DNA of 64,000 nucleotides from Aliidongia dinghuensis (GTDB taxonomy: Bacteria > Pseudomonadota > Alphaproteobacteria > ATCC43930 > CGMCC-115725). The stretch is taken from contig NZ_BMJQ01000004.1 of the NCBI RefSeq assembly GCF_014643535.1, forward strand, positions 1 to 64,000, written 5' to 3'. Made by a program: the position numbers and the translations under genes. Below the pieces are notes generated by a model. It ran no database searches and had not been told where the DNA came from. It saw only the letters and a program-made list of their open reading frames with translations. This document shows positions 1 through 64,000 of the stretch, piece after piece (within the stretch, counting starts at the first letter, position 1; each line of letters opens with the position of its first letter).

Positions 1-963
1 GGTGGTGGCGGCACCCGCCAGGGTCGCGCCGCCGCGTGCGGCGCCAGCCGCCACGCCGGCAGCAGCGCCGACAGCGCCAACACCGGCAGCCGCCAGTCCG
101 ACCCCCGCCGCGCCCACACCGGCGACGGCGAGGCCAGTACCAATGGCCGCACCGGCGCCGAGCTGCGGCCCGCCCGAGATCAGCCCGTTGGCGATCCCCG
201 GGCCGAAGATCGTGAGCGCGAGCAAGGCGAGCGAGGCCAGGATCAGGGTCAGGGCATCGGAGATCGTCGGCGGATTGTTGAAGCCATTGGTGAACTGCCC
301 GAAGATCTGCTGGCCGATGCCGACGATGACGGCGAGCACCAGAATCTTCACGCCGGAGGAGACGACGTTGCCGAGCACTTTCTCGGCGAGGAAGGCGGTG
401 CGACCGAACAGGCCGAAGGGGACGAGGACGAATCCCGCGAGCGTGGTCAGCTTGAACTCGATCAGGCTCACGAAGAGCTGGATCGCCATGATGAAGAAGC
501 TGAGGATCACGATCATCCAGGCGACCAGCAGGATGATGATCTGGACCAGGTTCTCGAAGACGCTGGTGAATCCCAACATCCCCGAGATCGAGGTCAGGAT
601 GGGCTTGCCGGCATCAATGCCAACCTGGGCGAGCTTGCCCGGCTGCAGGAGCTGCGCGGTCGAGATCGTGCCGCCGCCCGCCTCGATGCCGAGGCCGGCG
701 AAGGAGTTGTAGATGGTCTGGGCGAGATTGTTGAAGTTGCCGATGATGAAGGCGAAGACGCCGATATAGAGCGTCTTGCGGATCAGCCGGGCGAGCACGT
801 CCTCATCGGGCGCCAGCGCCCAGAATAGACCGGCAAGCGTGATGTCGATGCCGATCAGGACGCCGGCGAGCCAGCGCACATCGCCTTGGACGAGGCCGAA
901 GCCTGAGTCGATGTATTGGGTGAACGTGCCCAGGAAATTGTCGATGACGCCGGTGCCACCCAT
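1..963 (-). CDS. trbL: TrbL conjugative transfer membrane protein (partial)
   Basis: Polytopic inner-membrane protein of the mating-pair formation apparatus, the VirB6 counterpart of the P-type T4SS. The visible 321 codons start MGGTGVIDNFLGTFTQYIDSG, as TrbL proteins do. Several long hydrophobic segments follow, then a Gly/Ala-rich stretch that runs off the left edge, so the C-terminus is missing. The ATG at 963 lies 5 bases after the trbK stop, in the conserved order trbB-C-D-E-J-K-L. Identity rests on family resemblance and gene order. Confidence 0.93.
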   Translation of the reverse strand, partial: MGGTGVIDNFLGTFTQYIDSGFGLVQGDVRWLAGVLIGIDITLAGLFWALAPDEDVLARLIRKTLYIGVFAFIIGNFNNLAQTIYNSFAGLGIEAGGGTISTAQLLQPGKLAQVGIDAGKPILTSISGMLGFTSVFENLVQIIILLVAWMIVILSFFIMAIQLFVSLIEFKLTTLAGFVLVPFGLFGRTAFLAEKVLGNVVSSGVKILVLAVIVGIGQQIFGQFTNGFNNPPTISDALTLILASLALLALTIFGPGIANGLISGGPQLGAGAAIGTGLAVAGVGAAGVGLAAAGVGAVGAAAGVAAGAARGGATLAGAATT

Positions 964-968
964 CGCGC

Positions 969-1247
969 TTACCGCCCCTCCGCCGCAGGCTGGTCATTGA
1001 AGAAGCGCCGCCGGTTCTCAGCCCAAGTCGCCTGGCAGTCCGCGTCCTGCTCGGCGGCCGGCCCAAGCGCCTGGCAGCGAGCGAGCGCCAGCGCGAGCGG
1101 ATCACGGCCGGAGGTCAGCGGCGGCGCGGTGTCGTGGCGGGCCGGACCACTGCGGGCCTGGATCGCGGCTAGGACGATCGCAGCCGTCACGAAAGCGAAA
1201 GCCGCAACGCGCCCGATCACCTTGAGGCTGGGGGGCCGGACGCGCAT
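969..1247 (-). CDS. trbK: TrbK-alt, putative entry exclusion protein
   Basis: A 92-residue protein with one N-terminal membrane segment (about residues 10-28) and a short periplasmic part. That part holds two cysteines in the context ARCQALGP...DADCQATW, typical of the TrbK-alt family of alphaproteobacterial ICEs. It sits between trbJ and trbL, where TrbK is expected. Its ATG overlaps the trbJ stop (TGATG), so the two are probably translationally coupled. TrbK of RP4 mediates entry exclusion; that role here is inferred. Confidence 0.85.
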   Translation of the reverse strand: MRVRPPSLKVIGRVAAFAFVTAAIVLAAIQARSGPARHDTAPPLTSGRDPLALALARCQALGPAAEQDADCQATWAENRRRFFNDQPAAEGR

Positions 1248-1990
1248 CAGTGGAACATCTGCGCGGAGCCGGGCTGGTAGCCAGCGCCGTAGTTGAGGAA
1301 GTTCTGCATCTGCTGCTGGGACTGCGCCTGGCTTTCGAGCCTGCCGGCGCCGTCGATGCTCTGCGCGCGCGCCATCGCGGCGATGACCGACGTCACGTCC
1401 GCGAGCTGCTGGGCGGCGAGGCCCATGAGCTGATTGCCGGACTGCGCCGCCTGCAGGGCGCCGCTGGCCGACTGGCTCGACGAGATCAGGGCGTTGATCT
1501 GGGTGCGGGCATTGTCGAGGTTCTGGACCACGCCGACCTGGACATGCATCGAGTCCTGATAGGCGGCGCGCGCGTTCTGCCAGCGCGTCTGGGCGTCGGC
1601 CAGGAGCTGGGCGTTCGGCGTCGAGCCCGAGTAGCTCTGCGGGTAGACCTGGGTGAAGGCCTGGTCGATCGTGCCGACGCTATAGGCGATGCGCTGCGCC
1701 TGGGTCAGGAGCTGCTCCGTCCGCTGGATCGACGCTTCGAGCTGCGCGACCGACGAATAGGGCAGGCTGGCGAGGTTCTTCGCCTGGTTGATCAGCATCG
1801 TGGCCTGGTTCTCCAGGCCCTGGATCTGATTGTTCACCTGTTGCAGCTCGCGCGCGGCGGTGAGCACGTTCTGCGAGAAGTTCGTCGGGTCGTAGACGAT
1901 CCATTGCGCACGGGCGGGCGCGGTGGCCGTGACGAATGTCAGGGCGACGATGCCGGCGCCGAGCGCGGCGCGAACATGGCCTTGGATCAT
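1247..1990 (-). CDS. trbJ: TrbJ conjugative transfer protein
   Basis: A 247-residue exported protein with a signal peptide ending near APARAQ (about residue 24). A long helical Gln/Ala/Asn-rich region follows (about 40-220), typical of TrbJ/VirB5-like proteins that act at the pilus or at the periplasmic face of the T4SS. Its ATG at 1990 overlaps the trbE stop by 4 bases (ATGA) and its stop overlaps the trbK start. I chose MIQGHV as start because it directly precedes the signal peptide. Confidence 0.92.
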   Translation of the reverse strand: MIQGHVRAALGAGIVALTFVTATAPARAQWIVYDPTNFSQNVLTAARELQQVNNQIQGLENQATMLINQAKNLASLPYSSVAQLEASIQRTEQLLTQAQRIAYSVGTIDQAFTQVYPQSYSGSTPNAQLLADAQTRWQNARAAYQDSMHVQVGVVQNLDNARTQINALISSSQSASGALQAAQSGNQLMGLAAQQLADVTSVIAAMARAQSIDGAGRLESQAQSQQQMQNFLNYGAGYQPGSAQMFH

Positions 1991-4419
1991 GATGTGGTCT
2001 CCTTCGCGGGCGAGAGCATGCCGGCGGCCCAGTCGAGCCCCTTGCTGCGCAGCCAGGCGGCGGCGAAGCCCGCCTTGCCGTGCTGGGCGAGGAGATCGGC
2101 GATGGCGGCTTGGTCGGTCTTCGACGATGCGGCGGTGAAGGCGAGCGCGACCTCCGAGAGGCCGAGCTCGAACAGGCGGTTCCCGCGGCGCGACTGGCAG
2201 TAGTAGTCGCGCTTCGGTGTCGCGCGGCTGAGGATCTCGATCTGCCGATCGTTCAGGCCGAACCGGCGATAGACCACGGCGATCTGCGGTTCGAGCGCGC
2301 GCTCGTTCGGCAGGAACAACCGCGTGGGGCAGCTCTCGATGATGGCCGGCGCAATGGCGGAGCCGTCGATGTCCGCGAGCGACTGCGTGGCGAAGATGAC
2401 GCTGGCGTTCTTTTTGCGCAGCGTCTTCAGCCACTCCCTGAGCTGGCCGGCGAAAGCGGGATCGTCCAGGGCGAGCCAGCCCTCGTCGATGATGAGAAGC
2501 GTCGGCCGGCCGTCGAGCCGATCCCCGATGCGGTGGAAGAGATAGGCGAGCACGGCCGCGGCGGATCCGCTGCCGATCAGGCCCTCGGTCTCGAAAGCCT
2601 GGATATCGGCTTCGCCAAGCCGCTCGGCTTCTGCGTCGAGCAGGCGACCCCAAGGCCCTGCGACCGTGTAGGGCTGGATGGCCTGCTTCAGCGCACCCGA
2701 CTGCAGCAGCACAGATAGGCCGGTGATCGTGCGCTCCTCGACCGGTGCAGAGGCGAGCGAGGTCAGCGCCGACCAGAGATGCCCCTTCAGCTCCGGCGTG
2801 ATCGTCAGAGATTCGCGGCCGAGCAGCGCCGCCACCCATTCGGCCGCCCAGGCGCGTTCGCCGGGATCATCCACGCGCGCCAGCGGCTGCAGCGCCACGG
2901 GCTCGGCAGCCTCGCCTGCGAGGGCGCCGCCGAGATCATGCCAATCGCCGCCCATGGCGAGTGCCGCCGCGCGGATCGAGCCGCCGAAGTCGAAGGCGAA
3001 GACCTGGGCACCGGGGTAGCGACGGAACTGCAGCGCCATCAGCGCCAGCAGCACGCTCTTGCCGGCGCCGGTGGGGCCGACGATGAGCGTGTGCCCGACA
3101 TCGCCGACATGGAGCGAGAAGCGAAACGGCGTCGAGCCCTCGGTCCGGGCGAAGAACAGCGGCGGCGCCTGGAAATGCTCGTCCCGTTCCTCCCCCGCCC
3201 ACACCGCCGAGAACGGCATCATATGCGCGAGGTTGAGCGTCGAGATCGGCGGCTGGCGGACATTGGCGTAGACGTGGCCGGGCAGCGAGCCGAGCCAGGC
3301 TTCGACCGCGTTGACCGTCTCGCGCATGCAGGTGAAGTCGCGGCCCTGGATCGCTTTCTCGACCAGGCGCAGCCGGTCGTCGGCAGTATGCGCGTCCTCG
3401 TCCCAGACCGTGATCGTCGCGGTGACATATGCTTCGCCGATCAGATCCGAGCCGAGCTCCTGCAAGGCGGCATCGGCATCGAGCGCCTTGTTGGCGGCGT
3501 CGGAGTCCATCAGGACCGACGCCTCGTTAGTCATGACCTCCTTGAGGATCGCCATGATCGACTTGCGCTTGGCGAACCACTGCCGCCGGATCTTGCCGAG
3601 CAGCCTGGTGGCATCCGTCTTGTCGAGGCAGATGGCGCGCGTGGCCCATCGGTACGGAAAGGCCAGGCGGTTGAGGTCGTCGAGCAGGCCGGGCCAGGTC
3701 TGCGACGGGAAACCCATGATGGTGAGGGTGCGGAGATGCGCGCGGCCGAGACGCGGCTCGAGGCCGCCGGTCACGTCCTCGTCGACCAGGATGGCGTCGA
3801 GGTACATCGGCGTCTCGGGCACGCGGACGCGCTGGCGCCGGGTCGAGATGCAGGAGTGGAGATAGGTCAGCGTCTCGCCATCATCGAGCCAGGCGGCCTC
3901 GGGCATGAAGCCTTCGACCAGGGCGAGGACACGATCGGTACGGTCGGCGAAGCCATCGAGCGCCGCGCGCCAATCGGTCGAGCCGCTGGCGCGATTCTCG
4001 TAGAGCCAGGCCTCGGCCCGCGCCGCGTCGTCGGCCGGCGGCAACCACAGGAGCGTCAGGAAGTAGGCGCTCTCGAAGTGAGCGCCCTCTTCCTCGAACT
4101 GAGCCCGCCGCTCGGCGTCTACGAGCCCCGAGGTCGGTTCGGGGAAGTCGCTGACGGGATAGCTGTGCGCGGGTGCGCGCTGCGCCTCGATGAAGATGGC
4201 CCATGCCGATCCGAGGCGGCGCAGGGCGTTGTTGAGCCGCGAGGTGATCGCGACCAACTCCGCCGGCGTCGAGGAATCGAGATCGGGCCCACGGAATCGC
4301 GCCGTCCGCTGGAACGAGCCGTCCTTGTTGAGGACGACGCCCTCGGCGACAAGCGCCGCCCAGGGCAGGAAATCGGCGAGGCTCTGGGCGCTGCCGCGAT
4401 ATTCGGCGAGGTTCAGCAT
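1987..4419 (-). CDS. trbE: TrbE, VirB4-type T4SS ATPase
   Basis: An 810-residue ATPase that energises pilus assembly and substrate transfer at the inner membrane. The start is MLNLAEYRGS at 4419; a longer in-frame reading from 4473 lacks family similarity at its front. The N-terminal CagE/TrbE region is followed by a Walker A, GPTGAGKS (about residue 450), and a Walker B, LLIIDEGWLAL (about 650). It is 7 bases downstream of trbD and overlaps trbJ by 4 bases. Confidence 0.96.
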   Translation of the reverse strand: MLNLAEYRGSAQSLADFLPWAALVAEGVVLNKDGSFQRTARFRGPDLDSSTPAELVAITSRLNNALRRLGSAWAIFIEAQRAPAHSYPVSDFPEPTSGLVDAERRAQFEEEGAHFESAYFLTLLWLPPADDAARAEAWLYENRASGSTDWRAALDGFADRTDRVLALVEGFMPEAAWLDDGETLTYLHSCISTRRQRVRVPETPMYLDAILVDEDVTGGLEPRLGRAHLRTLTIMGFPSQTWPGLLDDLNRLAFPYRWATRAICLDKTDATRLLGKIRRQWFAKRKSIMAILKEVMTNEASVLMDSDAANKALDADAALQELGSDLIGEAYVTATITVWDEDAHTADDRLRLVEKAIQGRDFTCMRETVNAVEAWLGSLPGHVYANVRQPPISTLNLAHMMPFSAVWAGEERDEHFQAPPLFFARTEGSTPFRFSLHVGDVGHTLIVGPTGAGKSVLLALMALQFRRYPGAQVFAFDFGGSIRAAALAMGGDWHDLGGALAGEAAEPVALQPLARVDDPGERAWAAEWVAALLGRESLTITPELKGHLWSALTSLASAPVEERTITGLSVLLQSGALKQAIQPYTVAGPWGRLLDAEAERLGEADIQAFETEGLIGSGSAAAVLAYLFHRIGDRLDGRPTLLIIDEGWLALDDPAFAGQLREWLKTLRKKNASVIFATQSLADIDGSAIAPAIIESCPTRLFLPNERALEPQIAVVYRRFGLNDRQIEILSRATPKRDYYCQSRRGNRLFELGLSEVALAFTAASSKTDQAAIADLLAQHGKAGFAAAWLRSKGLDWAAGMLSPAKETTS

Positions 4420-4426
4420 GGCAACC

Positions 4427-4696
4427 TCACGCGACCAGGTGCTGCGGATAGCGCAGGTGGCGGCGAACGACATCGACGAAGGCGGCGTCGCGCTTGGCGG
4501 CCCAGACAGCCGCGAGATGGCCGATCAGCCAGATCATGCCGCCGACGATCCAGAGCCGCAGGCCGAGCCCAACGGCTGCCGCGAGCGTGCCGTTGACAAT
4601 GGCGACGGCGCGTGGGGCGCCACCCAGCAGAATCGGCTCGGTCAGGGCGCGATGGACGGGGGCGTAGAAGCCGGCGATGGGTACGTCCTGCTCCAT
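4427..4696 (-). CDS. trbD: TrbD conjugative transfer protein
   Basis: An 89-residue inner-membrane protein, the VirB3 counterpart. It has two adjacent hydrophobic stretches (about residues 30-68) and the family-typical opening FYAPVHRALTEPILLGG. The ATG at 4696 overlaps the trbC stop as TGATG; a GTG one codon upstream is possible but breaks this pattern. Confidence 0.92.
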   Translation of the reverse strand: MEQDVPIAGFYAPVHRALTEPILLGGAPRAVAIVNGTLAAAVGLGLRLWIVGGMIWLIGHLAAVWAAKRDAAFVDVVRRHLRYPQHLVA

Positions 4697-5019
4697 CACT
4701 GCACCAGGACTCCGCCGCCGAACTGGAAGAAGCTGAGGAAGAAGCTCGACGCGGCGAAGGCGATCGACAGCCCGAACACGATCTGGATCAGCCGGCGGAA
4801 GCCGCCGGAGGTCTCGCCGAAGGCCAGCGTGAGGCCGGTCACCACGATGATGATGACCGACACCACCTTGGCGACCGGACCCTGCACGGACTCGAGGATC
4901 TGATTGAGCGGCTGCTCCCAGGGCATGTTGGAGCCGGCGGCGTAGGCCGGGGCGGTCATGAGGGTGACGACGGCAGCGGTTGACGCCACGGCGAGCGCGC
5001 GGCGGGCACGGTTGAGCAT
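4696..5019 (-). CDS. trbC: TrbC major conjugative pilin precursor
   Basis: A 107-residue pilin precursor, the VirB2 counterpart. A signal peptide (about residues 1-28, ending APAYAAG) is followed by two transmembrane helices (about 50-70 and 80-100), the standard TrbC layout. In RP4 the TraF peptidase matures this protein; a TraF homologue is encoded at 20189-20701. The ATG at 5019 overlaps the trbB stop. Confidence 0.93.
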   Translation of the reverse strand: MLNRARRALAVASTAAVVTLMTAPAYAAGSNMPWEQPLNQILESVQGPVAKVVSVIIIVVTGLTLAFGETSGGFRRLIQIVFGLSIAFAASSFFLSFFQFGGGVLVQ

Positions 5020-5984
5020 CACGGTTCTCCGGCGGGGGTGAGGACGTAGTCGCCGTCCGCGCCGAGGCCCTTCACGGCAGCCAGCTCTGCGAGGCGGCGG
5101 GAGGAGCCGCGCCCCGCGAGCACGGCGATGAGATCGATCGTCTCGGCGATGAGCGCGCGCGGGACGGTCACGACGGCTTCCTGGATGAGCTGTTCGAGCC
5201 GGCGGAGCGCGCCGATCGCCGAGCCGGCGTGGAGCGTGCCGACGCCGCCCGGATGGCCAGTGCCCCAGGCCTTCAGGAGATCGAGCGCCTCCGCCCCCCG
5301 GACCTCGCCGATCGGGATCCGATCAGGGCGCAGGCGCAGCGAGGACCGGACGAGGTCGGAAAGCGAGGCGGCCCCGTCCTTGGTCCGAAGGGCCACGAGG
5401 TTGGGCGCGGCGCATTGCAGCTCGCGCGTATCCTCGATCAGCACGACGCGGTCGTTGGTCTTTGCGACTTCGGCGAGGAGCGCATTGACCAGCGTGGTCT
5501 TGCCAGTCGAGGTGCCGCCGGCCACCAGGATATTGCGCCGCTCATGCACGCCGACGCGCAGCCGCTCGGCCTGGTCCGCCGACATGATGCCGCCGACGAC
5601 GTAATCGCCCAGGGTGAATACCGCGACCGCAGGCCGCCGGATGGCGAAGCACGGCGCCGCCACGACCGGGGGCACCAGCCCCTCGAACCGCTCCCCCGTT
5701 TCCGGCAACTCGGCCGAGACGCGCGGGCTGCCGGCGTGGACCTCGACGCCGACGTGGTGGGCGACCAGGCGGACAATCCGCTCCGCATCCGCGGGGAGGA
5801 TGCTGTAGCCGGTATCGGCGAGGCCACCGGACAGGCGGTCGATCCAGAGCTTGCCGTCCGGATTGAGCATGACCTCGACGACCGCCGGGTCTTCGAGGAA
5901 GCCGCCGATCGCTTCGCCGAGCGCGGTGCGCAGCATGCGCGCACCGCGGGCGAAAGCTTCAGAGCGAAGGGAGATCGTCGTCAC
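5019..5984 (-). CDS. trbB: TrbB, VirB11-type T4SS ATPase
   Basis: A 321-residue cytoplasmic hexameric ATPase of the GspE/VirB11 family. Walker A is [10 protein letters not shown] (about residue 157), followed by the Asp box [10 protein letters not shown] and the His box [14 protein letters not shown]. The likely start is the GTG at 5984, giving MTTISLR. It opens the trb operon. In related ICEs it directly follows copG; here about 8.4 kb of unrelated cargo separates the two. Confidence 0.95.
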
Positions 5985-6154
5985 GTCGAACCCCGCAAGT
6001 TCGCCTCAAGTCGGAGGCGGATGTGTCAGCGGGGTTGATTAGAAAGAGCCGGAAATATGCCTTTGCAACAATGGCGATGAGTGCGGAAGGCTCGCGGATG
6101 GAAAAACATGCCGCCGGTATAGTCGTGTCCTGGGCCAACGGCCGCGAGAATGAC

Positions 6155-6233
6155 TGCTAACGGTCGGGACTCGAACCCCGACCCCAATTTTGGCGCACAC
6201 CCCGCCAAGGGGCCTGCACGCCAGATATCGGCG
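6155..6233 (-). other. Degenerate tRNA-like sequence
   Basis: The minus strand contains a good T-arm (stem arms GTCGGG and CCCGAC around GTTCGAGT, plus-strand 6163-6182). It is preceded by stem-forming GC-rich sequence that cannot be folded into a complete tRNA, and there is no CCA end. It reads as a tRNA remnant or tRNA-derived attachment site. It lies just upstream of trbB at one border of the cargo, with another tRNA-like gene at the other border. No convincing protein gene lies in 5985-6253. Confidence 0.3.
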
Positions 6234-6253
6234 AAGCATTCGCGCGCCACCAT

Positions 6254-7039
6254 TCATTGAGGTCGATAGACCGCCTTTTGCCGCTCAGCCGGAAGCTGTG
6301 CGGTCCAGCTTGTCTCGATCAGACTTCCATCAGTCGCCAAGTTGTCGATGCCATACATAAATGGCTTGTCGTCGACCGTTTCGGTCCATCGCATTTCAGT
6401 CGGAGAGACCGTCTGTACCGCAAGTTTCACTGTCGAAACGGCTCGGGGACCTTGGTTGATCGCTGGCGGCCCATTCGGCGCCACGTCGAAGAAATTACCG
6501 TCTTCGAGTCTTGCCCAACGAATGCGGCCGTCGGAGAGAGCTGTCAGCGTCATTGTCTCGGCAACGTCGAGCCCCGGTTTGGTGCTCCGCCAGGTTCCAG
6601 CCAATCCGCGGCCATCGCCGACGCGCTGCAGGATATCCTGCGACCGCTCCTCCCCGCCATCAGGCAGGATCGCTTTTGTGTCGATGGTCAGCGTCTGCTG
6701 ATCGGGCGAAACGATGATCAGGCTGCGATCGACTTCTCGGCCGTTATTGCGATGAATCCGCTTCCATTTATTGTCGCTGATTGCCTTGAGGCTCGTTGTC
6801 CGACCGGAGACCGTGGGATAAAATCGTCCATCATCTCCGATATCGAAGGCCGCCGCGCCGAAATCGAAATGATAGCCAGTGGGAATACGGGCGATTTGGA
6901 TCGTCGCGCCTATCAGTTGGCTGTGAGCCCGGTCCAGTTTCCAGGTTCCAAGCCAAAGGATCTCAGCCGCGTGCAGAGGCTGTCCCAGAACCGTTAATGG
7001 CAACGCCAAAACGATATATAGCAGCACTCGAGGTTTCAT
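6254..7039 (-). CDS. Secreted protein of unknown function
   Basis: A 261-residue protein with a clear signal peptide (MKPRVLLYIVLALPLTVLGQ, cleavage after HAA near residue 25). The mature part opens GTWKLDRAHSQLIG and contains a second internal GTWRS segment, suggesting two lipocalin-like beta repeats. This kind of domain is common in secreted alphaproteobacterial proteins without assigned function. It is the last minus-strand gene of the cargo and is probably independent of trbB. No catalytic motif seen. Confidence 0.75.
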   Translation of the reverse strand: MKPRVLLYIVLALPLTVLGQPLHAAEILWLGTWKLDRAHSQLIGATIQIARIPTGYHFDFGAAAFDIGDDGRFYPTVSGRTTSLKAISDNKWKRIHRNNGREVDRSLIIVSPDQQTLTIDTKAILPDGGEERSQDILQRVGDGRGLAGTWRSTKPGLDVAETMTLTALSDGRIRWARLEDGNFFDVAPNGPPAINQGPRAVSTVKLAVQTVSPTEMRWTETVDDKPFMYGIDNLATDGSLIETSWTAQLPAERQKAVYRPQ

Positions 7040-7176
7040 CGATGTGTGGCTCCTTGTCAGCGCTGTCGCGTGACCGTCGCGTTCGAGCTTGCAGGAAACG
7101 CCTTAGACGTGTGGTAGATGGCGACCGCAAGCGACCCGCTAAAAAGCTTGTCTCGCTTGACCGGTTGACGCGTTAT

Positions 7177-7665
7177 TTAACGCGCAAGAACCGTAGCTTG
7201 CTTGCGTAAATGGATGATTTGGGCGGTTAAGCCGACGACAAGAATGACCAGAAGGCTGGCCATAACGCCGGTCAGGATTGGCGAGTGCGGGTCGGTGACG
7301 AAAGGATGGCCGTCCGGAACACGGCGCAGGGTTTCAGAAACGGTTGGGACCGTCAGCAAGAATGCGGTCACGCTCAGGAAGATCGTTTCTATGTAGTCGG
7401 CCGCGCGTCCGAGGCCTGAGATCCGTTTGACGCCATAACCTGCTAGCAGGAACAGCATCGTAGCAGCGCCAATGCCGTAGCTGATTGGTTGATGCGCAAC
7501 GAGAAAGACCGTCACAGCTCCTATGAGCATTGCCGCGAAATAGACCGTCCCTGGCGTCGATCGCGGCACGATCCGACCGTGACGCGCGAACATGTACACG
7601 GCCACAGGAATGGCGGGTAGACTGCCGAGTGTATGCACCCAACCCAGCGGTGAAATTCCGAACAT
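7177..7665 (-). CDS. Small integral membrane protein, function unknown
   Basis: A 162-residue protein with about four transmembrane helices (roughly residues 10-26, 40-58, 62-80, 92-110) and a fifth near the C-terminus. It lies 67 bases downstream of the molybdopterin oxidoreductase gene on the same strand and may be the last member of that redox unit. No family motif was recognised; the topology resembles DUF2306-type or small DoxX-like proteins only loosely. Confidence 0.7.
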   Translation of the reverse strand: MFGISPLGWVHTLGSLPAIPVAVYMFARHGRIVPRSTPGTVYFAAMLIGAVTVFLVAHQPISYGIGAATMLFLLAGYGVKRISGLGRAADYIETIFLSVTAFLLTVPTVSETLRRVPDGHPFVTDPHSPILTGVMASLLVILVVGLTAQIIHLRKQATVLAR

Positions 7666-7732
7666 GTAGAGATCCTTTTCATCATGTGTGAGAGTTGTCT
7701 TGGCGAGCTCAACGCACGCCCGAATTCGCCAT

Positions 7733-8509
7733 TCAAATGCCGGCGTACCACTCGTACCCTCGGTCTTCCCAATATCCGCCGTTGCCGCCCCACAGGCCGC
7801 TGAAGCTGTCGATGATCTCGATGCGCATGAGGTACTTGGCCTGCTTGTAGCCGAGTTGCCTCTCGACCCTCAGTCGCAACGGCGCACCGTGGCCGACGGC
7901 AAGGTCCTTGCCGTTCATCGCGTAGGCGAGGATCGTCTGCGGGTGGAAAGCGTCGATCAGGTCGATGCTCTCGTAATAGCGGCCGCTGCCGTCCAGCGTC
8001 TTTTCGAGCTCGTCGGCACAGTGGAACACCGCGAAGCGCGCGGCGGGCTTCAGCCCGACCGAGCGAAGCAGGGAACCGAGAGGAACGCCCGTCCATCTGC
8101 CGATGGCGCTCCAGCCCTCGACGCAGTCGTGACGAGTGATCTGCGTCCGCGCCGGCAACGCCTTCAGATCCGCGAGCGAGAACTCGCGAGGCTGCGACAC
8201 GAGCCCGTCGATCTTTAGGCGCCAGTCGGCGAACTTGCCGTCGAGGAGTGCTGCGTACTCGTCGCTCTCCGGCATGGTGCTGCCGTTCACCCTGAACGAG
8301 GGCGAAATGTCGGATTCTGAGAACTCCCGTGCGAGCGCGCCGCGCCCCTGCAGGAGCCGCTGGGTCCGCATCGTCAGTTGCTCGGCCGAGCGCAAGACAG
8401 TTGTCCCGTCGTCCTGTTTCAGCGCCTCATAGCCGGCGAGCGCTGCCGCGGCGGCGCCGAGCGTGCCGCCGATCATGAAACGGCGGCGTGACAGCGAGAT
8501 CTTCGTCAT
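7733..8509 (-). CDS. MsrP/YedY-like molybdopterin oxidoreductase
   Basis: A 258-residue protein of the sulfite-oxidase fold family. The N-terminus carries a Tat-type signal (SRRRFMIGG then a hydrophobic Ala-rich stretch), as expected for a cofactor-loaded periplasmic enzyme. The segment ITRHDCVEGWSAIGRW contains the cysteine that ligates molybdenum in this family, followed by GVPLGSLL. Its start overlaps the cytochrome b gene by 4 bases, giving an enzyme plus membrane electron donor arrangement like MsrPQ. The substrate cannot be told from sequence. Confidence 0.88.
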   Translation of the reverse strand: MTKISLSRRRFMIGGTLGAAAAALAGYEALKQDDGTTVLRSAEQLTMRTQRLLQGRGALAREFSESDISPSFRVNGSTMPESDEYAALLDGKFADWRLKIDGLVSQPREFSLADLKALPARTQITRHDCVEGWSAIGRWTGVPLGSLLRSVGLKPAARFAVFHCADELEKTLDGSGRYYESIDLIDAFHPQTILAYAMNGKDLAVGHGAPLRLRVERQLGYKQAKYLMRIEIIDSFSGLWGGNGGYWEDRGYEWYAGI

Positions 8510-9363
8510 GCTTTCGGTCCGCTCTCACGAATGGCGTAGCGCCCGGTGATCATGGAGCGCATGTTGTTTGCCGCGCCCGACAGGACGACCATCGCGACGT
8601 GAACCAGCACGAACGTCACGAGCAGCGAGGCGGTGATGAAATGGACGGTGCGGGCGGACTGGCGCCCGCCGAAGAGATCGACGAGCGCCGGAACGGCCGC
8701 ATCGATGCCCGGCGACATGGTCAATCCGGTCAGCACCATCATCGGCAGCAGGCCGGCGATGACGACCAGATAGGTCAGCTTCTGCAGTACGTTGTAATGA
8801 CGAGCCTCCTCGCCATGGGGAAACCGCAGGCGCGCATGCGTCACGATCTCGTGCCAGAGGCAGGATGCCGATAGCTGCCCGCGTCCTGGGGCGAGATCCC
8901 GACGGAAATGGCCACTCAGAATGCCGAATCCCAGATAGACGGCGCCGTTGATGACGAAGAACCACGCGAAGAAGAAATGCCAGCGGCGGCCGGTGGCGAG
9001 GTCCTGATAGGACGGGATGGTCAACCAGGCCGGAAAGGCCCGTGCCGTCGGCTCGCCCTCGAAAGTCGAAACGCCGAGGAAACCCGTCGTCGGGATCTCG
9101 ATGCCGGCCGCCCGGACGAAGCCGCGCGGCCCGTCCTTGCCGTCGGCCGATCCGATCGTCAGGACAGCCGGATCGCCATCCGCGCCATATTGCCCCCAGT
9201 AAAGTTCAGGGTGCGCGTTAAAGATCTGCAGCCCGCTGAGCAGCAGGATGGCGAGGCAAAGCACGTTCAGCCAGTGCGTCACGCGGGTGACGACGGAATG
9301 GCGGCGGATCAGGATCGTCCCCGCCGGCCGGTCACCCGTGTGTCGGATCGTTTCGTCGCTCAT
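8506..9363 (-). CDS. Cytochrome b561-type membrane protein
   Basis: A 285-residue di-heme cytochrome b561 family protein. RHSVVTRVTHWLNVLCL is the first heme-binding helix. Further helices carry histidines in RRWHFFFAWFFVINGAVYL, KLTYLVVIAGLLPMM and ARTVHFITASLLVTFVLVH. A periplasmic insert lies between helices 1 and 2. I chose MSDETIRHTG at 9363, since sequence upstream of it has no family resemblance. Overlap with the molybdoenzyme gene supports a partnership in which it passes electrons from the quinone pool. Confidence 0.9.
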   Translation of the reverse strand: MSDETIRHTGDRPAGTILIRRHSVVTRVTHWLNVLCLAILLLSGLQIFNAHPELYWGQYGADGDPAVLTIGSADGKDGPRGFVRAAGIEIPTTGFLGVSTFEGEPTARAFPAWLTIPSYQDLATGRRWHFFFAWFFVINGAVYLGFGILSGHFRRDLAPGRGQLSASCLWHEIVTHARLRFPHGEEARHYNVLQKLTYLVVIAGLLPMMVLTGLTMSPGIDAAVPALVDLFGGRQSARTVHFITASLLVTFVLVHVAMVVLSGAANNMRSMITGRYAIRESGPKA

Positions 9364-9491
9364 GGAAGACTCCGAGATCTGGCGCGGCATTCGCCTCGAA
9401 GGGCGAGCGCATCGCTTCGATCGTTGCCGCCGGTCGGAGCCGGTAAGCGGCCCGGCGAGGGCCGCTCGATTCCGACCGGCGGCAGCGCGGC

Positions 9492-10130
9492 TCACATCGG
9501 CGGGACGACGCCGTGGGTGCCGACGACGATCTGGCGCGTCGCAAGGGTGCCCGACGGGTCCTTCACCGCCGTGATGAAGACGATTGCGCCCGGGATCAGA
9601 TCGTCCTTGGTCGCGGGCGCCAAAGTGACGACCGGCGTGCCGTCGGGAATGGAGATCTTCTTTTCCTTGCCCTGGTAGGACACGGTGACGGTCTGCCCGT
9701 CGACCCCCTTGACCGCATCGGCGACCGTCGCGTTGGTCATGCTGCTATTGGGCTTCAGATCCCAGCCGTGGCTACCCTCTCCAGCGCCCTTGAGCGCCGG
9801 CGGGAATATCAGAACCTCGAGCGCGCCGTCGCCACCATCCGCCTTGCGCAGCGACGCGATGCCGACATAGTCGCCAGGCTTGATGTCCGTGATCGCGGCT
9901 TTCGCCACGCCCGAGACCTTCCATCCATTGGCCAGCGTCACATCGACTGTGCTGCCTTCGCGGGTCTTCACTTTGAGCGCCTTGTCGCCGAGGCTGATAA
10001 CGCTGCCTCGCACGCGGACCTGATCCGCCGGCTGGCTTTGGGCCATCGCCGGCGCCGGCGCCGTAAGCACGGCAGCCGCAGGGAGAACTGTGGTGGCGAC
10101 GAGGAGCGCCGGGAGCAACTTGCGAAGCAT
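9492..10130 (-). CDS. Exported DUF5666-like OB-fold protein
   Basis: A 212-residue protein with a signal peptide (residues 1 to about 30, ending PAMAQ). It contains repeated beta-rich segments such as VRVRGSVISLGDKALKVKT and a later GQTVTVSYQGKEKKI, resembling DUF5666 OB-like domains. It heads the minus-strand redox operon. A palindromic TetR-type site lies directly upstream of its start (10144-10160), so repression by the neighbouring TetR protein is likely. Function otherwise unknown. Confidence 0.75.
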   Translation of the reverse strand: MLRKLLPALLVATTVLPAAAVLTAPAPAMAQSQPADQVRVRGSVISLGDKALKVKTREGSTVDVTLANGWKVSGVAKAAITDIKPGDYVGIASLRKADGGDGALEVLIFPPALKGAGEGSHGWDLKPNSSMTNATVADAVKGVDGQTVTVSYQGKEKKISIPDGTPVVTLAPATKDDLIPGAIVFITAVKDPSGTLATRQIVVGTHGVVPPM

Positions 10131-10143
10131 GAGAATTTTCCTT

Positions 10144-10160
10144 TACCTACTAGTCGGTAG
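10144..10160. promoter_or_regulatory. TetR-type operator, site 1
   Basis: TACCTACTAGTCGGTAG, near-palindromic around ACTAGT, 13 bases upstream of the DUF5666-like gene. The same motif occurs at 10272-10285 and 10915-10932. The operator role is inferred from recurrence around a tetR gene. Confidence 0.7.
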
Positions 10161-10271
10161 CTTTGGGGCGCGAGTTTCGGGTTTATATCGATGCGATGCG
10201 CCACGTGATCGCTCGAAAAGCCGGCTGCCTAGGGAAACGATCGCGCCAATTCGACGTCGGCTGACACCTTT

Positions 10272-10285
10272 CTACTAGTTGGTAG
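10272..10285. promoter_or_regulatory. TetR-type operator, site 2
   Basis: CTACTAGTTGGTAG, a second copy of the ACTAGT-centred motif, between the end of tetR and site 1. It could extend the operator region of the redox operon. Confidence 0.6.
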
Positions 10286-10320
10286 TCTTATCGCCCCGCC
10301 AAAGCGGGTCTTGCGGCTGA

Positions 10321-10905
10321 TCAATGTCGGGGGGCGAGCCTCTCCAGAAGCGAGGCCGTCACGACACTGAAAACCTTAGGATCGCCATAGGCCCGTGCGG
10401 ACAGCATTGCGCCGTGAACCGTCGCCATGAAGGCTTCAGCCTCGACGCGCGGAGTACTCGTCAGGTGGAATTGGCCATTCAACGCACCGCGCTCCAGCAC
10501 AACGGCCAGCCATTCCGACAGGGACCGGAAATGTGCCCGCACCTCAATGCCGACTTCCTCCGGCAGAACCGGGAGCTGGCTCGCTAACAATGCGCCAATA
10601 CAGAAGGGAGCGCTGGCATCGGCAATGCACGCTTCCCAATATCCGACATAGAGCCGGAGCTGCCCGACCGGATCGGATACCCGTAGTTCCAGGTTCGCCA
10701 ACCCCGTCCTGGCCTCTTCCCGATACTGCGCCACGAGTGTTCGGACCAGATCGACCTTGTTCGGGAAATGGTGATGGATGCTCGCCTTGCGAATCCCGAC
10801 CACGTCGGCGATGTCGGCATAGCTGAAGCCATTATAACCGCCAGCGACGATCAGCGAGCGCGCACAGGCCAGGATGGCGTCGGAGGTGGATGACAGGTTA
10901 CTCAT
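10321..10905 (-). CDS. TetR/AcrR family transcriptional regulator
   Basis: A 194-residue TetR-type repressor. The N-terminal HTH (about residues 8-55) reads SDAILACARSLIVAGGYNGF then YADIADVVGIRKASIHHHF, a canonical TetR recognition helix. The C-terminal ligand-binding part includes VGQLRLYVGYWEACIAD, as in TetR members with a YfiR/BetI-like C-domain. Three copies of an ACTAGT-centred palindrome flank it, one next to its own start (10915-10932), so autoregulation and control of the redox operon are likely. The ligand is unknown. Confidence 0.92.
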   Translation of the reverse strand: MSNLSSTSDAILACARSLIVAGGYNGFSYADIADVVGIRKASIHHHFPNKVDLVRTLVAQYREEARTGLANLELRVSDPVGQLRLYVGYWEACIADASAPFCIGALLASQLPVLPEEVGIEVRAHFRSLSEWLAVVLERGALNGQFHLTSTPRVEAEAFMATVHGAMLSARAYGDPKVFSVVTASLLERLAPRH

Positions 10906-10914
10906 GCCATATGT

Positions 10915-10932
10915 CTACCTACTAGTCGGATG
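10915..10932. promoter_or_regulatory. TetR-type operator, site 3
   Basis: CTACCTACTAGTCGGATG, 9 bases upstream of the tetR start. It matches sites 1 and 2 and is placed for autoregulation and possibly for control of the divergent CruF-like gene. Confidence 0.65.
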
Positions 10933-11043
10933 GATGTCAAGCGTGTAGGATGCGTGCGACAATCGGAGCCGAGGCGTGGCAATGGCGCAGATGCAGCACT
11001 CCTTCCAGGATCGCGGGGATACGACTTGAGCAGCCAGCCAGTG

Positions 11044-11907
11044 ATGCCGTATCGGCCGCCGCTGGCGCTTTCTCTCGCCTGGTTATGTGCCGCTGCCTGG
11101 CTGGTCGCGCTGATCGTCGGCGCGGCGGCCCCGCCGCCTTCCAGCGCAGCGCGGGTTATGCAGGCATTGCTGCTACTGTTCGTGCTGCTCCACGCCGGCG
11201 TAACCTACGGAGTTCGCGGGCTCGGGCTCTTTGCTTTGCTTGTCGGTCTGGTTTCTTTTGCGATGGAGGCGTCAAGCATCACGACCGGCTTCCCCTTCGG
11301 CTACTACGTCCATCACTTGGCGGGACCGAGGATCTTGGACGTACCGCTGGGCATCGTCGTCGGCTGGATCGTGTTGGGCTGGTTCGGCTGGACGCTCGCC
11401 CGGCTGATTGCGCGCCGCGACCCGGCCGCGCCGACTCCCTGGGATCGCTTCCTGACACCGCTGATCGGCACCTTTCTGCTCGGCGGCTACGATCTGGCGG
11501 CTGATCCGGTCGCCGCAACGGTGCATGCTCTTTACAGCTACCGCGTCCCGAGCGGGCTATTCGGAGTGCCGCTGGTCAATTTTCTCGGTTGGTTGCTGAC
11601 CGGCTGGCTGGCGATGCAACTCTTCGCGCTCGTGGAGCCACATCTGACCGTGCGCCCCGTCGTTGAACGGAGAAGCTACTGGCTGGTCCCCGTGCTTGTC
11701 TGGTTGGTGATGCCTCTCACCTACGTCGCCGAGTTTCTCAGGGCTGGGACCGCGACGGTCGCGGTGGACGGGCGCCGCTTTCTAGTTTCAGACGTTCTTG
11801 AATCGGCGATCAGTTGCGCTCTTTTCACCACCGTCGCCACGTCCGTGCTCGGCTTGATACGGCTGATTCAGCGTCCGGGAAGAGAAAATACTCCTGACCC
11901 CAGGTGA
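11044..11907 (+). CDS. CruF-like carotenoid biosynthesis membrane protein
   Basis: A protein of about 287 residues with roughly seven transmembrane helices and the family segments GVTYGVRGLGLFALL, GFPFGYYVHHLAGPRI and NFLGWLLTGWLAMQL. These resemble the carotenoid biosynthesis (CruF/DUF422) family, which includes bacterioruberin/myxol C-1' hydratases. I favour MPYRPPLALS at 11044; an upstream ATG at 10930 would add 38 residues with no family character and would sit inside a TetR operator. No other carotenoid gene lies nearby, so the reaction here is uncertain. Confidence 0.75.
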   Translation: MPYRPPLALSLAWLCAAAWLVALIVGAAAPPPSSAARVMQALLLLFVLLHAGVTYGVRGLGLFALLVGLVSFAMEASSITTGFPFGYYVHHLAGPRILDVPLGIVVGWIVLGWFGWTLARLIARRDPAAPTPWDRFLTPLIGTFLLGGYDLAADPVAATVHALYSYRVPSGLFGVPLVNFLGWLLTGWLAMQLFALVEPHLTVRPVVERRSYWLVPVLVWLVMPLTYVAEFLRAGTATVAVDGRRFLVSDVLESAISCALFTTVATSVLGLIRLIQRPGRENTPDPR

Positions 11908-11924
11908 TCAAGCGCGCCTGCCCC

Positions 11925-12770
11925 CTAAGCCCGCAGAAGTTTTCGAACGCCTGCCGCGAGCGCGTTGGCAGCCCTTGAATGATGGGCTTCCGGAGTGCGG
12001 GCAAGCATCACAATACGAGACTTTGGAAGCTCTGGCAGCGCATCTCGTTTACGAAACGGCGTCAGTCCCATGGCCGTCAGGCGTCCCAAGGGTGCGACAC
12101 CAGCACCGGCATCGACGGCGGCCGCCAGCGCCAGGCAGCTGCCGCCGGTAAAGGCTTCCCGCCAGTGCAGGCCGGATTTCTCGACCGCCGAAATGGCGGT
12201 CGCACGAACGCCGCACGGCGACGGCAGAAGCACGAGCGGCAAGGCGTCGCCGCGCGACGGTTCCGACGCGTCGCCATACCAGTCCAAACCGTCCTCGCCG
12301 AGCACCTCACCATCGCCGCCGCCGCCGTCGCGCCGAATGATGGCGAGATCGACCTCCCGCCGATCGAAAAGCTCACGCATCTCGTGCGACAGCCCGAGCC
12401 GGACGGTGAGTCGGGTGCGGGCCGGCAACCCAAACCGGAGCGACCTCAGCACCTCATGCAGCGAGGTGCCGAGCACATGGTCGCTGATCCCGAGGGTGAC
12501 GGACGGGATCTCCACGCCCTCATCCATCAGGGCTGCATCATGGGCCGCCAGCAGCGTCCGCGCGTGGTTCAGGAACAAGCCGCCAGCGTCGGTCAACCTG
12601 ACGAAACGCGGGCTGCGGTCCAGCAGTTTTCGGCCCAGACGGGCCTCGAGCGCCTTGATGCGCTGGCTGACAACCGGCTGAACGGTGCCGGCCGCTTCCG
12701 CCGCACGAGTGAGGTTGCCGTATTCCACCGCGAGCACGAACAGCCGAACCGATTCCAGATCGAGCATCAT
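11925..12770 (-). CDS. LysR family transcriptional regulator
   Basis: A 281-residue LysR regulator. The N-terminal winged HTH (about residues 4-64) includes NLTRAAEAAGTVQPVVSQRIKA, and the C-terminal periplasmic-binding-like effector domain ends near 280. It is divergent from the tautomerase/hydrolase pair, with an 86-bp spacer holding an inverted repeat (CGATG...CATCG, about 12780-12801). That layout is typical for local LysR control of the opposite operon. The effector molecule is unknown. Confidence 0.93.
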   Translation of the reverse strand: MMLDLESVRLFVLAVEYGNLTRAAEAAGTVQPVVSQRIKALEARLGRKLLDRSPRFVRLTDAGGLFLNHARTLLAAHDAALMDEGVEIPSVTLGISDHVLGTSLHEVLRSLRFGLPARTRLTVRLGLSHEMRELFDRREVDLAIIRRDGGGGDGEVLGEDGLDWYGDASEPSRGDALPLVLLPSPCGVRATAISAVEKSGLHWREAFTGGSCLALAAAVDAGAGVAPLGRLTAMGLTPFRKRDALPELPKSRIVMLARTPEAHHSRAANALAAGVRKLLRA

Positions 12771-12779
12771 ATGAATCCA

Positions 12780-12801
12780 CGATGTTAGCTATAGGCAATC
12801 A
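12780..12801. promoter_or_regulatory. Inverted repeat in LysR/tautomerase intergenic region
   Basis: CGATG and CATCG arms flank an AT-rich centre between the divergent lysR and tautomerase genes. LysR proteins usually bind dyad T-N11-A boxes in such positions. The assignment is by position only. Confidence 0.4.
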
Positions 12802-12856
12802 TCGTATTCATATATCATTGGGCCGGGCGCATGTATCGGTCGAAAGGAGATGACCG

Positions 12857-13261
12857 ATGCCCATGATCACCGTTCGCTACGTAACCCCCAAGGAGGGAGA
12901 AGACCTCCGTCCCCGTATCGCCGAACTCGCTGTCCGGCTGGGGCATGAGAAGCTCGGCAAGGATCCCGGCGTGACCGCCGTCTTGGTCGAGGCTGCCGAT
13001 CCGCAAGGCTGGTTCATCGCGGGAAAGCGACCGACCGATGCCGGATTGGCCGCGTTCTGGCTCGACATCAAGATCACCGCCGGCACCAACACGAAGGCGG
13101 AAACCGCCGCTTTCGTGAAGGCCGTGTTCGACGGCATGAGCGCGCTGCTCGGCCCCACCCATGAGGAGAGCTACGTGCTGGTCCATGCGGCCGACGGCGA
13201 CGCCTACGGTTATGGCGGACGCACGCAGAACGCCCGCTGGGCGGTTGCGCATCCAGGTTGA
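12857..13261 (+). CDS. Tautomerase family protein
   Basis: A 134-residue tautomerase of the 4-oxalocrotonate superfamily. It opens MPMITVRY, so removal of Met exposes the N-terminal proline that acts as catalytic base in this fold. It is about twice the length of classic 4-OT monomers. An RBS-like AAAGGAGA precedes it. It is probably co-transcribed with the downstream alpha/beta hydrolase and regulated by the divergent LysR protein. The substrate is unknown. Confidence 0.85.
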   Translation: MPMITVRYVTPKEGEDLRPRIAELAVRLGHEKLGKDPGVTAVLVEAADPQGWFIAGKRPTDAGLAAFWLDIKITAGTNTKAETAAFVKAVFDGMSALLGPTHEESYVLVHAADGDAYGYGGRTQNARWAVAHPG

Positions 13262-13362
13262 GAGGAGACAGGGCACAGACGGTGGGCGGGCGTCGTGCCC
13301 GCCCACCGAAGAACCAGCCAAGCAGAGCGGGCGTGATGGCGCCCGTCCCGAAAGGAGCGGAG

Positions 13363-14133
13363 ATGGATCGCAGACAGATGATGGCCGGTTCGATAGCGGC
13401 CGCGGCAGCCTTGGCTTTACCGGCCGCGGCCCAGACGAAGCAAACGGCGAAAGTACCGGCCCACAATGTCGTGCTCGTGCACGGCCTCTTCGCGGACGGC
13501 TCCTGCTGGTCCGACGTGATCGCCCGGCTCCAAGCGTCGGGGCTCGATGTCACCGCGGTCCAGAACCCGTTGACCACGCTCGACGCCGCCGCAGACGCGG
13601 TTCGCCGCGTGCTCGCGCGAACCGACGAGCCGACCGTCCTGGCGGCGCATTCCTTTGCCGGGACCATCATTTCCGAGGTCGGCGCCGCCGCCAATGTTTC
13701 CGCACTCGTCTATATCGCCGCGCGGGCGCCCGACGCCGGCGAGGACTATGCCGAGTTGGGCAAGAGATTCGCCTCCGCGCCGGCAACCGCCGGGATCATC
13801 TTCGATGGCGACGAAGGTCGGCTGAGTGAAGACGCCTTCCTGAACGATTTTGCCGGCGACATCCCCCGTGCGCGGGCCCGTATCCTCTATGCCACGCAGC
13901 AACCCTTTCGCAAGGTGCTGACGCAGGCGAAGACGACGAACGCCGCCTGGCGGGAGAAGCCGACCTATTACGCCGTCTCCGACGCGGATCGCACGATCAA
14001 TCCCGATCTTCAGCGCTTCATGGCCAAGCGCATGGGCGCGTATACCATTTCGCTGGGCGCGAGCCATCTCTCGCTCATCTCGCAGGCAGACAAGGTCGCT
14101 GATCTGATCAAGCTGGCTTCGCGAGGAGCCTAG
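13363..14133 (+). CDS. Exported alpha/beta hydrolase
   Basis: A 256-residue hydrolase with a signal peptide (MDRRQMMAGSIAAAAALALP). The fold is clear: HG oxyanion segment VVLVHGLFADGSCW, nucleophile elbow LAAHSFAGT (Ser), late Asp in SDADRTI and His in LGASHLSLIS. The start at 13363 follows AAAGGAG at 13351. It resembles the salicylate-esterase-like hydrolases often found beside tautomerases. It lies about 100 bases after the tautomerase gene. Confidence 0.88.
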   Translation: MDRRQMMAGSIAAAAALALPAAAQTKQTAKVPAHNVVLVHGLFADGSCWSDVIARLQASGLDVTAVQNPLTTLDAAADAVRRVLARTDEPTVLAAHSFAGTIISEVGAAANVSALVYIAARAPDAGEDYAELGKRFASAPATAGIIFDGDEGRLSEDAFLNDFAGDIPRARARILYATQQPFRKVLTQAKTTNAAWREKPTYYAVSDADRTINPDLQRFMAKRMGAYTISLGASHLSLISQADKVADLIKLASRGA

Positions 14134-14192
14134 CGCCGCAATACTGAACGCGTTGCCGGCTATCCAAGGGGGCGCTACGGCGGTTGACGTGA

Positions 14193-14269
14193 TGGCGCGC
14201 CCGACACGATTCGAACGTCTGGCCTTCACCTTTGGAGGGTTGCCCTCTAATTAACGGAGCTACGGGTGC
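14193..14269 (-). tRNA. tRNA-Trp-like gene (CCA anticodon), degenerate
   Basis: The minus strand folds as a 77-nt cloverleaf. The acceptor arms GCACCCG/CGGGCGC have one A-C mismatch; the D-arm is GCTC...GAGG; the anticodon loop is CTCCAAA with anticodon CCA; the T-arm contains TTCGAAT; and the 3' end CCA is encoded. Several stems carry mismatches (two in the anticodon stem, one each in the D and T stems), so it may be a decaying or mobile-element tRNA. It lies beside the copG-proximal border of the cargo. The stretch 14134-14410 holds nothing else I can support. Confidence 0.5.
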
Positions 14270-14410
14270 CTAACCGATGAACTAGTCGTCGTACCTGTCC
14301 GAGTCAGCGAGGTGCTCGGGGCAGGCAGTACACGCCTCCGCCGCTGCGGATCCTTGCCTTCCGTCAGAGCCTTCCACCTCAAGGCGTTGCCGAGCCCCGA
14401 GTGATCGGCC

Positions 14411-14848
14411 TCACGAGCTTTGGTCGTCGTGAGACGGATGCGAAGCCTCCGAAACATCACGGATCACTTCGTCCGAAAGTTTCCGCCCGCGAGCCAATCG
14501 ACGCCCAAGTGCTTCGATGAAGCCTTCGTACCGTTCACGGCCCTTGGTTTGGGCAACAGCAAGAGCCGCCTCAGGCAAGGCGGGCGTGCTGGTCAACCAG
14601 AAGCGAACGAACACGGCCAACGCCTCGTTCGAGATATCGACGTGTCGCTCGATCCGCTCAAGATGGCGGCTCATACGGTCGAGCCGCCGCGCCAATGCCG
14701 CTTCGAGCCGATCGGCACCGTCGGGTGAGAGATGCGACGCGAGGGCCGCTTCCACGACCAGGGCTTGGGGGACACGCTTTCGCGCAGCGTAGTCCGCGAG
14801 CTTGCCGGCGAGATCTGGCGGAAGACGGAATGTGTGCTTGGTCCGCAA
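14411..14848 (-). CDS. CopG/ribbon-helix-helix family protein of ICE
   Basis: A 145-residue protein opening MRTKHTFRLPPDLAGKLADYA, the beta-strand/helix pattern of CopG-type RHH DNA-binding proteins (about residues 5-45). A helical C-terminal domain follows (about 50-140). In this ICE family it sits between traG and trbB and probably regulates transfer genes. It starts 5 bases after traG. Here the cargo follows it instead of trbB. Confidence 0.85.
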   Translation of the reverse strand: MRTKHTFRLPPDLAGKLADYAARKRVPQALVVEAALASHLSPDGADRLEAALARRLDRMSRHLERIERHVDISNEALAVFVRFWLTSTPALPEAALAVAQTKGRERYEGFIEALGRRLARGRKLSDEVIRDVSEASHPSHDDQSS

Positions 14849-14853
14849 CGCCG

Positions 14854-16833
14854 CTACATCCCGAGATCATCGGCCGGATCGATGGCCGTCTGCTGCCGTA
14901 CGGTCCCGAAATTGCGCTCCATGATGCGCTGACGCTGGACTTCGTCGTCGGTATCCTCCTCCGGCTCGAACTCGTTGATGACCTTACGAGGCTCGGGAAC
15001 GATTTCTTCGTGCTCGGGCAGTTCCGGTTCGCGGCGGATGCCCGAATTGGCTGGATCGTCAGTCGAAGAGACGGATGGCGCGCCGATGACTGCCCCCTCC
15101 CACTCGCCGGAGGTCGCCACTGAGATCTCGGGCGCGGCGGATTGGCCGGGCGGAGCAAGACGCGGCGGCGGCAGGATGCGCGTCGTCAACTGGGCGTCCT
15201 CGAAGTATCGGATCTTCTTGGCCCGGATCGGGTTGCAGCCCGAGACCAGCACCAGCTCGTCGTCGTGCGGAAGCTGCATTACCTCGCCCGGGGTCAGCAG
15301 CGGCCGTGCGGTTTCCTGACGAGAGACCATCAGGTGGCCGAGCCACGGCGAGAGCCGGTGACCGGCGTAATTTTTCATCGCGCGCATCTCGGTCGCAGTG
15401 CCAAGGGCATCTGAGACGCGTTTGGCGGTGCGCTCGTCGTTGCTCGCGAACGAGACGCGGACATGGCAGTTGTCGAGGATGGAATTGTTCTGGCCGTAAG
15501 CCTTCTCGATCTGATTCAGGGACTGCGCGATCAGGACGCTTTTCAGCCCATAGCCGGCCATGAACGCGAGCGCGCTTTCGAAGAAGTCGAGGCGCCCGAG
15601 CGCCGGAAATTCGTCGAGCATGAGCAACAGGCGCTGGCGGCGTCCCTTGGCCTGCAGGTCTTCGGTGAGGCGACGGCCGATCTGATTCAGGATGAGGCGG
15701 ACCAGGGGCTTGGTTCGGCTGATGTCGGACGGCGGCACGACGAGGTAGAGGGTCGCGGGCGCCTTCCCGCCGACAAGATCGCGGATGCGCCAGTCGCAGC
15801 GGCGCGTGACGGTCGCGACGACGGGATCGCGATAGAGGCCGAGGAACGACATCGCGGTCGAGAGGACGCCCGACCGCTCGTTGTCGCTCTTGTTGAGCAG
15901 CTCGCGCGCCGAGCTCGCGACAACAGGATGCACGCCGGCCTTGCCGAGATGCGGCTTGGTCATCATGGCGCGGAGCGTGGTTTCGATCGGACGCCGCGGG
16001 TCGGACAGGAAGTTGGCGACGCCGGCCAGGGTCTTGTCCGGCTCAGCGTAGAGGACATGGAGGATCGCGCCGACGAGAAGCGAATGGCTCGTCTTCTCCC
16101 AATGGTTCCGGCGTTCGAGCGCGCCCTCCGGGTCGACCAGCACGTCGGCGATATTCTGGACGTCACGGACTTCCCATTCGCCGCGCCGCACTTCGAGCAG
16201 CGGATTGTAAGCCGCGCTGGCCGCGTTGGTCGGGTCGAACAGGAGGACGCGACCGAACCGTGCCCGCCAGCCGGCGGTCAGCGTCCAGTTCTCCCCCTTG
16301 ATGTCATGGACGATCGCGCTCCCCGGCCAGGTCAACAACGTGGGGACGACAAGGCCGACACCCTTGCCGGATCGTGTGGGCGCGAAGCAGAGGACGTGCT
16401 CGGGTCCATCGTGCCGGAGATAGTCGCCCTGCCAACGGCCGAGCATCACCCCATCTCGATGGACCAGACCGGCGGCACGGATGTCCTTGGCATCGGCCCA
16501 TTGGGCGGAGCCGTATGTGGTGACACGCTTGGCCTCGCGGGCGCGCCAGACCGACAGCGCGATCGCGACGACGACAGCGGCGATCCCGCCCGAGGCCGCG
16601 ATATAGGCGCCTTCGATGAAGATATCGCGGGCGTAGGCGTCGTAGGCAAACCACCACCAGAAAAAGGCCGGCGGCTGATAGACCGGCCAGCTCAGGACGG
16701 TGAACCACGGATGTCCTAGTTCGGGCTGATAGGCCAGACGCCACGCCACCCACTGCGTCGCGCCCCATACAAACGCGAGCGTGACGACGCTGACAGCGAG
16801 GATCTGGCCCCAGAGGATCTTGGTCGCATTCAT
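14854..16833 (-). CDS. traG: TraG/VirD4 type IV coupling protein
   Basis: A 659-residue coupling ATPase that brings the relaxase-DNA complex to the T4SS. Two N-terminal membrane helices (about residues 8-35 and 70-95) precede the TraG motif YGSAQWADAKDIRAAGL. Walker A is APTRSGKGVGL (about 151-161) and Walker B is LLLMLDEFPALGRL (about 400). The acidic C-terminal tail (about 580-655) is family-variable. It is followed 5 bases later by copG. Confidence 0.96.
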   Translation of the reverse strand: MNATKILWGQILAVSVVTLAFVWGATQWVAWRLAYQPELGHPWFTVLSWPVYQPPAFFWWWFAYDAYARDIFIEGAYIAASGGIAAVVVAIALSVWRAREAKRVTTYGSAQWADAKDIRAAGLVHRDGVMLGRWQGDYLRHDGPEHVLCFAPTRSGKGVGLVVPTLLTWPGSAIVHDIKGENWTLTAGWRARFGRVLLFDPTNAASAAYNPLLEVRRGEWEVRDVQNIADVLVDPEGALERRNHWEKTSHSLLVGAILHVLYAEPDKTLAGVANFLSDPRRPIETTLRAMMTKPHLGKAGVHPVVASSARELLNKSDNERSGVLSTAMSFLGLYRDPVVATVTRRCDWRIRDLVGGKAPATLYLVVPPSDISRTKPLVRLILNQIGRRLTEDLQAKGRRQRLLLMLDEFPALGRLDFFESALAFMAGYGLKSVLIAQSLNQIEKAYGQNNSILDNCHVRVSFASNDERTAKRVSDALGTATEMRAMKNYAGHRLSPWLGHLMVSRQETARPLLTPGEVMQLPHDDELVLVSGCNPIRAKKIRYFEDAQLTTRILPPPRLAPPGQSAAPEISVATSGEWEGAVIGAPSVSSTDDPANSGIRREPELPEHEEIVPEPRKVINEFEPEEDTDDEVQRQRIMERNFGTVRQQTAIDPADDLGM

Positions 16834-16980
16834 GGCGACGAAAGATCAGGGTCTTGTCGCGGCTCTGCCGCAAGGCCCTGAAAGTAGCCATCGTAGTATC
16901 GGCTGAGGACGGATAAAAATAGGATAGGGCTGTCGAAACGGTCCTCAGACATCAGTCTTGAATATCGCTTAACGACGAAA

Positions 16981-17349
16981 TCATTCCTCGAGGATCGTCA
17001 AAGCAACCTCTACGCTCATGACGTCGAGGCACGTCGAATCCACGATGCCTACGGCCAGGCCGCCTATGCGGGCCGCCTCACAGATGAGCCGTTCCGCTTC
17101 CTGCGTTGCGACGGACCAAAGCTCGCCCAAGCGTTTGGTGTCGATCGTGATCCTCTCGTACTCGGAATCCTCGACCTGCCTGGTCAGTAGAGCGGCCAGG
17201 CTTTCGAGCCAGGCCGAGGAAACAAGCGTCTGCGCTTCCGGAACCAATGCCATATCGCGTCCCCGAGCTGTGGCCGTTGGTGCTGGCCGTTCGGAGAGCA
17301 TGCTGAGCATGTCACTGCATCCGGACAGGTCGTCGACTGCAACGTGCAT
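16981..17349 (-). CDS. Conserved ICE protein of unknown function
   Basis: A 122-residue, largely acidic and probably helical protein between the relaxase and traG genes. No signal peptide, membrane segment or catalytic motif is seen. The start is ATG at 17349. A sequence resembling a -10 box (TATTATAATG) runs into the start codon, so a leaderless transcript or a downstream start is possible. Unknown function. Confidence 0.6.
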   Translation of the reverse strand: MHVAVDDLSGCSDMLSMLSERPAPTATARGRDMALVPEAQTLVSSAWLESLAALLTRQVEDSEYERITIDTKRLGELWSVATQEAERLICEAARIGGLAVGIVDSTCLDVMSVEVALTILEE

Positions 17350-17357
17350 TATAATAC
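17346..17357. promoter_or_regulatory. GTATTATAATGC motif at gene start
   Basis: GTATTATAATGC on the minus strand overlaps the start codon of the 122-residue protein gene. The same 12-mer is part of the near-palindrome at 25231-25245 upstream of the XRE regulator gene. It could be a -10 promoter element or a regulator-binding site shared across the ICE. Confidence 0.4.
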
Positions 17358-17384
17358 CCGTAGGCCACTCGACCTATGGGCGGT

Positions 17385-19187
17385 TTAGATGCCCAGGCCG
17401 CGCCTCCGGCCGAAGCTCCAATCAACCTGCCCCGACGGCCCCATGACGCCGCCGACCTGACGGCCGAGTTGCTGTTCGAGCGCTGGCCTCCACGGAACGA
17501 GTTGGAGGCTGGCGCCATCGTCGATCATGGCGAAGCGACCGGATGACAGGTCGACGCGTTGGCGATAGATGCCCGCGACGTGCTTACCGACAGCGGCGAC
17601 GCGATACGGCAGGCCCGTCTCGGACGCGAGCCTGCCACCGATCTCGGCCAGCTCCCTGTCGCGCAGCGTGCTCAAAAGATCGCGGGCGAAAATAATCCGC
17701 AGACCCTGGCGGCGGGCGAGATCCTGCTCGATCAGGTGCTCGACGCGCTTTTCCATCGCCTCGCGTACTTCCCGCCCGAAGCCGGCGTTGCCCAGATCGT
17801 TGTCCTTCGCGAGAAGCTGGCGGTCCAGCCAGGTCGCGCCGGGCGCGGTCGTCTGGCTCTCGATCGACAGGTCCGATCGGGTCGCGAGCGAGAGGCGATG
17901 GCGGCCGCCGGCGTCTTCATAGGCGCGCGTCTCGACGATCGCGCCGGGTCGGGCATCGCCGGTGAATTCCAGGTCCGAGAAGCGGAGATGGTGCGTCCGC
18001 CCATCGACGCCGTCGATGACGACGTATGCCGTCCCTTTCAACTCGTCGTCGAGCCCGCGCTCGATGAGGCGGCCGACGACAGGTTGCTCGGGCTCGGCGC
18101 CGTGCATAGCGAACTGGCTGACATCGGGCTCGCGGCCCGAGCCGGACATGGCGCGGTGCATGGTTCTGATGATGTCGCCGCGATCACCCAGCTCACGCAG
18201 GGATGCCTCCAAGCCAGGCTTCAAGGACCACTGGGCAGGCCCCACCTGCTCGGCAAGGCCGAGGCGTTCCAGCTTCGTCGCCCGGCCGATCAACAGCCGC
18301 TGCGTCTCCGGATCATCGCCACCTCCCGGCCGGAGGTCGGCGACGCCGCCGCCCTCGTCGGCGATATCGCGCAGGGCGCGGTCGAGACTCGTCCAGCGCT
18401 CTGCGCTCACTTCCCGATCGAGGGCGTTGCGGATCTCTTGCTCGCTGCGCGGCCCCAGCTCCAGCGTGACGCGCTCGGCGGCCCGGTCGCGGAACCCGCG
18501 GCTGATGTAGTCGCGGCTGATCACGAGGTCCTCGCCGTCGTCGGTGCGCCCGCGGACCAGCACGTGGACATGCGGGTTGTCGGTGTTCCAGTGATCGACG
18601 GCGACCCAATCGAGCTTGGTCCCGAGATCGCGCTCGACATCCTGCATCAGCTCCCGGGTGAAGGTCCGCAAGTTCTCGAGTTCGCCGGCATCCTCCGGCG
18701 AGACGATGAAACGGAAGTGATGGCGGTCGTCCTCGGTCCGCTCAGCGAACGCGCGCTCGTCGGCCGCATCCGAGGCGGCATCGAACATCCTGGCGTCGGC
18801 GCCGTCGCGCGTGACGCCTTCCCGTTTCAGGTAGGCCATGTGCTTCGGCAGCGGCGCCGAGCGGAAGCGCGTGCCGCTATGGCGAACGACCCGAGCCTTC
18901 AGCACCACACGCCGCGCGTTCGAGCGCAGGCGCACCGAGGCGGCAGCACGCCGACCCCGGCCGAAGCGAGACTGGCTGCGGCCCTGGCTGGAGCGGAAGC
19001 TGTTGCCGACGTGACCTGCCTTCTTCGCGGCGCGCATCACCTCGCCGGCGAATGTCTTCGGACGCTGGGCGCCGCGGTTGCCGTGGCGGATGCGCCCGGG
19101 CCGGATATGCAGTTGGTCGTCACGCGTCGCCACGGCGATAAATCCATGATTTTCGGCCGGCGACGGCGGTCGAGTGATTGAAATCAT
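17385..19187 (-). CDS. Relaxase with DUF3363 domain (VirD2/RlxS type)
   Basis: A DNA relaxase that would nick oriT and pilot the strand through TraG. A basic N-terminal region (about residues 25-125) leads into the relaxase domain with YLKREGVTRDG and the metal-binding NPHVHVLVRGRTDDGEDLVI (about 205-225), then a long DUF3363 C-terminal domain (about 230-600). The start is uncertain: ATG 19187 or GTG 19133, which gives VATRDDQLHIRPGRI, closer to family starts. The 5' end overlaps a possible small membrane-protein gene. oriT was not located. Confidence 0.93.
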   Translation of the reverse strand: MISITRPPSPAENHGFIAVATRDDQLHIRPGRIRHGNRGAQRPKTFAGEVMRAAKKAGHVGNSFRSSQGRSQSRFGRGRRAAASVRLRSNARRVVLKARVVRHSGTRFRSAPLPKHMAYLKREGVTRDGADARMFDAASDAADERAFAERTEDDRHHFRFIVSPEDAGELENLRTFTRELMQDVERDLGTKLDWVAVDHWNTDNPHVHVLVRGRTDDGEDLVISRDYISRGFRDRAAERVTLELGPRSEQEIRNALDREVSAERWTSLDRALRDIADEGGGVADLRPGGGDDPETQRLLIGRATKLERLGLAEQVGPAQWSLKPGLEASLRELGDRGDIIRTMHRAMSGSGREPDVSQFAMHGAEPEQPVVGRLIERGLDDELKGTAYVVIDGVDGRTHHLRFSDLEFTGDARPGAIVETRAYEDAGGRHRLSLATRSDLSIESQTTAPGATWLDRQLLAKDNDLGNAGFGREVREAMEKRVEHLIEQDLARRQGLRIIFARDLLSTLRDRELAEIGGRLASETGLPYRVAAVGKHVAGIYRQRVDLSSGRFAMIDDGASLQLVPWRPALEQQLGRQVGGVMGPSGQVDWSFGRRRGLGI

Positions 19188-19356
19188 TGAGGAAATACCC
19201 GGAAGCGCCAGCAGGTCCCAGTGCCACCGGCACCAAAATCCCTAACCCAACCAACCACTTGCGCCGCCCAGAGGGCCGGCCTTTTACCTTGCCGTCCGTT
19301 GGTCGTGTTCCCCTGCTATCCGTCCCCCCGACAGCTTCTACCAATTCAGCATCCAT
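19120..19356 (-). CDS. Possible small membrane protein upstream of relaxase
   Basis: A 78-residue reading frame with a good RBS (GGGAGGGCC, 7-9 bases upstream of ATG 19356) and one hydrophobic segment (WLVGLGILVPVALG, about residues 42-55) after a basic stretch. It overlaps the 5' part of the relaxase gene by 68 bases with the ATG start, or by only 14 with the GTG start at 19133. No family recognised; it could be fortuitous. Confidence 0.35.
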   Translation of the reverse strand: MDAELVEAVGGTDSRGTRPTDGKVKGRPSGRRKWLVGLGILVPVALGPAGASGYFLNDFNHSTAVAGRKSWIYRRGDA

Positions 19357-19379
19357 CACAGGCCCTCCCGCCCACCGGA

Positions 19380-20186
19380 TCATTGCGGCCGCCGCGACGC
19401 AGACAGCGAGACGAACAGGCCGTCGGATTGCGGCGCGAGCCCGGTCCAATCGCGGACCGGTGCGTCGTCCGACTGCGGCTTGGGATTCGCCCCTGATGCT
19501 GGCGTTTGTGCAGACGGCGCGTCGTTCCGATGGGGCGGAAACAGTGCGGCTTCGGTCCAGGATTTGACGACGGCGGCGAGGATCGTGGTGTCGTCTTCGG
19601 CATGTCCGCCGATGATCGGGGCGAGACGGATCAGGTAGGCACGCGTTTCGGCCGACAGCGGTCGCCCGGTCGCCACGTGGTCCTCCCATCGCGCCGGCCC
19701 TGCATTATAGGCCGCGAGGAAACCGGGGATGCCGTAGCGGTCGTGCAACTCCCGGAGATACGCAGCGCCGGCGATGATGTTGTCGTGCGCATCGTAGGGA
19801 TTGGCGCCAAGACCGTAGCGCCGACGCAGTAATGCCCACGTCTCCGGCATGATCTGCATCAGGCCCATGGCGCCCTTCGGCGAGGTCGCGCGGACGTCGC
19901 CGAAGCTCTCCGCAAGCATGACGGCGCGTATCCATGCTGCGGGAATGCCGAAGCGGCGCGCGGCCTCCTCTACGATCGGGGACAGGCCGGGCGCGACGGC
20001 CGGCGCGGCCGCCACTTCCAGCGGCGGCATCGCCTGGGCGCTTGCCGGGCCGCTCCATAGCGGAAGGACGGCGCCGAGAATGGCGAGCGCGAACCATCTG
20101 GCCCGCGCATCGGCGCCCGATCGACTGGCAGCAGCCCGTTGTGACGAGGCCGGGAAGGAGGAAGGGCATTGGCTGGCTGGCCTCAT
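19380..20186 (-). CDS. Lytic transglycosylase (SLT domain) of the transfer system
   Basis: A 268-residue exported murein lytic transglycosylase that opens the cell wall for T4SS assembly. After a basic N-terminus and signal segment (about 28-50) comes the SLT domain: AVMLAESFGDVRATSPKGAMGLMQIMPETW carries the catalytic Glu of AES and the GLMQ motif, followed by NIIAGAAYLREL and AYNAGP. The start MRPASQ at 20186 is 3 bases after the traF stop region. Confidence 0.92.
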   Translation of the reverse strand: MRPASQCPSSFPASSQRAAASRSGADARARWFALAILGAVLPLWSGPASAQAMPPLEVAAAPAVAPGLSPIVEEAARRFGIPAAWIRAVMLAESFGDVRATSPKGAMGLMQIMPETWALLRRRYGLGANPYDAHDNIIAGAAYLRELHDRYGIPGFLAAYNAGPARWEDHVATGRPLSAETRAYLIRLAPIIGGHAEDDTTILAAVVKSWTEAALFPPHRNDAPSAQTPASGANPKPQSDDAPVRDWTGLAPQSDGLFVSLSASRRPQ

Positions 20187-20188
20187 GG

Positions 20189-20701
20189 TCAGTCTCCCTC
20201 CCGCGTCCAGAGGGCGTCGGCCCGGCCGATGATCGTGGTGATGGGCAGAAGCCCGAAATACCGACCGTCGAAGGAGGCCTTTGACTGCCAGTTCATGAGA
20301 AAGACCTCGCCCGGTTGGACGGGACGGCAGCCGCTCCAGACGGGCAGCGGGCGGCCTCTGCCGTCGCTCGCGAGCGCGTCGCCCATGGCGATGCCGTCGA
20401 CAGTGATCGTGCTGCCGACACGGCAGACGACTTGTCCCGGCAACGCCAGGACCCGCTTCAGCATGGGCACGCCGTTGGCGAGGTAGCGTCGCCGATCGAG
20501 GAACTCCGCCAGGGGCCCGGGCGGCTTTACGACCACCAGTTCGGTGACGCGGAGATCGCCTGTCGGTCGCACGCGGTAGAGGCCGATCGGCACGCTCGCG
20601 CTGGCGTTCCACATGAACTGGGCGCGGGGCGGCGCGACCGCGGGCCCGACGATGCAGGCGATCGCGGCGAGGCTCGTGGCGAGCCAGCCGAGCCGCGTCA
20701 C
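20189..20701 (-). CDS. traF: TraF, S26 family conjugative transfer peptidase
   Basis: A 170-residue membrane-anchored signal-peptidase-like protease. An N-terminal hydrophobic helix (about 5-24) is followed by MWNASASVPIGLYRV, with the catalytic Ser in SxPxGLY. The Lys of the Ser/Lys dyad is in MLKRVLALPGQ, and GRYFGLL is near the end. In RP4, TraF matures and cyclises the TrbC pilin; the TrbC homologue is at 4696-5019. Its start overlaps the DUF2840 gene by 4 bases. Confidence 0.93.
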   Translation of the reverse strand: MTRLGWLATSLAAIACIVGPAVAPPRAQFMWNASASVPIGLYRVRPTGDLRVTELVVVKPPGPLAEFLDRRRYLANGVPMLKRVLALPGQVVCRVGSTITVDGIAMGDALASDGRGRPLPVWSGCRPVQPGEVFLMNWQSKASFDGRYFGLLPITTIIGRADALWTREGD

Positions 20702-21204
20702 GGCTGCAGCCTCCGGCGCAGCAGCCAGGCGCGGTGCTGGTCGAGACTATACGGGCGCGGGTCCAAACCGGCGTTCAGCCGGTTGTGGACCTGGCGCCAA
20801 TGGTCGGGCGCCGCGTCCGCCGGGTCGATTTGCAGGGCGTCCACCGCGTCGATCGCGGCGAGCACGCGCTCGACTTTGGGCCAGCCGTTGATCCGCAGCA
20901 GGATTTCGCCGCCGGGACGGACAAAGGGCAGCGTCTGGAAGCCTTCACCCGGCGCCACTGCGCGCACGATGTCGATGCGGGAGACGGCGGTGCCGTAGTC
21001 GTTCGCGGCCCAGCGCACGAAGGCGAAGATCGTGTACGGCGCGAAGCTCAGGACGCGGCGACGGCGGTCGAGGATGGTTTCGGCGACGTCGCGCCCGAAC
21101 CTGATCCAGTGCTCGATGCGCTTCTCGTACCAGGTCAGCTCGACGGCGGTCAGGTCGCCGGTCGCGGCGGCGCGCACGTCGCCTGCATTGCGATCGGCGA
21201 TCAT
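20698..21204 (-). CDS. DUF2840 domain ICE protein
   Basis: A 168-residue protein with the DUF2840 pattern (VELTWYEKRIEHWIRFG, then RRRVLSFAPYTIFAFVRW). It is found almost only between parA-type genes and traF in alphaproteobacterial ICEs. It overlaps both neighbours by 4 bases. Molecular role unknown; no catalytic motif recognised. Confidence 0.88.
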   Translation of the reverse strand: MIADRNAGDVRAAATGDLTAVELTWYEKRIEHWIRFGRDVAETILDRRRRVLSFAPYTIFAFVRWAANDYGTAVSRIDIVRAVAPGEGFQTLPFVRPGGEILLRINGWPKVERVLAAIDAVDALQIDPADAAPDHWRQVHNRLNAGLDPRPYSLDQHRAWLLRRRLQP

Positions 21205-21455
21205 GAGGCGTCTCGTTCGGTGGGAGGAAATTCGCGGGCGAGCAGGTCGCGCAGCATGTCGGCGACGGTCTGACCGCGCTGAAAGGCGGTAATCTTGATC
21301 CGGCCGCGCAGCTCCGGCGTGACGTCGATGGTCAGTCGCGCCGTGAAGGCATCGTCGGCACCGGGCGCGCTTTTGGCAGCCGCCGGCGCGCGCACCCAGT
21401 CGTCGGGATCGCCGGGCCTGGCGACGAAGCGGCGCTGTGATGGGCGCTCGCTCAT
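21201..21455 (-). CDS. Ribbon-helix-helix protein, ParA partner candidate
   Basis: An 84-residue protein. A disordered N-terminus is followed by TARLTIDVTPELRGRIKITAFQRGQTVADMLRDLLAREF, a ribbon-helix-helix domain. It is encoded directly after and overlapping parA, as small centromere-binding partners of ParA are. It may act in partition or in repression of the parA/repA operon. Confidence 0.8.
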   Translation of the reverse strand: MSERPSQRRFVARPGDPDDWVRAPAAAKSAPGADDAFTARLTIDVTPELRGRIKITAFQRGQTVADMLRDLLAREFPPTERDAS

Positions 21456-22090
21456 GGCGCTATCCGATCGACTTCGGCGGCGAAGGCGGCGATATCGCGC
21501 GTCGCAGCGGTGGCGCCATCCATGTCGAAGACCAGGCGGCCCGTGCGTGCGGCGTCGGCGAAGGCGACGCGCTGGCCGATGCGTGAGGCGAGCACCGGCG
21601 GCTCATGCTCGGCGAGGCCGTCGGCCGTGTCCCGTGCGATGACGGTGCGGGCCACGCACCGATTGAGCACGAAGCGCGCCGCCAGTTCGGGGCGGAAGAC
21701 GCGCGCTTCATCGAGCAGCTTCAGCATCTCCGCGGAAGCCCATCCATCGAACGGCGAGGGCTGGGCCGGAATGAGAACGAGATCGGCGGCAAGCAAGGCC
21801 GAGCGCAACAGGCCGGCAACGCGCGGCGGCCCGTCGATGACGACGTCGTCGACCCCTTGGGCGAGCTCGGGTGCTTCGCGGTGAAGGGTGTCACGGGCCA
21901 GGCCGATGACCCCGAAAAGGCGCGGCACAGCCTCCTTGGCGCGCTGGGCGGACCAGTCGAGCGCCGACCCCTGGGGATCGGCATCGACGACGGTTACGCG
22001 GCGCCCCTGGCGGGCCCAGGCGCCAGCCAAGTGCAGGGCGAGCGTCGTCTTGCCGACGCCCCCTTTCTGGTTCAGGAGCGCGACGATCAT
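21452..22090 (-). CDS. parA: ParA family partition ATPase
   Basis: A 212-residue ParA/MinD-type ATPase with the deviant Walker A KGGVGKTTLALHLA (residues 9-22), the Walker A' region VVDADPQGSALDW and the Walker B-like DDVVIDGPPR. It is of the short ParA type without an N-terminal HTH. It lies between repA and the RHH gene with stop/start overlaps, as expected for element stability in ICEs with a replicative stage. Confidence 0.94.
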   Translation of the reverse strand: MIVALLNQKGGVGKTTLALHLAGAWARQGRRVTVVDADPQGSALDWSAQRAKEAVPRLFGVIGLARDTLHREAPELAQGVDDVVIDGPPRVAGLLRSALLAADLVLIPAQPSPFDGWASAEMLKLLDEARVFRPELAARFVLNRCVARTVIARDTADGLAEHEPPVLASRIGQRVAFADAARTGRLVFDMDGATAATRDIAAFAAEVDRIAP

Positions 22091-23145
22091 CGCCGCCCTC
22101 CCGTTCCGGGTTGTCCCCGCGACTCACCGCCCCCAACAACAAAAAAGTTAGATTCTGAGTTAGAGTCTAAGTTAGGCGGCGACGAAGCCTCTGATTCGAC
22201 TTCGGAAAATGCCGCTCTCGGTTCCTGATAGCACGAGGGTCCGGTTCCTAATGGCACGTGCCCGGCGGTTCCCGATAGCACGACCGGATTCACAGGTTTT
22301 CCACAGGCCTCGGCGGTGGATTGTGCATGCCTGACGAAGGCGAGCATCTCGCGGCCGCCGGTCGCGCGGTCGATACCGAGGCGATAACCAGGAAGGGGCT
22401 GCCGGCGCGCAATGTCGCGCAGTTCGAAGGCGAAGCGTTTGAACGGCGAAAGGCTCGCCGATTTGGCATAGAGGTGACGAAAATCGAACCGCCAGCCGGC
22501 GGACTGCTTGCCGGCGTGCTTGCGCACGAGGCGGTACAGCCAGCGCTCGAGACCGCCGGTGAGGTCGAAATACGCGCGGTCGATCGTCAGGACGAGCGCA
22601 TCGTCCAGCACGGCTTTGTAGAACCAGTCCGGCACGATGAGATCGATGCCGGCGGCGTGCCCATGAGCGTCGGCGTGTTCCGTCCACTCGTTGATCCAGG
22701 AAAAGCGGTGCATGCGGCGTTCGCTCACCTGGCGCAGCGATGTCGCCACCGTCGTCGATTGGAGCCGATCCAGCGCCGCCTTCAGGCGGTGATAATCACG
22801 CGCGCTCGTGCCGCGGCCGATGAACGTCAGGATCTCGTATGGCGTCGCCGCCATGAGGCGCGAGGTCCGCAGGCCCGCGTCGCGCGCCTGAACGATCTGG
22901 GACGCCGCCCAGATGAGGATGTCGGCGTCCCAGATCGTGGCGAGACCATGCTCGGGAACGGCTTCGACGCGGATCGCCACCTCGTTCATGCGGTAGTCGA
23001 TGGGCGTGGTGCGGTGCGTCTTGGCGAGGCTGAAGAACGGATAGGCCATGAGGTCCTGCGCGTCGCGCGGTGCGAGATCGCCTGGCAGCGCGCGGAAGAG
23101 TTCGAGCTGCTCGCGTTCGGATGGAGGGCGGTGGCGCACCAACAT
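22087..23145 (-). CDS. repA: Replication initiator RepA-like protein
   Basis: A 352-residue protein of the plasmid replication initiator A family (RPA). The start MLVRHRPPSEREQLELFRAL at 23145 leads into QDLMAYPFFSLAKTHRTTPIDY and YEILTFIGRGTSARDYHRLKAALDRL, both typical of the family. Sequence upstream of this ATG is another frame of the alpA region. The Ser/Asn-rich tail near the stop is variable. It suggests that the excised ICE can replicate. Confidence 0.92.
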   Translation of the reverse strand: MLVRHRPPSEREQLELFRALPGDLAPRDAQDLMAYPFFSLAKTHRTTPIDYRMNEVAIRVEAVPEHGLATIWDADILIWAASQIVQARDAGLRTSRLMAATPYEILTFIGRGTSARDYHRLKAALDRLQSTTVATSLRQVSERRMHRFSWINEWTEHADAHGHAAGIDLIVPDWFYKAVLDDALVLTIDRAYFDLTGGLERWLYRLVRKHAGKQSAGWRFDFRHLYAKSASLSPFKRFAFELRDIARRQPLPGYRLGIDRATGGREMLAFVRHAQSTAEACGKPVNPVVLSGTAGHVPLGTGPSCYQEPRAAFSEVESEASSPPNLDSNSESNFFVVGGGESRGQPGTGGRR

Positions 23146-23152
23146 AGGGAGG

Positions 23153-23437
23153 TCAGCGGCGGGCCTGGCCGGCTGCGGCCAGCGCGTCGGCGGTGTGGCG
23201 CTTGGCCGGCAGCACCGTCGCGGAGCCGGGGTCGGAGGTCGACGCCTTGGCGGCGGAATCGACCCAGGCCTGCAGATCCTCGACGCGGTAGACGACACGC
23301 CCGCCGAGCTTCGAGTAGCGCGGGCCGGTACCATAGATCCGATGCTTCTCGAGCGTGCGGATGGAAAGGCCGACGAAGCGGGCGGCCTCGGGGGTGCGCA
23401 GATAGCGTTGCGGGACGCCATTCATGGGGGCGGACAT
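23153..23437 (-). CDS. AlpA/MerR-type helix-turn-helix protein
   Basis: A 94-residue protein with an excisionase-like winged HTH: RYLRTPEAARFVGLSIRTLEKHRIYGTGPRYSKLGGRVVYRVEDLQAWV (about residues 11-58). Such proteins precede repA in this ICE family and act as regulators or recombination directionality factors. It is separated from repA by 7 bases. Confidence 0.85.
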   Translation of the reverse strand: MSAPMNGVPQRYLRTPEAARFVGLSIRTLEKHRIYGTGPRYSKLGGRVVYRVEDLQAWVDSAAKASTSDPGSATVLPAKRHTADALAAAGQARR

Positions 23438-23571
23438 GGGATACCTCCGTGATCGCAGCGGGGGTCGCCGAATGCCGGCGGCCGTTGTCGATCACGGTGG
23501 CGGAGGGCCCGAGCGCGCAGGAGTGCGATGTCGCCCGGCGGCGAGATCGCACTATTGCGGTCGGATAGGTC

Positions 23572-24343
23572 TCAGATCCTGCGCCGGAAGGGGTGAAGGA
23601 GGAGACGGCGATAGCCGCCGTTCATCAGGCGAAGGCCGAGCCTGACGAGCCGGCCGGTGCGATCGCGCAGATCATGATCGATCCAGTCGCGCTTGGTGAG
23701 GTTTCTCGGTCGAAAGAGCGCGGTCGCAATCTCGAACTGCGTCGCGCCGTCGAGTTTTCCGTCGAGCGCGCGCAGGGCGAGGATGAGCCGGTCGGCGGCT
23801 TGGGCCGTGAGCGCGCTCGGATTGGGCCCGGGTCGATGGCCACAGAGCATGCGCCATAGCCGGAGCGCAGCGGCGACGCGGGTCTCGAAGAGCTGATCGA
23901 GAGGCAGGAGCACGGCCTCGGCACCGTCGCCCAGGCCAAGCCGCTCTATCCTCAGCATCCCCCCATCCGCCGCGACCGCAATATTCTGGTGGGCGGTTTG
24001 GATGAAGGGTAGAAAAGCCTCGGCTGGAAGCTCAACCCCGGGAGCGGTAATCCTAATCGGTGCCGTCGTTACGGCAGTGACAGTGGGAAGCGCCTGCGCG
24101 GTCCAGAGGGCAATGCCAAGCGTCGTCCTGGCTGGCACATCGTCGAAATCGCACCCCCCAGCGCCGTGCGAAGTCGTCGGCGTCTGACGTCTTCAGTGCG
24201 CCCTGCCGATCAGCTTCCTCGAGGCTTATCCGTTCTTTGTTGAACTGCGCGTTCCGACGCAGATATTCCCAGGCGAAGCCGGGCGCGTCGAGGTCTCGGA
24301 GTTCCTCATACGGCGCAGGCGACCGCCAATCCTCGGAAGCCAT
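23572..24343 (-). pseudogene. DUF6499-DUF2285 protein gene with frameshift
   Basis: Two overlapping frames together look like one gene. The upstream part (start ATG 24343) encodes MASEDWRSPAPYEELRDLDAPGFAWEYLRRN...FARRWGVRF, the DUF6499 N-terminal module. The downstream part, in another frame, encodes LGIALWTAQALPTVTAV to the DUF2285 C-terminus NGGYRRLLLHPFRRR. The frames join at a run of six C on the plus strand (24154-24159); removing one base gives a continuous WGCDFDDVPARTTLGIALW. It may be a real mutation, a sequencing error or programmed slippage. Family members are ICE regulators of unknown mechanism. Confidence 0.65.
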
Positions 24344-24475
24344 TCCAGCTCCTCCCGGCATAGGCCGACCATTGGGGTGGCCTCCGAAAATGCACGTTTA
24401 GGTGGCGGAGCGAAACGGAGGCGTTCTGCATAGTACGTTGCAGAGTTCGCAAGGAACGAGTTCGCGCGTCGCGGG

Positions 24476-24754
24476 TCAGTGCGGCGCGCCGCCGCGGAGC
24501 AAGTGGCAATATCCGTGCTCGGTCATCCAGCGGGCGCGGGCGAGATGGCTTTCCCAAGCGCGGTGGGCGCGATCCGGTTCGCAGTCGGGATCAATGTGCA
24601 GGACGATCCTTGCGACCTCGCGCCAGTCGGCGCCCTCGGCCTCCGCGTCGAGGAGCCGAAGGTAGGTGATCAGGTGCTTTTCGTCATAGCCGGTGAGTAT
24701 TGAGGCATCTGGAGCAAGGTCCGCCACGGGCGGGTCGAGCGGCGGTGGCTGCAT
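24476..24754 (-). CDS. Small DUF2285-like protein
   Basis: A 92-residue protein starting MQPPPLDPPVADLAP at 24754 behind a strong RBS (GGAGGG). The C-terminal half, HLITYLRLLDAEAEGADWREVARIVL...HLARARWMTEHGYCHLLRGG, follows the DUF2285 helical pattern. Upstream in-frame sequence back to 24853 lacks similarity. It belongs to the cluster of small ICE regulators next to the HTH gene. Confidence 0.72.
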   Translation of the reverse strand: MQPPPLDPPVADLAPDASILTGYDEKHLITYLRLLDAEAEGADWREVARIVLHIDPDCEPDRAHRAWESHLARARWMTEHGYCHLLRGGAPH

Positions 24755-24794
24755 CTGGCCCTCCAATCGATCAAGCGGAATATGAGTTGTTCTA

Positions 24795-25079
24795 CTATAC
24801 CCCGATGTGGGGGCGTTGGCGTGACGGTCCTTTCGCCATTTCGTCGTTCGCATCGTGAAGGAGCATCACGCCGCGTCCGCGGTCGGACTCGATGAACAGG
24901 ATTCCAGCGCTCTCGAGCGCGCGACGCACCTGGTCGCGCGTGCTCTCGTGCGTCTGGAGATCGCGTTCCGATTCCAGGCGCTTGAGGGCGGTCAGGGCCA
25001 CCAGGGCTTTTTCGGCGAGCATTTCTTGCTTCCAATTCAGCAAGGCCCGCGCTGCCCGAATCTGTCGGCCGGTGATCAT
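24795..25079 (-). CDS. XRE-type helix-turn-helix regulator
   Basis: A 94-residue HTH protein: MITGRQIRAARALLNWKQEMLAEKALVALTALKRLE is a Cro/C1-type domain (residues 1-40), followed by DQVRRALESAGILFIESDRGRGVML. Similar proteins are annotated as transcriptional regulators in many ICEs. The RBS GGAGGTGA precedes ATG 25079. It is divergent from the second XRE gene at 25282; the spacer holds two palindromes. Confidence 0.85.
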   Translation of the reverse strand: MITGRQIRAARALLNWKQEMLAEKALVALTALKRLESERDLQTHESTRDQVRRALESAGILFIESDRGRGVMLLHDANDEMAKGPSRQRPHIGV

Positions 25080-25121
25080 TCATGATCACCTCCGACAGAC
25101 GATCTGCACGTGCCAGGAATA

Positions 25122-25136
25122 CGACTATAATAGTCG
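25122..25136. promoter_or_regulatory. Perfect 15-bp palindrome, probable operator
   Basis: CGACTATAATAGTCG, a perfect dyad with a TATAAT centre in the spacer between the two divergent HTH genes. It probably combines a -10 element and an operator. Confidence 0.55.
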
Positions 25137-25230
25137 CTTTCTGGTCACTCAACGCCCGAATTGCCATGGTTTCGGTATCTGTCAGGGTCGTTCCGCTATG
25201 CTGATAACAAGCCGATTCGGCTAGTTAGCC

Positions 25231-25245
25231 GCGTATTATAATGCG
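25231..25245. promoter_or_regulatory. Near-palindrome GCGTATTATAATGCG, probable operator/promoter
   Basis: A dyad with a TATAAT-like centre 36 bases upstream of the XRE gene at 25282. The internal GTATTATAATGC also occurs at 17346-17357. It probably serves as promoter and binding site of one of the XRE proteins. Confidence 0.5.
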
Positions 25246-25281
25246 TAGCAATAAAATACGCGAACGGCATCCATCCTTGGG

Positions 25282-25554
25282 ATGGATATCCGGGTCGCAT
25301 TTGGAAAAAATCTGAGACGGTTTCGGCTTCAGGCAGGCCTCAGCCAGGAGGCCGTCGCGGAGCGAATGAGCGTCGATCGTGCGCATGTCAGCAGCATGGA
25401 GCGCGGGCTGCAGAATGTGACGCTGCTGACTATCTGGGAGGCGGCACAGGCCGTTGCATGTGCGCCGGCCGACTTGCTGGCGACCGTGGGCGACGAGCCG
25501 GTCGTCGGGGCGGCGGTCGTGAAGGCGCCGAGACGCAGGCGCACGAAGTCATAA
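25282..25554 (+). CDS. XRE family transcriptional regulator
   Basis: A 90-residue C1/Cro-type repressor: FGKNLRRFRLQAGLSQEAVAERMSVDRAHVSSMERGLQNVTLLTIWEAA (about residues 7-55) has the full HTH with recognition helix DRAHVSSME. The basic C-terminus is short. It is the only plus-strand gene of the backbone region and probably acts as master regulator of the ICE genes. Two AT-rich palindromes lie upstream. Confidence 0.9.
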   Translation: MDIRVAFGKNLRRFRLQAGLSQEAVAERMSVDRAHVSSMERGLQNVTLLTIWEAAQAVACAPADLLATVGDEPVVGAAVVKAPRRRRTKS

Positions 25555-25623
25555 GCGAAGCCTTGGTGCGTATGGCAGCGATGGCCGGCCCGCCTGGGGT
25601 CCAGGCGGGCCGTCGCGTCACCG

Positions 25624-25947
25624 CTACTCGCCGCGCCGCCCGTTGGGGCGCGACCAGATGAGGCTGTAGCCCTCGCCGTCTTCGTCGTCGAAGAGGTTGG
25701 CGTAGATCGCGGCATTGAAGGAGGGATCGTCCAGCTTCACCGACAGGTAGTCGCGGCCTTCGTTGGAGCGCTTGGTCCACGCGGCGCCGATCTCGGCGCG
25801 GCCCACGAAGACGCGGTGGCTGGGAGCGTTGTCGTTGGCGCGGTTGGTCTCCGGAACGATCCGCACACCCTTGGTCTGGACGCTTAGGGTGACGATCTCG
25901 CCCTGGAACTCGCTGCCGACCTTCTTGAAAGAACCGATGTTGGCCAT
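25624..25947 (-). CDS. DUF736 family protein
   Basis: A 107-residue DUF736 protein: MANIGSFKKVGSEFQGEIVTL opening and the SHRVFVGRAEIGAAW and DYLSVKLDDPSFNAAIYANLF segments are family-typical. It is small, beta-rich and widespread on alphaproteobacterial ICEs and plasmids; function unknown. A strong RBS (AAGGAG) precedes ATG 25947. A long structured leader lies upstream (25960-26156). Confidence 0.92.
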   Translation of the reverse strand: MANIGSFKKVGSEFQGEIVTLSVQTKGVRIVPETNRANDNAPSHRVFVGRAEIGAAWTKRSNEGRDYLSVKLDDPSFNAAIYANLFDDEDGEGYSLIWSRPNGRRGE

Positions 25948-25959
25948 GTCACTTCTCCT

Positions 25960-26156
25960 TGCTGTTTCGAGCCCGCGACCACCGCGGCCTCGATGGCGAT
26001 CGGCAGGCCGGAGGCGATCGGCGACGCACCCGCTCGCGGGCCGGAGCGCAGCGGAGGATGACGGCGGTGAGACTTTCTTGCCTCGCGAGGAATGGGCCTG
26101 CCCGGGGTCCCCACGAGGCTTGCCTCGTGGGGTGGGTGTCCCAGGGGAAGAAAGTC
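25960..26156 (-). ncRNA. Structured 5' leader of the DUF736 gene
   Basis: The minus-strand leader contains an outer stem (plus-strand arms GACTTTCTT 26071-26079 and AAGAAAGTC 26148-26156) enclosing a near-perfect hairpin at 26109-26132 (arms CCCCACGAGGC and GCCTCGTGGGG, 2-nt loop). Downstream of the stem it shares CCTCCGCTGC, GGGTGC and a GCCAT.GAGGCCGCG-like block with the leader of the DUF2493 gene. This supports a conserved cis-regulatory RNA or protein-binding leader rather than chance. No coding frame is supported here. Confidence 0.5.
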
Positions 26157-26543
26157 GATCCGCCGGCGTTGCGGCTCAGGCGATCGAGGCGTAGCCGCCC
26201 TTCGGCCAGATCAAGCCAAGGAGAGGCCAGGTGCTCGCGTGCCGAACAGCATCCTCGGGAGAAGCCTGGCTAAACTCGGTCACTGATCACAAGAGGGGCA
26301 GCGAACAGGGCGTAGAGAAAGAGTCTCTAGCGCAGAATAGGGTGTGGCCTCGACTCGGTCCGTTCGCGGCTCGATGAAGTGTGCCCCCACCTGCGGTCGT
26401 GCGCCGCCGCAGCGGCTAGCCGGATCAACCGCGCTCAATGCCCGTGATGCAGGAGGGGAAGTCGGGCGATCCCTTGTCGATGTCAGCCTCGTAACATCCC
26501 GACGATGAAGACGGCGAGGGCAATGGGCACGTCCGGGGTCACG
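26157..26543. other. Intergenic stretch without recognised features
   Basis: Between the DUF736 leader and the end of the membrane-protein gene I find no gene, tRNA or clear terminator. Confidence 0.5.
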
Positions 26544-26999
26544 TTACGGGTGCTGCGGTGGGAGCGCGGTAGGTGTCGGCCCTACCGCGGGCGGGCCGGC
26601 GATCGCTGCCATGCGCACCAAGGCCGTCCCCCCGACGCAGATTGCGCCGATCACGGCGAAGACGTCGCTCCAGATCAAGGACGGCGTTCCAATGCGAGAC
26701 AGGCCAAGCGTCATGCAGAAACCGGCTATGGCGGCGGGTGCAGCGTAGAGCAGAGCGATGGCACCGCGCGCAATCGGCGAGCGTGTCGAGGCGAAGAGGA
26801 ATTGTCCGATCATAAGCGTGGCGGCGCCGGCCAGAACACCGACGACGATGGCGCCCAAGACACCGGCGCCACTGTGGTAGGCCGCGAAGAACGCTGTGAG
26901 GCCGGCGTAAAAGGGCAAGGCATAGACGGCCAAGGTGAACAGCAACCAACAGAGGAAGCCGATCCCGAACACGCTGAGAATGAGGCCGACGATGATCAT
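26544..26999 (-). CDS. Small polytopic membrane protein
   Basis: A protein of about 151 residues from ATG 26999 (MIIVGLILSVFGIGFLCW) with four hydrophobic helices. Similar proteins accompany DUF2493 and primase genes on alphaproteobacterial ICEs. A longer in-frame start at 27107 would add a 36-residue polar leader including VVVVEDATVEPQ; this is less likely. Function unknown. Confidence 0.72.
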   Translation of the reverse strand: MIIVGLILSVFGIGFLCWLLFTLAVYALPFYAGLTAFFAAYHSGAGVLGAIVVGVLAGAATLMIGQFLFASTRSPIARGAIALLYAAPAAIAGFCMTLGLSRIGTPSLIWSDVFAVIGAICVGGTALVRMAAIAGPPAVGPTPTALPPQHP

Positions 27000-27198
27000 G
27001 GTGGCGGGCTCCGTGACTTGGGGTTCAACGGTCGCGTCTTCCACCACCACCACGACGCGTATTGGATTATAGTCGAAGGCCAAGAGCGCCGGGAGCGAAA
27101 AACGCATGAGGCTGAAGTATCCGGAGAGGCGGCTCGGCGGAGAGCCGTCGATCCGGCTTTGCGCCTTTCAGGCATTACGGTGTCGGGAGAGGCGGCGC

Positions 27199-28128
27199 TT
27201 ACGCGCCGCCGAACTTCCAGACCGGGATGCCGAGCGCCTTGGCCTTGTCGGCGAGGTTGTCCTGGATGCCTGTGCCCGGGAAGTGCATCACCCCGATCGG
27301 CAGAACGTCGAGCATCGCATCGTTGCGCTTGAACGGTGCGGCCTTGGCGTGCTTCGTCCAGTCGGGCTTGAACGCGATCTGTGGGACCTTGCGGTTGTCG
27401 GCCCATTTGGCGGCGATCAGCTCGGCGCCTTTTGGCGATCCGCCGTGCAGCAGCACCATGTCCGGATGCTTGGCGTGGACCTGGTCGAGCTTGGCCCAGA
27501 TCAACCGGTGATCGTTGAAGTCGAGCCCGCCAGTGAGCGCCACCTTGGGACCCGGTGGCAGGAGCACCTGGTTGTCGGCGCGCTTCTTGGCGCTGAGGAA
27601 GTCGCGGCTGTCGATCATCGCCGAAGTCAGGTTGCGATGGTTGACCTTCGACCCGTTGCGCGGCCGCCAGGCTGAGTGGGTGTGCTGCTCGAATTGGTCG
27701 GCGGCCTGGTCGCGCATCAGCTCGAAAGCATTGCGGCGCTCGATCAGCGTCTGGCCCTCCTCCGTCAGCCGTTCCAGTTCGACGGACTTTACCTCGCTGC
27801 CGTCCTGCTCCCGTTGCGAGCGCTGCTGCGCCAGCTCGTTGTCGTCGAGTTCGCGTTCGATCCGGTCGATAGCACGGTGGAACACGTTCACCGTCGACCA
27901 GAGCAGGTCTTCGAGGTCGGGTTCGAGGCGAGTGTCCGCCAGTGCCACCACCAGGGCGTCGAAGATGTCGGAGATGCTGCCCGCGAGGATATTTGCTTCA
28001 GGGAGCGGCCTGGGATCGGGCTCGTCGTGGAAGGGACGGTAGCCATAGAGCTGGAGTTCGTGGAGGACCTGGTCGGTAGGGGATGAGCTGTGATGCGGCT
28101 CGAAATCGTCGTCGCGGTCGGTGGTCAT
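27199..28128 (-). CDS. DUF2493 domain protein (SLOG-like C-terminus)
   Basis: A 309-residue protein. The N-terminal half is helical and acidic, with a possible coiled coil (about 75-150). The C-terminal DUF2493 domain (about 185-305) holds VALTGGLDFNDHRLIWAKLDQV and MVLLHGGSPKGAELIAAKWADNR, the Rossmann-like SLOG/YspA pattern presumed to bind nucleotides. It is common on ICEs with unknown role. A large inverted-repeat leader lies upstream (28253-28316). Confidence 0.9.
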   Translation of the reverse strand: MTTDRDDDFEPHHSSSPTDQVLHELQLYGYRPFHDEPDPRPLPEANILAGSISDIFDALVVALADTRLEPDLEDLLWSTVNVFHRAIDRIERELDDNELAQQRSQREQDGSEVKSVELERLTEEGQTLIERRNAFELMRDQAADQFEQHTHSAWRPRNGSKVNHRNLTSAMIDSRDFLSAKKRADNQVLLPPGPKVALTGGLDFNDHRLIWAKLDQVHAKHPDMVLLHGGSPKGAELIAAKWADNRKVPQIAFKPDWTKHAKAAPFKRNDAMLDVLPIGVMHFPGTGIQDNLADKAKALGIPVWKFGGA

Positions 28129-28316
28129 CGCAGGCTTCCTTCGTAGGATCGACCGCGCCCATCGCGGCCTTCATGGCGACGCAGGCGGCAGGCGGACCGG
28201 ACCTGCACCCGAAGCGAAGCGGAGGGCCGAAGCGGCAGCGGAGGGCCGAAGGGGGCCGACTATTTTGTCTCGCGATGGAAAGGCGGCCTCGTCCGCCGCC
28301 GGAAAATAGTCGGCCC
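28129..28316 (-). ncRNA. Structured 5' leader of the DUF2493 gene
   Basis: Perfect 14-bp arms GGGCCGACTATTTT (28253-28266) and AAAATAGTCGGCCC (28303-28316) enclose an inner GGCGG/CCGCC hairpin and a CTCGCGA box. The same layout, with partly the same words (TCTCGCGA versus CCTCGCGA, CCTCCGCTGC, GCCATGAAGGCCGCG), occurs upstream of the DUF736 gene. It is probably a transcribed regulatory leader; the mechanism is unknown. Confidence 0.5.
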
Positions 28317-28456
28317 ACAAGGTTGCCGGTCCGGGCCGTTTGCCGCCCGATCGCCCTCTCAGAAGGCCGTGGGAGTGGTCCTTTCCGACGTTGACAGGAA
28401 GCATGACCGGCGGCCTCGCCGTGACGACGCCGACGCGCCTCCTCATCCCGTTCCGG

Positions 28457-29512
28457 CTATGCTGCCAGCTCCATGAAACGGGTGACGTCCTGCGCTGCGA
28501 TCTGTACCCGGCTTGCCGCCCGAAGCGCGTCGATTCCGAGCAGCCGGAGATCCTCGTTGAAGTCGCCGAGCCGTGGCGAAATCACGATCGCCTCGATCCC
28601 GGCCTCCTGCGCCCGGTCGACCAACGTCGCCATCGCGCCGTCCCCGGCGGGATCGTCGTCTCGGGCGATGTAGAGCCTGCGCAACGTGTCCGGGAACAGG
28701 ATGGCGGAGAGATGCGCTGCCGAGAGAGCTGCGACCATCGGCAGGGTTGGCAAGACGCATCTCAGCGAAAGCATCGTCTCGATGCCCTCGCCGGCCGCCA
28801 TGATTTCGCCCGCCACGCCAAATCGAACGGCGTGACCGAGCAGGTCGCCCATCGCCCGCCTCGGCGTGTCGATCGGCGCCTTGCCGAGCGTAGCCTCTGT
28901 GAAGCCGCCGGGATCGAGCCAGGTGCGATGCGCCCCGGTCAGATGGCCAGAGAGGTCGGTGACGGAAGCGATCATCGCCGGCCAGGTCTCGGTCGGGCTG
29001 TGCTCGTCAGGCCGGTAGTAGCAGCGCGGGTGGAAGCGCAGGCTTCCGGTTCCGTGCAAAGACGTAATGCCGCGGTTGCGGAGATACGTTTCTACGAGAG
29101 TACGGGAAATCGACTGCGACATGGCGAACAGCCGCCGTGCTGCTTCGGGTGATCCGGTTGGAGCGCTCGGTGGGCGTGATCGGGCACGATCCGGCTCCGG
29201 TTCGGGATGGGGTAAGCTGAGGAACACGCGCGCTTCGTCGGCGACGTCCTTGAAGTCGATCAAGCCGCAGCTTTCGCGGATCACGTCGAGCAGGTCGCCA
29301 TGCTCGCCGGTTGCGGCGTCGGTCCATTTGCCGGCAGGCCCTTTCACCGACTCTTTCAGCCGCACGAACATCGAGCGGCCCGGCGTGTTGCGGACGTCGC
29401 CCACCAGCCAGTAGCGGCCCTCCCGCCGCCCGGCCGAGAGGTAATGTCGGCACACCGCCTCGGCGTCGCGCGCGAGACGGTGTGCCAGTTCGGACGCATC
29501 GTGGCGGGCCAT
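28457..29512 (-). CDS. Toprim domain protein, putative DNA primase
   Basis: A 351-residue protein. The N-terminal module (about 1-110) resembles the ICE-specific primase-associated domain (DUF7146-like: AEAVCRHYLSAGRREGRYW, GDLLDVIRESCGLIDF). The Toprim domain (about 235-330) carries GEGIETMLSL (Glu) and RLYIARDDDPAG (Asp-x-Asp). It probably primes the transferred or replicating strand. Its ATG 29512 overlaps the stop of the strawberry-notch gene (TGATG). Confidence 0.9.
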   Translation of the reverse strand: MARHDASELAHRLARDAEAVCRHYLSAGRREGRYWLVGDVRNTPGRSMFVRLKESVKGPAGKWTDAATGEHGDLLDVIRESCGLIDFKDVADEARVFLSLPHPEPEPDRARSRPPSAPTGSPEAARRLFAMSQSISRTLVETYLRNRGITSLHGTGSLRFHPRCYYRPDEHSPTETWPAMIASVTDLSGHLTGAHRTWLDPGGFTEATLGKAPIDTPRRAMGDLLGHAVRFGVAGEIMAAGEGIETMLSLRCVLPTLPMVAALSAAHLSAILFPDTLRRLYIARDDDPAGDGAMATLVDRAQEAGIEAIVISPRLGDFNEDLRLLGIDALRAASRVQIAAQDVTRFMELAA

Positions 29513-32500
29513 CACGCGGCTTCCCGCTCGCCGATGCGCCCGATCGGATAGTGGTCTAGCACCTTCATCAGCACATCGGCGCCGGTCGGATCGGTCGGCA
29601 CGAACATGCGCAGTTTCCAGGAGATGATCTCGCTGAAGAGGCCGTAGGCGCGTAGCCGGTCCCGCATCGTGTCGGCGAAGCCCGACAGTTCAATGCGCTG
29701 GGCGCCCATGACGCGCACCCGATGGAGCTGCAAGCCTTCGGCGAGGTCGAGGACGGTACGGCCCTCGATCAGCGCCGCGAAGGCCGCATCGGGTGTCAGA
29801 CTGGTCGCTCCGGTCAAGGAGGCGTTCGCCGCCCAGGCGGGCGAGACCCTGCGGCCGATGATGCGTTCGCCCGCGTCGGTCTGGAGCCGATAGACGCGGG
29901 TCGACTCGTTCGGCAGGCGCTTCCAGATCGGCAACAGCAAGCCGGCGACGATATGGATCGTGGTGTCGGCGAACTCGGGGACCTCCGACACTTCGCGAGC
30001 CCATATCGCGGCGAAAGCCTCGCGGTCGGCTGCCTGCCAGTGGCTCTCATCAATCATCTTCAGCGAGGCGTGATGGTGCTCCATCGGCCGGATCAGCCGG
30101 ACGCGGCGTTCGATCTCGCCGTCGTCGAGCATCAGGCTCGGCGCCGGGATCTGCACGGCGGCTCGGCCCGAGCGCTCGTTGATCAGCAGCCTCGCGCGAG
30201 GATCGGCGAGATGATCGAGCGCCTCATTGAGCGCCACCGGACGATTGCGCCGGCGCTCGGTGATGGTGAGCAGCCGGGTCTCCGCGCCAGTCGCGGGATG
30301 GGTGTAGATCGCGCGGCGATCGGTGACGACGAAGCTCTCGGCCTGCAGCGTCTCCAGGCCGACGTCATAAACGCCGCTGGCGATCGCGCCCTCGATCTTG
30401 GCGTTCAGCAACTGCTCGAACGCTGTGAACAGCACGCCCTGAAGGTCGATGGTGAGCGCCAGCAGGCGGTTGAGGAAGGTCGTGATTGGCGGCAGTTCGT
30501 CCTTGATGCCGTTGGCGTCCATGAGCTTGAGGCCCGTGGCGTCCTCGAACATCTGGAGCGAACAGTCTTCGATCTTGCCGCGCACGAGCAGCAGATAGAG
30601 CTGGCGCAGCGCGTCGCGGGCATAGTGCGATTCCAGATTGTCTTCGGGCCTGAACAATCCCTGTCCGCCGGTCTGGCGCTGGCCGCGGGTGATGGCGCCC
30701 AGCGTGTCGAGGCGGCGGGCGATCGTCGAGAGAAAGCGCTTCTCGGCTTTCACGTCGGTGGCGATCGGCCGGAAGAGCGGCGGCTGCGCCTGGTTGGTGC
30801 GGTTGGTGCGGCCGAGACCCTGGATCGCGGCGTCGGCCTTCCAGCCGGGTTCGAGCAGATAGTGGACGCGCAGCCGGCGGTTCCGCGCCGACAGTTCGGC
30901 GTGGTAGCTCCGACCTGTCCCGCCCGCCTCCGAGAAGACGAGGATGCGCTTCAGGTCGTCCATGAAGGCAGCGGTCTCGGCGAGATTGGCCGAGGCGGCG
31001 CGGTTCTCCACGACGAGGCGGTCGCCTTTGCGCACGATGCGGCGCGAGCGCCCGGTCACTTCGGCGACGAGGTCCGTGCCGAAGCGCTGGACGATCTGGT
31101 CGAGCGCGCCGGGCACCGGCGGCAGCGAAGCAAGCCGTTCGATTAGTTCGCCCCGACGGGCGACGGCCTCGCGGCTCTCGACCGGCTGGCCGTCGCGGAG
31201 AACGGGCCGGGACGAGAGGTTGCCCTCGTTGTCCGTGAACGGCTCGTAGAGCTGCACCGGGAAGGAATGGGCCAGATAGTCGAGGACGTATTCGCGCGGC
31301 GTGATGTCGACGCGGACGTCGTTCCATTCCTCGGTCGGGATTTCGGCGAGACGGCGCTCCATCAGTGCCTCGCCGGTGGAAACGATCTGCACCACGGCGG
31401 CATGACCGGCGGCCAAGTCCTGTTCGATCGAACGGACCAGCGTCGGCGTCTTCATGCTGGTGAGCAGGTGGCCGAAGAAGCGCTGCTTAGCGCTCTCGAA
31501 GGCCGAGCGGGCCGCCGACTTCGCCTGCCGGTTCAACGTGCCGGTCTGGCCGGTGATGTTGGCGGCCTGCATCGCCGCGTCGAGGTGATTGTGGATGATC
31601 GAGAAGGCGCCGGCATAGGCATCGTAGATGCGCCGCTGCTCGTCGGTGAGTTGGTGTTCGACTAGCTCGTATTCGACACCATCGTAGGAGAGCGACCGGG
31701 CGGTATAGAGACCGAGTGAGCGCAGGTCTCGCGCCAGCACTTCCATGGCGGCGACACCGCCATCCTCGATAGCCTCGACGAATTCGGCCCGCGTGACGAA
31801 GGGGAAGTCTTCGCCGCCCCAGAGCCCCAGCCGCTGCGCGTAGGCGAGATTGTGGACGGTCGTGGCCCCGGTCGCCGAGACATAAACCACGCGCGCATTC
31901 GGCAGGGCGTGCTGTAGGCGCAAGCCCGCGCGGCCCTGCTGCGACGGTGCGACGTCACCCCGTTCGCCCTTGCCGCCACCGGCGTTCTGCATGGCGTGGC
32001 TCTCGTCGAAAATGATCACTCCGTCGAAGTCGGAGCCCAACCATTCAACGATCTGGCGCACGCGCGAAAGCTTCTCGCCGCGGTCGTCGGACCGCAGCGT
32101 AGCGTAGGTTAAAAATAGGACGCCTTCGGTCAGCCGGATCGGCTTGCCTTGGGGGAAGCGCGAGAGCGGCGTGATGAGCAGGCGCTCCATGCCGAGCGCG
32201 GACCAGTCGCGCTGAGCGTCTTCGAGCAGCTTGTCGGACTTGGAGATCCAGACCGCCTTGCGCCGGCCCTTTAGCCAGTTGTCGAGGATGATGCCGGCCG
32301 ACTGGCGGCCCTTCCCTGCGCCGGTGCCGTCGCCCAACATGAAGCCTCGGCGAAAGCGGACGGCGTTCTCCGCATCGTCGCGCGCGGCGGTGACGAGATC
32401 GAAGGTCTCGTCCACCGTCCAGGCGCCGGCGAGATAGTCGCCATGCGCCTCGCCGGCATAGATCACCGTCTCGAGCTGGGCGTCGGACAGGACTCCCTCG

Positions 32501-33846
32501 CTGACGAGACAGATCGGCAGGCGCGGCCGATAGCTGGGCTTCGGCGGCGCGACCGAGGACATGGCGGCGGACTGCACGAGCTTGGTGGGATGCGCCTGGG
32601 CGCCGGGAATCCGGATCGATTGAAGCCGGTATTCCTCATAGATCGCATCGCTGAGCCGGACGCCTTCAGCGGGCGCCCAGTCGATCGTCTCGTAGGCGAG
32701 ATCGACCGCCTCTGGATCGGCGACTGAGGGCCTGGCGGCTTGCGCGGTAGCGGCGCGAGCGAGATAGCCGCGCACGGTTCGCGGCGCGGCGGCGGCCGAC
32801 ATCGGGATGGCAAGGTTGGGCGCGAGCGCCTGGCGAGCCGGAACGTGCTCGGCGATCCAGCTCAGCAGCGTGGCGACGTCGGGCGCGATGCCCCGTGACG
32901 CCGGCAAGGCGGACGGGTCCTCGGCGGGCGCCTTGTCGACGACGATCAGCCGCGTGTCGATGCTGGTACCATGCTTGGCGTAGACCGCGCCGTCGATTGC
33001 GGCGGTGAAGACGATGCGGCCGCGTTCCTGCAATCGAACGAAGGCGTCGCGCCAGGCCGGGGCGTCGGGCGAGAAATTCGCGCCGGTGATCGCCACCAGC
33101 CGCCCGCCATCGACGAGGCGCGCGAGGGCCGAGGCGATGTGGCGATAGGCAGTGTCCGCCATACGGCCGGTCACATTGGCCATCGCCGAGAACGGCGGGT
33201 TCATCAGGACGACGGTCGGGACGACGGCCTGATCGAGGTGATCGTCGAGCTGGGCGGCGTCGAAGCGGGTGACGGGGACGGTCGGAAAGAGAGGGGCGAG
33301 AAGCGCGGACCGGGTCTCGGCCAGCTCGTTCAGCGCGAGCGCGCCGCCGGCAATCTCGGCCAGGATGGCAAGGAGCCCAGTGCCGGCTGAAGGCTCCAGC
33401 ACGCGATCCGCCGGCGTGATGGCCGCCGCGGTGAGGGCCGCGAGGCCGAGCGGAGCCGGGGTGGAGAACTGCTGGAAGGCCTCACTATCGGCGGAGCGGC
33501 GGGTGTGGGTGGGGAGAAGGCCCGCGATCCTGGCCAGGGCGGAAAGACGCAAAGCCGGAGAGCCGGCTTTCCGGAACAGCGCCTTTCCGTATTTACGCAG
33601 GAAGAGGACGGTCGCGGCCTCGCAGGCATCGTAGGCCGTCTTCCAGTCCCAGGCGCCAGAAGCGTCGGAAGCGCCGAAGGCCGCTTCCATGGCGGCGCGC
33701 AGGATCGCAGCGTCCACCCGCTGGCCGCGTTCGAGATGCGGGAGGAGTCGCTCTGCGGCGGCGATGATGGCGCCAGCCGTGTCAGGATGAGGAACAGGCG
33801 ACAGCGGCGCGGCTTGGTCGGCCGCGATCGGAGAAAGGTCGTTCAT
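29512..33846 (-). CDS. Strawberry-notch family helicase-like protein with methyltransferase domain
   Basis: A 1444-residue protein, typical length for this ICE family. The N-terminal part (about 100-300) is an N6-adenine-type DNA methyltransferase: LEPSAGTGLLAILAE and VVLMNPPFS. The centre holds a superfamily II helicase/SNO domain with Walker A LGDGTGAGKGRQ (about 500-515) and the DEAH-like FDESHAMQNAGGG (about 612). The helicase C-domain includes QGLGRTNRTNQAQPPLF (about 1000). Start MNDLSPIAAD at 33846. It probably remodels or modifies ICE DNA after entry. A conserved hairpin leader precedes it. Confidence 0.93.
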   Translation of the reverse strand: MNDLSPIAADQAAPLSPVPHPDTAGAIIAAAERLLPHLERGQRVDAAILRAAMEAAFGASDASGAWDWKTAYDACEAATVLFLRKYGKALFRKAGSPALRLSALARIAGLLPTHTRRSADSEAFQQFSTPAPLGLAALTAAAITPADRVLEPSAGTGLLAILAEIAGGALALNELAETRSALLAPLFPTVPVTRFDAAQLDDHLDQAVVPTVVLMNPPFSAMANVTGRMADTAYRHIASALARLVDGGRLVAITGANFSPDAPAWRDAFVRLQERGRIVFTAAIDGAVYAKHGTSIDTRLIVVDKAPAEDPSALPASRGIAPDVATLLSWIAEHVPARQALAPNLAIPMSAAAAPRTVRGYLARAATAQAARPSVADPEAVDLAYETIDWAPAEGVRLSDAIYEEYRLQSIRIPGAQAHPTKLVQSAAMSSVAPPKPSYRPRLPICLVSEGVLSDAQLETVIYAGEAHGDYLAGAWTVDETFDLVTAARDDAENAVRFRRGFMLGDGTGAGKGRQSAGIILDNWLKGRRKAVWISKSDKLLEDAQRDWSALGMERLLITPLSRFPQGKPIRLTEGVLFLTYATLRSDDRGEKLSRVRQIVEWLGSDFDGVIIFDESHAMQNAGGGKGERGDVAPSQQGRAGLRLQHALPNARVVYVSATGATTVHNLAYAQRLGLWGGEDFPFVTRAEFVEAIEDGGVAAMEVLARDLRSLGLYTARSLSYDGVEYELVEHQLTDEQRRIYDAYAGAFSIIHNHLDAAMQAANITGQTGTLNRQAKSAARSAFESAKQRFFGHLLTSMKTPTLVRSIEQDLAAGHAAVVQIVSTGEALMERRLAEIPTEEWNDVRVDITPREYVLDYLAHSFPVQLYEPFTDNEGNLSSRPVLRDGQPVESREAVARRGELIERLASLPPVPGALDQIVQRFGTDLVAEVTGRSRRIVRKGDRLVVENRAASANLAETAAFMDDLKRILVFSEAGGTGRSYHAELSARNRRLRVHYLLEPGWKADAAIQGLGRTNRTNQAQPPLFRPIATDVKAEKRFLSTIARRLDTLGAITRGQRQTGGQGLFRPEDNLESHYARDALRQLYLLLVRGKIEDCSLQMFEDATGLKLMDANGIKDELPPITTFLNRLLALTIDLQGVLFTAFEQLLNAKIEGAIASGVYDVGLETLQAESFVVTDRRAIYTHPATGAETRLLTITERRRNRPVALNEALDHLADPRARLLINERSGRAAVQIPAPSLMLDDGEIERRVRLIRPMEHHHASLKMIDESHWQAADREAFAAIWAREVSEVPEFADTTIHIVAGLLLPIWKRLPNESTRVYRLQTDAGERIIGRRVSPAWAANASLTGATSLTPDAAFAALIEGRTVLDLAEGLQLHRVRVMGAQRIELSGFADTMRDRLRAYGLFSEIISWKLRMFVPTDPTGADVLMKVLDHYPIGRIGEREAA

Positions 33847-33865
33847 GAAGGGAGCCTCGGGAGAG

Positions 33866-33943
33866 CGGGAACGGGGGAGCCGGTCGGCGCTCTCTCTCGG
33901 ACCGCACCTGCTCAAACCCGTCCCGGCCATCCTTTCACTCTGG
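33866..33943 (-). ncRNA. Conserved hairpin leader, copy 1 (strawberry-notch gene)
   Basis: Arms CGGGAACGGG (33866-33875) and CCCGTCCCGG (33917-33926), followed on the far side by a CACTCTGG box, lie 20 bases upstream of the start. The same layout occurs before parB (36850-36925) and ardC (39494-39565). The stem shows base changes with pairing kept apart from a bulge. The placement resembles the published radC RNA motif, found upstream of DNA-interacting genes. Confidence 0.5.
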
Positions 33944-33978
33944 GGTCAGCAACGCCGTGGCGCGGGCGTTGCTGGCAT

Positions 33979-34005
33979 AAAAAAAAGCCCGGCTTGCGCC
34001 GGGCT
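33979..34005 (-). terminator. Rho-independent terminator
   Basis: Stem AGCCCGGC / GCCGGGCT with loop GCAA on the minus strand, followed by eight T. It sits 20 bases after the stop of the 34026-34583 gene and so separates that transcript from the strawberry-notch leader. Confidence 0.9.
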
Positions 34006-34025
34006 GTCTCAGGGTTCCGCGGTGA

Positions 34026-34583
34026 TCAGTGGGGACGCTTCATCTCCTGCGCCATGGTCTCGACGACATGCTCGAACCGTGCCGGGTCGCGAACCGCGCT
34101 CTTGAGGAGGTCGGTCCAATCAGGATGCTCGTGCGTCCACGTCATCATCGATGCCGGGTCGATGCCGCGGTGCTTGATCAGAAAGTTGCTGATCTTCGCC
34201 GGGATGAAGCTGGCGACCGAAGCGGCGTTGGTGGGCTTCGCCCGCGCCAGGATGATGAAGGCGCGCGAGAAGCTCACGAGATCGTCCTCGTCGGCGAGTT
34301 GCGTGAGAAGATCGAGGACCGCGCCTGAGGAGTGGGTGTAGGCCGCCGAGCCGTGCTCCGCGATCGCCTGAGCGATGCGAAGTTGGGTTTCTGGTGTCAC
34401 TGCTTTTACCTCGTTGCTGAGACCGTCAAGCGCTTCGGCTTTTGCCCGACGCTCGGCGGCCAAGTTTCGGATGTCGTCGGCGTCCCGTTCGGTTGGAACC
34501 CAGACCTTCACTTCCTGCCATCCTGCGGCAACGCGGATCTCGCGCTGCTTCTGGACGCGGGAGGGGGGCTTTGTGCTGGTCAT
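34026..34583 (-). CDS. Conserved ICE protein of unknown function
   Basis: A 185-residue protein, start MTSTKPPSRVQKQREIRVAAGWQEVKVWVPT. The first 45 residues look like a ribbon-helix-helix-like strand and helix (REIRVAAGWQEVKVWVPTERDADDIRNLAAERRA). The rest is helical. It is monocistronic: a terminator follows and a tandem repeat (34608-34635) precedes it, as expected for a self-regulated DNA-binding protein. No recognised family name. Confidence 0.72.
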   Translation of the reverse strand: MTSTKPPSRVQKQREIRVAAGWQEVKVWVPTERDADDIRNLAAERRAKAEALDGLSNEVKAVTPETQLRIAQAIAEHGSAAYTHSSGAVLDLLTQLADEDDLVSFSRAFIILARAKPTNAASVASFIPAKISNFLIKHRGIDPASMMTWTHEHPDWTDLLKSAVRDPARFEHVVETMAQEMKRPH

Positions 34584-34607
34584 AGGGGCTCTCGAGATTG
34601 GCAACGT

Positions 34608-34635
34608 CGTATGGTGGTACGACGTAAGGTGGTAC
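34608..34635. repeat. Tandem CGTA-GGTGGTAC repeat, likely operator
   Basis: CGTATGGTGGTAC (34608-34620) and CGTAAGGTGGTAC (34623-34635) are direct copies 15 bp apart, 25 bases upstream of the start at 34583. Ribbon-helix-helix proteins often bind tandem repeats of this kind. Confidence 0.55.
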
Positions 34636-34699
34636 TAAGGAATCCCATTGTCAAGATGCGTCCAATGGCGGAGCGGCCGGAGCCGCCCCGCCGGTCCGC

Positions 34700-36838
34700 T
34701 TACTCCACCGCAACGAGGTGGCGCTCCTCGTCGTCGGCGTCGGCGGAGGCCTCTTCGTCGTCGCCCGCGAGGAAGTCGGGCAGCGCTGCGCCGTCGTCTT
34801 CGCCGTCGGCCAGGGTGTCCGGCGTGGCCGCCTCGTTTCCGGAGATCAGGCGCAGCGGCTCCGGCAGCCAGCCGGTGTCGGCGAGCAGGCGTTCGGCCTC
34901 TTTGGCCATATCGCCCTTCTTCAGGTGGTCGATGAGCTGCGCGGCCTGCTCGCCGGCGCCTTCGCGCACGGCTTCGAGGATGCGGAGCTTGGTGACACGG
35001 CCGAGATAGTTGGCGGAGGTGGCCCGCCAGCCGGCACCGACCATGTCGAGACCCACAGCCCGAGCAAGTCGGTCGGCCTGGGCGACGCGGCGGTCAAGGC
35101 TGTGCTGCGAGAGGCCAGCGCCGCCGTAACGGTCGACCTTCTCGATCAGCGCGTTGACGCCGTAGCTGACGCAATGCGCGAGTAGCGCCATGCGGCTGGT
35201 GTCGTCGAGGCCAGCGATCCAGTCCCAGAGCACGTCGTCGTCGGTCGGTACGTCGGCTTTCCAGCCCTCGTGGCGCTCGGCGACCGACTTGGCGGACGGG
35301 CTGTCGCTGAGGTCGTCGGGCTGAGCGGGAAAGAAGACGTGGCGGACCGAGGCCTCCAGGCACCCGCCACTCGCCGAGGTTCGGAGAAAGCTGTCGGTGA
35401 CGAACTGGTGGAGCAATGCAGTCATCGCGACGTGCGGATTGCCGGCAACCGCATCGCGCAGCGCGAGCGTGCGGTGGGCGGTCAATTCGGTCACCAGGCG
35501 CTCGGGGAGCGGCTTGATGACTTCGTCGTCCTCCTCCTCGGGCTCGGCCGGCTGGCCGCCGATGGTGATGACGGCGCGCTGAACCGCTTGCGCTTCGGTT
35601 GCTCCGTCCTGGCCGCCAGGCTCGACCGACCCGCCCTCCGGCTCCGCCCGCGCCTCGTCCTCCGGTCGAACATAGCCCCGATCAATGTCGAGCGAGCCGT
35701 TGGCGTCGATGCTGACGAAGACGCCGGCGCGCAAAACCTCGTCCGCATCGTAGAGGGTGGGGCGGTTGTCGAAGCTCGCGAGGGCCGTCTCGATCTCGCC
35801 GAGCCGCTGGTCGACTTCGTCGGGCAACTCGTCGGCTCCTTCATATTCGGCCTCGAGTTTGGCGTATTCCGCGTCCAGCGCATCGATCGTCGCCCGCTCG
35901 TCGGCGGTCAGGTCGATGGGGACGCCGACCAGCTCGCGCAGGCCGTTCGTGGCGCCGTAGGGAAAGCTCACCCCGACCGCGACCCATTTCCAGCCTTCGC
36001 GGGCGATCTCCTCGGCCACGGCCTTGAGCTTGTCGGTCACGAGCTGGTCGAGCAACGCCGCATCCTGCAGCCAGCCGCCGTCGTCATCCTGGAAGAGGTC
36101 CCGCATGATTGAGCCGCCAGCTCCCTCGTAGGCGTCTAGACCGACGAAGACGGCCCGCTTGTCGCTCGCGCGGACGGTCTGCTCCGTCAGCATGCGCCGG
36201 ATCTGATACGGCTCCTTCGACCATGCGTTCTTGATGGTGTCCCAAACCTGTTCCTGGCGGCCGTGGTCGCCGGACACGGTGAACGCCATGAGCTGTTCCA
36301 GCGTCATCTCCTCCGCCTCGTAGACGTCGAGCAGCGTCGGCGAAACGGTGAGCAAGCGCAGGCGCTGCTTCACCACCTGGGCCTGCACGAGAAAGGCCGC
36401 GGCGATCTCCTCTTCGGACATGCCCTTCGACAACATCGCGGCGAACGCGCGGAACTGCTCGATCGGCGTCAGCGGCAGGCGATCGATATTCTCGGCGAGG
36501 GAGACCTCCTCGGCTAGGATAGGGCTTTTGGCGTCGCCGACGACGCACGGAACCGGCGCAGTCTTGGCGAGGCGCTTCTGCTTCACGAGAAGCTCGAGCG
36601 CGCGATAGCGACGGCCACCGGCGGGGACGTCGAACATGCCGGTCTCGGCGCCCTCGGCGTCGAGCACAGGCCGGACGTGAAGGCTTTGGATGAGGCCACG
36701 ACGGGCGATCGAGGCCGCCAGGTCCTCGATCGAGATGCCGTCCTTGCGGGTCCGGACGTTGGTCTGGGACAGGATGAGCTTGTTGAAGGGGATGTCGCGC
36801 GAGGACGACAGGGTGATCTTCTGAACGGCAGTAGCCAT
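34700..36838 (-). CDS. parB: ParB/RepB/Spo0J family protein (large ICE type)
   Basis: A 712-residue protein. The N-terminal ParB nuclease-like domain (about 12-130) has NVRTRKDGISIEDLAASIARRGLIQSLHVRP, VPAGGRRYRALELL and EVSLAENIDRLPLTPIEQFRAF. A KorB-like HTH region follows (about 130-210), then a long acidic C-terminal extension usual for ICE ParB-like proteins. It is more likely a regulator or DNA-processing factor than a classic partition partner, since it is encoded 12.6 kb from parA. A hairpin leader precedes it. Confidence 0.92.
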   Translation of the reverse strand: MATAVQKITLSSSRDIPFNKLILSQTNVRTRKDGISIEDLAASIARRGLIQSLHVRPVLDAEGAETGMFDVPAGGRRYRALELLVKQKRLAKTAPVPCVVGDAKSPILAEEVSLAENIDRLPLTPIEQFRAFAAMLSKGMSEEEIAAAFLVQAQVVKQRLRLLTVSPTLLDVYEAEEMTLEQLMAFTVSGDHGRQEQVWDTIKNAWSKEPYQIRRMLTEQTVRASDKRAVFVGLDAYEGAGGSIMRDLFQDDDGGWLQDAALLDQLVTDKLKAVAEEIAREGWKWVAVGVSFPYGATNGLRELVGVPIDLTADERATIDALDAEYAKLEAEYEGADELPDEVDQRLGEIETALASFDNRPTLYDADEVLRAGVFVSIDANGSLDIDRGYVRPEDEARAEPEGGSVEPGGQDGATEAQAVQRAVITIGGQPAEPEEEDDEVIKPLPERLVTELTAHRTLALRDAVAGNPHVAMTALLHQFVTDSFLRTSASGGCLEASVRHVFFPAQPDDLSDSPSAKSVAERHEGWKADVPTDDDVLWDWIAGLDDTSRMALLAHCVSYGVNALIEKVDRYGGAGLSQHSLDRRVAQADRLARAVGLDMVGAGWRATSANYLGRVTKLRILEAVREGAGEQAAQLIDHLKKGDMAKEAERLLADTGWLPEPLRLISGNEAATPDTLADGEDDGAALPDFLAGDDEEASADADDEERHLVAVE

Positions 36839-36849
36839 CGGGATTTACT

Positions 36850-36925
36850 CCGCGACGGGCGGCCGAGAGCCTCTCTCTCGACCTCCAACCCGTCACGGAA
36901 ATCCCGGCACTCCTCTAACTCTCTC
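36850..36925 (-). ncRNA. Conserved hairpin leader, copy 2 (parB)
   Basis: Arms CCGCGACGGG (36850-36859) and CCCGTCACGG (36889-36898) enclose a GAGAGAGGCT-containing loop (minus-strand reading). A CACTC...CTCTC box lies beyond, and the distal arm end is 12 bases from the parB start. Nearly the same as the leader of ardC. Confidence 0.6.
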
Positions 36926-36957
36926 GCTGCGCGTCCCCCGACCGGGCACGTCGAAGC

Positions 36958-37872
36958 TCAGCCATGCGAAACGACTGCCTCGCGCTCCGGCGCCGCCGTG
37001 TCGGGCTTGACCTCGAGCCGAAGGCCGATCGACGACAGCACCTTCAGAACCGTCGTGAACTCGGGGTTCCCCTTTGGATCGAGCGATCGATACAGGCTTT
37101 CGCGCGCCAGCCCCGTTTCGCGCGCGACCTGACTCATGCCGCGGTCGCGCGCGATCTGGCCGAGCGTTTCCTTGATCGCGGTTGCGTCCGAGCGGGCGAG
37201 CGCGTCGTTGAGCGCCTTGACGACCTCGTCGAGCGCTGGGGCTTCGGGTATCGCGGAGGCGTTGGTCTCGTCCGAGGCTTCCTCGACCTTTTGACCGGAC
37301 GGCGCTTTCTCCATCGCCGACAGGAAGGTGGGCTGATCGCTGATCTCGACCAACCGCCATTCGTCGGGTGTGGCGCGTTCCTTTACATCCCGGCGCAACT
37401 CATCGCTGCAATGCGCAATGAAATTCCTCCACGCGTCGACCGACTTGATGTTGACGACGTCCTTGTCCGGGACGTTGAACAGCACCGCGATCTTTCCAGC
37501 GATGGCGAGACGCAGCACGTTGAGAACGGTGCCTGGGCTTTTGCCATCCCAGATCATCAGGCCGAAATCGGCCTCGCGCGCCATCTCGCGGTCCTTGGCG
37601 GCGTAGAACTGAAAGCCCTTCGCGTTCTTGGGCGCGTCGACTTGATGGGTGAGCCAGGTCCCAAGGTTGTTGCGCGGCGAGGCGCCCGAGCAGAACACGG
37701 TGACCTTGTCATAGTGGATATCGTGGAAGTGCTTCTGCACGGCCTTGTCGGCGCCATTGGCATCTCCGACGATGACGCGGTGGCCGCTCGCGACGACATT
37801 GTCGAGCCGCTTCTTCACCTCCGAGGGAAGCCGGGAAACGTGTCGCGAGCCGCCTATGAAGATCGTGTTCAA
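36958..37872 (-). CDS. SLOG-like domain fused to HigA-type HTH
   Basis: A 304-residue protein. The start is TTG at 37872, behind GGAGCAACCA and overlapping the phosphoribosyltransferase stop (ATTGA). N-terminal domain (1 to about 150): NTIFIGGSRHVSRLPSEVKK, VIVGDANGADKAVQKHFHD and FGLMIWDGKSPGTVLNVLRLA follow the SLOG/DUF2493-like Rossmann pattern for nucleotide ligands. The C-terminal domain (about 225-295), LNDALARSDATAIKETLGQIARDRGMSQVARETGLARESLYRSL, is an addiction-module antidote-type HTH. It may sense a nucleotide and regulate its own operon. Confidence 0.8.
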   Translation of the reverse strand: MNTIFIGGSRHVSRLPSEVKKRLDNVVASGHRVIVGDANGADKAVQKHFHDIHYDKVTVFCSGASPRNNLGTWLTHQVDAPKNAKGFQFYAAKDREMAREADFGLMIWDGKSPGTVLNVLRLAIAGKIAVLFNVPDKDVVNIKSVDAWRNFIAHCSDELRRDVKERATPDEWRLVEISDQPTFLSAMEKAPSGQKVEEASDETNASAIPEAPALDEVVKALNDALARSDATAIKETLGQIARDRGMSQVARETGLARESLYRSLDPKGNPEFTTVLKVLSSIGLRLEVKPDTAAPEREAVVSHG

Positions 37873-38462
37873 TGGTTGCTCCGTGTCTTGGTGATGGTGA
37901 GGGCGCGGACGACTGCCGCCTGTCCTGGGCCGAGGAGCTGGTCCGTGATGGCGTTCATGGTCGTCCCCGATCGAAAGAGATCGTCGAACAGGAGAATACT
38001 GCGGCCGCGTGTCTGCGTTGCGTCGACCTGATAGAGGCCGTCGACCTGCTTTTTCCGTTCCTCCGGATCGGTCACGTTCTTGAGCTGCGTGGTCGGTCGG
38101 GTCGTCGTGATGCACGACAGCACTGGAACGCCAAGCTGAGCTCCGATGCCCTCGGCGAGGACGATCACTGGCTGCAGGGCGCGCTGGTGGGATGGCGGAA
38201 CCGGCACGATGCTATCGAACCTGTCTCGATAAGGCGCGAGGAAATTGGCGGCGGTTTCGATGATCGGACCCGCGGCGTCCCGGTCGCCTCGATTCTTCAG
38301 CCGGTAGAGAAGCTCCGCGATCTCTGGCCGCACGGTGTCGAACTGCATATGGCCGTATTCGTTGTATCCGACGGGCGTGCTGCTGGTCGTGTGGAGGTCG
38401 AGGGAAATCCCCGACTGCCACCGCCCCGCAATCTGTATCGGATTGATCTTGACGATAGCCAT
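37869..38462 (-). CDS. Phosphoribosyltransferase (ComF-like)
   Basis: A 197-residue type I PRTase: RSILLFDDLFRSGTTMNAIT is the PRPP-binding loop, and DSIVPVPPSHQRALQPVIVLAEGIGAQLGVPVL resembles ComF family proteins. ComF members normally have an N-terminal zinc finger, which is missing here. It is coupled by stop/start overlap to the SLOG-HTH gene, and a palindrome (38485-38504) lies upstream. The substrate is unknown; a nucleotide or base for the SLOG partner is a reasonable inference. Confidence 0.85.
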   Translation of the reverse strand: MAIVKINPIQIAGRWQSGISLDLHTTSSTPVGYNEYGHMQFDTVRPEIAELLYRLKNRGDRDAAGPIIETAANFLAPYRDRFDSIVPVPPSHQRALQPVIVLAEGIGAQLGVPVLSCITTTRPTTQLKNVTDPEERKKQVDGLYQVDATQTRGRSILLFDDLFRSGTTMNAITDQLLGPGQAAVVRALTITKTRSNH

Positions 38463-38484
38463 CCGTGCTCCCGAACCTCACCAA

Positions 38485-38504
38485 CTGTAACCTATGGGCT
38501 ACAG
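38485..38504. promoter_or_regulatory. Imperfect palindrome upstream of the PRTase/SLOG operon
   Basis: CTGTAACCTATGGGCTACAG has 5-bp outer arms CTGTA/TACAG and an inner CC/GG pairing. It lies 22 bases upstream of the PRTase start and is a likely binding site for the operon's own HTH protein. Confidence 0.5.
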
Positions 38505-38542
38505 GTGGGCAAGGTCCGGTCGCTATTCAAGCGTGTGGAAAG

Positions 38543-39484
38543 TCAGGCGGCCTGGCTGAGGGGCCCGGCCGCGATGTCGTGATCGGGGAGGAAGCCTAGC
38601 AGATAGTCGGCCGCTTTGCTGGCCTGGCTCGCCGCCCGCACGATCGCGCGGTTGTCCTCCCGCAGGACCTCGAGCCAGGAGCCGATATAGTCGGCATGCC
38701 GTACCGTGGGCACGATGCCGATCGTCGCGCAGCAGAAGGCGGCGTTGATCTCGGCGACCAGCTCTTCGAATGCGTATTTCTTGGTGCCGAAGGAGCCCGA
38801 GAGGTCGCGGCCGAGACGGGAGGGATGGCCCGTCGCGTGCCCAAGCTCGTGCAGCGCCGTGCGGTGCCAGTTGATCGGCTCGAAATAGGCCTGCGGGGGC
38901 GGAACCTGAACGAAATCGGGGCCCGGCGCATAGAAGGCGCGATTTCCCCCGATGCGGAAGTCGACGCCGGTCGCTTTGATCAGCGCTTCGACGCGAGGCT
39001 CGATGAGGTCTGGCGCCGGCGGCGGGACCGGCGCAGCGAGGTCGTCGGGAAGACCCTCGCATTGCGCCGTGTTGAAGACCGTGAAGCGCTTCAGGAAAGG
39101 GATCGCCTGTGCGTCCTCGCCAGCCTCGCGGGCGCGCCGCTTCTCGTCGTCCGGAATGAAGCGGTCGGCGTAGACGACGGTGGTGCCGCGCTCGCCTTTT
39201 CGGACGTTGGCGCCGAGCGCGAGGGCCTGGCGGAACGTGAGCCAGCTCTGCCCCAGATAGCCGTGCTCAATGACGGCGCCCCAGAGGATCAGGATGTTGA
39301 TCCCGGAGTAGGCCCGCCCGGTCGAGGCATTCCGCGGCATGGCAAGCGGCGCCTTCGCCGCCGCGGTGCCCCAGGGCTGGACCCAGGGCAGCCGGCCTGC
39401 CTCCAGCTCTCCGATGATCTTGTTGGTGATGTCGTCGTAGAGGCTCGCCCGATCGTGGGGCGCTTGACGCTGATGCTTGGTCAT
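38543..39484 (-). CDS. ardC: ArdC-like anti-restriction protein
   Basis: A 313-residue protein. The N-terminal ssDNA-binding ArdC domain (about 10-130) has SLYDDITNKIIGELEAGRLPWVQPW, GRAYSGINILILW and GANVRKGERGTTVVY. The C-terminal metallopeptidase-like domain has ALHELGHATGHPSRLGR (HExxH, about 208) and EELVAEINAAF. ArdC proteins protect incoming conjugative DNA from host restriction. Residues for zinc binding are present. A hairpin leader lies just upstream. Confidence 0.94.
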   Translation of the reverse strand: MTKHQRQAPHDRASLYDDITNKIIGELEAGRLPWVQPWGTAAAKAPLAMPRNASTGRAYSGINILILWGAVIEHGYLGQSWLTFRQALALGANVRKGERGTTVVYADRFIPDDEKRRAREAGEDAQAIPFLKRFTVFNTAQCEGLPDDLAAPVPPPAPDLIEPRVEALIKATGVDFRIGGNRAFYAPGPDFVQVPPPQAYFEPINWHRTALHELGHATGHPSRLGRDLSGSFGTKKYAFEELVAEINAAFCCATIGIVPTVRHADYIGSWLEVLREDNRAIVRAASQASKAADYLLGFLPDHDIAAGPLSQAA

Positions 39485-39493
39485 CGCGGATCT

Positions 39494-39565
39494 CCGCGAC
39501 GGGCGCCGGAAGCCTCTCTCCCAGCTTTCAACCCGTCACGGCAAACCCGTCCGCACTCTCACTCT
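39494..39565 (-). ncRNA. Conserved hairpin leader, copy 3 (ardC)
   Basis: Arms CCGCGACGGG (39494-39503) and CCCGTCACGG (39532-39541), a GAGAGAGGCTTCCGG loop and a CACTCTCACTCTC box match the parB leader closely. It is placed 9 bases upstream of ardC. Confidence 0.6.
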
Positions 39566-39842
39566 CGGCGGGGCGTTGCGGGGCAGCCGGCCCCGCAGAA
39601 GGGGGCGGCCGAGACCGCAGGACTTGGACGCGGGGGAAGGCTTTCCCCGCAAATCCGTGGAGCCGTAAATGCGTAGATCAGGGTGTCAGAAGGCAAGCGC
39701 GCCCTGATCGTGGTAGACTCGTCCGTACCGGCTCGGCAACTGCTAAAGCCCCTGCCGACAGGATCGCTCACGGTCGAACAGGTAGGGTGAAGGCGTGACA
39801 TGACGGCGTCGACCGGCGCCGCAGCGTAAGTTCGGGGGAAGC
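39566..39842. other. Boundary between ICE backbone and defence island
   Basis: Intergenic DNA between the divergent ardC leader and the first defence gene. It must hold a plus-strand promoter. I see no gene, repeat or attachment site in it. Confidence 0.5.
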
Positions 39843-41165
39843 TTGGGTACGGCAATCACACTTGATGTGGCCGGAGTGTCGGTCACGTACAGCAAAAACC
39901 ACCGAGGAATTGATCACGGATCGATCTTTCAGGAACAGGATCGGAGGGCGGTCAAAAGCGATCAGCTCGACTATGACTGGTACCAGGAAAAGGGGGAGGA
40001 TCCGACGTCATCTGAGATGGCGTTCACGCGGCCGCTCAAGGACGTTGTTCCTCGGCTGGAGTTGCTGGGCTTCAACCTGGACCGCGTGGAGCGAGAATAC
40101 GCCGCCGTCGCGCGGCATTGGCTGGATCAAAGGTCAACACTTCAGGGCGAGGATGACCAGCCCGGCCCTGATCTGATGAGCTTTGCGGAGTTCTTCGCAT
40201 TTGTGACGGCGCACCCGCTCGACAGTCTCGACGACACTTTCATCTCAAGTACAGATGACGCGACCGAATCGAAGATCCGCGGGCGTTTCGCCGCCATGCC
40301 GCTTGAACGGATTCCCAACTATCGGTCTTATGACGTCAACGCCTACTCCGAGCGAAGTTTCTTCGGCGAACTGGTGGGGATTCTCGATCCATATTCCGTA
40401 TTGCGAATATTGGCAGAGGCGCAGGCGAACAAGGATGTTCCTGTTATCTGGCAGTACGGCCCCCTGGTGCAAGGGGGCTATGCCGCAGAGAGGGAGTTTG
40501 CGCCTCACGCCCGCCGGACAGAGACGTTCCTGATAGCCACCGAAGGCAGCTCAGACGTCCACATTCTAAAGCACGCATTATCGCTGCTGCGGCCAGGGAT
40601 CGCGGATTTCTTTCGCTTCATCGACGTGAGCGAGAGCCACCCGTTTTCGGGTACGGGCAACCTCGTTAAGTTCGCCGAAGGGCTCGCGAAGATTGACGTC
40701 CAAAACCAGGTTGTTTTCCTATTCGATAACGACGCCGAGGGACTCGACGCTCATCAGCGGCTGTCAGGGTTCCCCCTGCCTGCGAATATGCGCGGGATAA
40801 TGCTCCCCGAGCTGGATGACTTCCGTTCGTTCCCCGCGCAGGGGCCTGAGGGCATCCGAAACTCTGACATCAACCGGCGAGCCGCCGCGATCGAGTGCTA
40901 TCTCGATCTCGATGCAGGTGGACATCCGCCGGCCAAGGTGCTCTGGACCAACTACAAGAAGAGCCTGGGCAGCTACCAGGGGGCGCTGGAATACAAGGAG
41001 TCCTATTCCAAGGAATTTCTGAGGCAGACGGCTGCGACGTTGGCCGAAGGTCAGTATGACACTCGCAAGATCGAGGCTGTCCTCGATCGGCTGGTTGCGG
41101 AGTGTACTGCCATCGCGGTCGACCGATGGAACCCGAGTGAGGTCGAGTTGAGAGATGTCTTCTGA
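39843..41165 (+). CDS. HEPN/Toprim-associated domain protein with Toprim nuclease domain
   Basis: A 440-residue protein starting at TTG 39843 behind GGGGGAA. The N-terminal region (1 to about 190), opening GTAITLDVAGVSVTYSKNH and SIFQEQDRR, resembles the HEPN/Toprim-associated N-terminal domain. The C-terminal Toprim domain (about 225-330) has LIATEGSSDVHILKHAL (Glu) and VVFLFDNDAEG (Asp-x-Asp), as in OLD-type nucleases. The stop overlaps the start of the protease gene (TGATG). It is probably the nuclease effector of a two-gene antiphage system. Confidence 0.8.
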   Translation: MGTAITLDVAGVSVTYSKNHRGIDHGSIFQEQDRRAVKSDQLDYDWYQEKGEDPTSSEMAFTRPLKDVVPRLELLGFNLDRVEREYAAVARHWLDQRSTLQGEDDQPGPDLMSFAEFFAFVTAHPLDSLDDTFISSTDDATESKIRGRFAAMPLERIPNYRSYDVNAYSERSFFGELVGILDPYSVLRILAEAQANKDVPVIWQYGPLVQGGYAAEREFAPHARRTETFLIATEGSSDVHILKHALSLLRPGIADFFRFIDVSESHPFSGTGNLVKFAEGLAKIDVQNQVVFLFDNDAEGLDAHQRLSGFPLPANMRGIMLPELDDFRSFPAQGPEGIRNSDINRRAAAIECYLDLDAGGHPPAKVLWTNYKKSLGSYQGALEYKESYSKEFLRQTAATLAEGQYDTRKIEAVLDRLVAECTAIAVDRWNPSEVELRDVF

Positions 41166-42223
41166 TGGTTGAGAAAAGCGCCTTTCAGGAGACCTACGTG
41201 CGCGCGGCTGGGGCCGTCGCGTTCGTCGCCGTCATCGATGCCAGCGGGCACGAAGGAATCGGCACAGCGTTTCATATCGGCGATGGGATCTTCGTAACGG
41301 CCCGGCACGTCGTCGATGGCGTGACCGTCAAGGAGATCGCTACGACCAAGTCGGCGCATCTCACGGAAGAGGCAGGTGGGAAGGCGGGACCGCCGCGGCG
41401 GCTGAACGTGATCGACGGACCCTATTTCGGTCGAGATGATCTCGATGTCGCGGTCTTCCGGGTCAATCTCGGTGACACGCCCCTACCGGCGATCACCGTC
41501 AGCCAGCATACTGACTATTCGCTCGGAGAGAACGACCTCGTACTTTCCGATATTCTCGTCATCGGCTACCCACCGATCCCGTTCACAACGGTTCCAAACC
41601 AGGTGGTCACGCTCGGACAGATCAACGCCGTGGTGCGCGTGCGTCATTCTCCGGTCTTGCATTTCATCGCCTCCGCCATGGCGCGAGGCGGGTTCAGCGG
41701 AGGCGTCGCGCTCGATCAGTCCGGTACCGCGCTGGCGCTCGTGACCGAGAGCCTGGGCCAAGGCGATATGCCGGTGGAGACCGGCTACATGAGCCTTCTG
41801 TCGATCGAGCCTGCTGTGGATCTTGCGGCCGAAAAGTTTGGGTTTGGAGTTGAGAGCGGCTATCCCGGCCGATACACTGACACTTTGTTCGCGGCGAAGT
41901 TTTCGGATCCGTCCAGCCGGTCGTTGAGCTCCTTCATCTATGACGCGAGTCTCTACGTGTACGACGACGATCGCGATGTGTTCGTCGAAATCAACTGTGC
42001 CGACGAGACGTTGCTGGCCGAGGCGGTCGCGACGTTTCACGCTGTCACGCCTCTGACCCGCCACGACGTCGTCGATGGGTCCGTCCTGTACACCCCGGAC
42101 GAGAATCCGTCCGCAAAATTGCTTGCGGCGGGAGGCGAGGCGGTCGCTGCGGTGTTCGAGCGAGCCGGCTACAAGAGGATGGCGTCGGAACGCAGTCAGT
42201 GGCAGCTCAAACGGAAGGCGTAG
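41165..42223 (+). CDS. Trypsin-like serine protease
   Basis: A 352-residue cytoplasmic protein without signal peptide. The trypsin-like triad is readable: His48 in FVTARHVVDG, Asp94 in RDDLDVAVFRV and Ser178 in ARGGFSGGVAL. A C-terminal domain of about 130 residues follows, of no recognised family. It is translationally coupled to the upstream Toprim protein. Trypsin-like proteases occur as activators or effectors in bacterial immune systems, so it may process its partner or a host protein after infection. Confidence 0.85.
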   Translation: MVEKSAFQETYVRAAGAVAFVAVIDASGHEGIGTAFHIGDGIFVTARHVVDGVTVKEIATTKSAHLTEEAGGKAGPPRRLNVIDGPYFGRDDLDVAVFRVNLGDTPLPAITVSQHTDYSLGENDLVLSDILVIGYPPIPFTTVPNQVVTLGQINAVVRVRHSPVLHFIASAMARGGFSGGVALDQSGTALALVTESLGQGDMPVETGYMSLLSIEPAVDLAAEKFGFGVESGYPGRYTDTLFAAKFSDPSSRSLSSFIYDASLYVYDDDRDVFVEINCADETLLAEAVATFHAVTPLTRHDVVDGSVLYTPDENPSAKLLAAGGEAVAAVFERAGYKRMASERSQWQLKRKA

Positions 42224-42259
42224 GAAAAGATTTGCGCGGCTGATGATGGGCCCGCAAGA

Positions 42260-44716
42260 CTATGCGCCTTTCCGCAGGAGATTCAGATTGAGCGCGCCGC
42301 ATCCGCACCTCAATGCTTCCTTTCTGCCTCGGTCGGGAGCGACGAAGTACATCTCGTTGCAGGTGCCGCAGCCGAATGCGTCAGTGAATGCACGGAAGGC
42401 GGCGACCACGGGGATGAAGTCCTCCCTCTTGAGGTCGGCCCAGTCGTTGAAGTGAACGGCCGTGTTGATCTGCCAAGTCTCGTAGCCTGTCTTGGTCTTG
42501 GCTTCTCCGAAGGCAACCTCGATGGCGCCGATGCACTCGACGACGTCCTTCTGGTTCCAGGAATTTGCGGCGACCTTGGCCTTTTTCAGGAGGTCGCCCA
42601 GCGTGCTCGTCGCATTGGGGAGAAGATCGCCGAGCATGAACTGGGCGTCGCCTCTGAACTCAACATCGGCGCGTAGCCGATCGCAAGCCTCTTTGGCGAA
42701 ATGTTCGAGGTAGTGGCGGAGCAGAGCGGCAGCGGCGCGCACATCGTTTTTGGCAAGGTAGCCTTCAATCTCGGCCCAGACGTCGCGATCGTCCCACTCG
42801 GTCGGGCCAAGATCCACGGTCCAGGTCCGGAAGTGGGCGAAGTTGCGGCCCTTGATGAGTCCCTCGGACTTCATGTGACGCAGCCAGATTTCGTCATGCG
42901 TTGTGAAGATGAACTGCGTGTTGGGGAACATCTCTTTGAGGAGGGTGCAAACCTGACGGCGGTGGCCGGCGTCGACCGACATCAGCACGTCGTCCAGGAC
43001 CGCGAACGTAAAACTCGTTCCGAGCAGATGGTTCATTAGAGCAAGGTAGAGGCAGAGACCCATTCCGTCCTGGTGGCCCTCGCTGTGATATGCGCCAGGC
43101 GGAAAGTGGCCGCGTCCATAGAAGTCTACGTCGAAACCGAGTTTGCCGATCGAGGGCATCAGCTTTGCCGTGAATGCCTTCTCGTCGTCCTCGTTGATTT
43201 TCCGGTAGTAGCTCGCGAAGGCGATCTCTACGTCCTTGTAGATCTTTTCGAGCGCGGTCGTCGTGACAGTGCCATAGCTGGTGAAGACCTTCGTGGCGCG
43301 GTCAGCGCGGACCTTGCCGGCAGCCAACTTGAGTCGCGCGGTTCGGTAGATCTCAAGCCGCTCCTGCGCGAGGACCAGGAAGTCACGCGCTGCGTCCTGC
43401 TTGGTGGGTTCGGGTATTGCCACGATCGCGGCCGTAAGCGCGGCCAGCGATGGCTCCATATCCGGAACGCTGTGAGCCGCCGATAGGACCGCGCGTGTGT
43501 CATCGAGCGGCAAGAGCTTCTGAAGCTGCTGGTATCGTCCCCGAAGAACGGTCCTGAACTCGGTGAGCGCGGTGGCGACGATCTTCGGCGAGAACAGGCC
43601 AGCGTAATCGATCATCGTGTTCAAGGCGGTGCCGGCGGCATGGAGGGCGTCGAGGATCGGCTTCAGTTCCGCTTCGATCGCCTCGCGCCTTTTGCTCACA
43701 TCTTCAAGGTGCGCCAGCTTGCCGGACAGGTGGCCCGTGAAAGCGTCCGGCTCGAACGGCGTGTCGCAGACCGGGCACGCGGCCCCATCATACAGCTCCA
43801 ACGCCGACTTCAGGAGGGCCTCGCGCGACAGGCCGTTGAGGCTTGCGGCATCCTTCCCGAGCTCGGCCGCGTTGGCCTCTGCGGTTGAGCATGCTTGCTT
43901 GAAGGACGCACTCTCGAGCGCCTTGAGTGCCTCTCGCAAGGTTGCAAGATCGGCGGCAGCCTGCACCTTCGGCACGCGGCCCGGTGCGCTCGCGGTGGTC
44001 GTGGTCAGCCCATCTTTGACCGAGGTGTTGGCCTCAAGGTCGGTCAGCGGTGGGAGGCCGAGCAGCTCCCGGCGCGGATTGACCGCGTCGAGGACGGATT
44101 TCTTGCTGAGCTGTGCGGTGTCAAGCACGGCAAGAAGATTGGTGATGGCGTCTCTCTCTGAGCGCTCCAACCCCGGGAGGTCCTTGGTGCAGGTATTGGC
44201 GATCTTCTGCAGCACGCCCCGCAGCCGCTCAATGTCGTCGAGGCGGAGGAGCGATTGGACCTCCTTTGACCGTTGGCCTGGCTCGGAGATGACATACCGG
44301 ATCAGCTCGCGGCGCGAGAGGACGAACTCTGGGTGAAGGTTGACACTCTCGAACGCGGCGATGACGTCCTTGTCGGCCGGCTCGATCTCCGGCGCGCTTG
44401 CCGATTTCACAGTTCGGCGGATCTGGGCCTTTTTATTGCCGAGGGAAGGGATCGTGACGTCAAGGGTCACCGACGCGGCCTCGGGCTTGTTGCGGCTGTC
44501 GACATGGGGACCGTGCGCCTTGACCGAGAGACCTCCGGTCCCCGCGCCGGCTAGGCGCGAGATGTTGCCAGTCAGGGCAAACTCGATCGCATCCACGATG
44601 CCGCTCTTGCCGGTCCCATTCGGTCCGCAGGCAGCGAAGTTCTGACCCTTGAGCCCAAGGGTCAGCTCTCGGATGCCGCGAAACTCCTTGATGTGTATCT
44701 TGTCGATCCGGATCAT
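42260..44716 (-). CDS. Rad50/SMC-like ATPase with zinc hook
   Basis: An 818-residue ABC-type ATPase. Walker A is ACGPNGTGKSGIVDAIEFAL (about 30-49). A coiled-coil arm follows with a zinc-hook-like ACPVCDTPFEPDAF (about 312). The second half has SEGHQDGMGLCLYLAL (signature region) and AVLDDVLMSVDAGHRRQV (Walker B/D-loop, about 575). The C-terminus adds a zinc-ribbon-like FGCGTCNEM...LRCGCGALN. It lacks the nuclease domain of RloC or OLD proteins. It is coupled by a 4-base overlap to the small gene upstream. Confidence 0.85.
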   Translation of the reverse strand: MIRIDKIHIKEFRGIRELTLGLKGQNFAACGPNGTGKSGIVDAIEFALTGNISRLAGAGTGGLSVKAHGPHVDSRNKPEAASVTLDVTIPSLGNKKAQIRRTVKSASAPEIEPADKDVIAAFESVNLHPEFVLSRRELIRYVISEPGQRSKEVQSLLRLDDIERLRGVLQKIANTCTKDLPGLERSERDAITNLLAVLDTAQLSKKSVLDAVNPRRELLGLPPLTDLEANTSVKDGLTTTTASAPGRVPKVQAAADLATLREALKALESASFKQACSTAEANAAELGKDAASLNGLSREALLKSALELYDGAACPVCDTPFEPDAFTGHLSGKLAHLEDVSKRREAIEAELKPILDALHAAGTALNTMIDYAGLFSPKIVATALTEFRTVLRGRYQQLQKLLPLDDTRAVLSAAHSVPDMEPSLAALTAAIVAIPEPTKQDAARDFLVLAQERLEIYRTARLKLAAGKVRADRATKVFTSYGTVTTTALEKIYKDVEIAFASYYRKINEDDEKAFTAKLMPSIGKLGFDVDFYGRGHFPPGAYHSEGHQDGMGLCLYLALMNHLLGTSFTFAVLDDVLMSVDAGHRRQVCTLLKEMFPNTQFIFTTHDEIWLRHMKSEGLIKGRNFAHFRTWTVDLGPTEWDDRDVWAEIEGYLAKNDVRAAAALLRHYLEHFAKEACDRLRADVEFRGDAQFMLGDLLPNATSTLGDLLKKAKVAANSWNQKDVVECIGAIEVAFGEAKTKTGYETWQINTAVHFNDWADLKREDFIPVVAAFRAFTDAFGCGTCNEMYFVAPDRGRKEALRCGCGALNLNLLRKGA

Positions 44717-44946
44717 GAGGCTTCCGGAAACAGGGCGGCGCGGATCGATGGCTCCGCAAAGACGCCGTCTTCGAGAACAACCTTGCGGAGCCTGGGCGCT
44801 ATTTCGCCGAAGCCTTTCTCCTTTTCCAAGGTATCGAAGAACTCGCCAAGGATAGTGGCGGCGACCGACTTCACCTTTGCGGGCGGCTCGGCCGCCTGAT
44901 CTCCATCCTCAATGGTGTCCAAGATGTTTTCCCCCGACGCATGCAA
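44713..44946 (-). CDS. Small protein coupled to the Rad50-like ATPase
   Basis: A 77-residue acidic protein (MHASGENILDTIEDGDQAAEPP opening, then a helical KSVAATILGEFFDTLEKEKGFGEIAPRLRKVVLEDG). Its stop overlaps the ATPase start (ATGA), a sign of obligate partnership. Its size and position match the middle components of ABC three-component systems. No family was recognised from sequence alone. Confidence 0.7.
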   Translation of the reverse strand: MHASGENILDTIEDGDQAAEPPAKVKSVAATILGEFFDTLEKEKGFGEIAPRLRKVVLEDGVFAEPSIRAALFPEAS

Positions 44947-45017
44947 AATAACAGGAAACGCTGCTTGCGTCAGGGTGGGACTCGCGCACTGGACGCCGCT
45001 AAGCGAGGATAACTCGG

Positions 45018-45641
45018 CTAGGAATAGAAGCGCCCCGCATCGATGCCGATTTCGATGATCTCTGTTCCAAGGAAGCCGTAAACGGGCAAACCCGGAAAAG
45101 CGGCAATGACATCGGCCAGCTTGAGCCGAACCTGTCCGACGGTTGGGCCGAGGTCAGGCATCGACGGATCGTAGCCGGGGATTTCCGTGAAAGGGATCGC
45201 CTTGGCGACAACAAGCTCCTCGGCGAGATTGACGAATATACCGAGTGTATCGGCGTCCGTTACGGTCCATTCGTTGTAGTCGCTCGCCTTGGCGAAAGTT
45301 TCCTCCACGGCATGCCGCGAGAATGGGACGCCGGCTCCGGTCCTCTTGCCGGTCACGGGATCATAGGAGGTTCCGGCGTCACCCGGGCAGACAGATGCGA
45401 TTGAGGCCGTCGAGCGCGGGTTCAGAATGATGCCAATGGCGCCGTAGGTGTGAGTGTGAGCGGGCCAGATGAGTGAGCAGCTCAGCTCCTTGCCCTGGTT
45501 GGCGCAGATCTCAATGGCGTTCTTCAGATCATCGGGAAAGAGGAGGCCCCCCGTCCCTTCATCGGCTTTACCTGGCCGCGAGCAGTGAACGATTAGCGCT
45601 TTGCGCGCCTTCAGTAATTCAAGCAGTTCATCTTTGGTCAT
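45018..45641 (-). CDS. Unknown protein heading the ATPase operon
   Basis: A 207-residue protein from ATG 45641 (RBS-like GGGGGAT). Notable segments are ALIVHCSRPGKADEGTGG, LIWPAHTHTYGAIGIILNPRS, CPGDAGTSYDPVTGKRTGAGVPF and a C-terminal PVYGFLGTEIIEIGIDAG. No family recognised; the HTH tripeptide in PAHTHTYG and conserved-looking Cys/Gly turns suggest an enzyme. It is 71 bases upstream of the small gene and ATPase, so it could be the effector of that unit. Confidence 0.6.
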   Translation of the reverse strand: MTKDELLELLKARKALIVHCSRPGKADEGTGGLLFPDDLKNAIEICANQGKELSCSLIWPAHTHTYGAIGIILNPRSTASIASVCPGDAGTSYDPVTGKRTGAGVPFSRHAVEETFAKASDYNEWTVTDADTLGIFVNLAEELVVAKAIPFTEIPGYDPSMPDLGPTVGQVRLKLADVIAAFPGLPVYGFLGTEIIEIGIDAGRFYS

Positions 45642-45827
45642 GGATCCCCCGGCGTGTGACTTCTGTCCGGTCTGCCAGTGAAAATCGCGGATTCGTACTT
45701 TTATCTTGTTGATGTGCAGGCCGGGAATATGGTTGTCGCATGCGCGCAGGCCCTTTGGCGGCAGTCCCGCTAAGATTAATCCTTGGCCGAGCACGACGCG
45801 GCGATCGGCGATCTCCAGAAGGTATCC

Positions 45828-46268
45828 ATGGAGCGGCTCACCCTTAAATACGTCTGGAAGCAGAAGGAAATTCCGGTCGTACTGCGCCGGACTGGACGTG
45901 GTGAGAAGCTTCGGGTGCGACTGCCATTTGCTGACGACAACCGGCAATGGCTTCAGAACGAGCGACGAACGGCTCCTGAATGGATTGGCGGGACAGATGC
46001 CTACTGGGAGCTGCCGAAGTCCTGGTTCAACGACTTCGTCGATCGGGCGCTGCAGCGCTACGGCAAGGTCTACATCATCCAGCCTTATCGCGAGCAGGAG
46101 ATCTGCGCGCGGGCGTGCCAGGAAGCACAGGGGCACGAATGCCAGTGCTCCTGCATGGGCGCCAACCATGGCATCGGCAACGACGGTTCCTGGTTCGAGG
46201 TCTCCGATACCTTCTCGACCCGCTGGGGCGAGCGCGAGCTCGCCTGTCGTTTGCTCACAGCCCGGTAG
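45828..46268 (+). CDS. Cys-rich protein of unknown function
   Basis: A 146-residue protein starting MERLTLKYVWKQKEIPVVLRR at 45828 behind AGAAGG. The C-terminal half has ELPKSWFNDFVDRALQRYGKVYIIQPYREQE and then CARACQEAQGHECQCSCMGANHG, a likely zinc-binding cluster. It is convergent with the CBASS operon and divergent from the 45018-45641 gene, so it is probably a separate unit. Not assigned to a family. Confidence 0.65.
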   Translation: MERLTLKYVWKQKEIPVVLRRTGRGEKLRVRLPFADDNRQWLQNERRTAPEWIGGTDAYWELPKSWFNDFVDRALQRYGKVYIIQPYREQEICARACQEAQGHECQCSCMGANHGIGNDGSWFEVSDTFSTRWGERELACRLLTAR

Positions 46269-46290
46269 GGACTCGTGCCCAATCAGAAAC

Positions 46291-47325
46291 TCACGTCGTC
46301 GGGCAACGGATGAATTGCTCGACCGCGCCGTCGAGAAACATCCGCTCAATGTGGTGCCCGGCGCCATCGACGAGACTGCGCGCCACCATCGGCAGCTCCC
46401 GGACCGAGCGTTGCACGTCATCCATCGCGATTGGCGCATCGCTTTCTGGCACATCGATCCGTGTGACGTTGTTCTTGCCGACCAGCAGATAGGCTTGGCC
46501 CAGGGCATTTCGGGACTGCGCGCGGGCGGCCGCATTGAACGAACGCAGGAACGCCCAGTCCCTGATGCCGCCGTTGCGCACCCGCTCATCGACGGTGAAG
46601 GTGGAGTCACCCGTGCCCAGGCTCAGGATACGCACGTCCTCGCGCGCAATGTCGAAGCAGGCAAGGGCGTCGACCAGGGCGTTCATGACCGGATTGTTGG
46701 CCCAGATGCCACCATCGATCATGATGTAGCCGTCGTCCTCGACGCCGGGGTAATAGGAGGGGGCCGCCGTCGTGTGGAGCGCCACATGGGCGAACTTCTT
46801 GTGGCGGTCCTTCTGGTAGTCCGGGTGGTGCGGCGTCTTGTAGAGGAACGGCTCGCCGTGACGCCCTTCGAAGCTCGGGATCACCAGGCGGGTGACGGCA
46901 TCGTCGAGCACCTTGTCGCCAAAGATCCGCAGTAGCTCCTCTTTGAGGGCTGCTTGGTCGTGCTTTGGCTTGAACACCCAGCGCAAGGCCCTCGACAATT
47001 TGCCGAGCCCAGCCGCCGGCGGAAAGATGCGCTCGCCGCGCTCGAGATATATGTTCAACGCCTGTCGGGATGTCATCCCGTGGGCAAGGGCGAGTGCGAT
47101 GATGCCGCCTGTTGAGGTGCCAGCAATCATGTCGAAATGATTGGTGATGGAGGCGCCGCCCAGGAAGCGGTTTTCGAGTTCGGCCAGCACCGCTGCGGGG
47201 AAGACGCCGCGAATGCCGCCACCGTCGATTGAGAGAATGCGGAAAGGCCGGCCCAGCGGCCACGGCTGTTTCAGGCGCGCGTGCTGGATGGTGCCGTCCG
47301 ATCGCCGCGGCGGAACATAGTTCAT
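46291..47325 (-). CDS. capV: CapV-like patatin phospholipase (CBASS effector)
   Basis: A 344-residue patatin-like phospholipase. The oxyanion loop DGGGIRG (residues 34-40), the nucleophile motif GTSTGG with Ser71, and MIDGGIWANNP with the catalytic Asp are all intact. In CBASS, CapV is activated by cyclic dinucleotides and degrades the inner membrane, killing infected cells. The start ATG 47325 overlaps the stop of the E2 gene (ATGA). It is the last gene of the CBASS operon. Confidence 0.92.
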   Translation of the reverse strand: MNYVPPRRSDGTIQHARLKQPWPLGRPFRILSIDGGGIRGVFPAAVLAELENRFLGGASITNHFDMIAGTSTGGIIALALAHGMTSRQALNIYLERGERIFPPAAGLGKLSRALRWVFKPKHDQAALKEELLRIFGDKVLDDAVTRLVIPSFEGRHGEPFLYKTPHHPDYQKDRHKKFAHVALHTTAAPSYYPGVEDDGYIMIDGGIWANNPVMNALVDALACFDIAREDVRILSLGTGDSTFTVDERVRNGGIRDWAFLRSFNAAARAQSRNALGQAYLLVGKNNVTRIDVPESDAPIAMDDVQRSVRELPMVARSLVDGAGHHIERMFLDGAVEQFIRCPTT

Positions 47326-47774
47326 TGTGTTGTCTCCCTTGCCTCGCCGAGCTCCTGTCCGGCGTGGCGCCCGCCGCCGGTCCAGCGCCCGGTCATCAAC
47401 CAAAGTTCGTAGCAGGCGAGCCAGTCGAGCGCCCAAGGGACGGTCGTGCTGGCGATGGTCATCGCCGATGACCATTCCCGTTCGCGGGGATCGAACAGGC
47501 AAAGAGTCGGATCATCGGCCGGCGGATAGACATGGGGTAGCTGCCCCTCGGAATTGCCGGGTAACCGAATCAGTTCGGGGGAGAGCACCCGCACCTCGGG
47601 GAACGACCCGAGCTCGTAGCGGATTTCGAGCGAGTAGCTTGAGTATTGCGGCTTGACGCTTCCCACCCACCGAGCGGACTGAGTGCGGCGATCTACGCGG
47701 CGCGCAGCGAACCGCGGCCAAGCCGCCTTCATCGCGGCGATCTGCTGGTCGATGGAGAGGGGCCCCGCCCGCAT
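47322..47774 (-). CDS. E2-like protein of short type II CBASS
   Basis: A 150-residue protein with an E2/UBC-like fold pattern: strands YSLEIRYELGSFPEVRVLSPEL, the proline-rich LPHVYPPADDPTLCLFDP with the presumptive catalytic Cys92, and a C-terminal helix WALDWLACYELWLMTG. Stand-alone E2-like proteins replace the larger E1-E2 Cap2 in short type II CBASS and are thought to conjugate the CD-NTase. It is coupled to the CD-NTase (TAATG) and to the phospholipase gene. Confidence 0.85.
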   Translation of the reverse strand: MRAGPLSIDQQIAAMKAAWPRFAARRVDRRTQSARWVGSVKPQYSSYSLEIRYELGSFPEVRVLSPELIRLPGNSEGQLPHVYPPADDPTLCLFDPREREWSSAMTIASTTVPWALDWLACYELWLMTGRWTGGGRHAGQELGEARETTQ

Positions 47775-49021
47775 TAGATCTTGCGCCCGAAGAAAGTGTG
47801 AGGCCGCGCCGCCGAGACCACCGGGTTGACGGTCGACGCCGCGACCGCAGCGGCGGTAGGCAACAGCACGCCGCCGCGCCGCGTGTAGAGCTGGCGCGAC
47901 TGCTGGATCCCGCCGCCAACCTCCGTGGCGATCTGGTCGGCGGCACGGGTCACGACACGGTCACCGAAGTCGTCGCGCAACGTGTCCATCATCGCGTTGG
48001 GGAACATCTCGCCCTTGCGCATCGCCTCGAGCGAATGGACGAGTTCGCGCAGGTGTTCGGCGAACTCATCCTGCTGAGCGATGGATTCCGGCCAGCGGTC
48101 GGTAAACACATCGGCGGCGCATACAGGATTGGCGACATGCAGGAGCCGCCGGTAGAGCGAGGCCTGCTCGATGTCGCGAATGATCCAGCTCGCGAGGCGA
48201 ACGAGCATGGCGCTGAGCGACATGTTCGGCTGCGCGGCGAGCCCGGCGTAGTAGGAGAGCATCACCGACGGCGGAATCCGGCCGGCATACCTGGCATAGC
48301 GAATGTTGCGGAAGCGCTTGAGGAGCTGGAGGGCCAGCGTCGCCGTGTTCTTGACGATGAAGTCACACTGATCCGGAACGTCGTCCACATCGGCGTCGGC
48401 GCGCGCGGCAAGGCCGGCATGGTCAAGCCACCGCCGGTGGAACGCCTTCGCCATGCGCAATTCGAGCGGGGTTCTGCTCGCATACCACTGCGCAAAGCCA
48501 TAGGCGTTCATGTCGACGAGGCGATCGTCGGCCGAACGACGCGGACCCTTGGCGTGGGTGATCAGGCTCTCGCGATCGAGCGAAGCGTAGACGCGCAACG
48601 ACGGCGTGACGTCGAGGTGCATCTTGTCGGCGTAGAACAAGGTGACGCAGCGTGTCTGCCGCAACACCCGCTGCACGGGATAGTCGGCAAGTGCGGCTTC
48701 GAGCTCGATCAGGATTTCAAGCGGCGCCATGCCGCGAAAGCGGCCGCCGAGCTGCGAGACGATGTCGAGATCATACTCGTCGTCGGTGCCGCGGGTCGAA
48801 ATCGTGGCATCGATCGCCATGGAGCCCTGCGGGTAGAAGTGCTCGATCTGGTCGAAGAAGGCGGTCGTCGCCTCGAGGTGGCGGCGCACAGCCTCGTAGC
48901 GCGACTTCGCCTTGTCGTGCAGCGAGGGCGGGAGCTGAACGCTGAGCGCGATCTCCGCGAGGATGCGGTCGAGAGGGTCGTCGAACGGATTGAGGCCAGT
49001 CGGCGCAAGCTGGATGTTCAC
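47774..49021 (-). CDS. CD-NTase, cyclic oligonucleotide synthase (CBASS)
   Basis: A 415-residue nucleotidyltransferase. The active site is YPQGSMAIDATIS with Gly66-Ser67 and then DDEYDLDIVSQLGG with Asp84 and Asp86, the GS...DxD pattern of cGAS/DncV-like enzymes. The start is probably GTG 49021 behind ACGGAG; an upstream ATG at 49141 would add 40 residues overlapping the putative operators. It makes the nucleotide second messenger that activates the phospholipase. The product (for example cGAMP) cannot be told from sequence. Confidence 0.9.
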   Translation of the reverse strand: MNIQLAPTGLNPFDDPLDRILAEIALSVQLPPSLHDKAKSRYEAVRRHLEATTAFFDQIEHFYPQGSMAIDATISTRGTDDEYDLDIVSQLGGRFRGMAPLEILIELEAALADYPVQRVLRQTRCVTLFYADKMHLDVTPSLRVYASLDRESLITHAKGPRRSADDRLVDMNAYGFAQWYASRTPLELRMAKAFHRRWLDHAGLAARADADVDDVPDQCDFIVKNTATLALQLLKRFRNIRYARYAGRIPPSVMLSYYAGLAAQPNMSLSAMLVRLASWIIRDIEQASLYRRLLHVANPVCAADVFTDRWPESIAQQDEFAEHLRELVHSLEAMRKGEMFPNAMMDTLRDDFGDRVVTRAADQIATEVGGGIQQSRQLYTRRGGVLLPTAAAVAASTVNPVVSAARPHTFFGRKI

Positions 49022-49101
49022 ATCGATCTCCGTGGCGGGCTGCGTTTGCGCATCTCGCCACCGCCCGCGCGATGTTCGGGATGATATAAGGTCAAGTACG
49101 T

Positions 49102-49168
49102 CTACTCCGAACAAGATGGGAACCTTGAATGCGTCTGTCAAGGGACATAGAATATAGCTACTCCGAAC
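49102..49168. promoter_or_regulatory. Repeated CTACTCCGAAC sites between CBASS and capH
   Basis: CTACTCCGAAC occurs at 49102-49112 and 49158-49168 in the spacer between the divergent CBASS operon and the HTH/ImmA operon. A related inverted word, GTTCGGGATGA, lies near 49074. They are likely operators for the HTH protein, allowing joint control of both operons. Confidence 0.55.
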
Positions 49169-49201
49169 GCGGGTTGAGCGGATCGAGCAGAAGGGCCGGC
49201 A

Positions 49202-49522
49202 ATGAAATTTGGTGAGCGGATCAAGGACTTACGAACGAAGAAGGGCCTGACGCTCGATCAGCTCGCGCAGGAGACCGGCTCGTCGAAGAGCTATATTTGG
49301 GAGCTCGAAAACAAGAATCCGCCGAGGCCCTCGGCCGAGAAGCTGTCCGCGATTGCGGGCGCCTTAGGGGTGACCGTCGACTATCTGATCGGGGCCGACA
49401 CGCAGACGCTCAGCGAGGCCGAGGACACCGCCTTCTTCCGGCAGTACAGCGGTCTCCCTGAGGAAACGCGCCGGCAGATTCGCGAGATGGCTCGCATCCT
49501 CGACACGAAGACCCGCAAATGA
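49202..49522 (+). CDS. capH: CapH-like XRE repressor
   Basis: A 106-residue regulator: MKFGERIKDLRTKKGLTLDQLAQETGSSKSYIWELENKNPPRPSAEKLSAIAGALGVTVDYLIG is a full Cro/C1 HTH (1-65), followed by a helical tail that may carry the dimerisation and cleavage region. It overlaps the ImmA-type protease gene by 4 bases. CapH/CapP pairs next to CBASS loci repress the operon until the protease cleaves CapH. The repeats at 49102-49168 fit as its sites. Confidence 0.82.
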   Translation: MKFGERIKDLRTKKGLTLDQLAQETGSSKSYIWELENKNPPRPSAEKLSAIAGALGVTVDYLIGADTQTLSEAEDTAFFRQYSGLPEETRRQIREMARILDTKTRK

Positions 49523-50442
49523 GCGAGCCGATCCGCCTCCGGCCGCTGAAGGAAGCGGCCCGTATCACCCAGATGCTCGATCTGGTCCTTGGAGCGGATC
49601 GGTTTGATCGCGCGCCGGTGGATGTGATCAGTCTTGCGCTAGAGTATTCCCGCCAGGTCGCGCCCAATAGCCCCATCCACGAGGTTGTCGAGCGCGACAT
49701 CCCGGGCTGCGTCGGCGCGTTGGTCTATGGGGAGGCGCGGCCGCGCCAATGGGCGATCATGTACCATGTCGGTCAGTCTAACGGACGTCGCTCGTTCACC
49801 GTGGGTCACGAGTTTGCCCACTACGTCCTGCACCGGGAGCTGATCGAAGAGGACGAGGGTTTCGACGGTGGGATCTATTGCGACGAGAACGCGGTGGTTC
49901 GCCGCGACGGGTCCGGCATTGAACAGGAAGCCGACGAGTTTGCCGCCGCGCTGCTCATGCCGTTTCATGACTTTCGCCGCCAACTGCCGGCCAAGGCTCA
50001 CGCCGATTTCGAAGCGCTCGGCCGACTTGCAAAGCGCTACGGAGTTTCGCTGACAGCGGCGATCCTGCGATGGCTCGAATACACCGAGACGCGGGCGATC
50101 ATGGTGGTTTCGAATGAGGGATTCGCTCATTGGGCGAAGCCCAGCAAGGCGGCGCTTAGATCGGGGCGCTACATCCGTACGAGGGACACTGTATTCGAAC
50201 TCCCACTGCAAGCGTTTGCGGCGAGACGCGATTATTCCGAGGCGGCGCTGACCGGCATTATGCAGCAAGCGGGGGTCTGGTTTCCCGAGCCGGTGCACGA
50301 GATATGCCTTCGCTCGGATCGCTACGATCAGGAGATCACCGTGCTTCAGTTTGAAGCGGACGGCCCTCGCTTTCAGGAGGAGGAAGAAGAGAGTGACGTG
50401 TTCGACCATTTTCTACGGAACGGACAGGCTCCGGATCGTTGA
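49519..50442 (+). CDS. capP: CapP-like ImmA/IrrE metallopeptidase
   Basis: A 307-residue zinc protease: TVGHEFAHYVLHRELIEED holds the HExxH motif (about residues 97-101), with the downstream Glu in IEQEADEFAAALLMP. The N-terminal DUF955 lead region and a C-terminal domain (about 190-307) of unknown function complete it. With the overlapping HTH gene it forms the repressor/protease pair that would derepress CBASS and its own operon on DNA damage or infection. Confidence 0.85.
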   Translation: MSEPIRLRPLKEAARITQMLDLVLGADRFDRAPVDVISLALEYSRQVAPNSPIHEVVERDIPGCVGALVYGEARPRQWAIMYHVGQSNGRRSFTVGHEFAHYVLHRELIEEDEGFDGGIYCDENAVVRRDGSGIEQEADEFAAALLMPFHDFRRQLPAKAHADFEALGRLAKRYGVSLTAAILRWLEYTETRAIMVVSNEGFAHWAKPSKAALRSGRYIRTRDTVFELPLQAFAARRDYSEAALTGIMQQAGVWFPEPVHEICLRSDRYDQEITVLQFEADGPRFQEEEEESDVFDHFLRNGQAPDR

Positions 50443-50461
50443 CGCTTAGGCGGATCAGTTC

Positions 50462-51094
50462 GTGGATTTTATTCATATCGCCATTTCAGCCCGCCTGGCC
50501 CACGGCGATCTCGTCGCCGCCGACGCTGCCCTTGAAGCAGGTCCCGTCGATGACGGCGTAAGGCTCATTCTGGTGAAACAGCTTCTGGTATCCTGCGCGA
50601 ACGTCACCGATCTCGAGCTGATCTGTCGTGCGCTCTACAAGGACCATCCGGCCATTTCGGAGATCATCACGCCGCATCGGCGAAACTTCGAATTCGCCAA
50701 GTACATCCGGAACATCGCGGTTGGCCACGTCAATCCGGCACTCAGCCAGAAGACCCTCGAATGGCGGCCCGAGCTCAACGCTGTTCTTACGAAACCTGGC
50801 GCGCCGGCCGAGGCGTTTCTGGGCTACGCGGTGTTAGAGAGCGCGATCAACACCTTCGTGGACGGCGAGCGGCATCGTATCTTTGATAGTGATACCGACC
50901 TGGCTTACCCGCCAGACCAGACCCGATTCCTCAATTTCTTAGGGTCAACTGTGCATGTCGGGATCGCTTACTGCGCTGCGGTGGCCGCTGCGGCGATCGA
51001 GCACGCCAACCTGCCCAATTTCAGTGAGAACTGGCTGGAGTTGTCCGCGAAAGCAGGCGCCACCGACTTCGCTTTCATTGCGCGTAAGGGGTAG
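50462..51094 (+). CDS. Unknown helical protein with a HEPN-like R-N-x4-H motif
   Basis: A 210-residue, mostly helical protein; the likely start is GTG 50462, 19 bases after capP. The segment FAKYIRNIAVGHVNPAL contains Arg83-Asn84-x4-His89, matching the Rx4-6H signature of HEPN ribonucleases with a polar residue after Arg. Two long helices in the C-terminal half (about 155-185) fit a HEPN-like bundle. The family is not recognised by sequence; the motif alone is weak evidence. It is 2 bases from the DUF4365 gene. Confidence 0.55.
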   Translation: MDFIHIAISARLAHGDLVAADAALEAGPVDDGVRLILVKQLLVSCANVTDLELICRALYKDHPAISEIITPHRRNFEFAKYIRNIAVGHVNPALSQKTLEWRPELNAVLTKPGAPAEAFLGYAVLESAINTFVDGERHRIFDSDTDLAYPPDQTRFLNFLGSTVHVGIAYCAAVAAAAIEHANLPNFSENWLELSAKAGATDFAFIARKG

Positions 51095-51096
51095 GG

Positions 51097-53106
51097 ATGG
51101 CTGACGGTCTAGACGACCTCGACAACCTGCCGAAGCGCGACGCCAATCATGCCGCGGAAGAGAAGGCGGAAACGGCCTTCCAGGAGCGCCTAACGGCGAG
51201 CGGTCGTTTCCTGCTCCAACGCGCCGACCGCAAGGACTATGGAACGGACTGCGAGATCGAAGTCGTTGACCAGGAGCAAGTGACGAACGTCAGAGTCCAC
51301 GTGCAGCTCAAGGGGACCGAACGCCCGCTCAACGCGGATGGCTCTCTGAGCATCGAGGTCAGCCGCTCAAACCTGAATTACCTGCTGATGCATCCGCACA
51401 GCTTTTATTGCGCATATCACATTCCGACGTCGTCGCTGCGCATCTGCCTCGCGGAGACCGTGCTCCGCCAGTACGAGCACAGGGGAAAGAACTGGAGCCA
51501 CCAGCAATCGCTCACCGTCAATTTCACTGACGAGCTGACGATCGCGCGACTGGATCGGCTCGCGACGTTGGCCAGATCCGCGGCGCGGGCGGCGCGCGAT
51601 CGACGGATCGAGCAAACCCGGGCGGCGCCTGGCGACGTCGCTCGTATCCTCCGGCGCGGTGTCCCAGACATACATGTTCCGGACGATCCGGAAGTAGCCC
51701 GCCACCTCCTAGAGCACCTCTACAATCAGGACGCCGACACGGCGATCAGCGCGGCCTTTGATCGGTTCGCGGCGGTGCTCGGAGCCGGCAGCGAAGCCAT
51801 GGGCCCAGGCTACATGGCCGAGATCAATCTTGGGATGGCGGGGCTGAGCCGGTCGCGCGCCCGGATCGAGGACGCCGTGGCGCACTTCAGAGATCAGCTA
51901 GACTTGGGCCGCTACGAGCGGGGCAGCCTTCACTACACGATCGGCAATGCCCTCTCGGCGCTTGGCCGGGAGGAGGAAGCCAAGACCGCGTATGAGGCGG
52001 CTCTCGCCGATCCCGTGTTAGCTAGTGCGCCAGACCTAGCATCTCAAGGCCACAAGAACCTCGGGACGAGTCTTGAGCGGCTCGGAGATGAGAAGCGAGC
52101 AGTCGAGCACTATCGTGAAGCTTTGCGGCTGAACCCGCACCTTCCTGAAGCCCACAATGCCCTGGCCCAATTCTACGTGCGCCAGGGCGAATGGAAGGAC
52201 GCTCTCGCCCATCTGGATCAGGCCGTCTTCACCGACTCGACACGCGCTAAGGCGGCCGGCGTTGCAGGGTGGAGGGCCAACGTGCTCTTCAACATGGGAG
52301 AGGGGAGCGCGGCGTTCCGTGAGATCAATAGTCTCCTCGCCCAAGCTGACAGCGAGCCATGGATCTGGCCGTTCTTCGCGCGGCTGGTGGCGAGCTTCGG
52401 TCGGACGACGACGGAGAATGCGCGTCAAGCGCTGGGCTTCTGGCACAGGTATGTCGGGGCCTTCCCGGAGACCTCCAGCGGCCGTCGCGAGCTGCTGTTG
52501 GCAACCTTGTTCCTGCGATCAGAGGAGCAGGATATTGGCCAGACCTACGCTCGATTCCGGGTCGAGTTTGACCGCCAAATCGAGCATGTCGACGACAAGG
52601 ATGAAGCCGCGTTCTTATGGGATCGCCTTGGGCACTGGGCGCAAGATGAAGCGAACTGGATTGAGGCTGAGTTCTGTTTTCGGAAGGCCTTCGATCTGGC
52701 GGGCGGTCACTACGGCTATTGTCTCGGGACCGCCCTCAACTTTCTCGGCCGGTTTGAAGAAAGCCTGCCGATTCTGCGCGAGCAGGCCGAAGGCATTCAG
52801 CCTGATGCCATGAGCTGGTTTCAGCTCGGCGCGGCCTACGGCGATCTTGGTCAGTCCGCGCAGGCCATCGACGCTTATGAGAAGGCGCTCGCGCTCGATC
52901 CTGATTACGATCTGGCGATGTTCAATCTCGGCGGCGTTTATTGGAACAGGGGCGAGGAGATTGAGGCTTTGGCGATTTGGACGACAGCCATCGACCGTTT
53001 CCCGCATCACGAGCTCGCCGCCAAGCTCCGACGTGATATGCCGGTCTTCTTTCCTCCCACGCCCAACCGACAAGCCCAATCTTCGGACGACGTCGGTCTC
53101 GACTAG
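51097..53106 (+). CDS. DUF4365-TPR protein, putative nuclease
   Basis: A 669-residue protein. The N-terminal DUF4365 domain (about 15-160) has DYGTDCEIEVVDQE and VRVHVQLKGTERPL, i.e. D51/E53 and Q70-L-K72 of a PD-(D/E)xK-like nuclease core. The rest (about 230-640) is made of TPR helix pairs, e.g. SLHYTIGNALSALGREEEAKTAYEAAL and AWFQLGAAYGDLGQSAQAIDAYEKAL-like repeats. TPR arrays in defence proteins act as sensors or scaffolds. Last gene of the CapH/CapP-led operon and of the ICE. Confidence 0.82.
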   Translation: MADGLDDLDNLPKRDANHAAEEKAETAFQERLTASGRFLLQRADRKDYGTDCEIEVVDQEQVTNVRVHVQLKGTERPLNADGSLSIEVSRSNLNYLLMHPHSFYCAYHIPTSSLRICLAETVLRQYEHRGKNWSHQQSLTVNFTDELTIARLDRLATLARSAARAARDRRIEQTRAAPGDVARILRRGVPDIHVPDDPEVARHLLEHLYNQDADTAISAAFDRFAAVLGAGSEAMGPGYMAEINLGMAGLSRSRARIEDAVAHFRDQLDLGRYERGSLHYTIGNALSALGREEEAKTAYEAALADPVLASAPDLASQGHKNLGTSLERLGDEKRAVEHYREALRLNPHLPEAHNALAQFYVRQGEWKDALAHLDQAVFTDSTRAKAAGVAGWRANVLFNMGEGSAAFREINSLLAQADSEPWIWPFFARLVASFGRTTTENARQALGFWHRYVGAFPETSSGRRELLLATLFLRSEEQDIGQTYARFRVEFDRQIEHVDDKDEAAFLWDRLGHWAQDEANWIEAEFCFRKAFDLAGGHYGYCLGTALNFLGRFEESLPILREQAEGIQPDAMSWFQLGAAYGDLGQSAQAIDAYEKALALDPDYDLAMFNLGGVYWNRGEEIEALAIWTTAIDRFPHHELAAKLRRDMPVFFPPTPNRQAQSSDDVGLD

Positions 53107-53222
53107 ACGGGAGGTTCGCCAAGCAGATGGGACAGCGCTTTTCACGAGACATTTGGGTCGGCAAGGATGGCCGGTGACGGTGCGGTCTGCATTCCGAAAT
53201 ATCGCTTGCGATCGACGTCCTC

Positions 53223-53233
53223 GACGGTAGTTT
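53223..53233. repeat. GACGGTAGTTT repeat near attachment site
   Basis: First of four copies of GACGGTAGTTT (others at 53689-53699 inverted, 53717-53727 and 55739-55749). Their clustering around the guaA-type att cores suggests integrase or Xis arm-binding sites. Confidence 0.5.
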
Positions 53234-53290
53234 TTTGCGCGGCATCGGAAATCGTTGGGCGAATGAAATGCCCAAGTGCGACACGCCCCT

Positions 53291-53456
53291 GCCGATAGAT
53301 GCTGAAACCGCGAAAAAAATTTTCGGCCAAAAAACCCTGCAAAATCAGAAGCGTAGGATTTTGACGGTATCAGCGTCGGTGCTTTGCACCGCTTATGGAA
53401 AATTTGACAATAAAATCAGATGGTTAGATGGTGTTTGAACAATCGAGTGGGAGTGA
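53291..53456. other. attR-like region ending in guaA 3' core, copy 1
   Basis: A 166-bp AT-richer segment ends in ACAATCGAGTGGGAGTGA (53439-53456), which encodes T-I-E-W-E-stop, the invariant C-terminus of GMP synthase. No guaA reading frame lies upstream, so it is a duplicated attachment core. The whole segment is imperfectly repeated at 55808-55972. It marks the likely right end of the ICE; ICEs using the 3' end of guaA are well known. Confidence 0.75.
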
Positions 53457-53903
53457 GGGGTGTGGGATACGGTGGAGGGCTCTGGAGGGGAATGGCGTAG
53501 GAAAAGGCAGGGAAATCAGCGGCTTCCATTTACGATAGGATCTGCATTGTCAACGAGAATGAGGTAAATCTCTAAGGCGTTGATTTTTATTATTTTTCGA
53601 TGTCAGCAGCGTCATCGAGCACCCGGCACCAAAAAGATTTGACGGTGTTTCTGTCGGTAGTTGTCGGTGCTCGCCGCATCCAAAAAATAAACTACCGTCG
53701 GCACAAAATTGCCGCTGACGGTAGTTTGATGGCGCCTAACTTACCGGTTCCGCGCAGAAATTCCGAATTTGGCCTAGGTTTTGGCGCCTGGCTGCGTTTG
53801 ATGACGCTGTTACTTTGTCCGGCGGAATCGGCTTCTTCGCTCGGCGAACGCAATGGATGCTGAAGGTTCGCTCCCAGCTGATCCCCCCAGAGCCGAACCT
53901 CGG
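53457..53903. other. Non-coding stretch after att copy 1
   Basis: AT-rich DNA without a convincing gene; an 87-codon frame at 53600-53863 has no protein character. It contains two GACGGTAGTTT copies in inverted and direct orientation (53689-53699 and 53717-53727). Confidence 0.6.
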
Positions 53904-55442
53904 TTATGCAGTCAAATCCTGAGCTTGGCCAAACCATCGGGACATGGCCTGAGCGAGACCTTCATCGTCATCGGCGGTATCCGTGGCCCAGGCGACGATG
54001 CCATCGGGGCGCACCTGCAAGGCGCTCAGGCCCAGACGATTCTTTACGGCGCCCGAGACATAGTCGATCCGGTCGCCCCAATGGCCGGCGAGCGTCCGAC
54101 GCAATGGGCGCCCGTCGAAGTCCAGGATCAATCCTCGTCCGTTTCGGAGATGCTCGTTCAGTCTCGTTCCATCGGCCATCTCGAAGTCGGGCGCGTTGCG
54201 GCCGATGAGCGGATGCCCCTCGCCGAGATCGTAGCGGAGCGAAATGCCCAGCACGCGCCCGGCGAAATATGTCGCGCAGTCGCGCGTCTCGATCAGGTCG
54301 CGGATGATGGCCTCGAGTGCGCGTGAAATCCGGCTCGGCCGTATGATTGAGACCTGGGCGCGCGACCAATCGAGGATCTGGGCGCCCACCGAATGGCGCT
54401 CGTGCGCATAGCTGTCGAGCAGGCCTGGCGGCGCATCGCCGCGGATCGTAGCGGCGAGTTTCCAACCAAGATTCATCGCGTCGCCGAGCCCGAGGTTGAG
54501 GCCTTGGCCGCCCAGCGGCGAATGAATATGCGCGGCATCCCCGGCGAGCAGTACGCGCCCTTTGCGATACTCGGTCGCCTGATAGGCGCGGTCGGTCCAG
54601 GTGGCGGCCAGTTGGAGTGCCGTCACCGTGACATCGGTGCCGGAGATCTTGCGGAGCATCGCCTCGACATGATCGCGCGTGATCGGATCGGTCCGGTGGA
54701 AGGCGCCGCCGTCGAAATCGACCATCGCAATCGTCCCTGGTGCCGCGTAGGTGTACATGCCGGTCGCGGTGTAGTGGCGCCCCGGCGCGAGCTTGTCCGG
54801 ATCGGGCAGTTCGACCTCGACCGAATAGCCGGTAAACTCCGGATCGGTGCCGGTGAAGCCGATACCGGCTACCTTGCGCACCGTGCTGCGCCCACCGTCG
54901 CAGCCAACCAGCCAGCGACCGCGAACCGTCTCGGCGTCGGCGCGGACAGTTACATCCTCATTTGACTGCTCGAAGTACTCGACGCCGCAGCCGCGCCTGA
55001 TCTCGACGCCCATCGCGATCGCGCGATCGGCCAGGACGCTTTCGATGCTGCCCATGTCGACGGCCATGCTGTCGACGGAAGCCGGCAGTTGATAAGGCCA
55101 TTTTTCGCTGCCGATTTGATCGCTGAAGAACTGGATGCCGGCAAAATGGCCTGCCGGCCGGCGCTGTTGTGGTCTCCAATGCGCGACCGCCGGAGCGTCA
55201 TGGCTAACCGCGCGATCCTTGATCGCATCCAGCAGATCGCGGCGATCGAAGCTCTCGATGGTCGGTACTGAAAGGCCGCGCAGCCCGAACGGCAGCCCTT
55301 TCAACGGCGAATGCGGGTCTTGCGCCTGTTCCAGAACCAGTACGGAACAGCCTGCGAGGCGCAGCTCACAGGCGAGAAATAGGCCAACCGGGCCTGCACC
55401 GGCAATGACGACGTCATAGAGGGCGGTGTCGGGAATACGCAT
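53904..55442 (-). CDS. FAD-dependent aromatic-type monooxygenase
   Basis: A 512-residue flavoprotein monooxygenase of the PheA/TfdB (PHBH) group, which includes Rox rifampicin monooxygenases and tetracycline-inactivating enzymes. It has DVVIAGAGPVGLFLACEL (FAD GxGxxG, about 9-26), CDGGRSTVRK (DG motif, about 180) and GRVLLAGDAAHIHSPLGGQGLNLGLGDAMNLGWKL (GD motif, about 300). A thioredoxin-like C-terminal domain follows (about 390-512). It is the only gene between att copies 1 and 2. The substrate is unknown; antibiotic or aromatic compound are both possible. Confidence 0.9.
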   Translation of the reverse strand: MRIPDTALYDVVIAGAGPVGLFLACELRLAGCSVLVLEQAQDPHSPLKGLPFGLRGLSVPTIESFDRRDLLDAIKDRAVSHDAPAVAHWRPQQRRPAGHFAGIQFFSDQIGSEKWPYQLPASVDSMAVDMGSIESVLADRAIAMGVEIRRGCGVEYFEQSNEDVTVRADAETVRGRWLVGCDGGRSTVRKVAGIGFTGTDPEFTGYSVEVELPDPDKLAPGRHYTATGMYTYAAPGTIAMVDFDGGAFHRTDPITRDHVEAMLRKISGTDVTVTALQLAATWTDRAYQATEYRKGRVLLAGDAAHIHSPLGGQGLNLGLGDAMNLGWKLAATIRGDAPPGLLDSYAHERHSVGAQILDWSRAQVSIIRPSRISRALEAIIRDLIETRDCATYFAGRVLGISLRYDLGEGHPLIGRNAPDFEMADGTRLNEHLRNGRGLILDFDGRPLRRTLAGHWGDRIDYVSGAVKNRLGLSALQVRPDGIVAWATDTADDDEGLAQAMSRWFGQAQDLTA

Positions 55443-55807
55443 GAACTACTCCATTGTCGATGTTCGACCGGAGCGTTCCTCGAAATTGAGTACCTCACGG
55501 ACGAACGATTGGGCGCTTCAATAGCGTCCGCTGTTCGTCGTGGGGATCTCGTGCGCGAGGCCAAAGACCAGAGCTTTCGTTACCGAAAGGACTTGGGCTT
55601 ACCAAACCAAGTCTGCCTTTTCCGACAGCGCCAAGATAGCGTCGTAGGGATCGGTCCGCAACGGCACAGGGTGGTCGCTACCATCTGATCGACGACAGCG
55701 TCCTTCGCCGTGCCACAAGCCCGGCTGGCCGTAACGCTGACGGTAGTTTTCAGAAGGTCAGGGTGAGACTAGGCTTAGGTCCAAAGGTCCTGTTTATGGT
55801 TGTTCGT
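55443..55807. other. Intergenic region upstream of the monooxygenase
   Basis: Contains the promoter side of the monooxygenase gene and one GACGGTAGTTT copy (55739-55749). No gene seen. Confidence 0.5.
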
Positions 55808-55972
55808 GCCGATAGCTGCTGAAAGTTCAAAAAAATTTCTGGCCGAATTTCCAAGCGAAATCAAAAGCGTAGAATTTTGACGGGATCACTGACGGCGTCT
55901 TGCGTCGCGATGGGAAAATTTGGCAATGAATTCATGCGGTTAGAGTGTATTCGAACAATCGAGTGGGAGTGA
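55808..55972. other. att-like region ending in guaA 3' core, copy 2
   Basis: A diverged repeat of 53291-53456: it starts GCCGATAG-CTGCTGAAA, keeps AAGCGTAG-ATTTTGACGG and ends in the identical core ACAATCGAGTGGGAGTGA (55955-55972). Similarity outside the core is clear but incomplete, so the two copies probably came from related but distinct elements. The stretch 55973-56164 downstream holds no gene. Confidence 0.72.
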
Positions 55973-56164
55973 CGGGGGCGTAGAACAGCATAGGTTAGCG
56001 ATAGGCGCGGATAGGATAGCGAAGCGGAATCAATTGCTTTTCTTCGATAGTCCTCGAAAGGTCCTGAGCCGATCTCGGCCGTCGACCGGCATTGGTTCAC
56101 CGATGCGATTATTCTCGGCGAAGCAGAGCGCAAAAAACTTGCTGGAGCGTGTAGCTCTATCCGG

Positions 56165-57127
56165 TCACTTGGCGGCGGAGTTGAAGTAATGAGCATCCAT
56201 GTCGGCGAATAGGCCTCTTTGCTCGGGATTCCAGCCGAGCGTTTGACGCGTCCATTCGTTGGACGCGGGGTTGTCGAGGCCTATGAAGCCCCCAAGCATC
56301 CCGAAATGCTTGGCAGCCTTCGAAGTTGGAATGCTCACGGCGGGAACGTTTAGTCTGGTCGCGATAAGGGATGCGATGTCTTGGAATGGGATGCCGGCTT
56401 CACCGACGCCGTGATACTTCGCGCCCGCTTCCCCCTTTTCCAGGGCCAGCCGAAACAGTTTCGCCGCATCGAGCCGATGCACGGCGGTCCATCGATTGGC
56501 ACCATCGCCGATGTAAGGTGAAACGCCGTTCTTGCGAGCCGCCTGCACGATATGTGGAATGAACCCATGGTCGCCATCGCCATGCACCGTTGGCGCGAGG
56601 CGGACTGCCGAGGCCCGAACCCCGCGCTGAATGAAATTGAAGGCTGCCCGTTCCGAGAAAGATCGGTTCGGCACGTTGGAGACATGGCTGTCCTTCTCGG
56701 TCGCAACCTTTCCCTGCGGCAGATAGAGAATACCCGACGCCACGACCAACGGCCGTCCAGAATTCTCAAGACCTGAGCCCAAGGCACCGATTGCGCCGGA
56801 CTCGGTCTCGGCCAGGATCCGCATGAAGCTGGATACGATCCCACCATTGAGCGCACCCGCGAATAGTCGGACGCGCATCCCTAAGCTCATTGAGGAAAGG
56901 CCATGAATGAAGGCGGTGTGGATGACGCCATCGGATTCTGCGGCAGATTTGCGAAGCAGATCGTGCTGGCCGAGTTTTCCGACATAGGCCTTTGCCCCCA
57001 TTTTCTGGAGCTTCTGGGCGCCTGCAGCACTGGTCGTTAGTCCGCTCACATTGTGGCCCGCGGAAAGCAACTCTTCGACGACGGCTGAACCGATCCAGCC
57101 CGTTGCGCCTGTGACAAACACATGCAT
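56165..57127 (-). CDS. NAD-dependent epimerase/SDR family protein
   Basis: A 320-residue extended SDR: MHVFVTGATGWIGSAVVEELL is the GxxGxxG Rossmann start, and it has the family-like VIHTAFIH and RLAPTVHGDGDHGFIPHIV segments. The catalytic Tyr-x3-Lys is not clear in the expected place, typical of atypical SDRs (NmrA/YbjT-like). It is divergent from an XRE/MmyB regulator with an 82-bp spacer holding an inverted repeat, so it is probably its target. Confidence 0.9.
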   Translation of the reverse strand: MHVFVTGATGWIGSAVVEELLSAGHNVSGLTTSAAGAQKLQKMGAKAYVGKLGQHDLLRKSAAESDGVIHTAFIHGLSSMSLGMRVRLFAGALNGGIVSSFMRILAETESGAIGALGSGLENSGRPLVVASGILYLPQGKVATEKDSHVSNVPNRSFSERAAFNFIQRGVRASAVRLAPTVHGDGDHGFIPHIVQAARKNGVSPYIGDGANRWTAVHRLDAAKLFRLALEKGEAGAKYHGVGEAGIPFQDIASLIATRLNVPAVSIPTSKAAKHFGMLGGFIGLDNPASNEWTRQTLGWNPEQRGLFADMDAHYFNSAAK

Positions 57128-57133
57128 GAGCGA

Positions 57134-57158
57134 TGTCTCCAGATTTCACTGGGAGACA
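57134..57158. promoter_or_regulatory. Inverted repeat between SDR and XRE genes
   Basis: TGTCTCC (57134-57140) and GGAGACA (57152-57158) form a dyad 7 bases upstream of the SDR start. It is a likely operator of the divergent XRE regulator. Confidence 0.55.
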
Positions 57159-57209
57159 CATGTCGCCACTCGGCCTATGCTAGTAAAGTCGAGAGATTAT
57201 GGTAGTAAG

Positions 57210-58070
57210 ATGACTAACACGGTAACCGAGCGTCCGCCTGTCGAGAATCCGCTCGGGATCTACCTGAGAGACCGTCGCAGCAAGCTCGATCCGACGGCTT
57301 TTGGCCTTCCAGTGGAACGCCGCCGCACGCTCGGCCTGCGCCGCGATGAAGTGGCGCAGCGCGCCAACATCAGCCTGACTTGGTACACGTGCCTTGAGCA
57401 GGGGCGCGGCGGCGCGCCGTCGGCGGACGTGCTCGACCGGCTTGCCCGCGCCCTTATGCTGACCGATGTCGAGCGCGAGCATCTCTTCCTGCTTGGCCTC
57501 GGTCGTCCGCCCAAGGCGCGCTACCGGGGGGACGAAGATGTAACGCCACGACTACAGCATGTGCTTGATGCTTTGCATCCGAGCCCGGCGCTGATCTTGA
57601 CGGCGGTCGGGAACGTGGTCGCCTGGAATCGAGCGGCGACTGTTGTGCTGGGCGATTATGCGTCCCGTTCGCAAGATCAGCGCAACGTCTTGCGCATCCT
57701 TTTCCTCGATCCGCGTGCCCGCGCGGCGCAGGACGACTGGGAAAGTATCTGTCGCCGTCTTGTAGGCGCGCTTCGAGCGAACGCCGCGCGCGCGGGAGCC
57801 GGGGCGGAAATAGCGCCTCTTGTCGACGAGCTCCGCCAACTCAGTCCAGAGTTCAGGAAAATTTGGGACGAGAACGACGTTCATGGCGTTGACGGGGAAG
57901 CGATCAAGCATATCCGACATCCGGTGCTCGGTCGGCTCGCCTTCGAATTTTCCATTTTCGCTGTCGATGGTCGATCAGACCTCTATATGACGGTCTATTA
58001 TCCTTCGACTCCAACGGATGCACAGCGGATCATGTCGTTGATGGAAGCTCGATCTATCGACGCTCAGTGA
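57210..58070 (+). CDS. XRE family regulator with MmyB-like ligand domain
   Basis: A 286-residue regulator. An N-terminal HTH (about 15-80), GLRRDEVAQRANISLTWYTCLEQGRGGAPSADVLDRLARAL, is followed by the MmyB-like PAS ligand-binding domain (about 110-280) with ALILTAVGNVVAWNRAATVVLGDY and HPVLGRLAFEFSIFAVDGR. This is the common actinobacterial/proteobacterial type that controls a divergent SDR gene. Start ATG 57210. The signal is unknown. Confidence 0.92.
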   Translation: MTNTVTERPPVENPLGIYLRDRRSKLDPTAFGLPVERRRTLGLRRDEVAQRANISLTWYTCLEQGRGGAPSADVLDRLARALMLTDVEREHLFLLGLGRPPKARYRGDEDVTPRLQHVLDALHPSPALILTAVGNVVAWNRAATVVLGDYASRSQDQRNVLRILFLDPRARAAQDDWESICRRLVGALRANAARAGAGAEIAPLVDELRQLSPEFRKIWDENDVHGVDGEAIKHIRHPVLGRLAFEFSIFAVDGRSDLYMTVYYPSTPTDAQRIMSLMEARSIDAQ

Positions 58071-58434
58071 CGGTTCGAAACCCGTCCCGCGCGGCCCAGA
58101 ACGGTGCAGAAGTAGGACATCTGATGCTGCCGTTAGATGATGAAGGGTGCGTTCATCAGAAGCGTCGAATTCTGCCAAAATGACCTTGCCGTCCGCATCA
58201 GCAATGGCATTCTTCGAGGTATTTCGCTCGGCGCACTACTGTTGAAGCGCCAATACCATGGGACGGCAATGGATCCGTTTCATGGCATCGGCGCCGCGCG
58301 TGGCTGAGCCCTTTGGGCGCGCGCCGGCCCTCGGTCTAGTTCGTGCGCAGGTGGGGCCGCGTCGGACAACTTGAGGCTGATAGCGGGCGTACAGGCGCTC
58401 GGCCCAGGCGGAAGCGGCATTCATCTTGAGCGGC
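58071..58434. other. Intergenic stretch, no feature recognised
   Basis: Lies between the ends of convergent genes. Neither strand carries a frame with protein character, and no terminator hairpin with a T-run is evident. Confidence 0.5.
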
Positions 58435-59109
58435 TCAGCCGGCAAAACAGCGCCAGTTGCCCTCGGAGATCACCTGGACCTCGCCGTCGACCACCTGGAT
58501 GGCCGTCTGGTCATCGATGGCGTAGGCCAGGCCGCCAATCTCAGTCGCCCATTTCTCGGCGCAGGCCATCGTGTTTTCGTCGAAGCCCGGATGGTCCAGG
58601 TGAGGAAAGATTGAGAAGTCGACGATGCCGAGCGCCCGATCTTCACCGGTGATCGGCGGCCTCGTTTCGATGAACGCCTCGCCCACCATCGGCGCCATCA
58701 CCATGCTGCCAGCGCTCAATCCCACCCATACCGTGTGTTCCAGTGAAGGAAGTAGCGCCGCCAACCCAGACTCCCGCATCCAGTGCGCCAGATAGAGCGC
58801 GTCGCCGCCGTTCACCAACAGCGCATCGGCACCACGAACCCAAGGTTCCCAGCGTGCGGCCCCGATGCTCGGCAACGCGGTGAGTTCCAGCAGGCCTACC
58901 GACTTCCATCCAAGTTCGACCATCGGACAGATGCTCCGGCGGCCCGTGACGAAGCGCCACGCTCCCTCAGGGCTCCCCATGGGATGCCCGTAGCCTGCCG
59001 TTGGAATGCATAGGGCCGCGCACTCTTCGATTGGCTTCCCCAGCAGATCGAGCAGTGCTTTGTGAATGCTGGCGTTACGGATGCCGCCGGACGTCAGGAG
59101 CAGTTTCAT
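58435..59109 (-). CDS. pepE: Peptidase E (S51 family dipeptidase-like)
   Basis: A 224-residue S51 peptidase: MKLLLTSGGIRNASIHKALLDLLGK opening, ALLVNGGDALYLAHWM, and the nucleophile region VWVGLSAGSMVMAP with the catalytic Ser. PepE enzymes cleave Asp-X dipeptides, and related proteins act in peptide antibiotic immunity. Start ATG 59109; upstream in-frame sequence has no family character. It stands alone between the XRE gene and a HicB remnant. Confidence 0.9.
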   Translation of the reverse strand: MKLLLTSGGIRNASIHKALLDLLGKPIEECAALCIPTAGYGHPMGSPEGAWRFVTGRRSICPMVELGWKSVGLLELTALPSIGAARWEPWVRGADALLVNGGDALYLAHWMRESGLAALLPSLEHTVWVGLSAGSMVMAPMVGEAFIETRPPITGEDRALGIVDFSIFPHLDHPGFDENTMACAEKWATEIGGLAYAIDDQTAIQVVDGEVQVISEGNWRCFAG

Positions 59110-59325
59110 CGTGTGTCGTCCATTGGTCGTTACGAATCCGTGGTCCGTGAAGGACCACCAGGGTCTGCAGTTGTTCCCACTCGCAGGACGAGCACCGTCA
59201 AGGCTCGTAAGAGTGGCGGCTGTGTACGCAGAAACAACTATGAGTGCCAAACAGCAAAGCGCCAAGATGATACGACAATATCAACTCGGAACCATCGCAC
59301 ACTGTCACTCCAGTGCAAATACGTC

Positions 59326-59454
59326 GGTCGAACGGAAAAGATCAACATCACCATCCCTGGGTACATCTTGGCCAAGGTTGATGACTACGCCAAGTCCCTC
59401 GGCCTGACCCGTTCCGGCTTCCTCGTTCAGGCTACCGAACGTGCAATTCGCTGA
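59326..59454 (+). pseudogene. HicB antitoxin C-terminal remnant
   Basis: Codons read KINITIPGYILAKVDDYAKSLG then LTRSGFLVQATERAI, the ribbon-helix-helix C-terminus of HicB-type antitoxins. The upstream part of the frame has no HicB character, and no hicA toxin is seen. It is probably a truncated gene left by recombination next to the third att-like core. Confidence 0.6.
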
Positions 59455-59531
59455 ACATGGCATTTTTCATGGTATTGACCAACCGCACTCAAGCCAACGC
59501 CGCGCCAGTGCTGATGTTTGCTTGCTTGTTG

Positions 59532-59549
59532 ATGATCGAGTGGGAGTGA
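59532..59549. other. guaA 3' end-like core, copy 3
   Basis: ATGATCGAGTGGGAGTGA matches the other cores at 16 of 18 positions and encodes M-I-E-W-E-stop. The upstream flank is not similar to copies 1 and 2, but all three copies carry G-rich DNA after the stop. It is the probable far border of the second islet. Confidence 0.6.
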
Positions 59550-59697
59550 GGGGGAGTACCCTGGAGTGGTATCGGATAACAGAGGACACGCGGGCAAATC
59601 CTAGGCTATCGATAGCAGTCGATCGAGTCTAAGCGACTCGCAGATCTGTCGCTCCGTCGGGCGTCTCCCCGCTCTTCGAACGGCGCCGATACGCCGA

Positions 59698-60300
59698 TTA
59701 TTGCTCCTTCTTGAACAAGTCCTGGAAGATGAGCTGGCCCCAGATGCGGCCGCGTGCCTGCACCAGCGCGCCGCCCTCGTTGAGCTTTCCCAGCTTGACG
59801 GGTGCGAAGCCGAGTTGCTTGGCCAAGGCCGCCACGGGAGCGGTCGCGTCCTCGTCGTCGCTCGACAGAAAGACGACCCGGTGGCCGCCCTCGACGGTCG
59901 GATCGGCAGCTAGGGCGGCCGCAGGCAGGTGATTGAACCCTTTCACGAACTTGGCGCCGGTGAACGCCTTGGCGATGACGGCGGAGGACGGGAGACCGTC
60001 CAGCTCTTCAAGGAGAACTCCATACGCGTTCGTCGCGTCGATGACCGTCTTGCCCTCCCAACTCGGCAGGGCCTTCGCAACCGCGCGGTGCTCCCAGAAC
60101 GGGATTGCCAAGATGATCGTGTCGGCCTCGACTGCATTCTGCAGCGACTTGGCGACGACCGAGGGTCCAATCGCCCGAGCCTGCGGTGCCAACGCCTCGG
60201 GCGGCCGGCGGCTCGCGACGGTCACGTCGATGTTTTTACGGGCGAAGGCGTGGGCGAGAGCCTGGCCTATCTTACCGAATCCTATGATCGCGTAGCTCAT
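59698..60300 (-). CDS. NADPH-dependent F420 reductase-like protein
   Basis: A 200-residue Rossmann protein: MSYAIIGFGKIGQALAHAFARKNIDVTVASRR binds NADP, and AVEADTIILAIPFWEHRAVAK, GKTVIDATNAYG and AFTGAKFVKGFNHLPAAALA follow the F420H2:NADP oxidoreductase-like family. In proteobacteria without F420 these act as generic NADPH-dependent reductases. It is 16 bases downstream of an SDR gene on the same strand. Confidence 0.9.
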   Translation of the reverse strand: MSYAIIGFGKIGQALAHAFARKNIDVTVASRRPPEALAPQARAIGPSVVAKSLQNAVEADTIILAIPFWEHRAVAKALPSWEGKTVIDATNAYGVLLEELDGLPSSAVIAKAFTGAKFVKGFNHLPAAALAADPTVEGGHRVVFLSSDDEDATAPVAALAKQLGFAPVKLGKLNEGGALVQARGRIWGQLIFQDLFKKEQ

Positions 60301-60316
60301 AATGCTTCTCCGATTT

Positions 60317-61051
60317 TCAGATGGCCGAGAAGCCGCCGTCGACAGACAACTCCACCCCATTCACGAAGCTCGAATCGTCCGAAGCAAGAAACAGCGCGAC
60401 CGCCGCAATTTCCTCAGGACGACCCATCTTTCCCCGCGGGATCAGGGATTCGAACATTTGCTTCGCCTCCTCGGTGAGAACTTGGTCCTGCATCGGTGTG
60501 GCGATCGGCCCCGGGCTCAGCACGTTCACCCGGATATTCCTGCCCTTCAGTTCGTTGAGCCAAGTGCGTGCGAATGAGCGCAACGCCGCCTTGCTCGCCG
60601 AATACACGCCGTAACCAGGAAAACCTTTCACCGAAGCAACGGACCCGGTCATGAAGATCGATCCGCCATCGTTGAACAGCGGCAACGCCTTCTGCACTGT
60701 AAACAGCGTTCCGCGCGCATTCAGGCCGAAGGTCGCATCGAAGTGCTGCTCGGTAATCTCGCCCAGTGGGACGGCTTCGCCCGTGCCGGCGCTCGCGTAC
60801 AGGACGTCGATCCTGCCTTTTTCCCGCTTGACCGTGTCGAACAGGCGGTCGAGGTCGTCGAGACTGGCCGCGTCGCCGCGCACGCCGGTCACGTTCCGGC
60901 CAATCAGCTTGACGGCCTCGTCGAGCGTTTCCTGCCGACGGCCCGTGATGAAAACATAGGCGCCTTCTTCGACGAACTGCTTGGCGCTCGCCAGCGCCAT
61001 GCCGCTCGATCCACCCGTGACGACTGCAACCTTACCTTCAAGCTTTCCCAT
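60317..61051 (-). CDS. SDR family oxidoreductase
   Basis: A 244-residue classical SDR: KVAVVTGGSSGMALASAKQF (TGxxxGxG-like, with GMALA at the usual GIG), DVLYASAGTGEAVPLGE (in place of NNAG), catalytic Ser in MTGSVASVKGFPG and YGVYSASKAAL (YxxxK). C-terminal LASDDSSFVNGVELSVDGGFSAI is the usual end. Start ATG 61051 after AGGAGAAGTC. It is transcribed with the F420-reductase-like gene and divergent from a LysR regulator. Confidence 0.92.
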   Translation of the reverse strand: MGKLEGKVAVVTGGSSGMALASAKQFVEEGAYVFITGRRQETLDEAVKLIGRNVTGVRGDAASLDDLDRLFDTVKREKGRIDVLYASAGTGEAVPLGEITEQHFDATFGLNARGTLFTVQKALPLFNDGGSIFMTGSVASVKGFPGYGVYSASKAALRSFARTWLNELKGRNIRVNVLSPGPIATPMQDQVLTEEAKQMFESLIPRGKMGRPEEIAAVALFLASDDSSFVNGVELSVDGGFSAI

Positions 61052-61338
61052 GACTTCTCCTTTCAGGCTCCGTCTTTGTCCGGGGAGGCCCCGGAGAAGC
61101 TCCAGATGGGTTCGCCGGCGCCAGGCGTTGAGTGCGGAAGCGCGCACATGGGTGGTGCGAAATCGATCCGGTTGGACAACCGACGCCCGCCGCGACGATC
61201 GGTGTCCGCCGTTCGGAATTGGGCCGCGCGTGGCTGCATAGGCTATGATGACCGCCAGTGCTACCCACAGACGAGATGCTGTTCGATGTGTTGGGCACGG
61301 GCTTTGGAAGGCGCACCCAGGCGGTGCCGGATTGCACC

Positions 61339-62235
61339 ATGATCGACTGGGATGACGTTCGCTACTTTCTTGCCGTCGCACGCGGAGGCTCGGTGCGGGC
61401 TGCCGCCGCGCACCTCGGGGTGAATCATTCAACCGTGCTGCGACGCGTCGCCCAGCTCGAGGAACGCCTCGGGGCGCACATGTTCGAGAAGCTGCCTTCG
61501 GGCTACCGCCTGACGGCTGTGGGGGAGGAGGTCCTCGAGCTCGCGGTCCAGATGGAAGCGTCGTCGCACCAACTGGAGACGCGGGTCTTCGGCCGCGACC
61601 AGAGTGTGCGCGGGCTTCTGCGGGTGACACTGGCACCGCCCCTCGCGACACACCTGCTCATGCCGGACTTCGCCGATTTCGCGCGTCTGCATCCGGATAT
61701 CGAGATGGAAATCTTGTCGTCCGGCGAGCTGGCAAATCTGACCAACCGAGAGGCCGACGTCGCGATTCGGGTCGTCTACGACCGCAAAACCCTGCCGCTC
61801 AATCTTCACGGCCTGAAGGGACCGGAGCTGTTCGGAGGCGTCTACATGTCTCGCGATCGACTAGCCGCGTGGCGTGCGGGCGCGCCTGATCCCATCCGGT
61901 GGATCGTCATAAGCATTCATGGAATTCCGGACTGGGCCCGCGAGGGTGAGGTTCGCACCACGGGCGTTCCATTCAGGACCACGGACGCCGAGGCGCAGAT
62001 CGTTGCAGTACGGCAAGGGCTCGGGATGACGACACTGCCGTGCTTCGTCGGAGATGCCGACCCTCTGCTGGTGAGGGTGCCGGGCACCGACCTGCACAGG
62101 TACGGAACGCTCTGGCTTCTCACACAGAGGGAGACACGCAAGACGAAGCGCGTGCGGCTCTTCACTGAGTTCGTATCCCGCAGGCTCGCCGCGTACGCTT
62201 CGCTTCTCGCCGGGCTGTCCCTATCGCGCGACTGA
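61339..62235 (+). CDS. LysR family transcriptional regulator
   Basis: A 298-residue LysR protein. The HTH (about 1-62), MIDWDDVRYFLAVARGGSVRAAAAHLGVNHSTVLRRVAQLEERLG, is followed by the substrate-binding domain with LRVTLAPPLATHLLMPDFADFARLHPDIEM. Start ATG 61339; a frame open from 61258 would add 27 residues. It is divergent from the SDR/reductase pair and probably controls it. Confidence 0.92.
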   Translation: MIDWDDVRYFLAVARGGSVRAAAAHLGVNHSTVLRRVAQLEERLGAHMFEKLPSGYRLTAVGEEVLELAVQMEASSHQLETRVFGRDQSVRGLLRVTLAPPLATHLLMPDFADFARLHPDIEMEILSSGELANLTNREADVAIRVVYDRKTLPLNLHGLKGPELFGGVYMSRDRLAAWRAGAPDPIRWIVISIHGIPDWAREGEVRTTGVPFRTTDAEAQIVAVRQGLGMTTLPCFVGDADPLLVRVPGTDLHRYGTLWLLTQRETRKTKRVRLFTEFVSRRLAAYASLLAGLSLSRD

Positions 62236-62300
62236 CGCGCGGCGGGTCGCCGGCGACGTTATGCTTAGCTTATTCAACGAACGGCAGCGTCTCACCTACC

Positions 62301-64000
62301 TCACATTCCGTGAGTGGCCAGCTCTCCCGTCAACGGAAGACCGGATTGAGTGCAAGCCAGCAGCATCTTCGCATCGGCAAGATCGGGCGTGTTGAAACCT
62401 TCGGTGAACCAGCCATAGATCGGCACGAGCAGGTCACGCGCATCCGTGTGGCGCCCTTGCTCGCAATAGAGCCGCGCCAGGTTCGCAGCGGCACGTAATT
62501 CCCAGAGCCTGGCTTCCTGCTGCTGGGCAGTGCCAAGGGCGCCGCGAAACAGATTGGCAGCAGCCTCGGTATCTCCTTGACGCAGCAGCAACTGTCCTTT
62601 GTGCCGCTTCAACTCTGTCTCGAACCAACGCTCCCCAGTCCGCGCGACGAGCTCGACTGCCTCGTCCAGCAGGGTTGCGGCTTCCGCGATCTGTCCGGCA
62701 GACTGGCATCCGGCGGCCAGCAGGTCGATGAAATGCGGCAACCACATTACCGCTCCGGTATCGCGGTAGGCCGCCACGCCCTCACGCAGAAGCGTTATCC
62801 CGCCCGCCACGTCGCCGTCCTGGACCCTCGCACGACCTCGAAAGATGGCCCCCCAGGCACGGTAGAAGGGCAATCCCTGCTCCGTCGCCACGGCCGTCAG
62901 TTCGTTCGCCTGCCTGTTCAGGGCTGCATGGTCGCCAGCGAGCGAGGCCTGCAAGGCACCGATCGCCAGGCTCACGGCCAAAGATGTCGGATGGCCCAGT
63001 CGTCGTGCATCGGCGATCGCCGATGCACTCCGCGCGCGAGCCTGATCTGGATGGCCGAGACAGAGCAGCGCAAGCCCCAGGAAGGCCTGCGTCATGAGTG
63101 GGTGGGAGCCAGCCTGATGGACCAGCGTGCCATGGAGTGCAGGATCATATATGGCCAGCAGCCGTTCCAGATGCGGCCGCGAGTCCGCAAACTCGCCCGC
63201 CAGCAAAAGACTTTGTCCGGAGACGCTATGCCCCAGCACGAGCCCGGCAGAGTCGTCATGATTGCGACTGAGACGGAGCAATTCCTCGCCCACGCGCCGC
63301 GCCTGACCGAGTTCGCCGCGGTAGACGTGGACCATCGACTGCCCATAGGGCACCTGACGGAATTCCGGCGGGGAGCCAAGCTGCTCCCACAGGTTTCGCA
63401 TGTAGGCATACGCCTGACCAGTCTCTGGCGCGGCCTGTCCTTTGAGGAAACGCAATGTGGCACCCAACCCGCTGCGAATTTCGAGCTCTTGACGGAGACG
63501 TGCGGTGCTGTCCGGCAGGAGTGCCAACTGGTCGAGGGCCTTTTGAAACTGTGCCGCCGCTTCGGCCAGCGCCGAGCGCGCAGCGGACCGCTGCCCGGCC
63601 TTAGCCCAGAAGGAGACGGATTTCTCCACGAGCCCGGCCTCGGCGTAATGCCATGCGAATAGTTCGGGCTGCGTCTCCATCAGCTCCGTGGACTGTGCTT
63701 CGAGTGCGTGGGCAATCCGGGCGTGCAATTGCTGCCGGGAATCACGCAGCATGCTTCCGTAGGCTGCGTCCCGCACCAACGCATGCTTGAAGCTATAGGT
63801 CGCGTCGGGCGGCGTGCCGCGTTGGAACACCAGCTCGGACGCGGCGAGCCGGGCAAGAGCGGTTTGCAGTTCAGCCTCGGAAAGAGGCCATGCGGCTTTA
63901 AGCACCTCGTAGGAAAACTGGCGTCCGATTGCGGCGCCGATCTGTGCCGCCAGCCGCACCGAGTTCGAGCGGTCGAGCCGTGCCAGCAGCGAAGCGCGGA
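62301..64000 (-). CDS. C-terminal part of a large ATPase/TPR regulator (partial)
   Basis: The visible 565 codons continue beyond the right edge. The rightmost part (RASLLARLDRSNSVRLAAQIGAAIGRQFSYEVLKA...) resembles the region after the AAA domain of adenylate/guanylate cyclase-type or LuxR/MalT-type regulators. SFKHALVRDAAYGSML is characteristic of that group. The remainder is a series of TPR-like helices. The N-terminal catalytic or DNA-binding domain is outside the window, so the type cannot be decided. Confidence 0.82.
   Translation of the reverse strand, partial: RASLLARLDRSNSVRLAAQIGAAIGRQFSYEVLKAAWPLSEAELQTALARLAASELVFQRGTPPDATYSFKHALVRDAAYGSMLRDSRQQLHARIAHALEAQSTELMETQPELFAWHYAEAGLVEKSVSFWAKAGQRSAARSALAEAAAQFQKALDQLALLPDSTARLRQELEIRSGLGATLRFLKGQAAPETGQAYAYMRNLWEQLGSPPEFRQVPYGQSMVHVYRGELGQARRVGEELLRLSRNHDDSAGLVLGHSVSGQSLLLAGEFADSRPHLERLLAIYDPALHGTLVHQAGSHPLMTQAFLGLALLCLGHPDQARARSASAIADARRLGHPTSLAVSLAIGALQASLAGDHAALNRQANELTAVATEQGLPFYRAWGAIFRGRARVQDGDVAGGITLLREGVAAYRDTGAVMWLPHFIDLLAAGCQSAGQIAEAATLLDEAVELVARTGERWFETELKRHKGQLLLRQGDTEAAANLFRGALGTAQQQEARLWELRAAANLARLYCEQGRHTDARDLLVPIYGWFTEGFNTPDLADAKMLLACTQSGLPLTGELATHGM

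Follow-up and report, generated by a model that had tools for sequence, protein, structure and literature searches.

We describe here, in a 64,000-nucleotide stretch of the Aliidongia dinghuensis genome (the window), two adjacent genes that stand behind the regulatory genes capH and capP of a CBASS locus: ORFA, which encodes a candidate HEPN-type RNase, and a gene whose product joins a nuclease-like DUF4365 domain to tetratricopeptide repeats (the DUF4365-TPR gene). We consider it an even call that these form a portable two-gene accessory defence cassette, which is added to the ends of defence operons and, in the window, sits on the capHP arm. The first-pass annotation had read the pair as a new defence module under CapH/CapP control; the HEPN motifs, a QxK nuclease site and the co-occurrence of the two genes away from CBASS sustain part of that interpretation, and what has to be given up is the idea of a module specific to CapH/CapP.

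On the + strand the gene order is capH (49202..49522), capP (49519..50442, overlapping capH by 4 bases), a 19-base gap, ORFA (50462..51094, 210 aa, GTG start), a 2-base gap and the DUF4365-TPR gene (51097..53106, 669 aa, ATG start). The ORF calls at 50462-51094 and 51097-53106 agree with the coordinates and the 2-base spacing reported earlier, and the HTH/ImmA pair noted upstream is recognised by PADLOC as capH (5.6e-37) and capP (2.7e-72). As expected of CapH/CapP, the locus combines an HTH repressor with an M78 metallopeptidase (PF06114) carrying HEFAH, an HExxH motif, and is divergent from CBASS. The CBASS genes lie on the - strand and comprise a CD-NTase (47774..49141; PADLOC Cyclase 2.8e-179), an E2-like protein (47322..47774; PADLOC E2 7.3e-60) and a patatin phospholipase effector (longest ORF 46291..47502; PF01734 1e-29, PADLOC phospholipase effector 6.8e-118), a set which we take to be type II-short. 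The true start of the CD-NTase is probably further in, near 49016, judging from the annotated start of its Mesorhizobium homologue and an alignment of the region, and that of the phospholipase is probably near 47325. Beyond CBASS lies gene X (45828..46268, + strand), coding for a 146 aa Cys/His-rich protein for which Pfam, PADLOC and NCBIfam offered no family and the PDB no relative below E 0.25.

Homologues of ORFA were found in 13 genome loci, seven plasmids (one of them a remnant) and two viral contigs. In an alignment of 18 sequences with 24-98% identity to the window copy, R83, N84, G88, H89 and R56 are invariant (18/18), and E52 is kept in all 16 rows without a gap at that position, the other two being gapped; this alignment omits L012 (match from residue 53), L013 (frameshifted) and L021 (37-aa remnant), and predates the viral relatives L023/L024. 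Residues R83-N84-I-A-V-G-H89 (codons at 50708..50728, + strand) constitute the HEPN Rx4-6H motif, in which the residue after R is polar (N, D or H) according to the available part of PMC3710099; in ORFA it is N84. The R-N-x4-H signature pointed out in the first-pass annotation is thus present and fully conserved, but by itself it carries little weight, as RNx4H arose in 2.1% of 20000 shuffles of ORFA. The looser pattern R[NDH]x4-6H was found in 16% of the shuffles and so is common by chance, but invariance in 18/18 homologues is not a chance outcome; the HEPN argument therefore rests on conservation and position. ORFA is under purifying selection, with dN/dS against the window copy of 0.06-0.12 in the nine pairs, out of ten, for which dS was defined (one of these saturated), L011 and the plasmid homologues being excluded.

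Profile searches did not place ORFA in a catalogued family. No Pfam or NCBIfam family matched it, and PADLOC returned just a weak typeIV_Cas11 match (E 0.019). When the 18 members were searched against Pfam at E <= 1 no HEPN family was retrieved, the best match being DUF7790 (0.0037, one member), and a PDB sequence search with the ORFA alignment gave a lone chain, a Glr1262 protein, at E 0.76. Comparison of the alignment by hhalign with thin home-made sets (25 PF05168 segments from 30 loci, 4 AbiU2 and 1 LA2681) detected nothing, two TPR control segments scoring no lower than the HEPN sets.

We used two AlphaFold2 models of moderate confidence, one of the window ORFA (mean pLDDT 69.2) and the other of a relative with 36% identity to it (66.8). 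In the first, R83 is carried by a predicted helix spanning 63-87 and H89 lies in the loop; in the second, R85 is carried by helix 75-88 and H91 lies in the loop. In the part of PMC3710099 available, the Rx4-6H motif of HEPN proteins is located at the end of helix 3 and the start of the next loop, and a second motif, Ex3[KR], is described in helix 2 as common, not universal. E52-x3-R56 (codons at 50615..50629, + strand) falls inside predicted helix 31-59 of ORFA and corresponds to this second motif. For both models the top VIA-align match was 3jrt (Z 9.8, 3.7 A over 129; Z 11.0, 3.5 A over 134), which the same source lists as an 'Integron cassette HEPN' with Rx4-6H, and further HEPN entries followed at Z 7.1-10.0. 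These Z values are below ~13, the level at which the tool warns of helical bundles, and unrelated bundles tie with the HEPN chains (metavinculin 9.7, SipD 10.2). Foldseek found no PDB match for the ORFA model at E <= 1e-3, and nothing for the second model in a viral library at the same threshold. The motifs thus fall where HEPN proteins have them and HEPN chains head the match lists, but with models of moderate confidence and tied bundles the HEPN four-helix fold is a tentative assignment. Taken together, ORFA is likely to be a HEPN member, as a new family, with predicted RNase activity.

The second gene encodes a DUF4365 domain fused to a TPR array, as had been proposed: PF14280 matches residues 21-158 (51157..51570, + strand) with E 3e-16 and 60.2 bits against a gathering score of 24.3, and several TPR families match as well. 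D51, E55, Q70 and K72 are invariant in eight out of eight sequences, down to 42% identity, in an alignment that omits L002, L004, L005 and L007 (close copies), L025/L026 (split genes), L035 (a fragment) and unfetched plasmid records. Of the two residues suggested earlier for mutation in this domain, K72 is thus invariant, but E53 is not, position 53 being either E or Q. This gene is also under purifying selection, with dN/dS against the window copy of 0.15-0.19 in five of six pairs and 0.53 in the closest pair (the L004 pair excluded). For TmuRE, an Argonaute-linked DUF4365 protein, the accessible part of PMC10810196 gives Q62/K64 as the potential active site, with Q62A/K64A constructed as the inactive mutant, and states that the complex degrades DNA nonspecifically. 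Since the QxK of the window protein (Q70/K72) matches these residues, it may fairly be regarded as a DNA nuclease with a TPR array for sensing or docking.

The two genes occur together in eight loci, that is the window and seven of the 13 genome loci; the sampling is thin, several of these 13 being close to one another. Their spacing is 2 bp in all but L014, where it is 3 bp; there the position of the ORFA start codon reads ACG with no other start upstream, and therefore that copy may be shortened. The contexts are varied. The window and L002 carry CBASS with CapHP. In L003 (scanned) and L004 (by matching ORFs) the order is Gabija GajA/GajB, an AbiJ_NTD3 protein, gene X and then the pair, gene X standing directly before ORFA. 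L005 (scanned) has a type III CBASS with HORMA, AAA and Cap17-like proteins, an exonuclease and a divergent HTH-ImmA protein, and L008 shows the same core by matching ORFs, in which the exonuclease was not seen. Lamassu LmuA/LmuB are on the opposite strand in L014, and the context of L007 is cut by the contig start 680 bp upstream. Co-occurrence away from CBASS with CapHP, a check named beforehand, is thus borne out beside Gabija, type III CBASS and Lamassu. The same loci speak against a CapH/CapP-specific module, with CapHP present in only two of the eight (the upstream side of L007 being cut off) and each gene also found alone.

ORFA is found without the DUF4365-TPR gene in six of the 13 genome loci (L006, L009-L013). 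It follows PDC-S01 in L009 (scanned) and L010 (by matching ORFs), a caspase-like protein in L011, and CapP in L006 and in L013, where it is frameshifted. A truncated copy follows a 989-aa ORF in L012, which we take, from its start only, to be a Tn3-type transposase. Among the other homologues, a distant one is near a CBASS cyclase (L017), another comes after a parA-type gene with restriction genes ~2.5 kb off (L016), and for L015, L019 and L020 no defence gene adjoins ORFA as judged by annotation. The Cetobacterium homologue (L018) lies inside a type I R-M cluster with a nucleotidyltransferase gene (PF18765/PF01909) 89 bp upstream, which is the kind of gene that partners HEPN in HEPN/MNT pairs. 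Phage records gave no ORFA match at E <= 0.01, none of the viral contigs carried the DUF4365-TPR gene, and three viral-contig scans with single distant ORFA homologues gave no match. Both genes are rare: the source genome was the sole match of the ORFA profile among 192, 385 and 398 sampled genomes (overlapping sets), and the DUF4365-TPR profile (E <= 1e-60) matched 1/289 and 2/299, the source genome counted each time.

The edges of similarity between loci bear on how the pair moves. In L003 and L004 the DNA resembles the window up to 46269 and again from 50457 onwards, and in these two loci the matching parts are separated by 4 bases; therefore the whole CBASS-CapHP block is absent from them, and was either inserted between gene X and ORFA or lost in L003/L004. 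In L005, L007, L008 and L014 the first matching position falls inside the start codon of ORFA (50463 or 50464). Edges this sharp at gene boundaries point to movement of the two genes as a cassette; inspection of the cassette ends by eye showed no shared repeat.

An 11-bp repeat, CTACTCCGAAC, occurs as two exact copies between the CD-NTase and capH (49102-49112 and 49158-49168, unstranded), 56 bp apart, in the window and likewise in L002, L006, L013, L021 and L033. It is present once, 33-113 bp before capH, in L085, L086, L087 and L088, loci with CapP identities of 45-72% and with different immune operons, and was not found before capH in L089 and L090, giving 10 of the 12 CapHP loci searched. 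L087 has a second copy elsewhere. We propose this repeat as a candidate CapH operator. CapP is activated by ssDNA and CapH is cleaved, adjacent operons being controlled in this way, as described in the available portion of PMC13373217. Since capP is separated from ORFA by 19 bases and ORFA from the DUF4365-TPR gene by 2, we predict that transcription starting at the CapH promoter is likely to run on through both genes, which would then be co-transcribed. From the gene order, the candidate operator and the published CapH/CapP work we infer that the pair may be released by a damage-activated protease. CapP relatives were found in 41 plasmid records. Among the eight CapP loci read (L021, L033, L085-L090) ORFA was present in L021 only, as the 37-aa remnant; additional genes after capP therefore mark this branch and are no general property of CapHP.

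Comparison with known systems helps to delimit what is unusual here. The integron-cassette HEPN protein (3jrt, Vpc_cass2) resembles ORFA in being all-helical, in its Rx4-6H motif and in being the best structural match of both models, and its gene, too, is carried on mobile DNA (PMC3710099, in the part available); however, the PDB search at E <= 10 did not link the two by sequence, helices 3 and 4 of ORFA are separated by a long insert, and no sign of an integron was noticed in passing. LA2681 HEPN proteins are in an operon with TPR proteins or fused to them, going by Table 1 of the same source, and ORFA likewise precedes a TPR protein, but PF18733 was not matched by ORFA or its relatives at E <= 1, and the TPR partner here carries DUF4365. 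HepT/MntA (HEPN/MNT) chains are among the structural matches (Z 7.5-10.0) and the Cetobacterium homologue has a nucleotidyltransferase neighbour, whereas the direct neighbours of the window ORFA are capP and the DUF4365-TPR gene, with no such nucleotidyltransferase. The short Argonaute system TmuRE-Ago shares DUF4365 with QxK (PMC10810196, likewise available in part), but in the window gene a TPR array replaces APAZ and the operon has no Argonaute. Finally, seven other plasmid loci (L033, L085-L090) likewise have capH and capP divergent from an immune operon, made up there of CBASS genes or ThiF/Mov34-type genes, and five of these seven share the 11-bp repeat; none of the seven has an ORFA relative, whereas the capHP arm of the window bears two extra genes.

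The pair could instead be two independent accessory genes, the DUF4365-TPR gene serving by itself in defence or plasmid maintenance and ORFA coding for an unconnected HEPN toxin, which travel together in one group of loci only through their defence-island position. The absence of the DUF4365-TPR gene from six of the 13 genome loci with ORFA fits this, as do the plasmid data, where none of the 12 records with the DUF4365-TPR gene is among the seven plasmids with ORFA, and no ORFA relative (E <= 0.01) was detected at seven fetched DUF4365-TPR plasmid loci (L025-L030, L035) or at the genome locus L084. Since each gene also occurs alone, a joint function of the pair is no more than putative. We nevertheless think independence unlikely, as the 2-bp spacing is kept in seven of the eight pair loci, beside four unlike defence systems.

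The tight two-gene order would also suit a toxin-antitoxin pair, with one product neutralising its partner; toxins are common among HEPN proteins, and one ORFA homologue is preceded by a nucleotidyltransferase gene. Such a pair would be an obligate association, which the solitary copies of each gene contradict, and both proteins have enzymatic motifs, making this explanation improbable. Nor do we see much of a chance that ORFA is a non-catalytic helical regulator or an RNA-binding HEPN relative devoid of RNase activity. It is true that it matches no profile of a catalogued HEPN family, that the models are moderate and that a non-catalytic role has been proposed for some HEPN proteins, but every motif residue linked to catalysis is invariant, and in the available part of PMC3710099 the HEPN domains proposed to be non-catalytic are those without the motif, which ORFA has.

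Returning to the accessory cassette, it would combine a metal-independent RNase of the HEPN type with a TPR protein whose DUF4365 domain is a DNA nuclease, would be inherited horizontally as a unit or as single genes, and would settle downstream of differing defence operons, probably borrowing their promoter. In the window it would have joined the capH-capP arm of the presumed type II-short CBASS. CapH would repress the shared divergent promoter region, with both arms kept low. Damage or phage-derived ssDNA would activate CapP, leading to cleavage of CapH, and removal of CapH would raise CBASS on one side and ORFA with the DUF4365-TPR gene on the other. A phage cue, perhaps sensed through the TPR array, would trigger DNA and RNA cleavage and growth would stop, the HEPN/nuclease pair serving as a second growth-arresting layer that may contribute to protection. 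In a more specific form, which we hold tentatively and place somewhat below even, the pair would be a plug-in payload cassette on the 3' ends of unrelated defence operons (CBASS II/III and Gabija, with Lamassu nearby), taking over their regulation; here the CapH/CapP arm would be a second effector operon, and a single DNA-damage switch would fire two suicide layers in both directions.

HEPN proteins beside TPR proteins (LA2681; PMC3710099, as far as available), DUF4365 nucleases and CapH/CapP are already known. What is new, as far as we searched, is a HEPN-type family that has no name yet, its association with a nuclease of DUF4365-TPR make-up, and the recurrence of the two genes next to defence systems of different kinds; a literature search covering few subscription papers retrieved nothing that joins HEPN with DUF4365, DUF4365 with tetratricopeptide, or CapH with ImmA and HEPN. 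If the proposal is true, payload genes at the ends of defence operons are shared and exchanged among them, and the core genes of CBASS or Gabija would therefore reveal only part of the effectors at their disposal. The window would then offer a testable case in which one CapH/CapP switch drives both CBASS and an RNase/nuclease pair, with a concrete candidate operator.

The Mesorhizobium plasmid locus L021 carries the same CBASS-CapHP as the window, and of ORFA, the candidate HEPN-type RNase gene of the cassette, only the first 37 codons are kept (L021:9001-9111). This remnant looks like a scar left by loss of the cassette. On a Cetobacterium (Fusobacteriota) plasmid, a nucleotidyltransferase gene followed by an ORFA homologue (L018:8567-9612) lies inside a type I restriction system, flanked by its S gene and its R gene.

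The CBASS region also encodes, on the minus strand, an 818-aa SMC/AAA_23 ATPase (42260-44716) with LmuB-like (9e-18) and PtuA-like matches in PADLOC; its gene adjoins that of a trypsin-like peptidase (41165-42223, PF13365). No relatives of this ATPase were found in the 13 genome loci with ORFA homologues, and the same loci held no relative of the C-terminal 200 residues of a long minus-strand ORF adjoining CBASS (45018-46610), which had no match in Pfam or PADLOC. Gene X (45828-46268, plus strand) encodes a 146-aa Cys/His-rich protein (HECQCSC...NHG) without a family match in Pfam, PADLOC or NCBIfam. A plasmid search placed its relatives in 32 records, and in the five whose neighbourhoods were examined (L021, L031-L034), patatin/CBASS adjoins the relative in three and, in Methylocella, the relative ends a row of SIR2/DUF87/SbcD/AAA genes.

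The 11-mer CTACTCCGAAC, our candidate CapH operator, was located 33-113 bp upstream of capH in four other plasmid CapHP loci (L085:4571, L086:4556, L087:4633 and L088:4557). Since the immune operons of these loci differ widely, conservation of the candidate operator may extend beyond CBASS.
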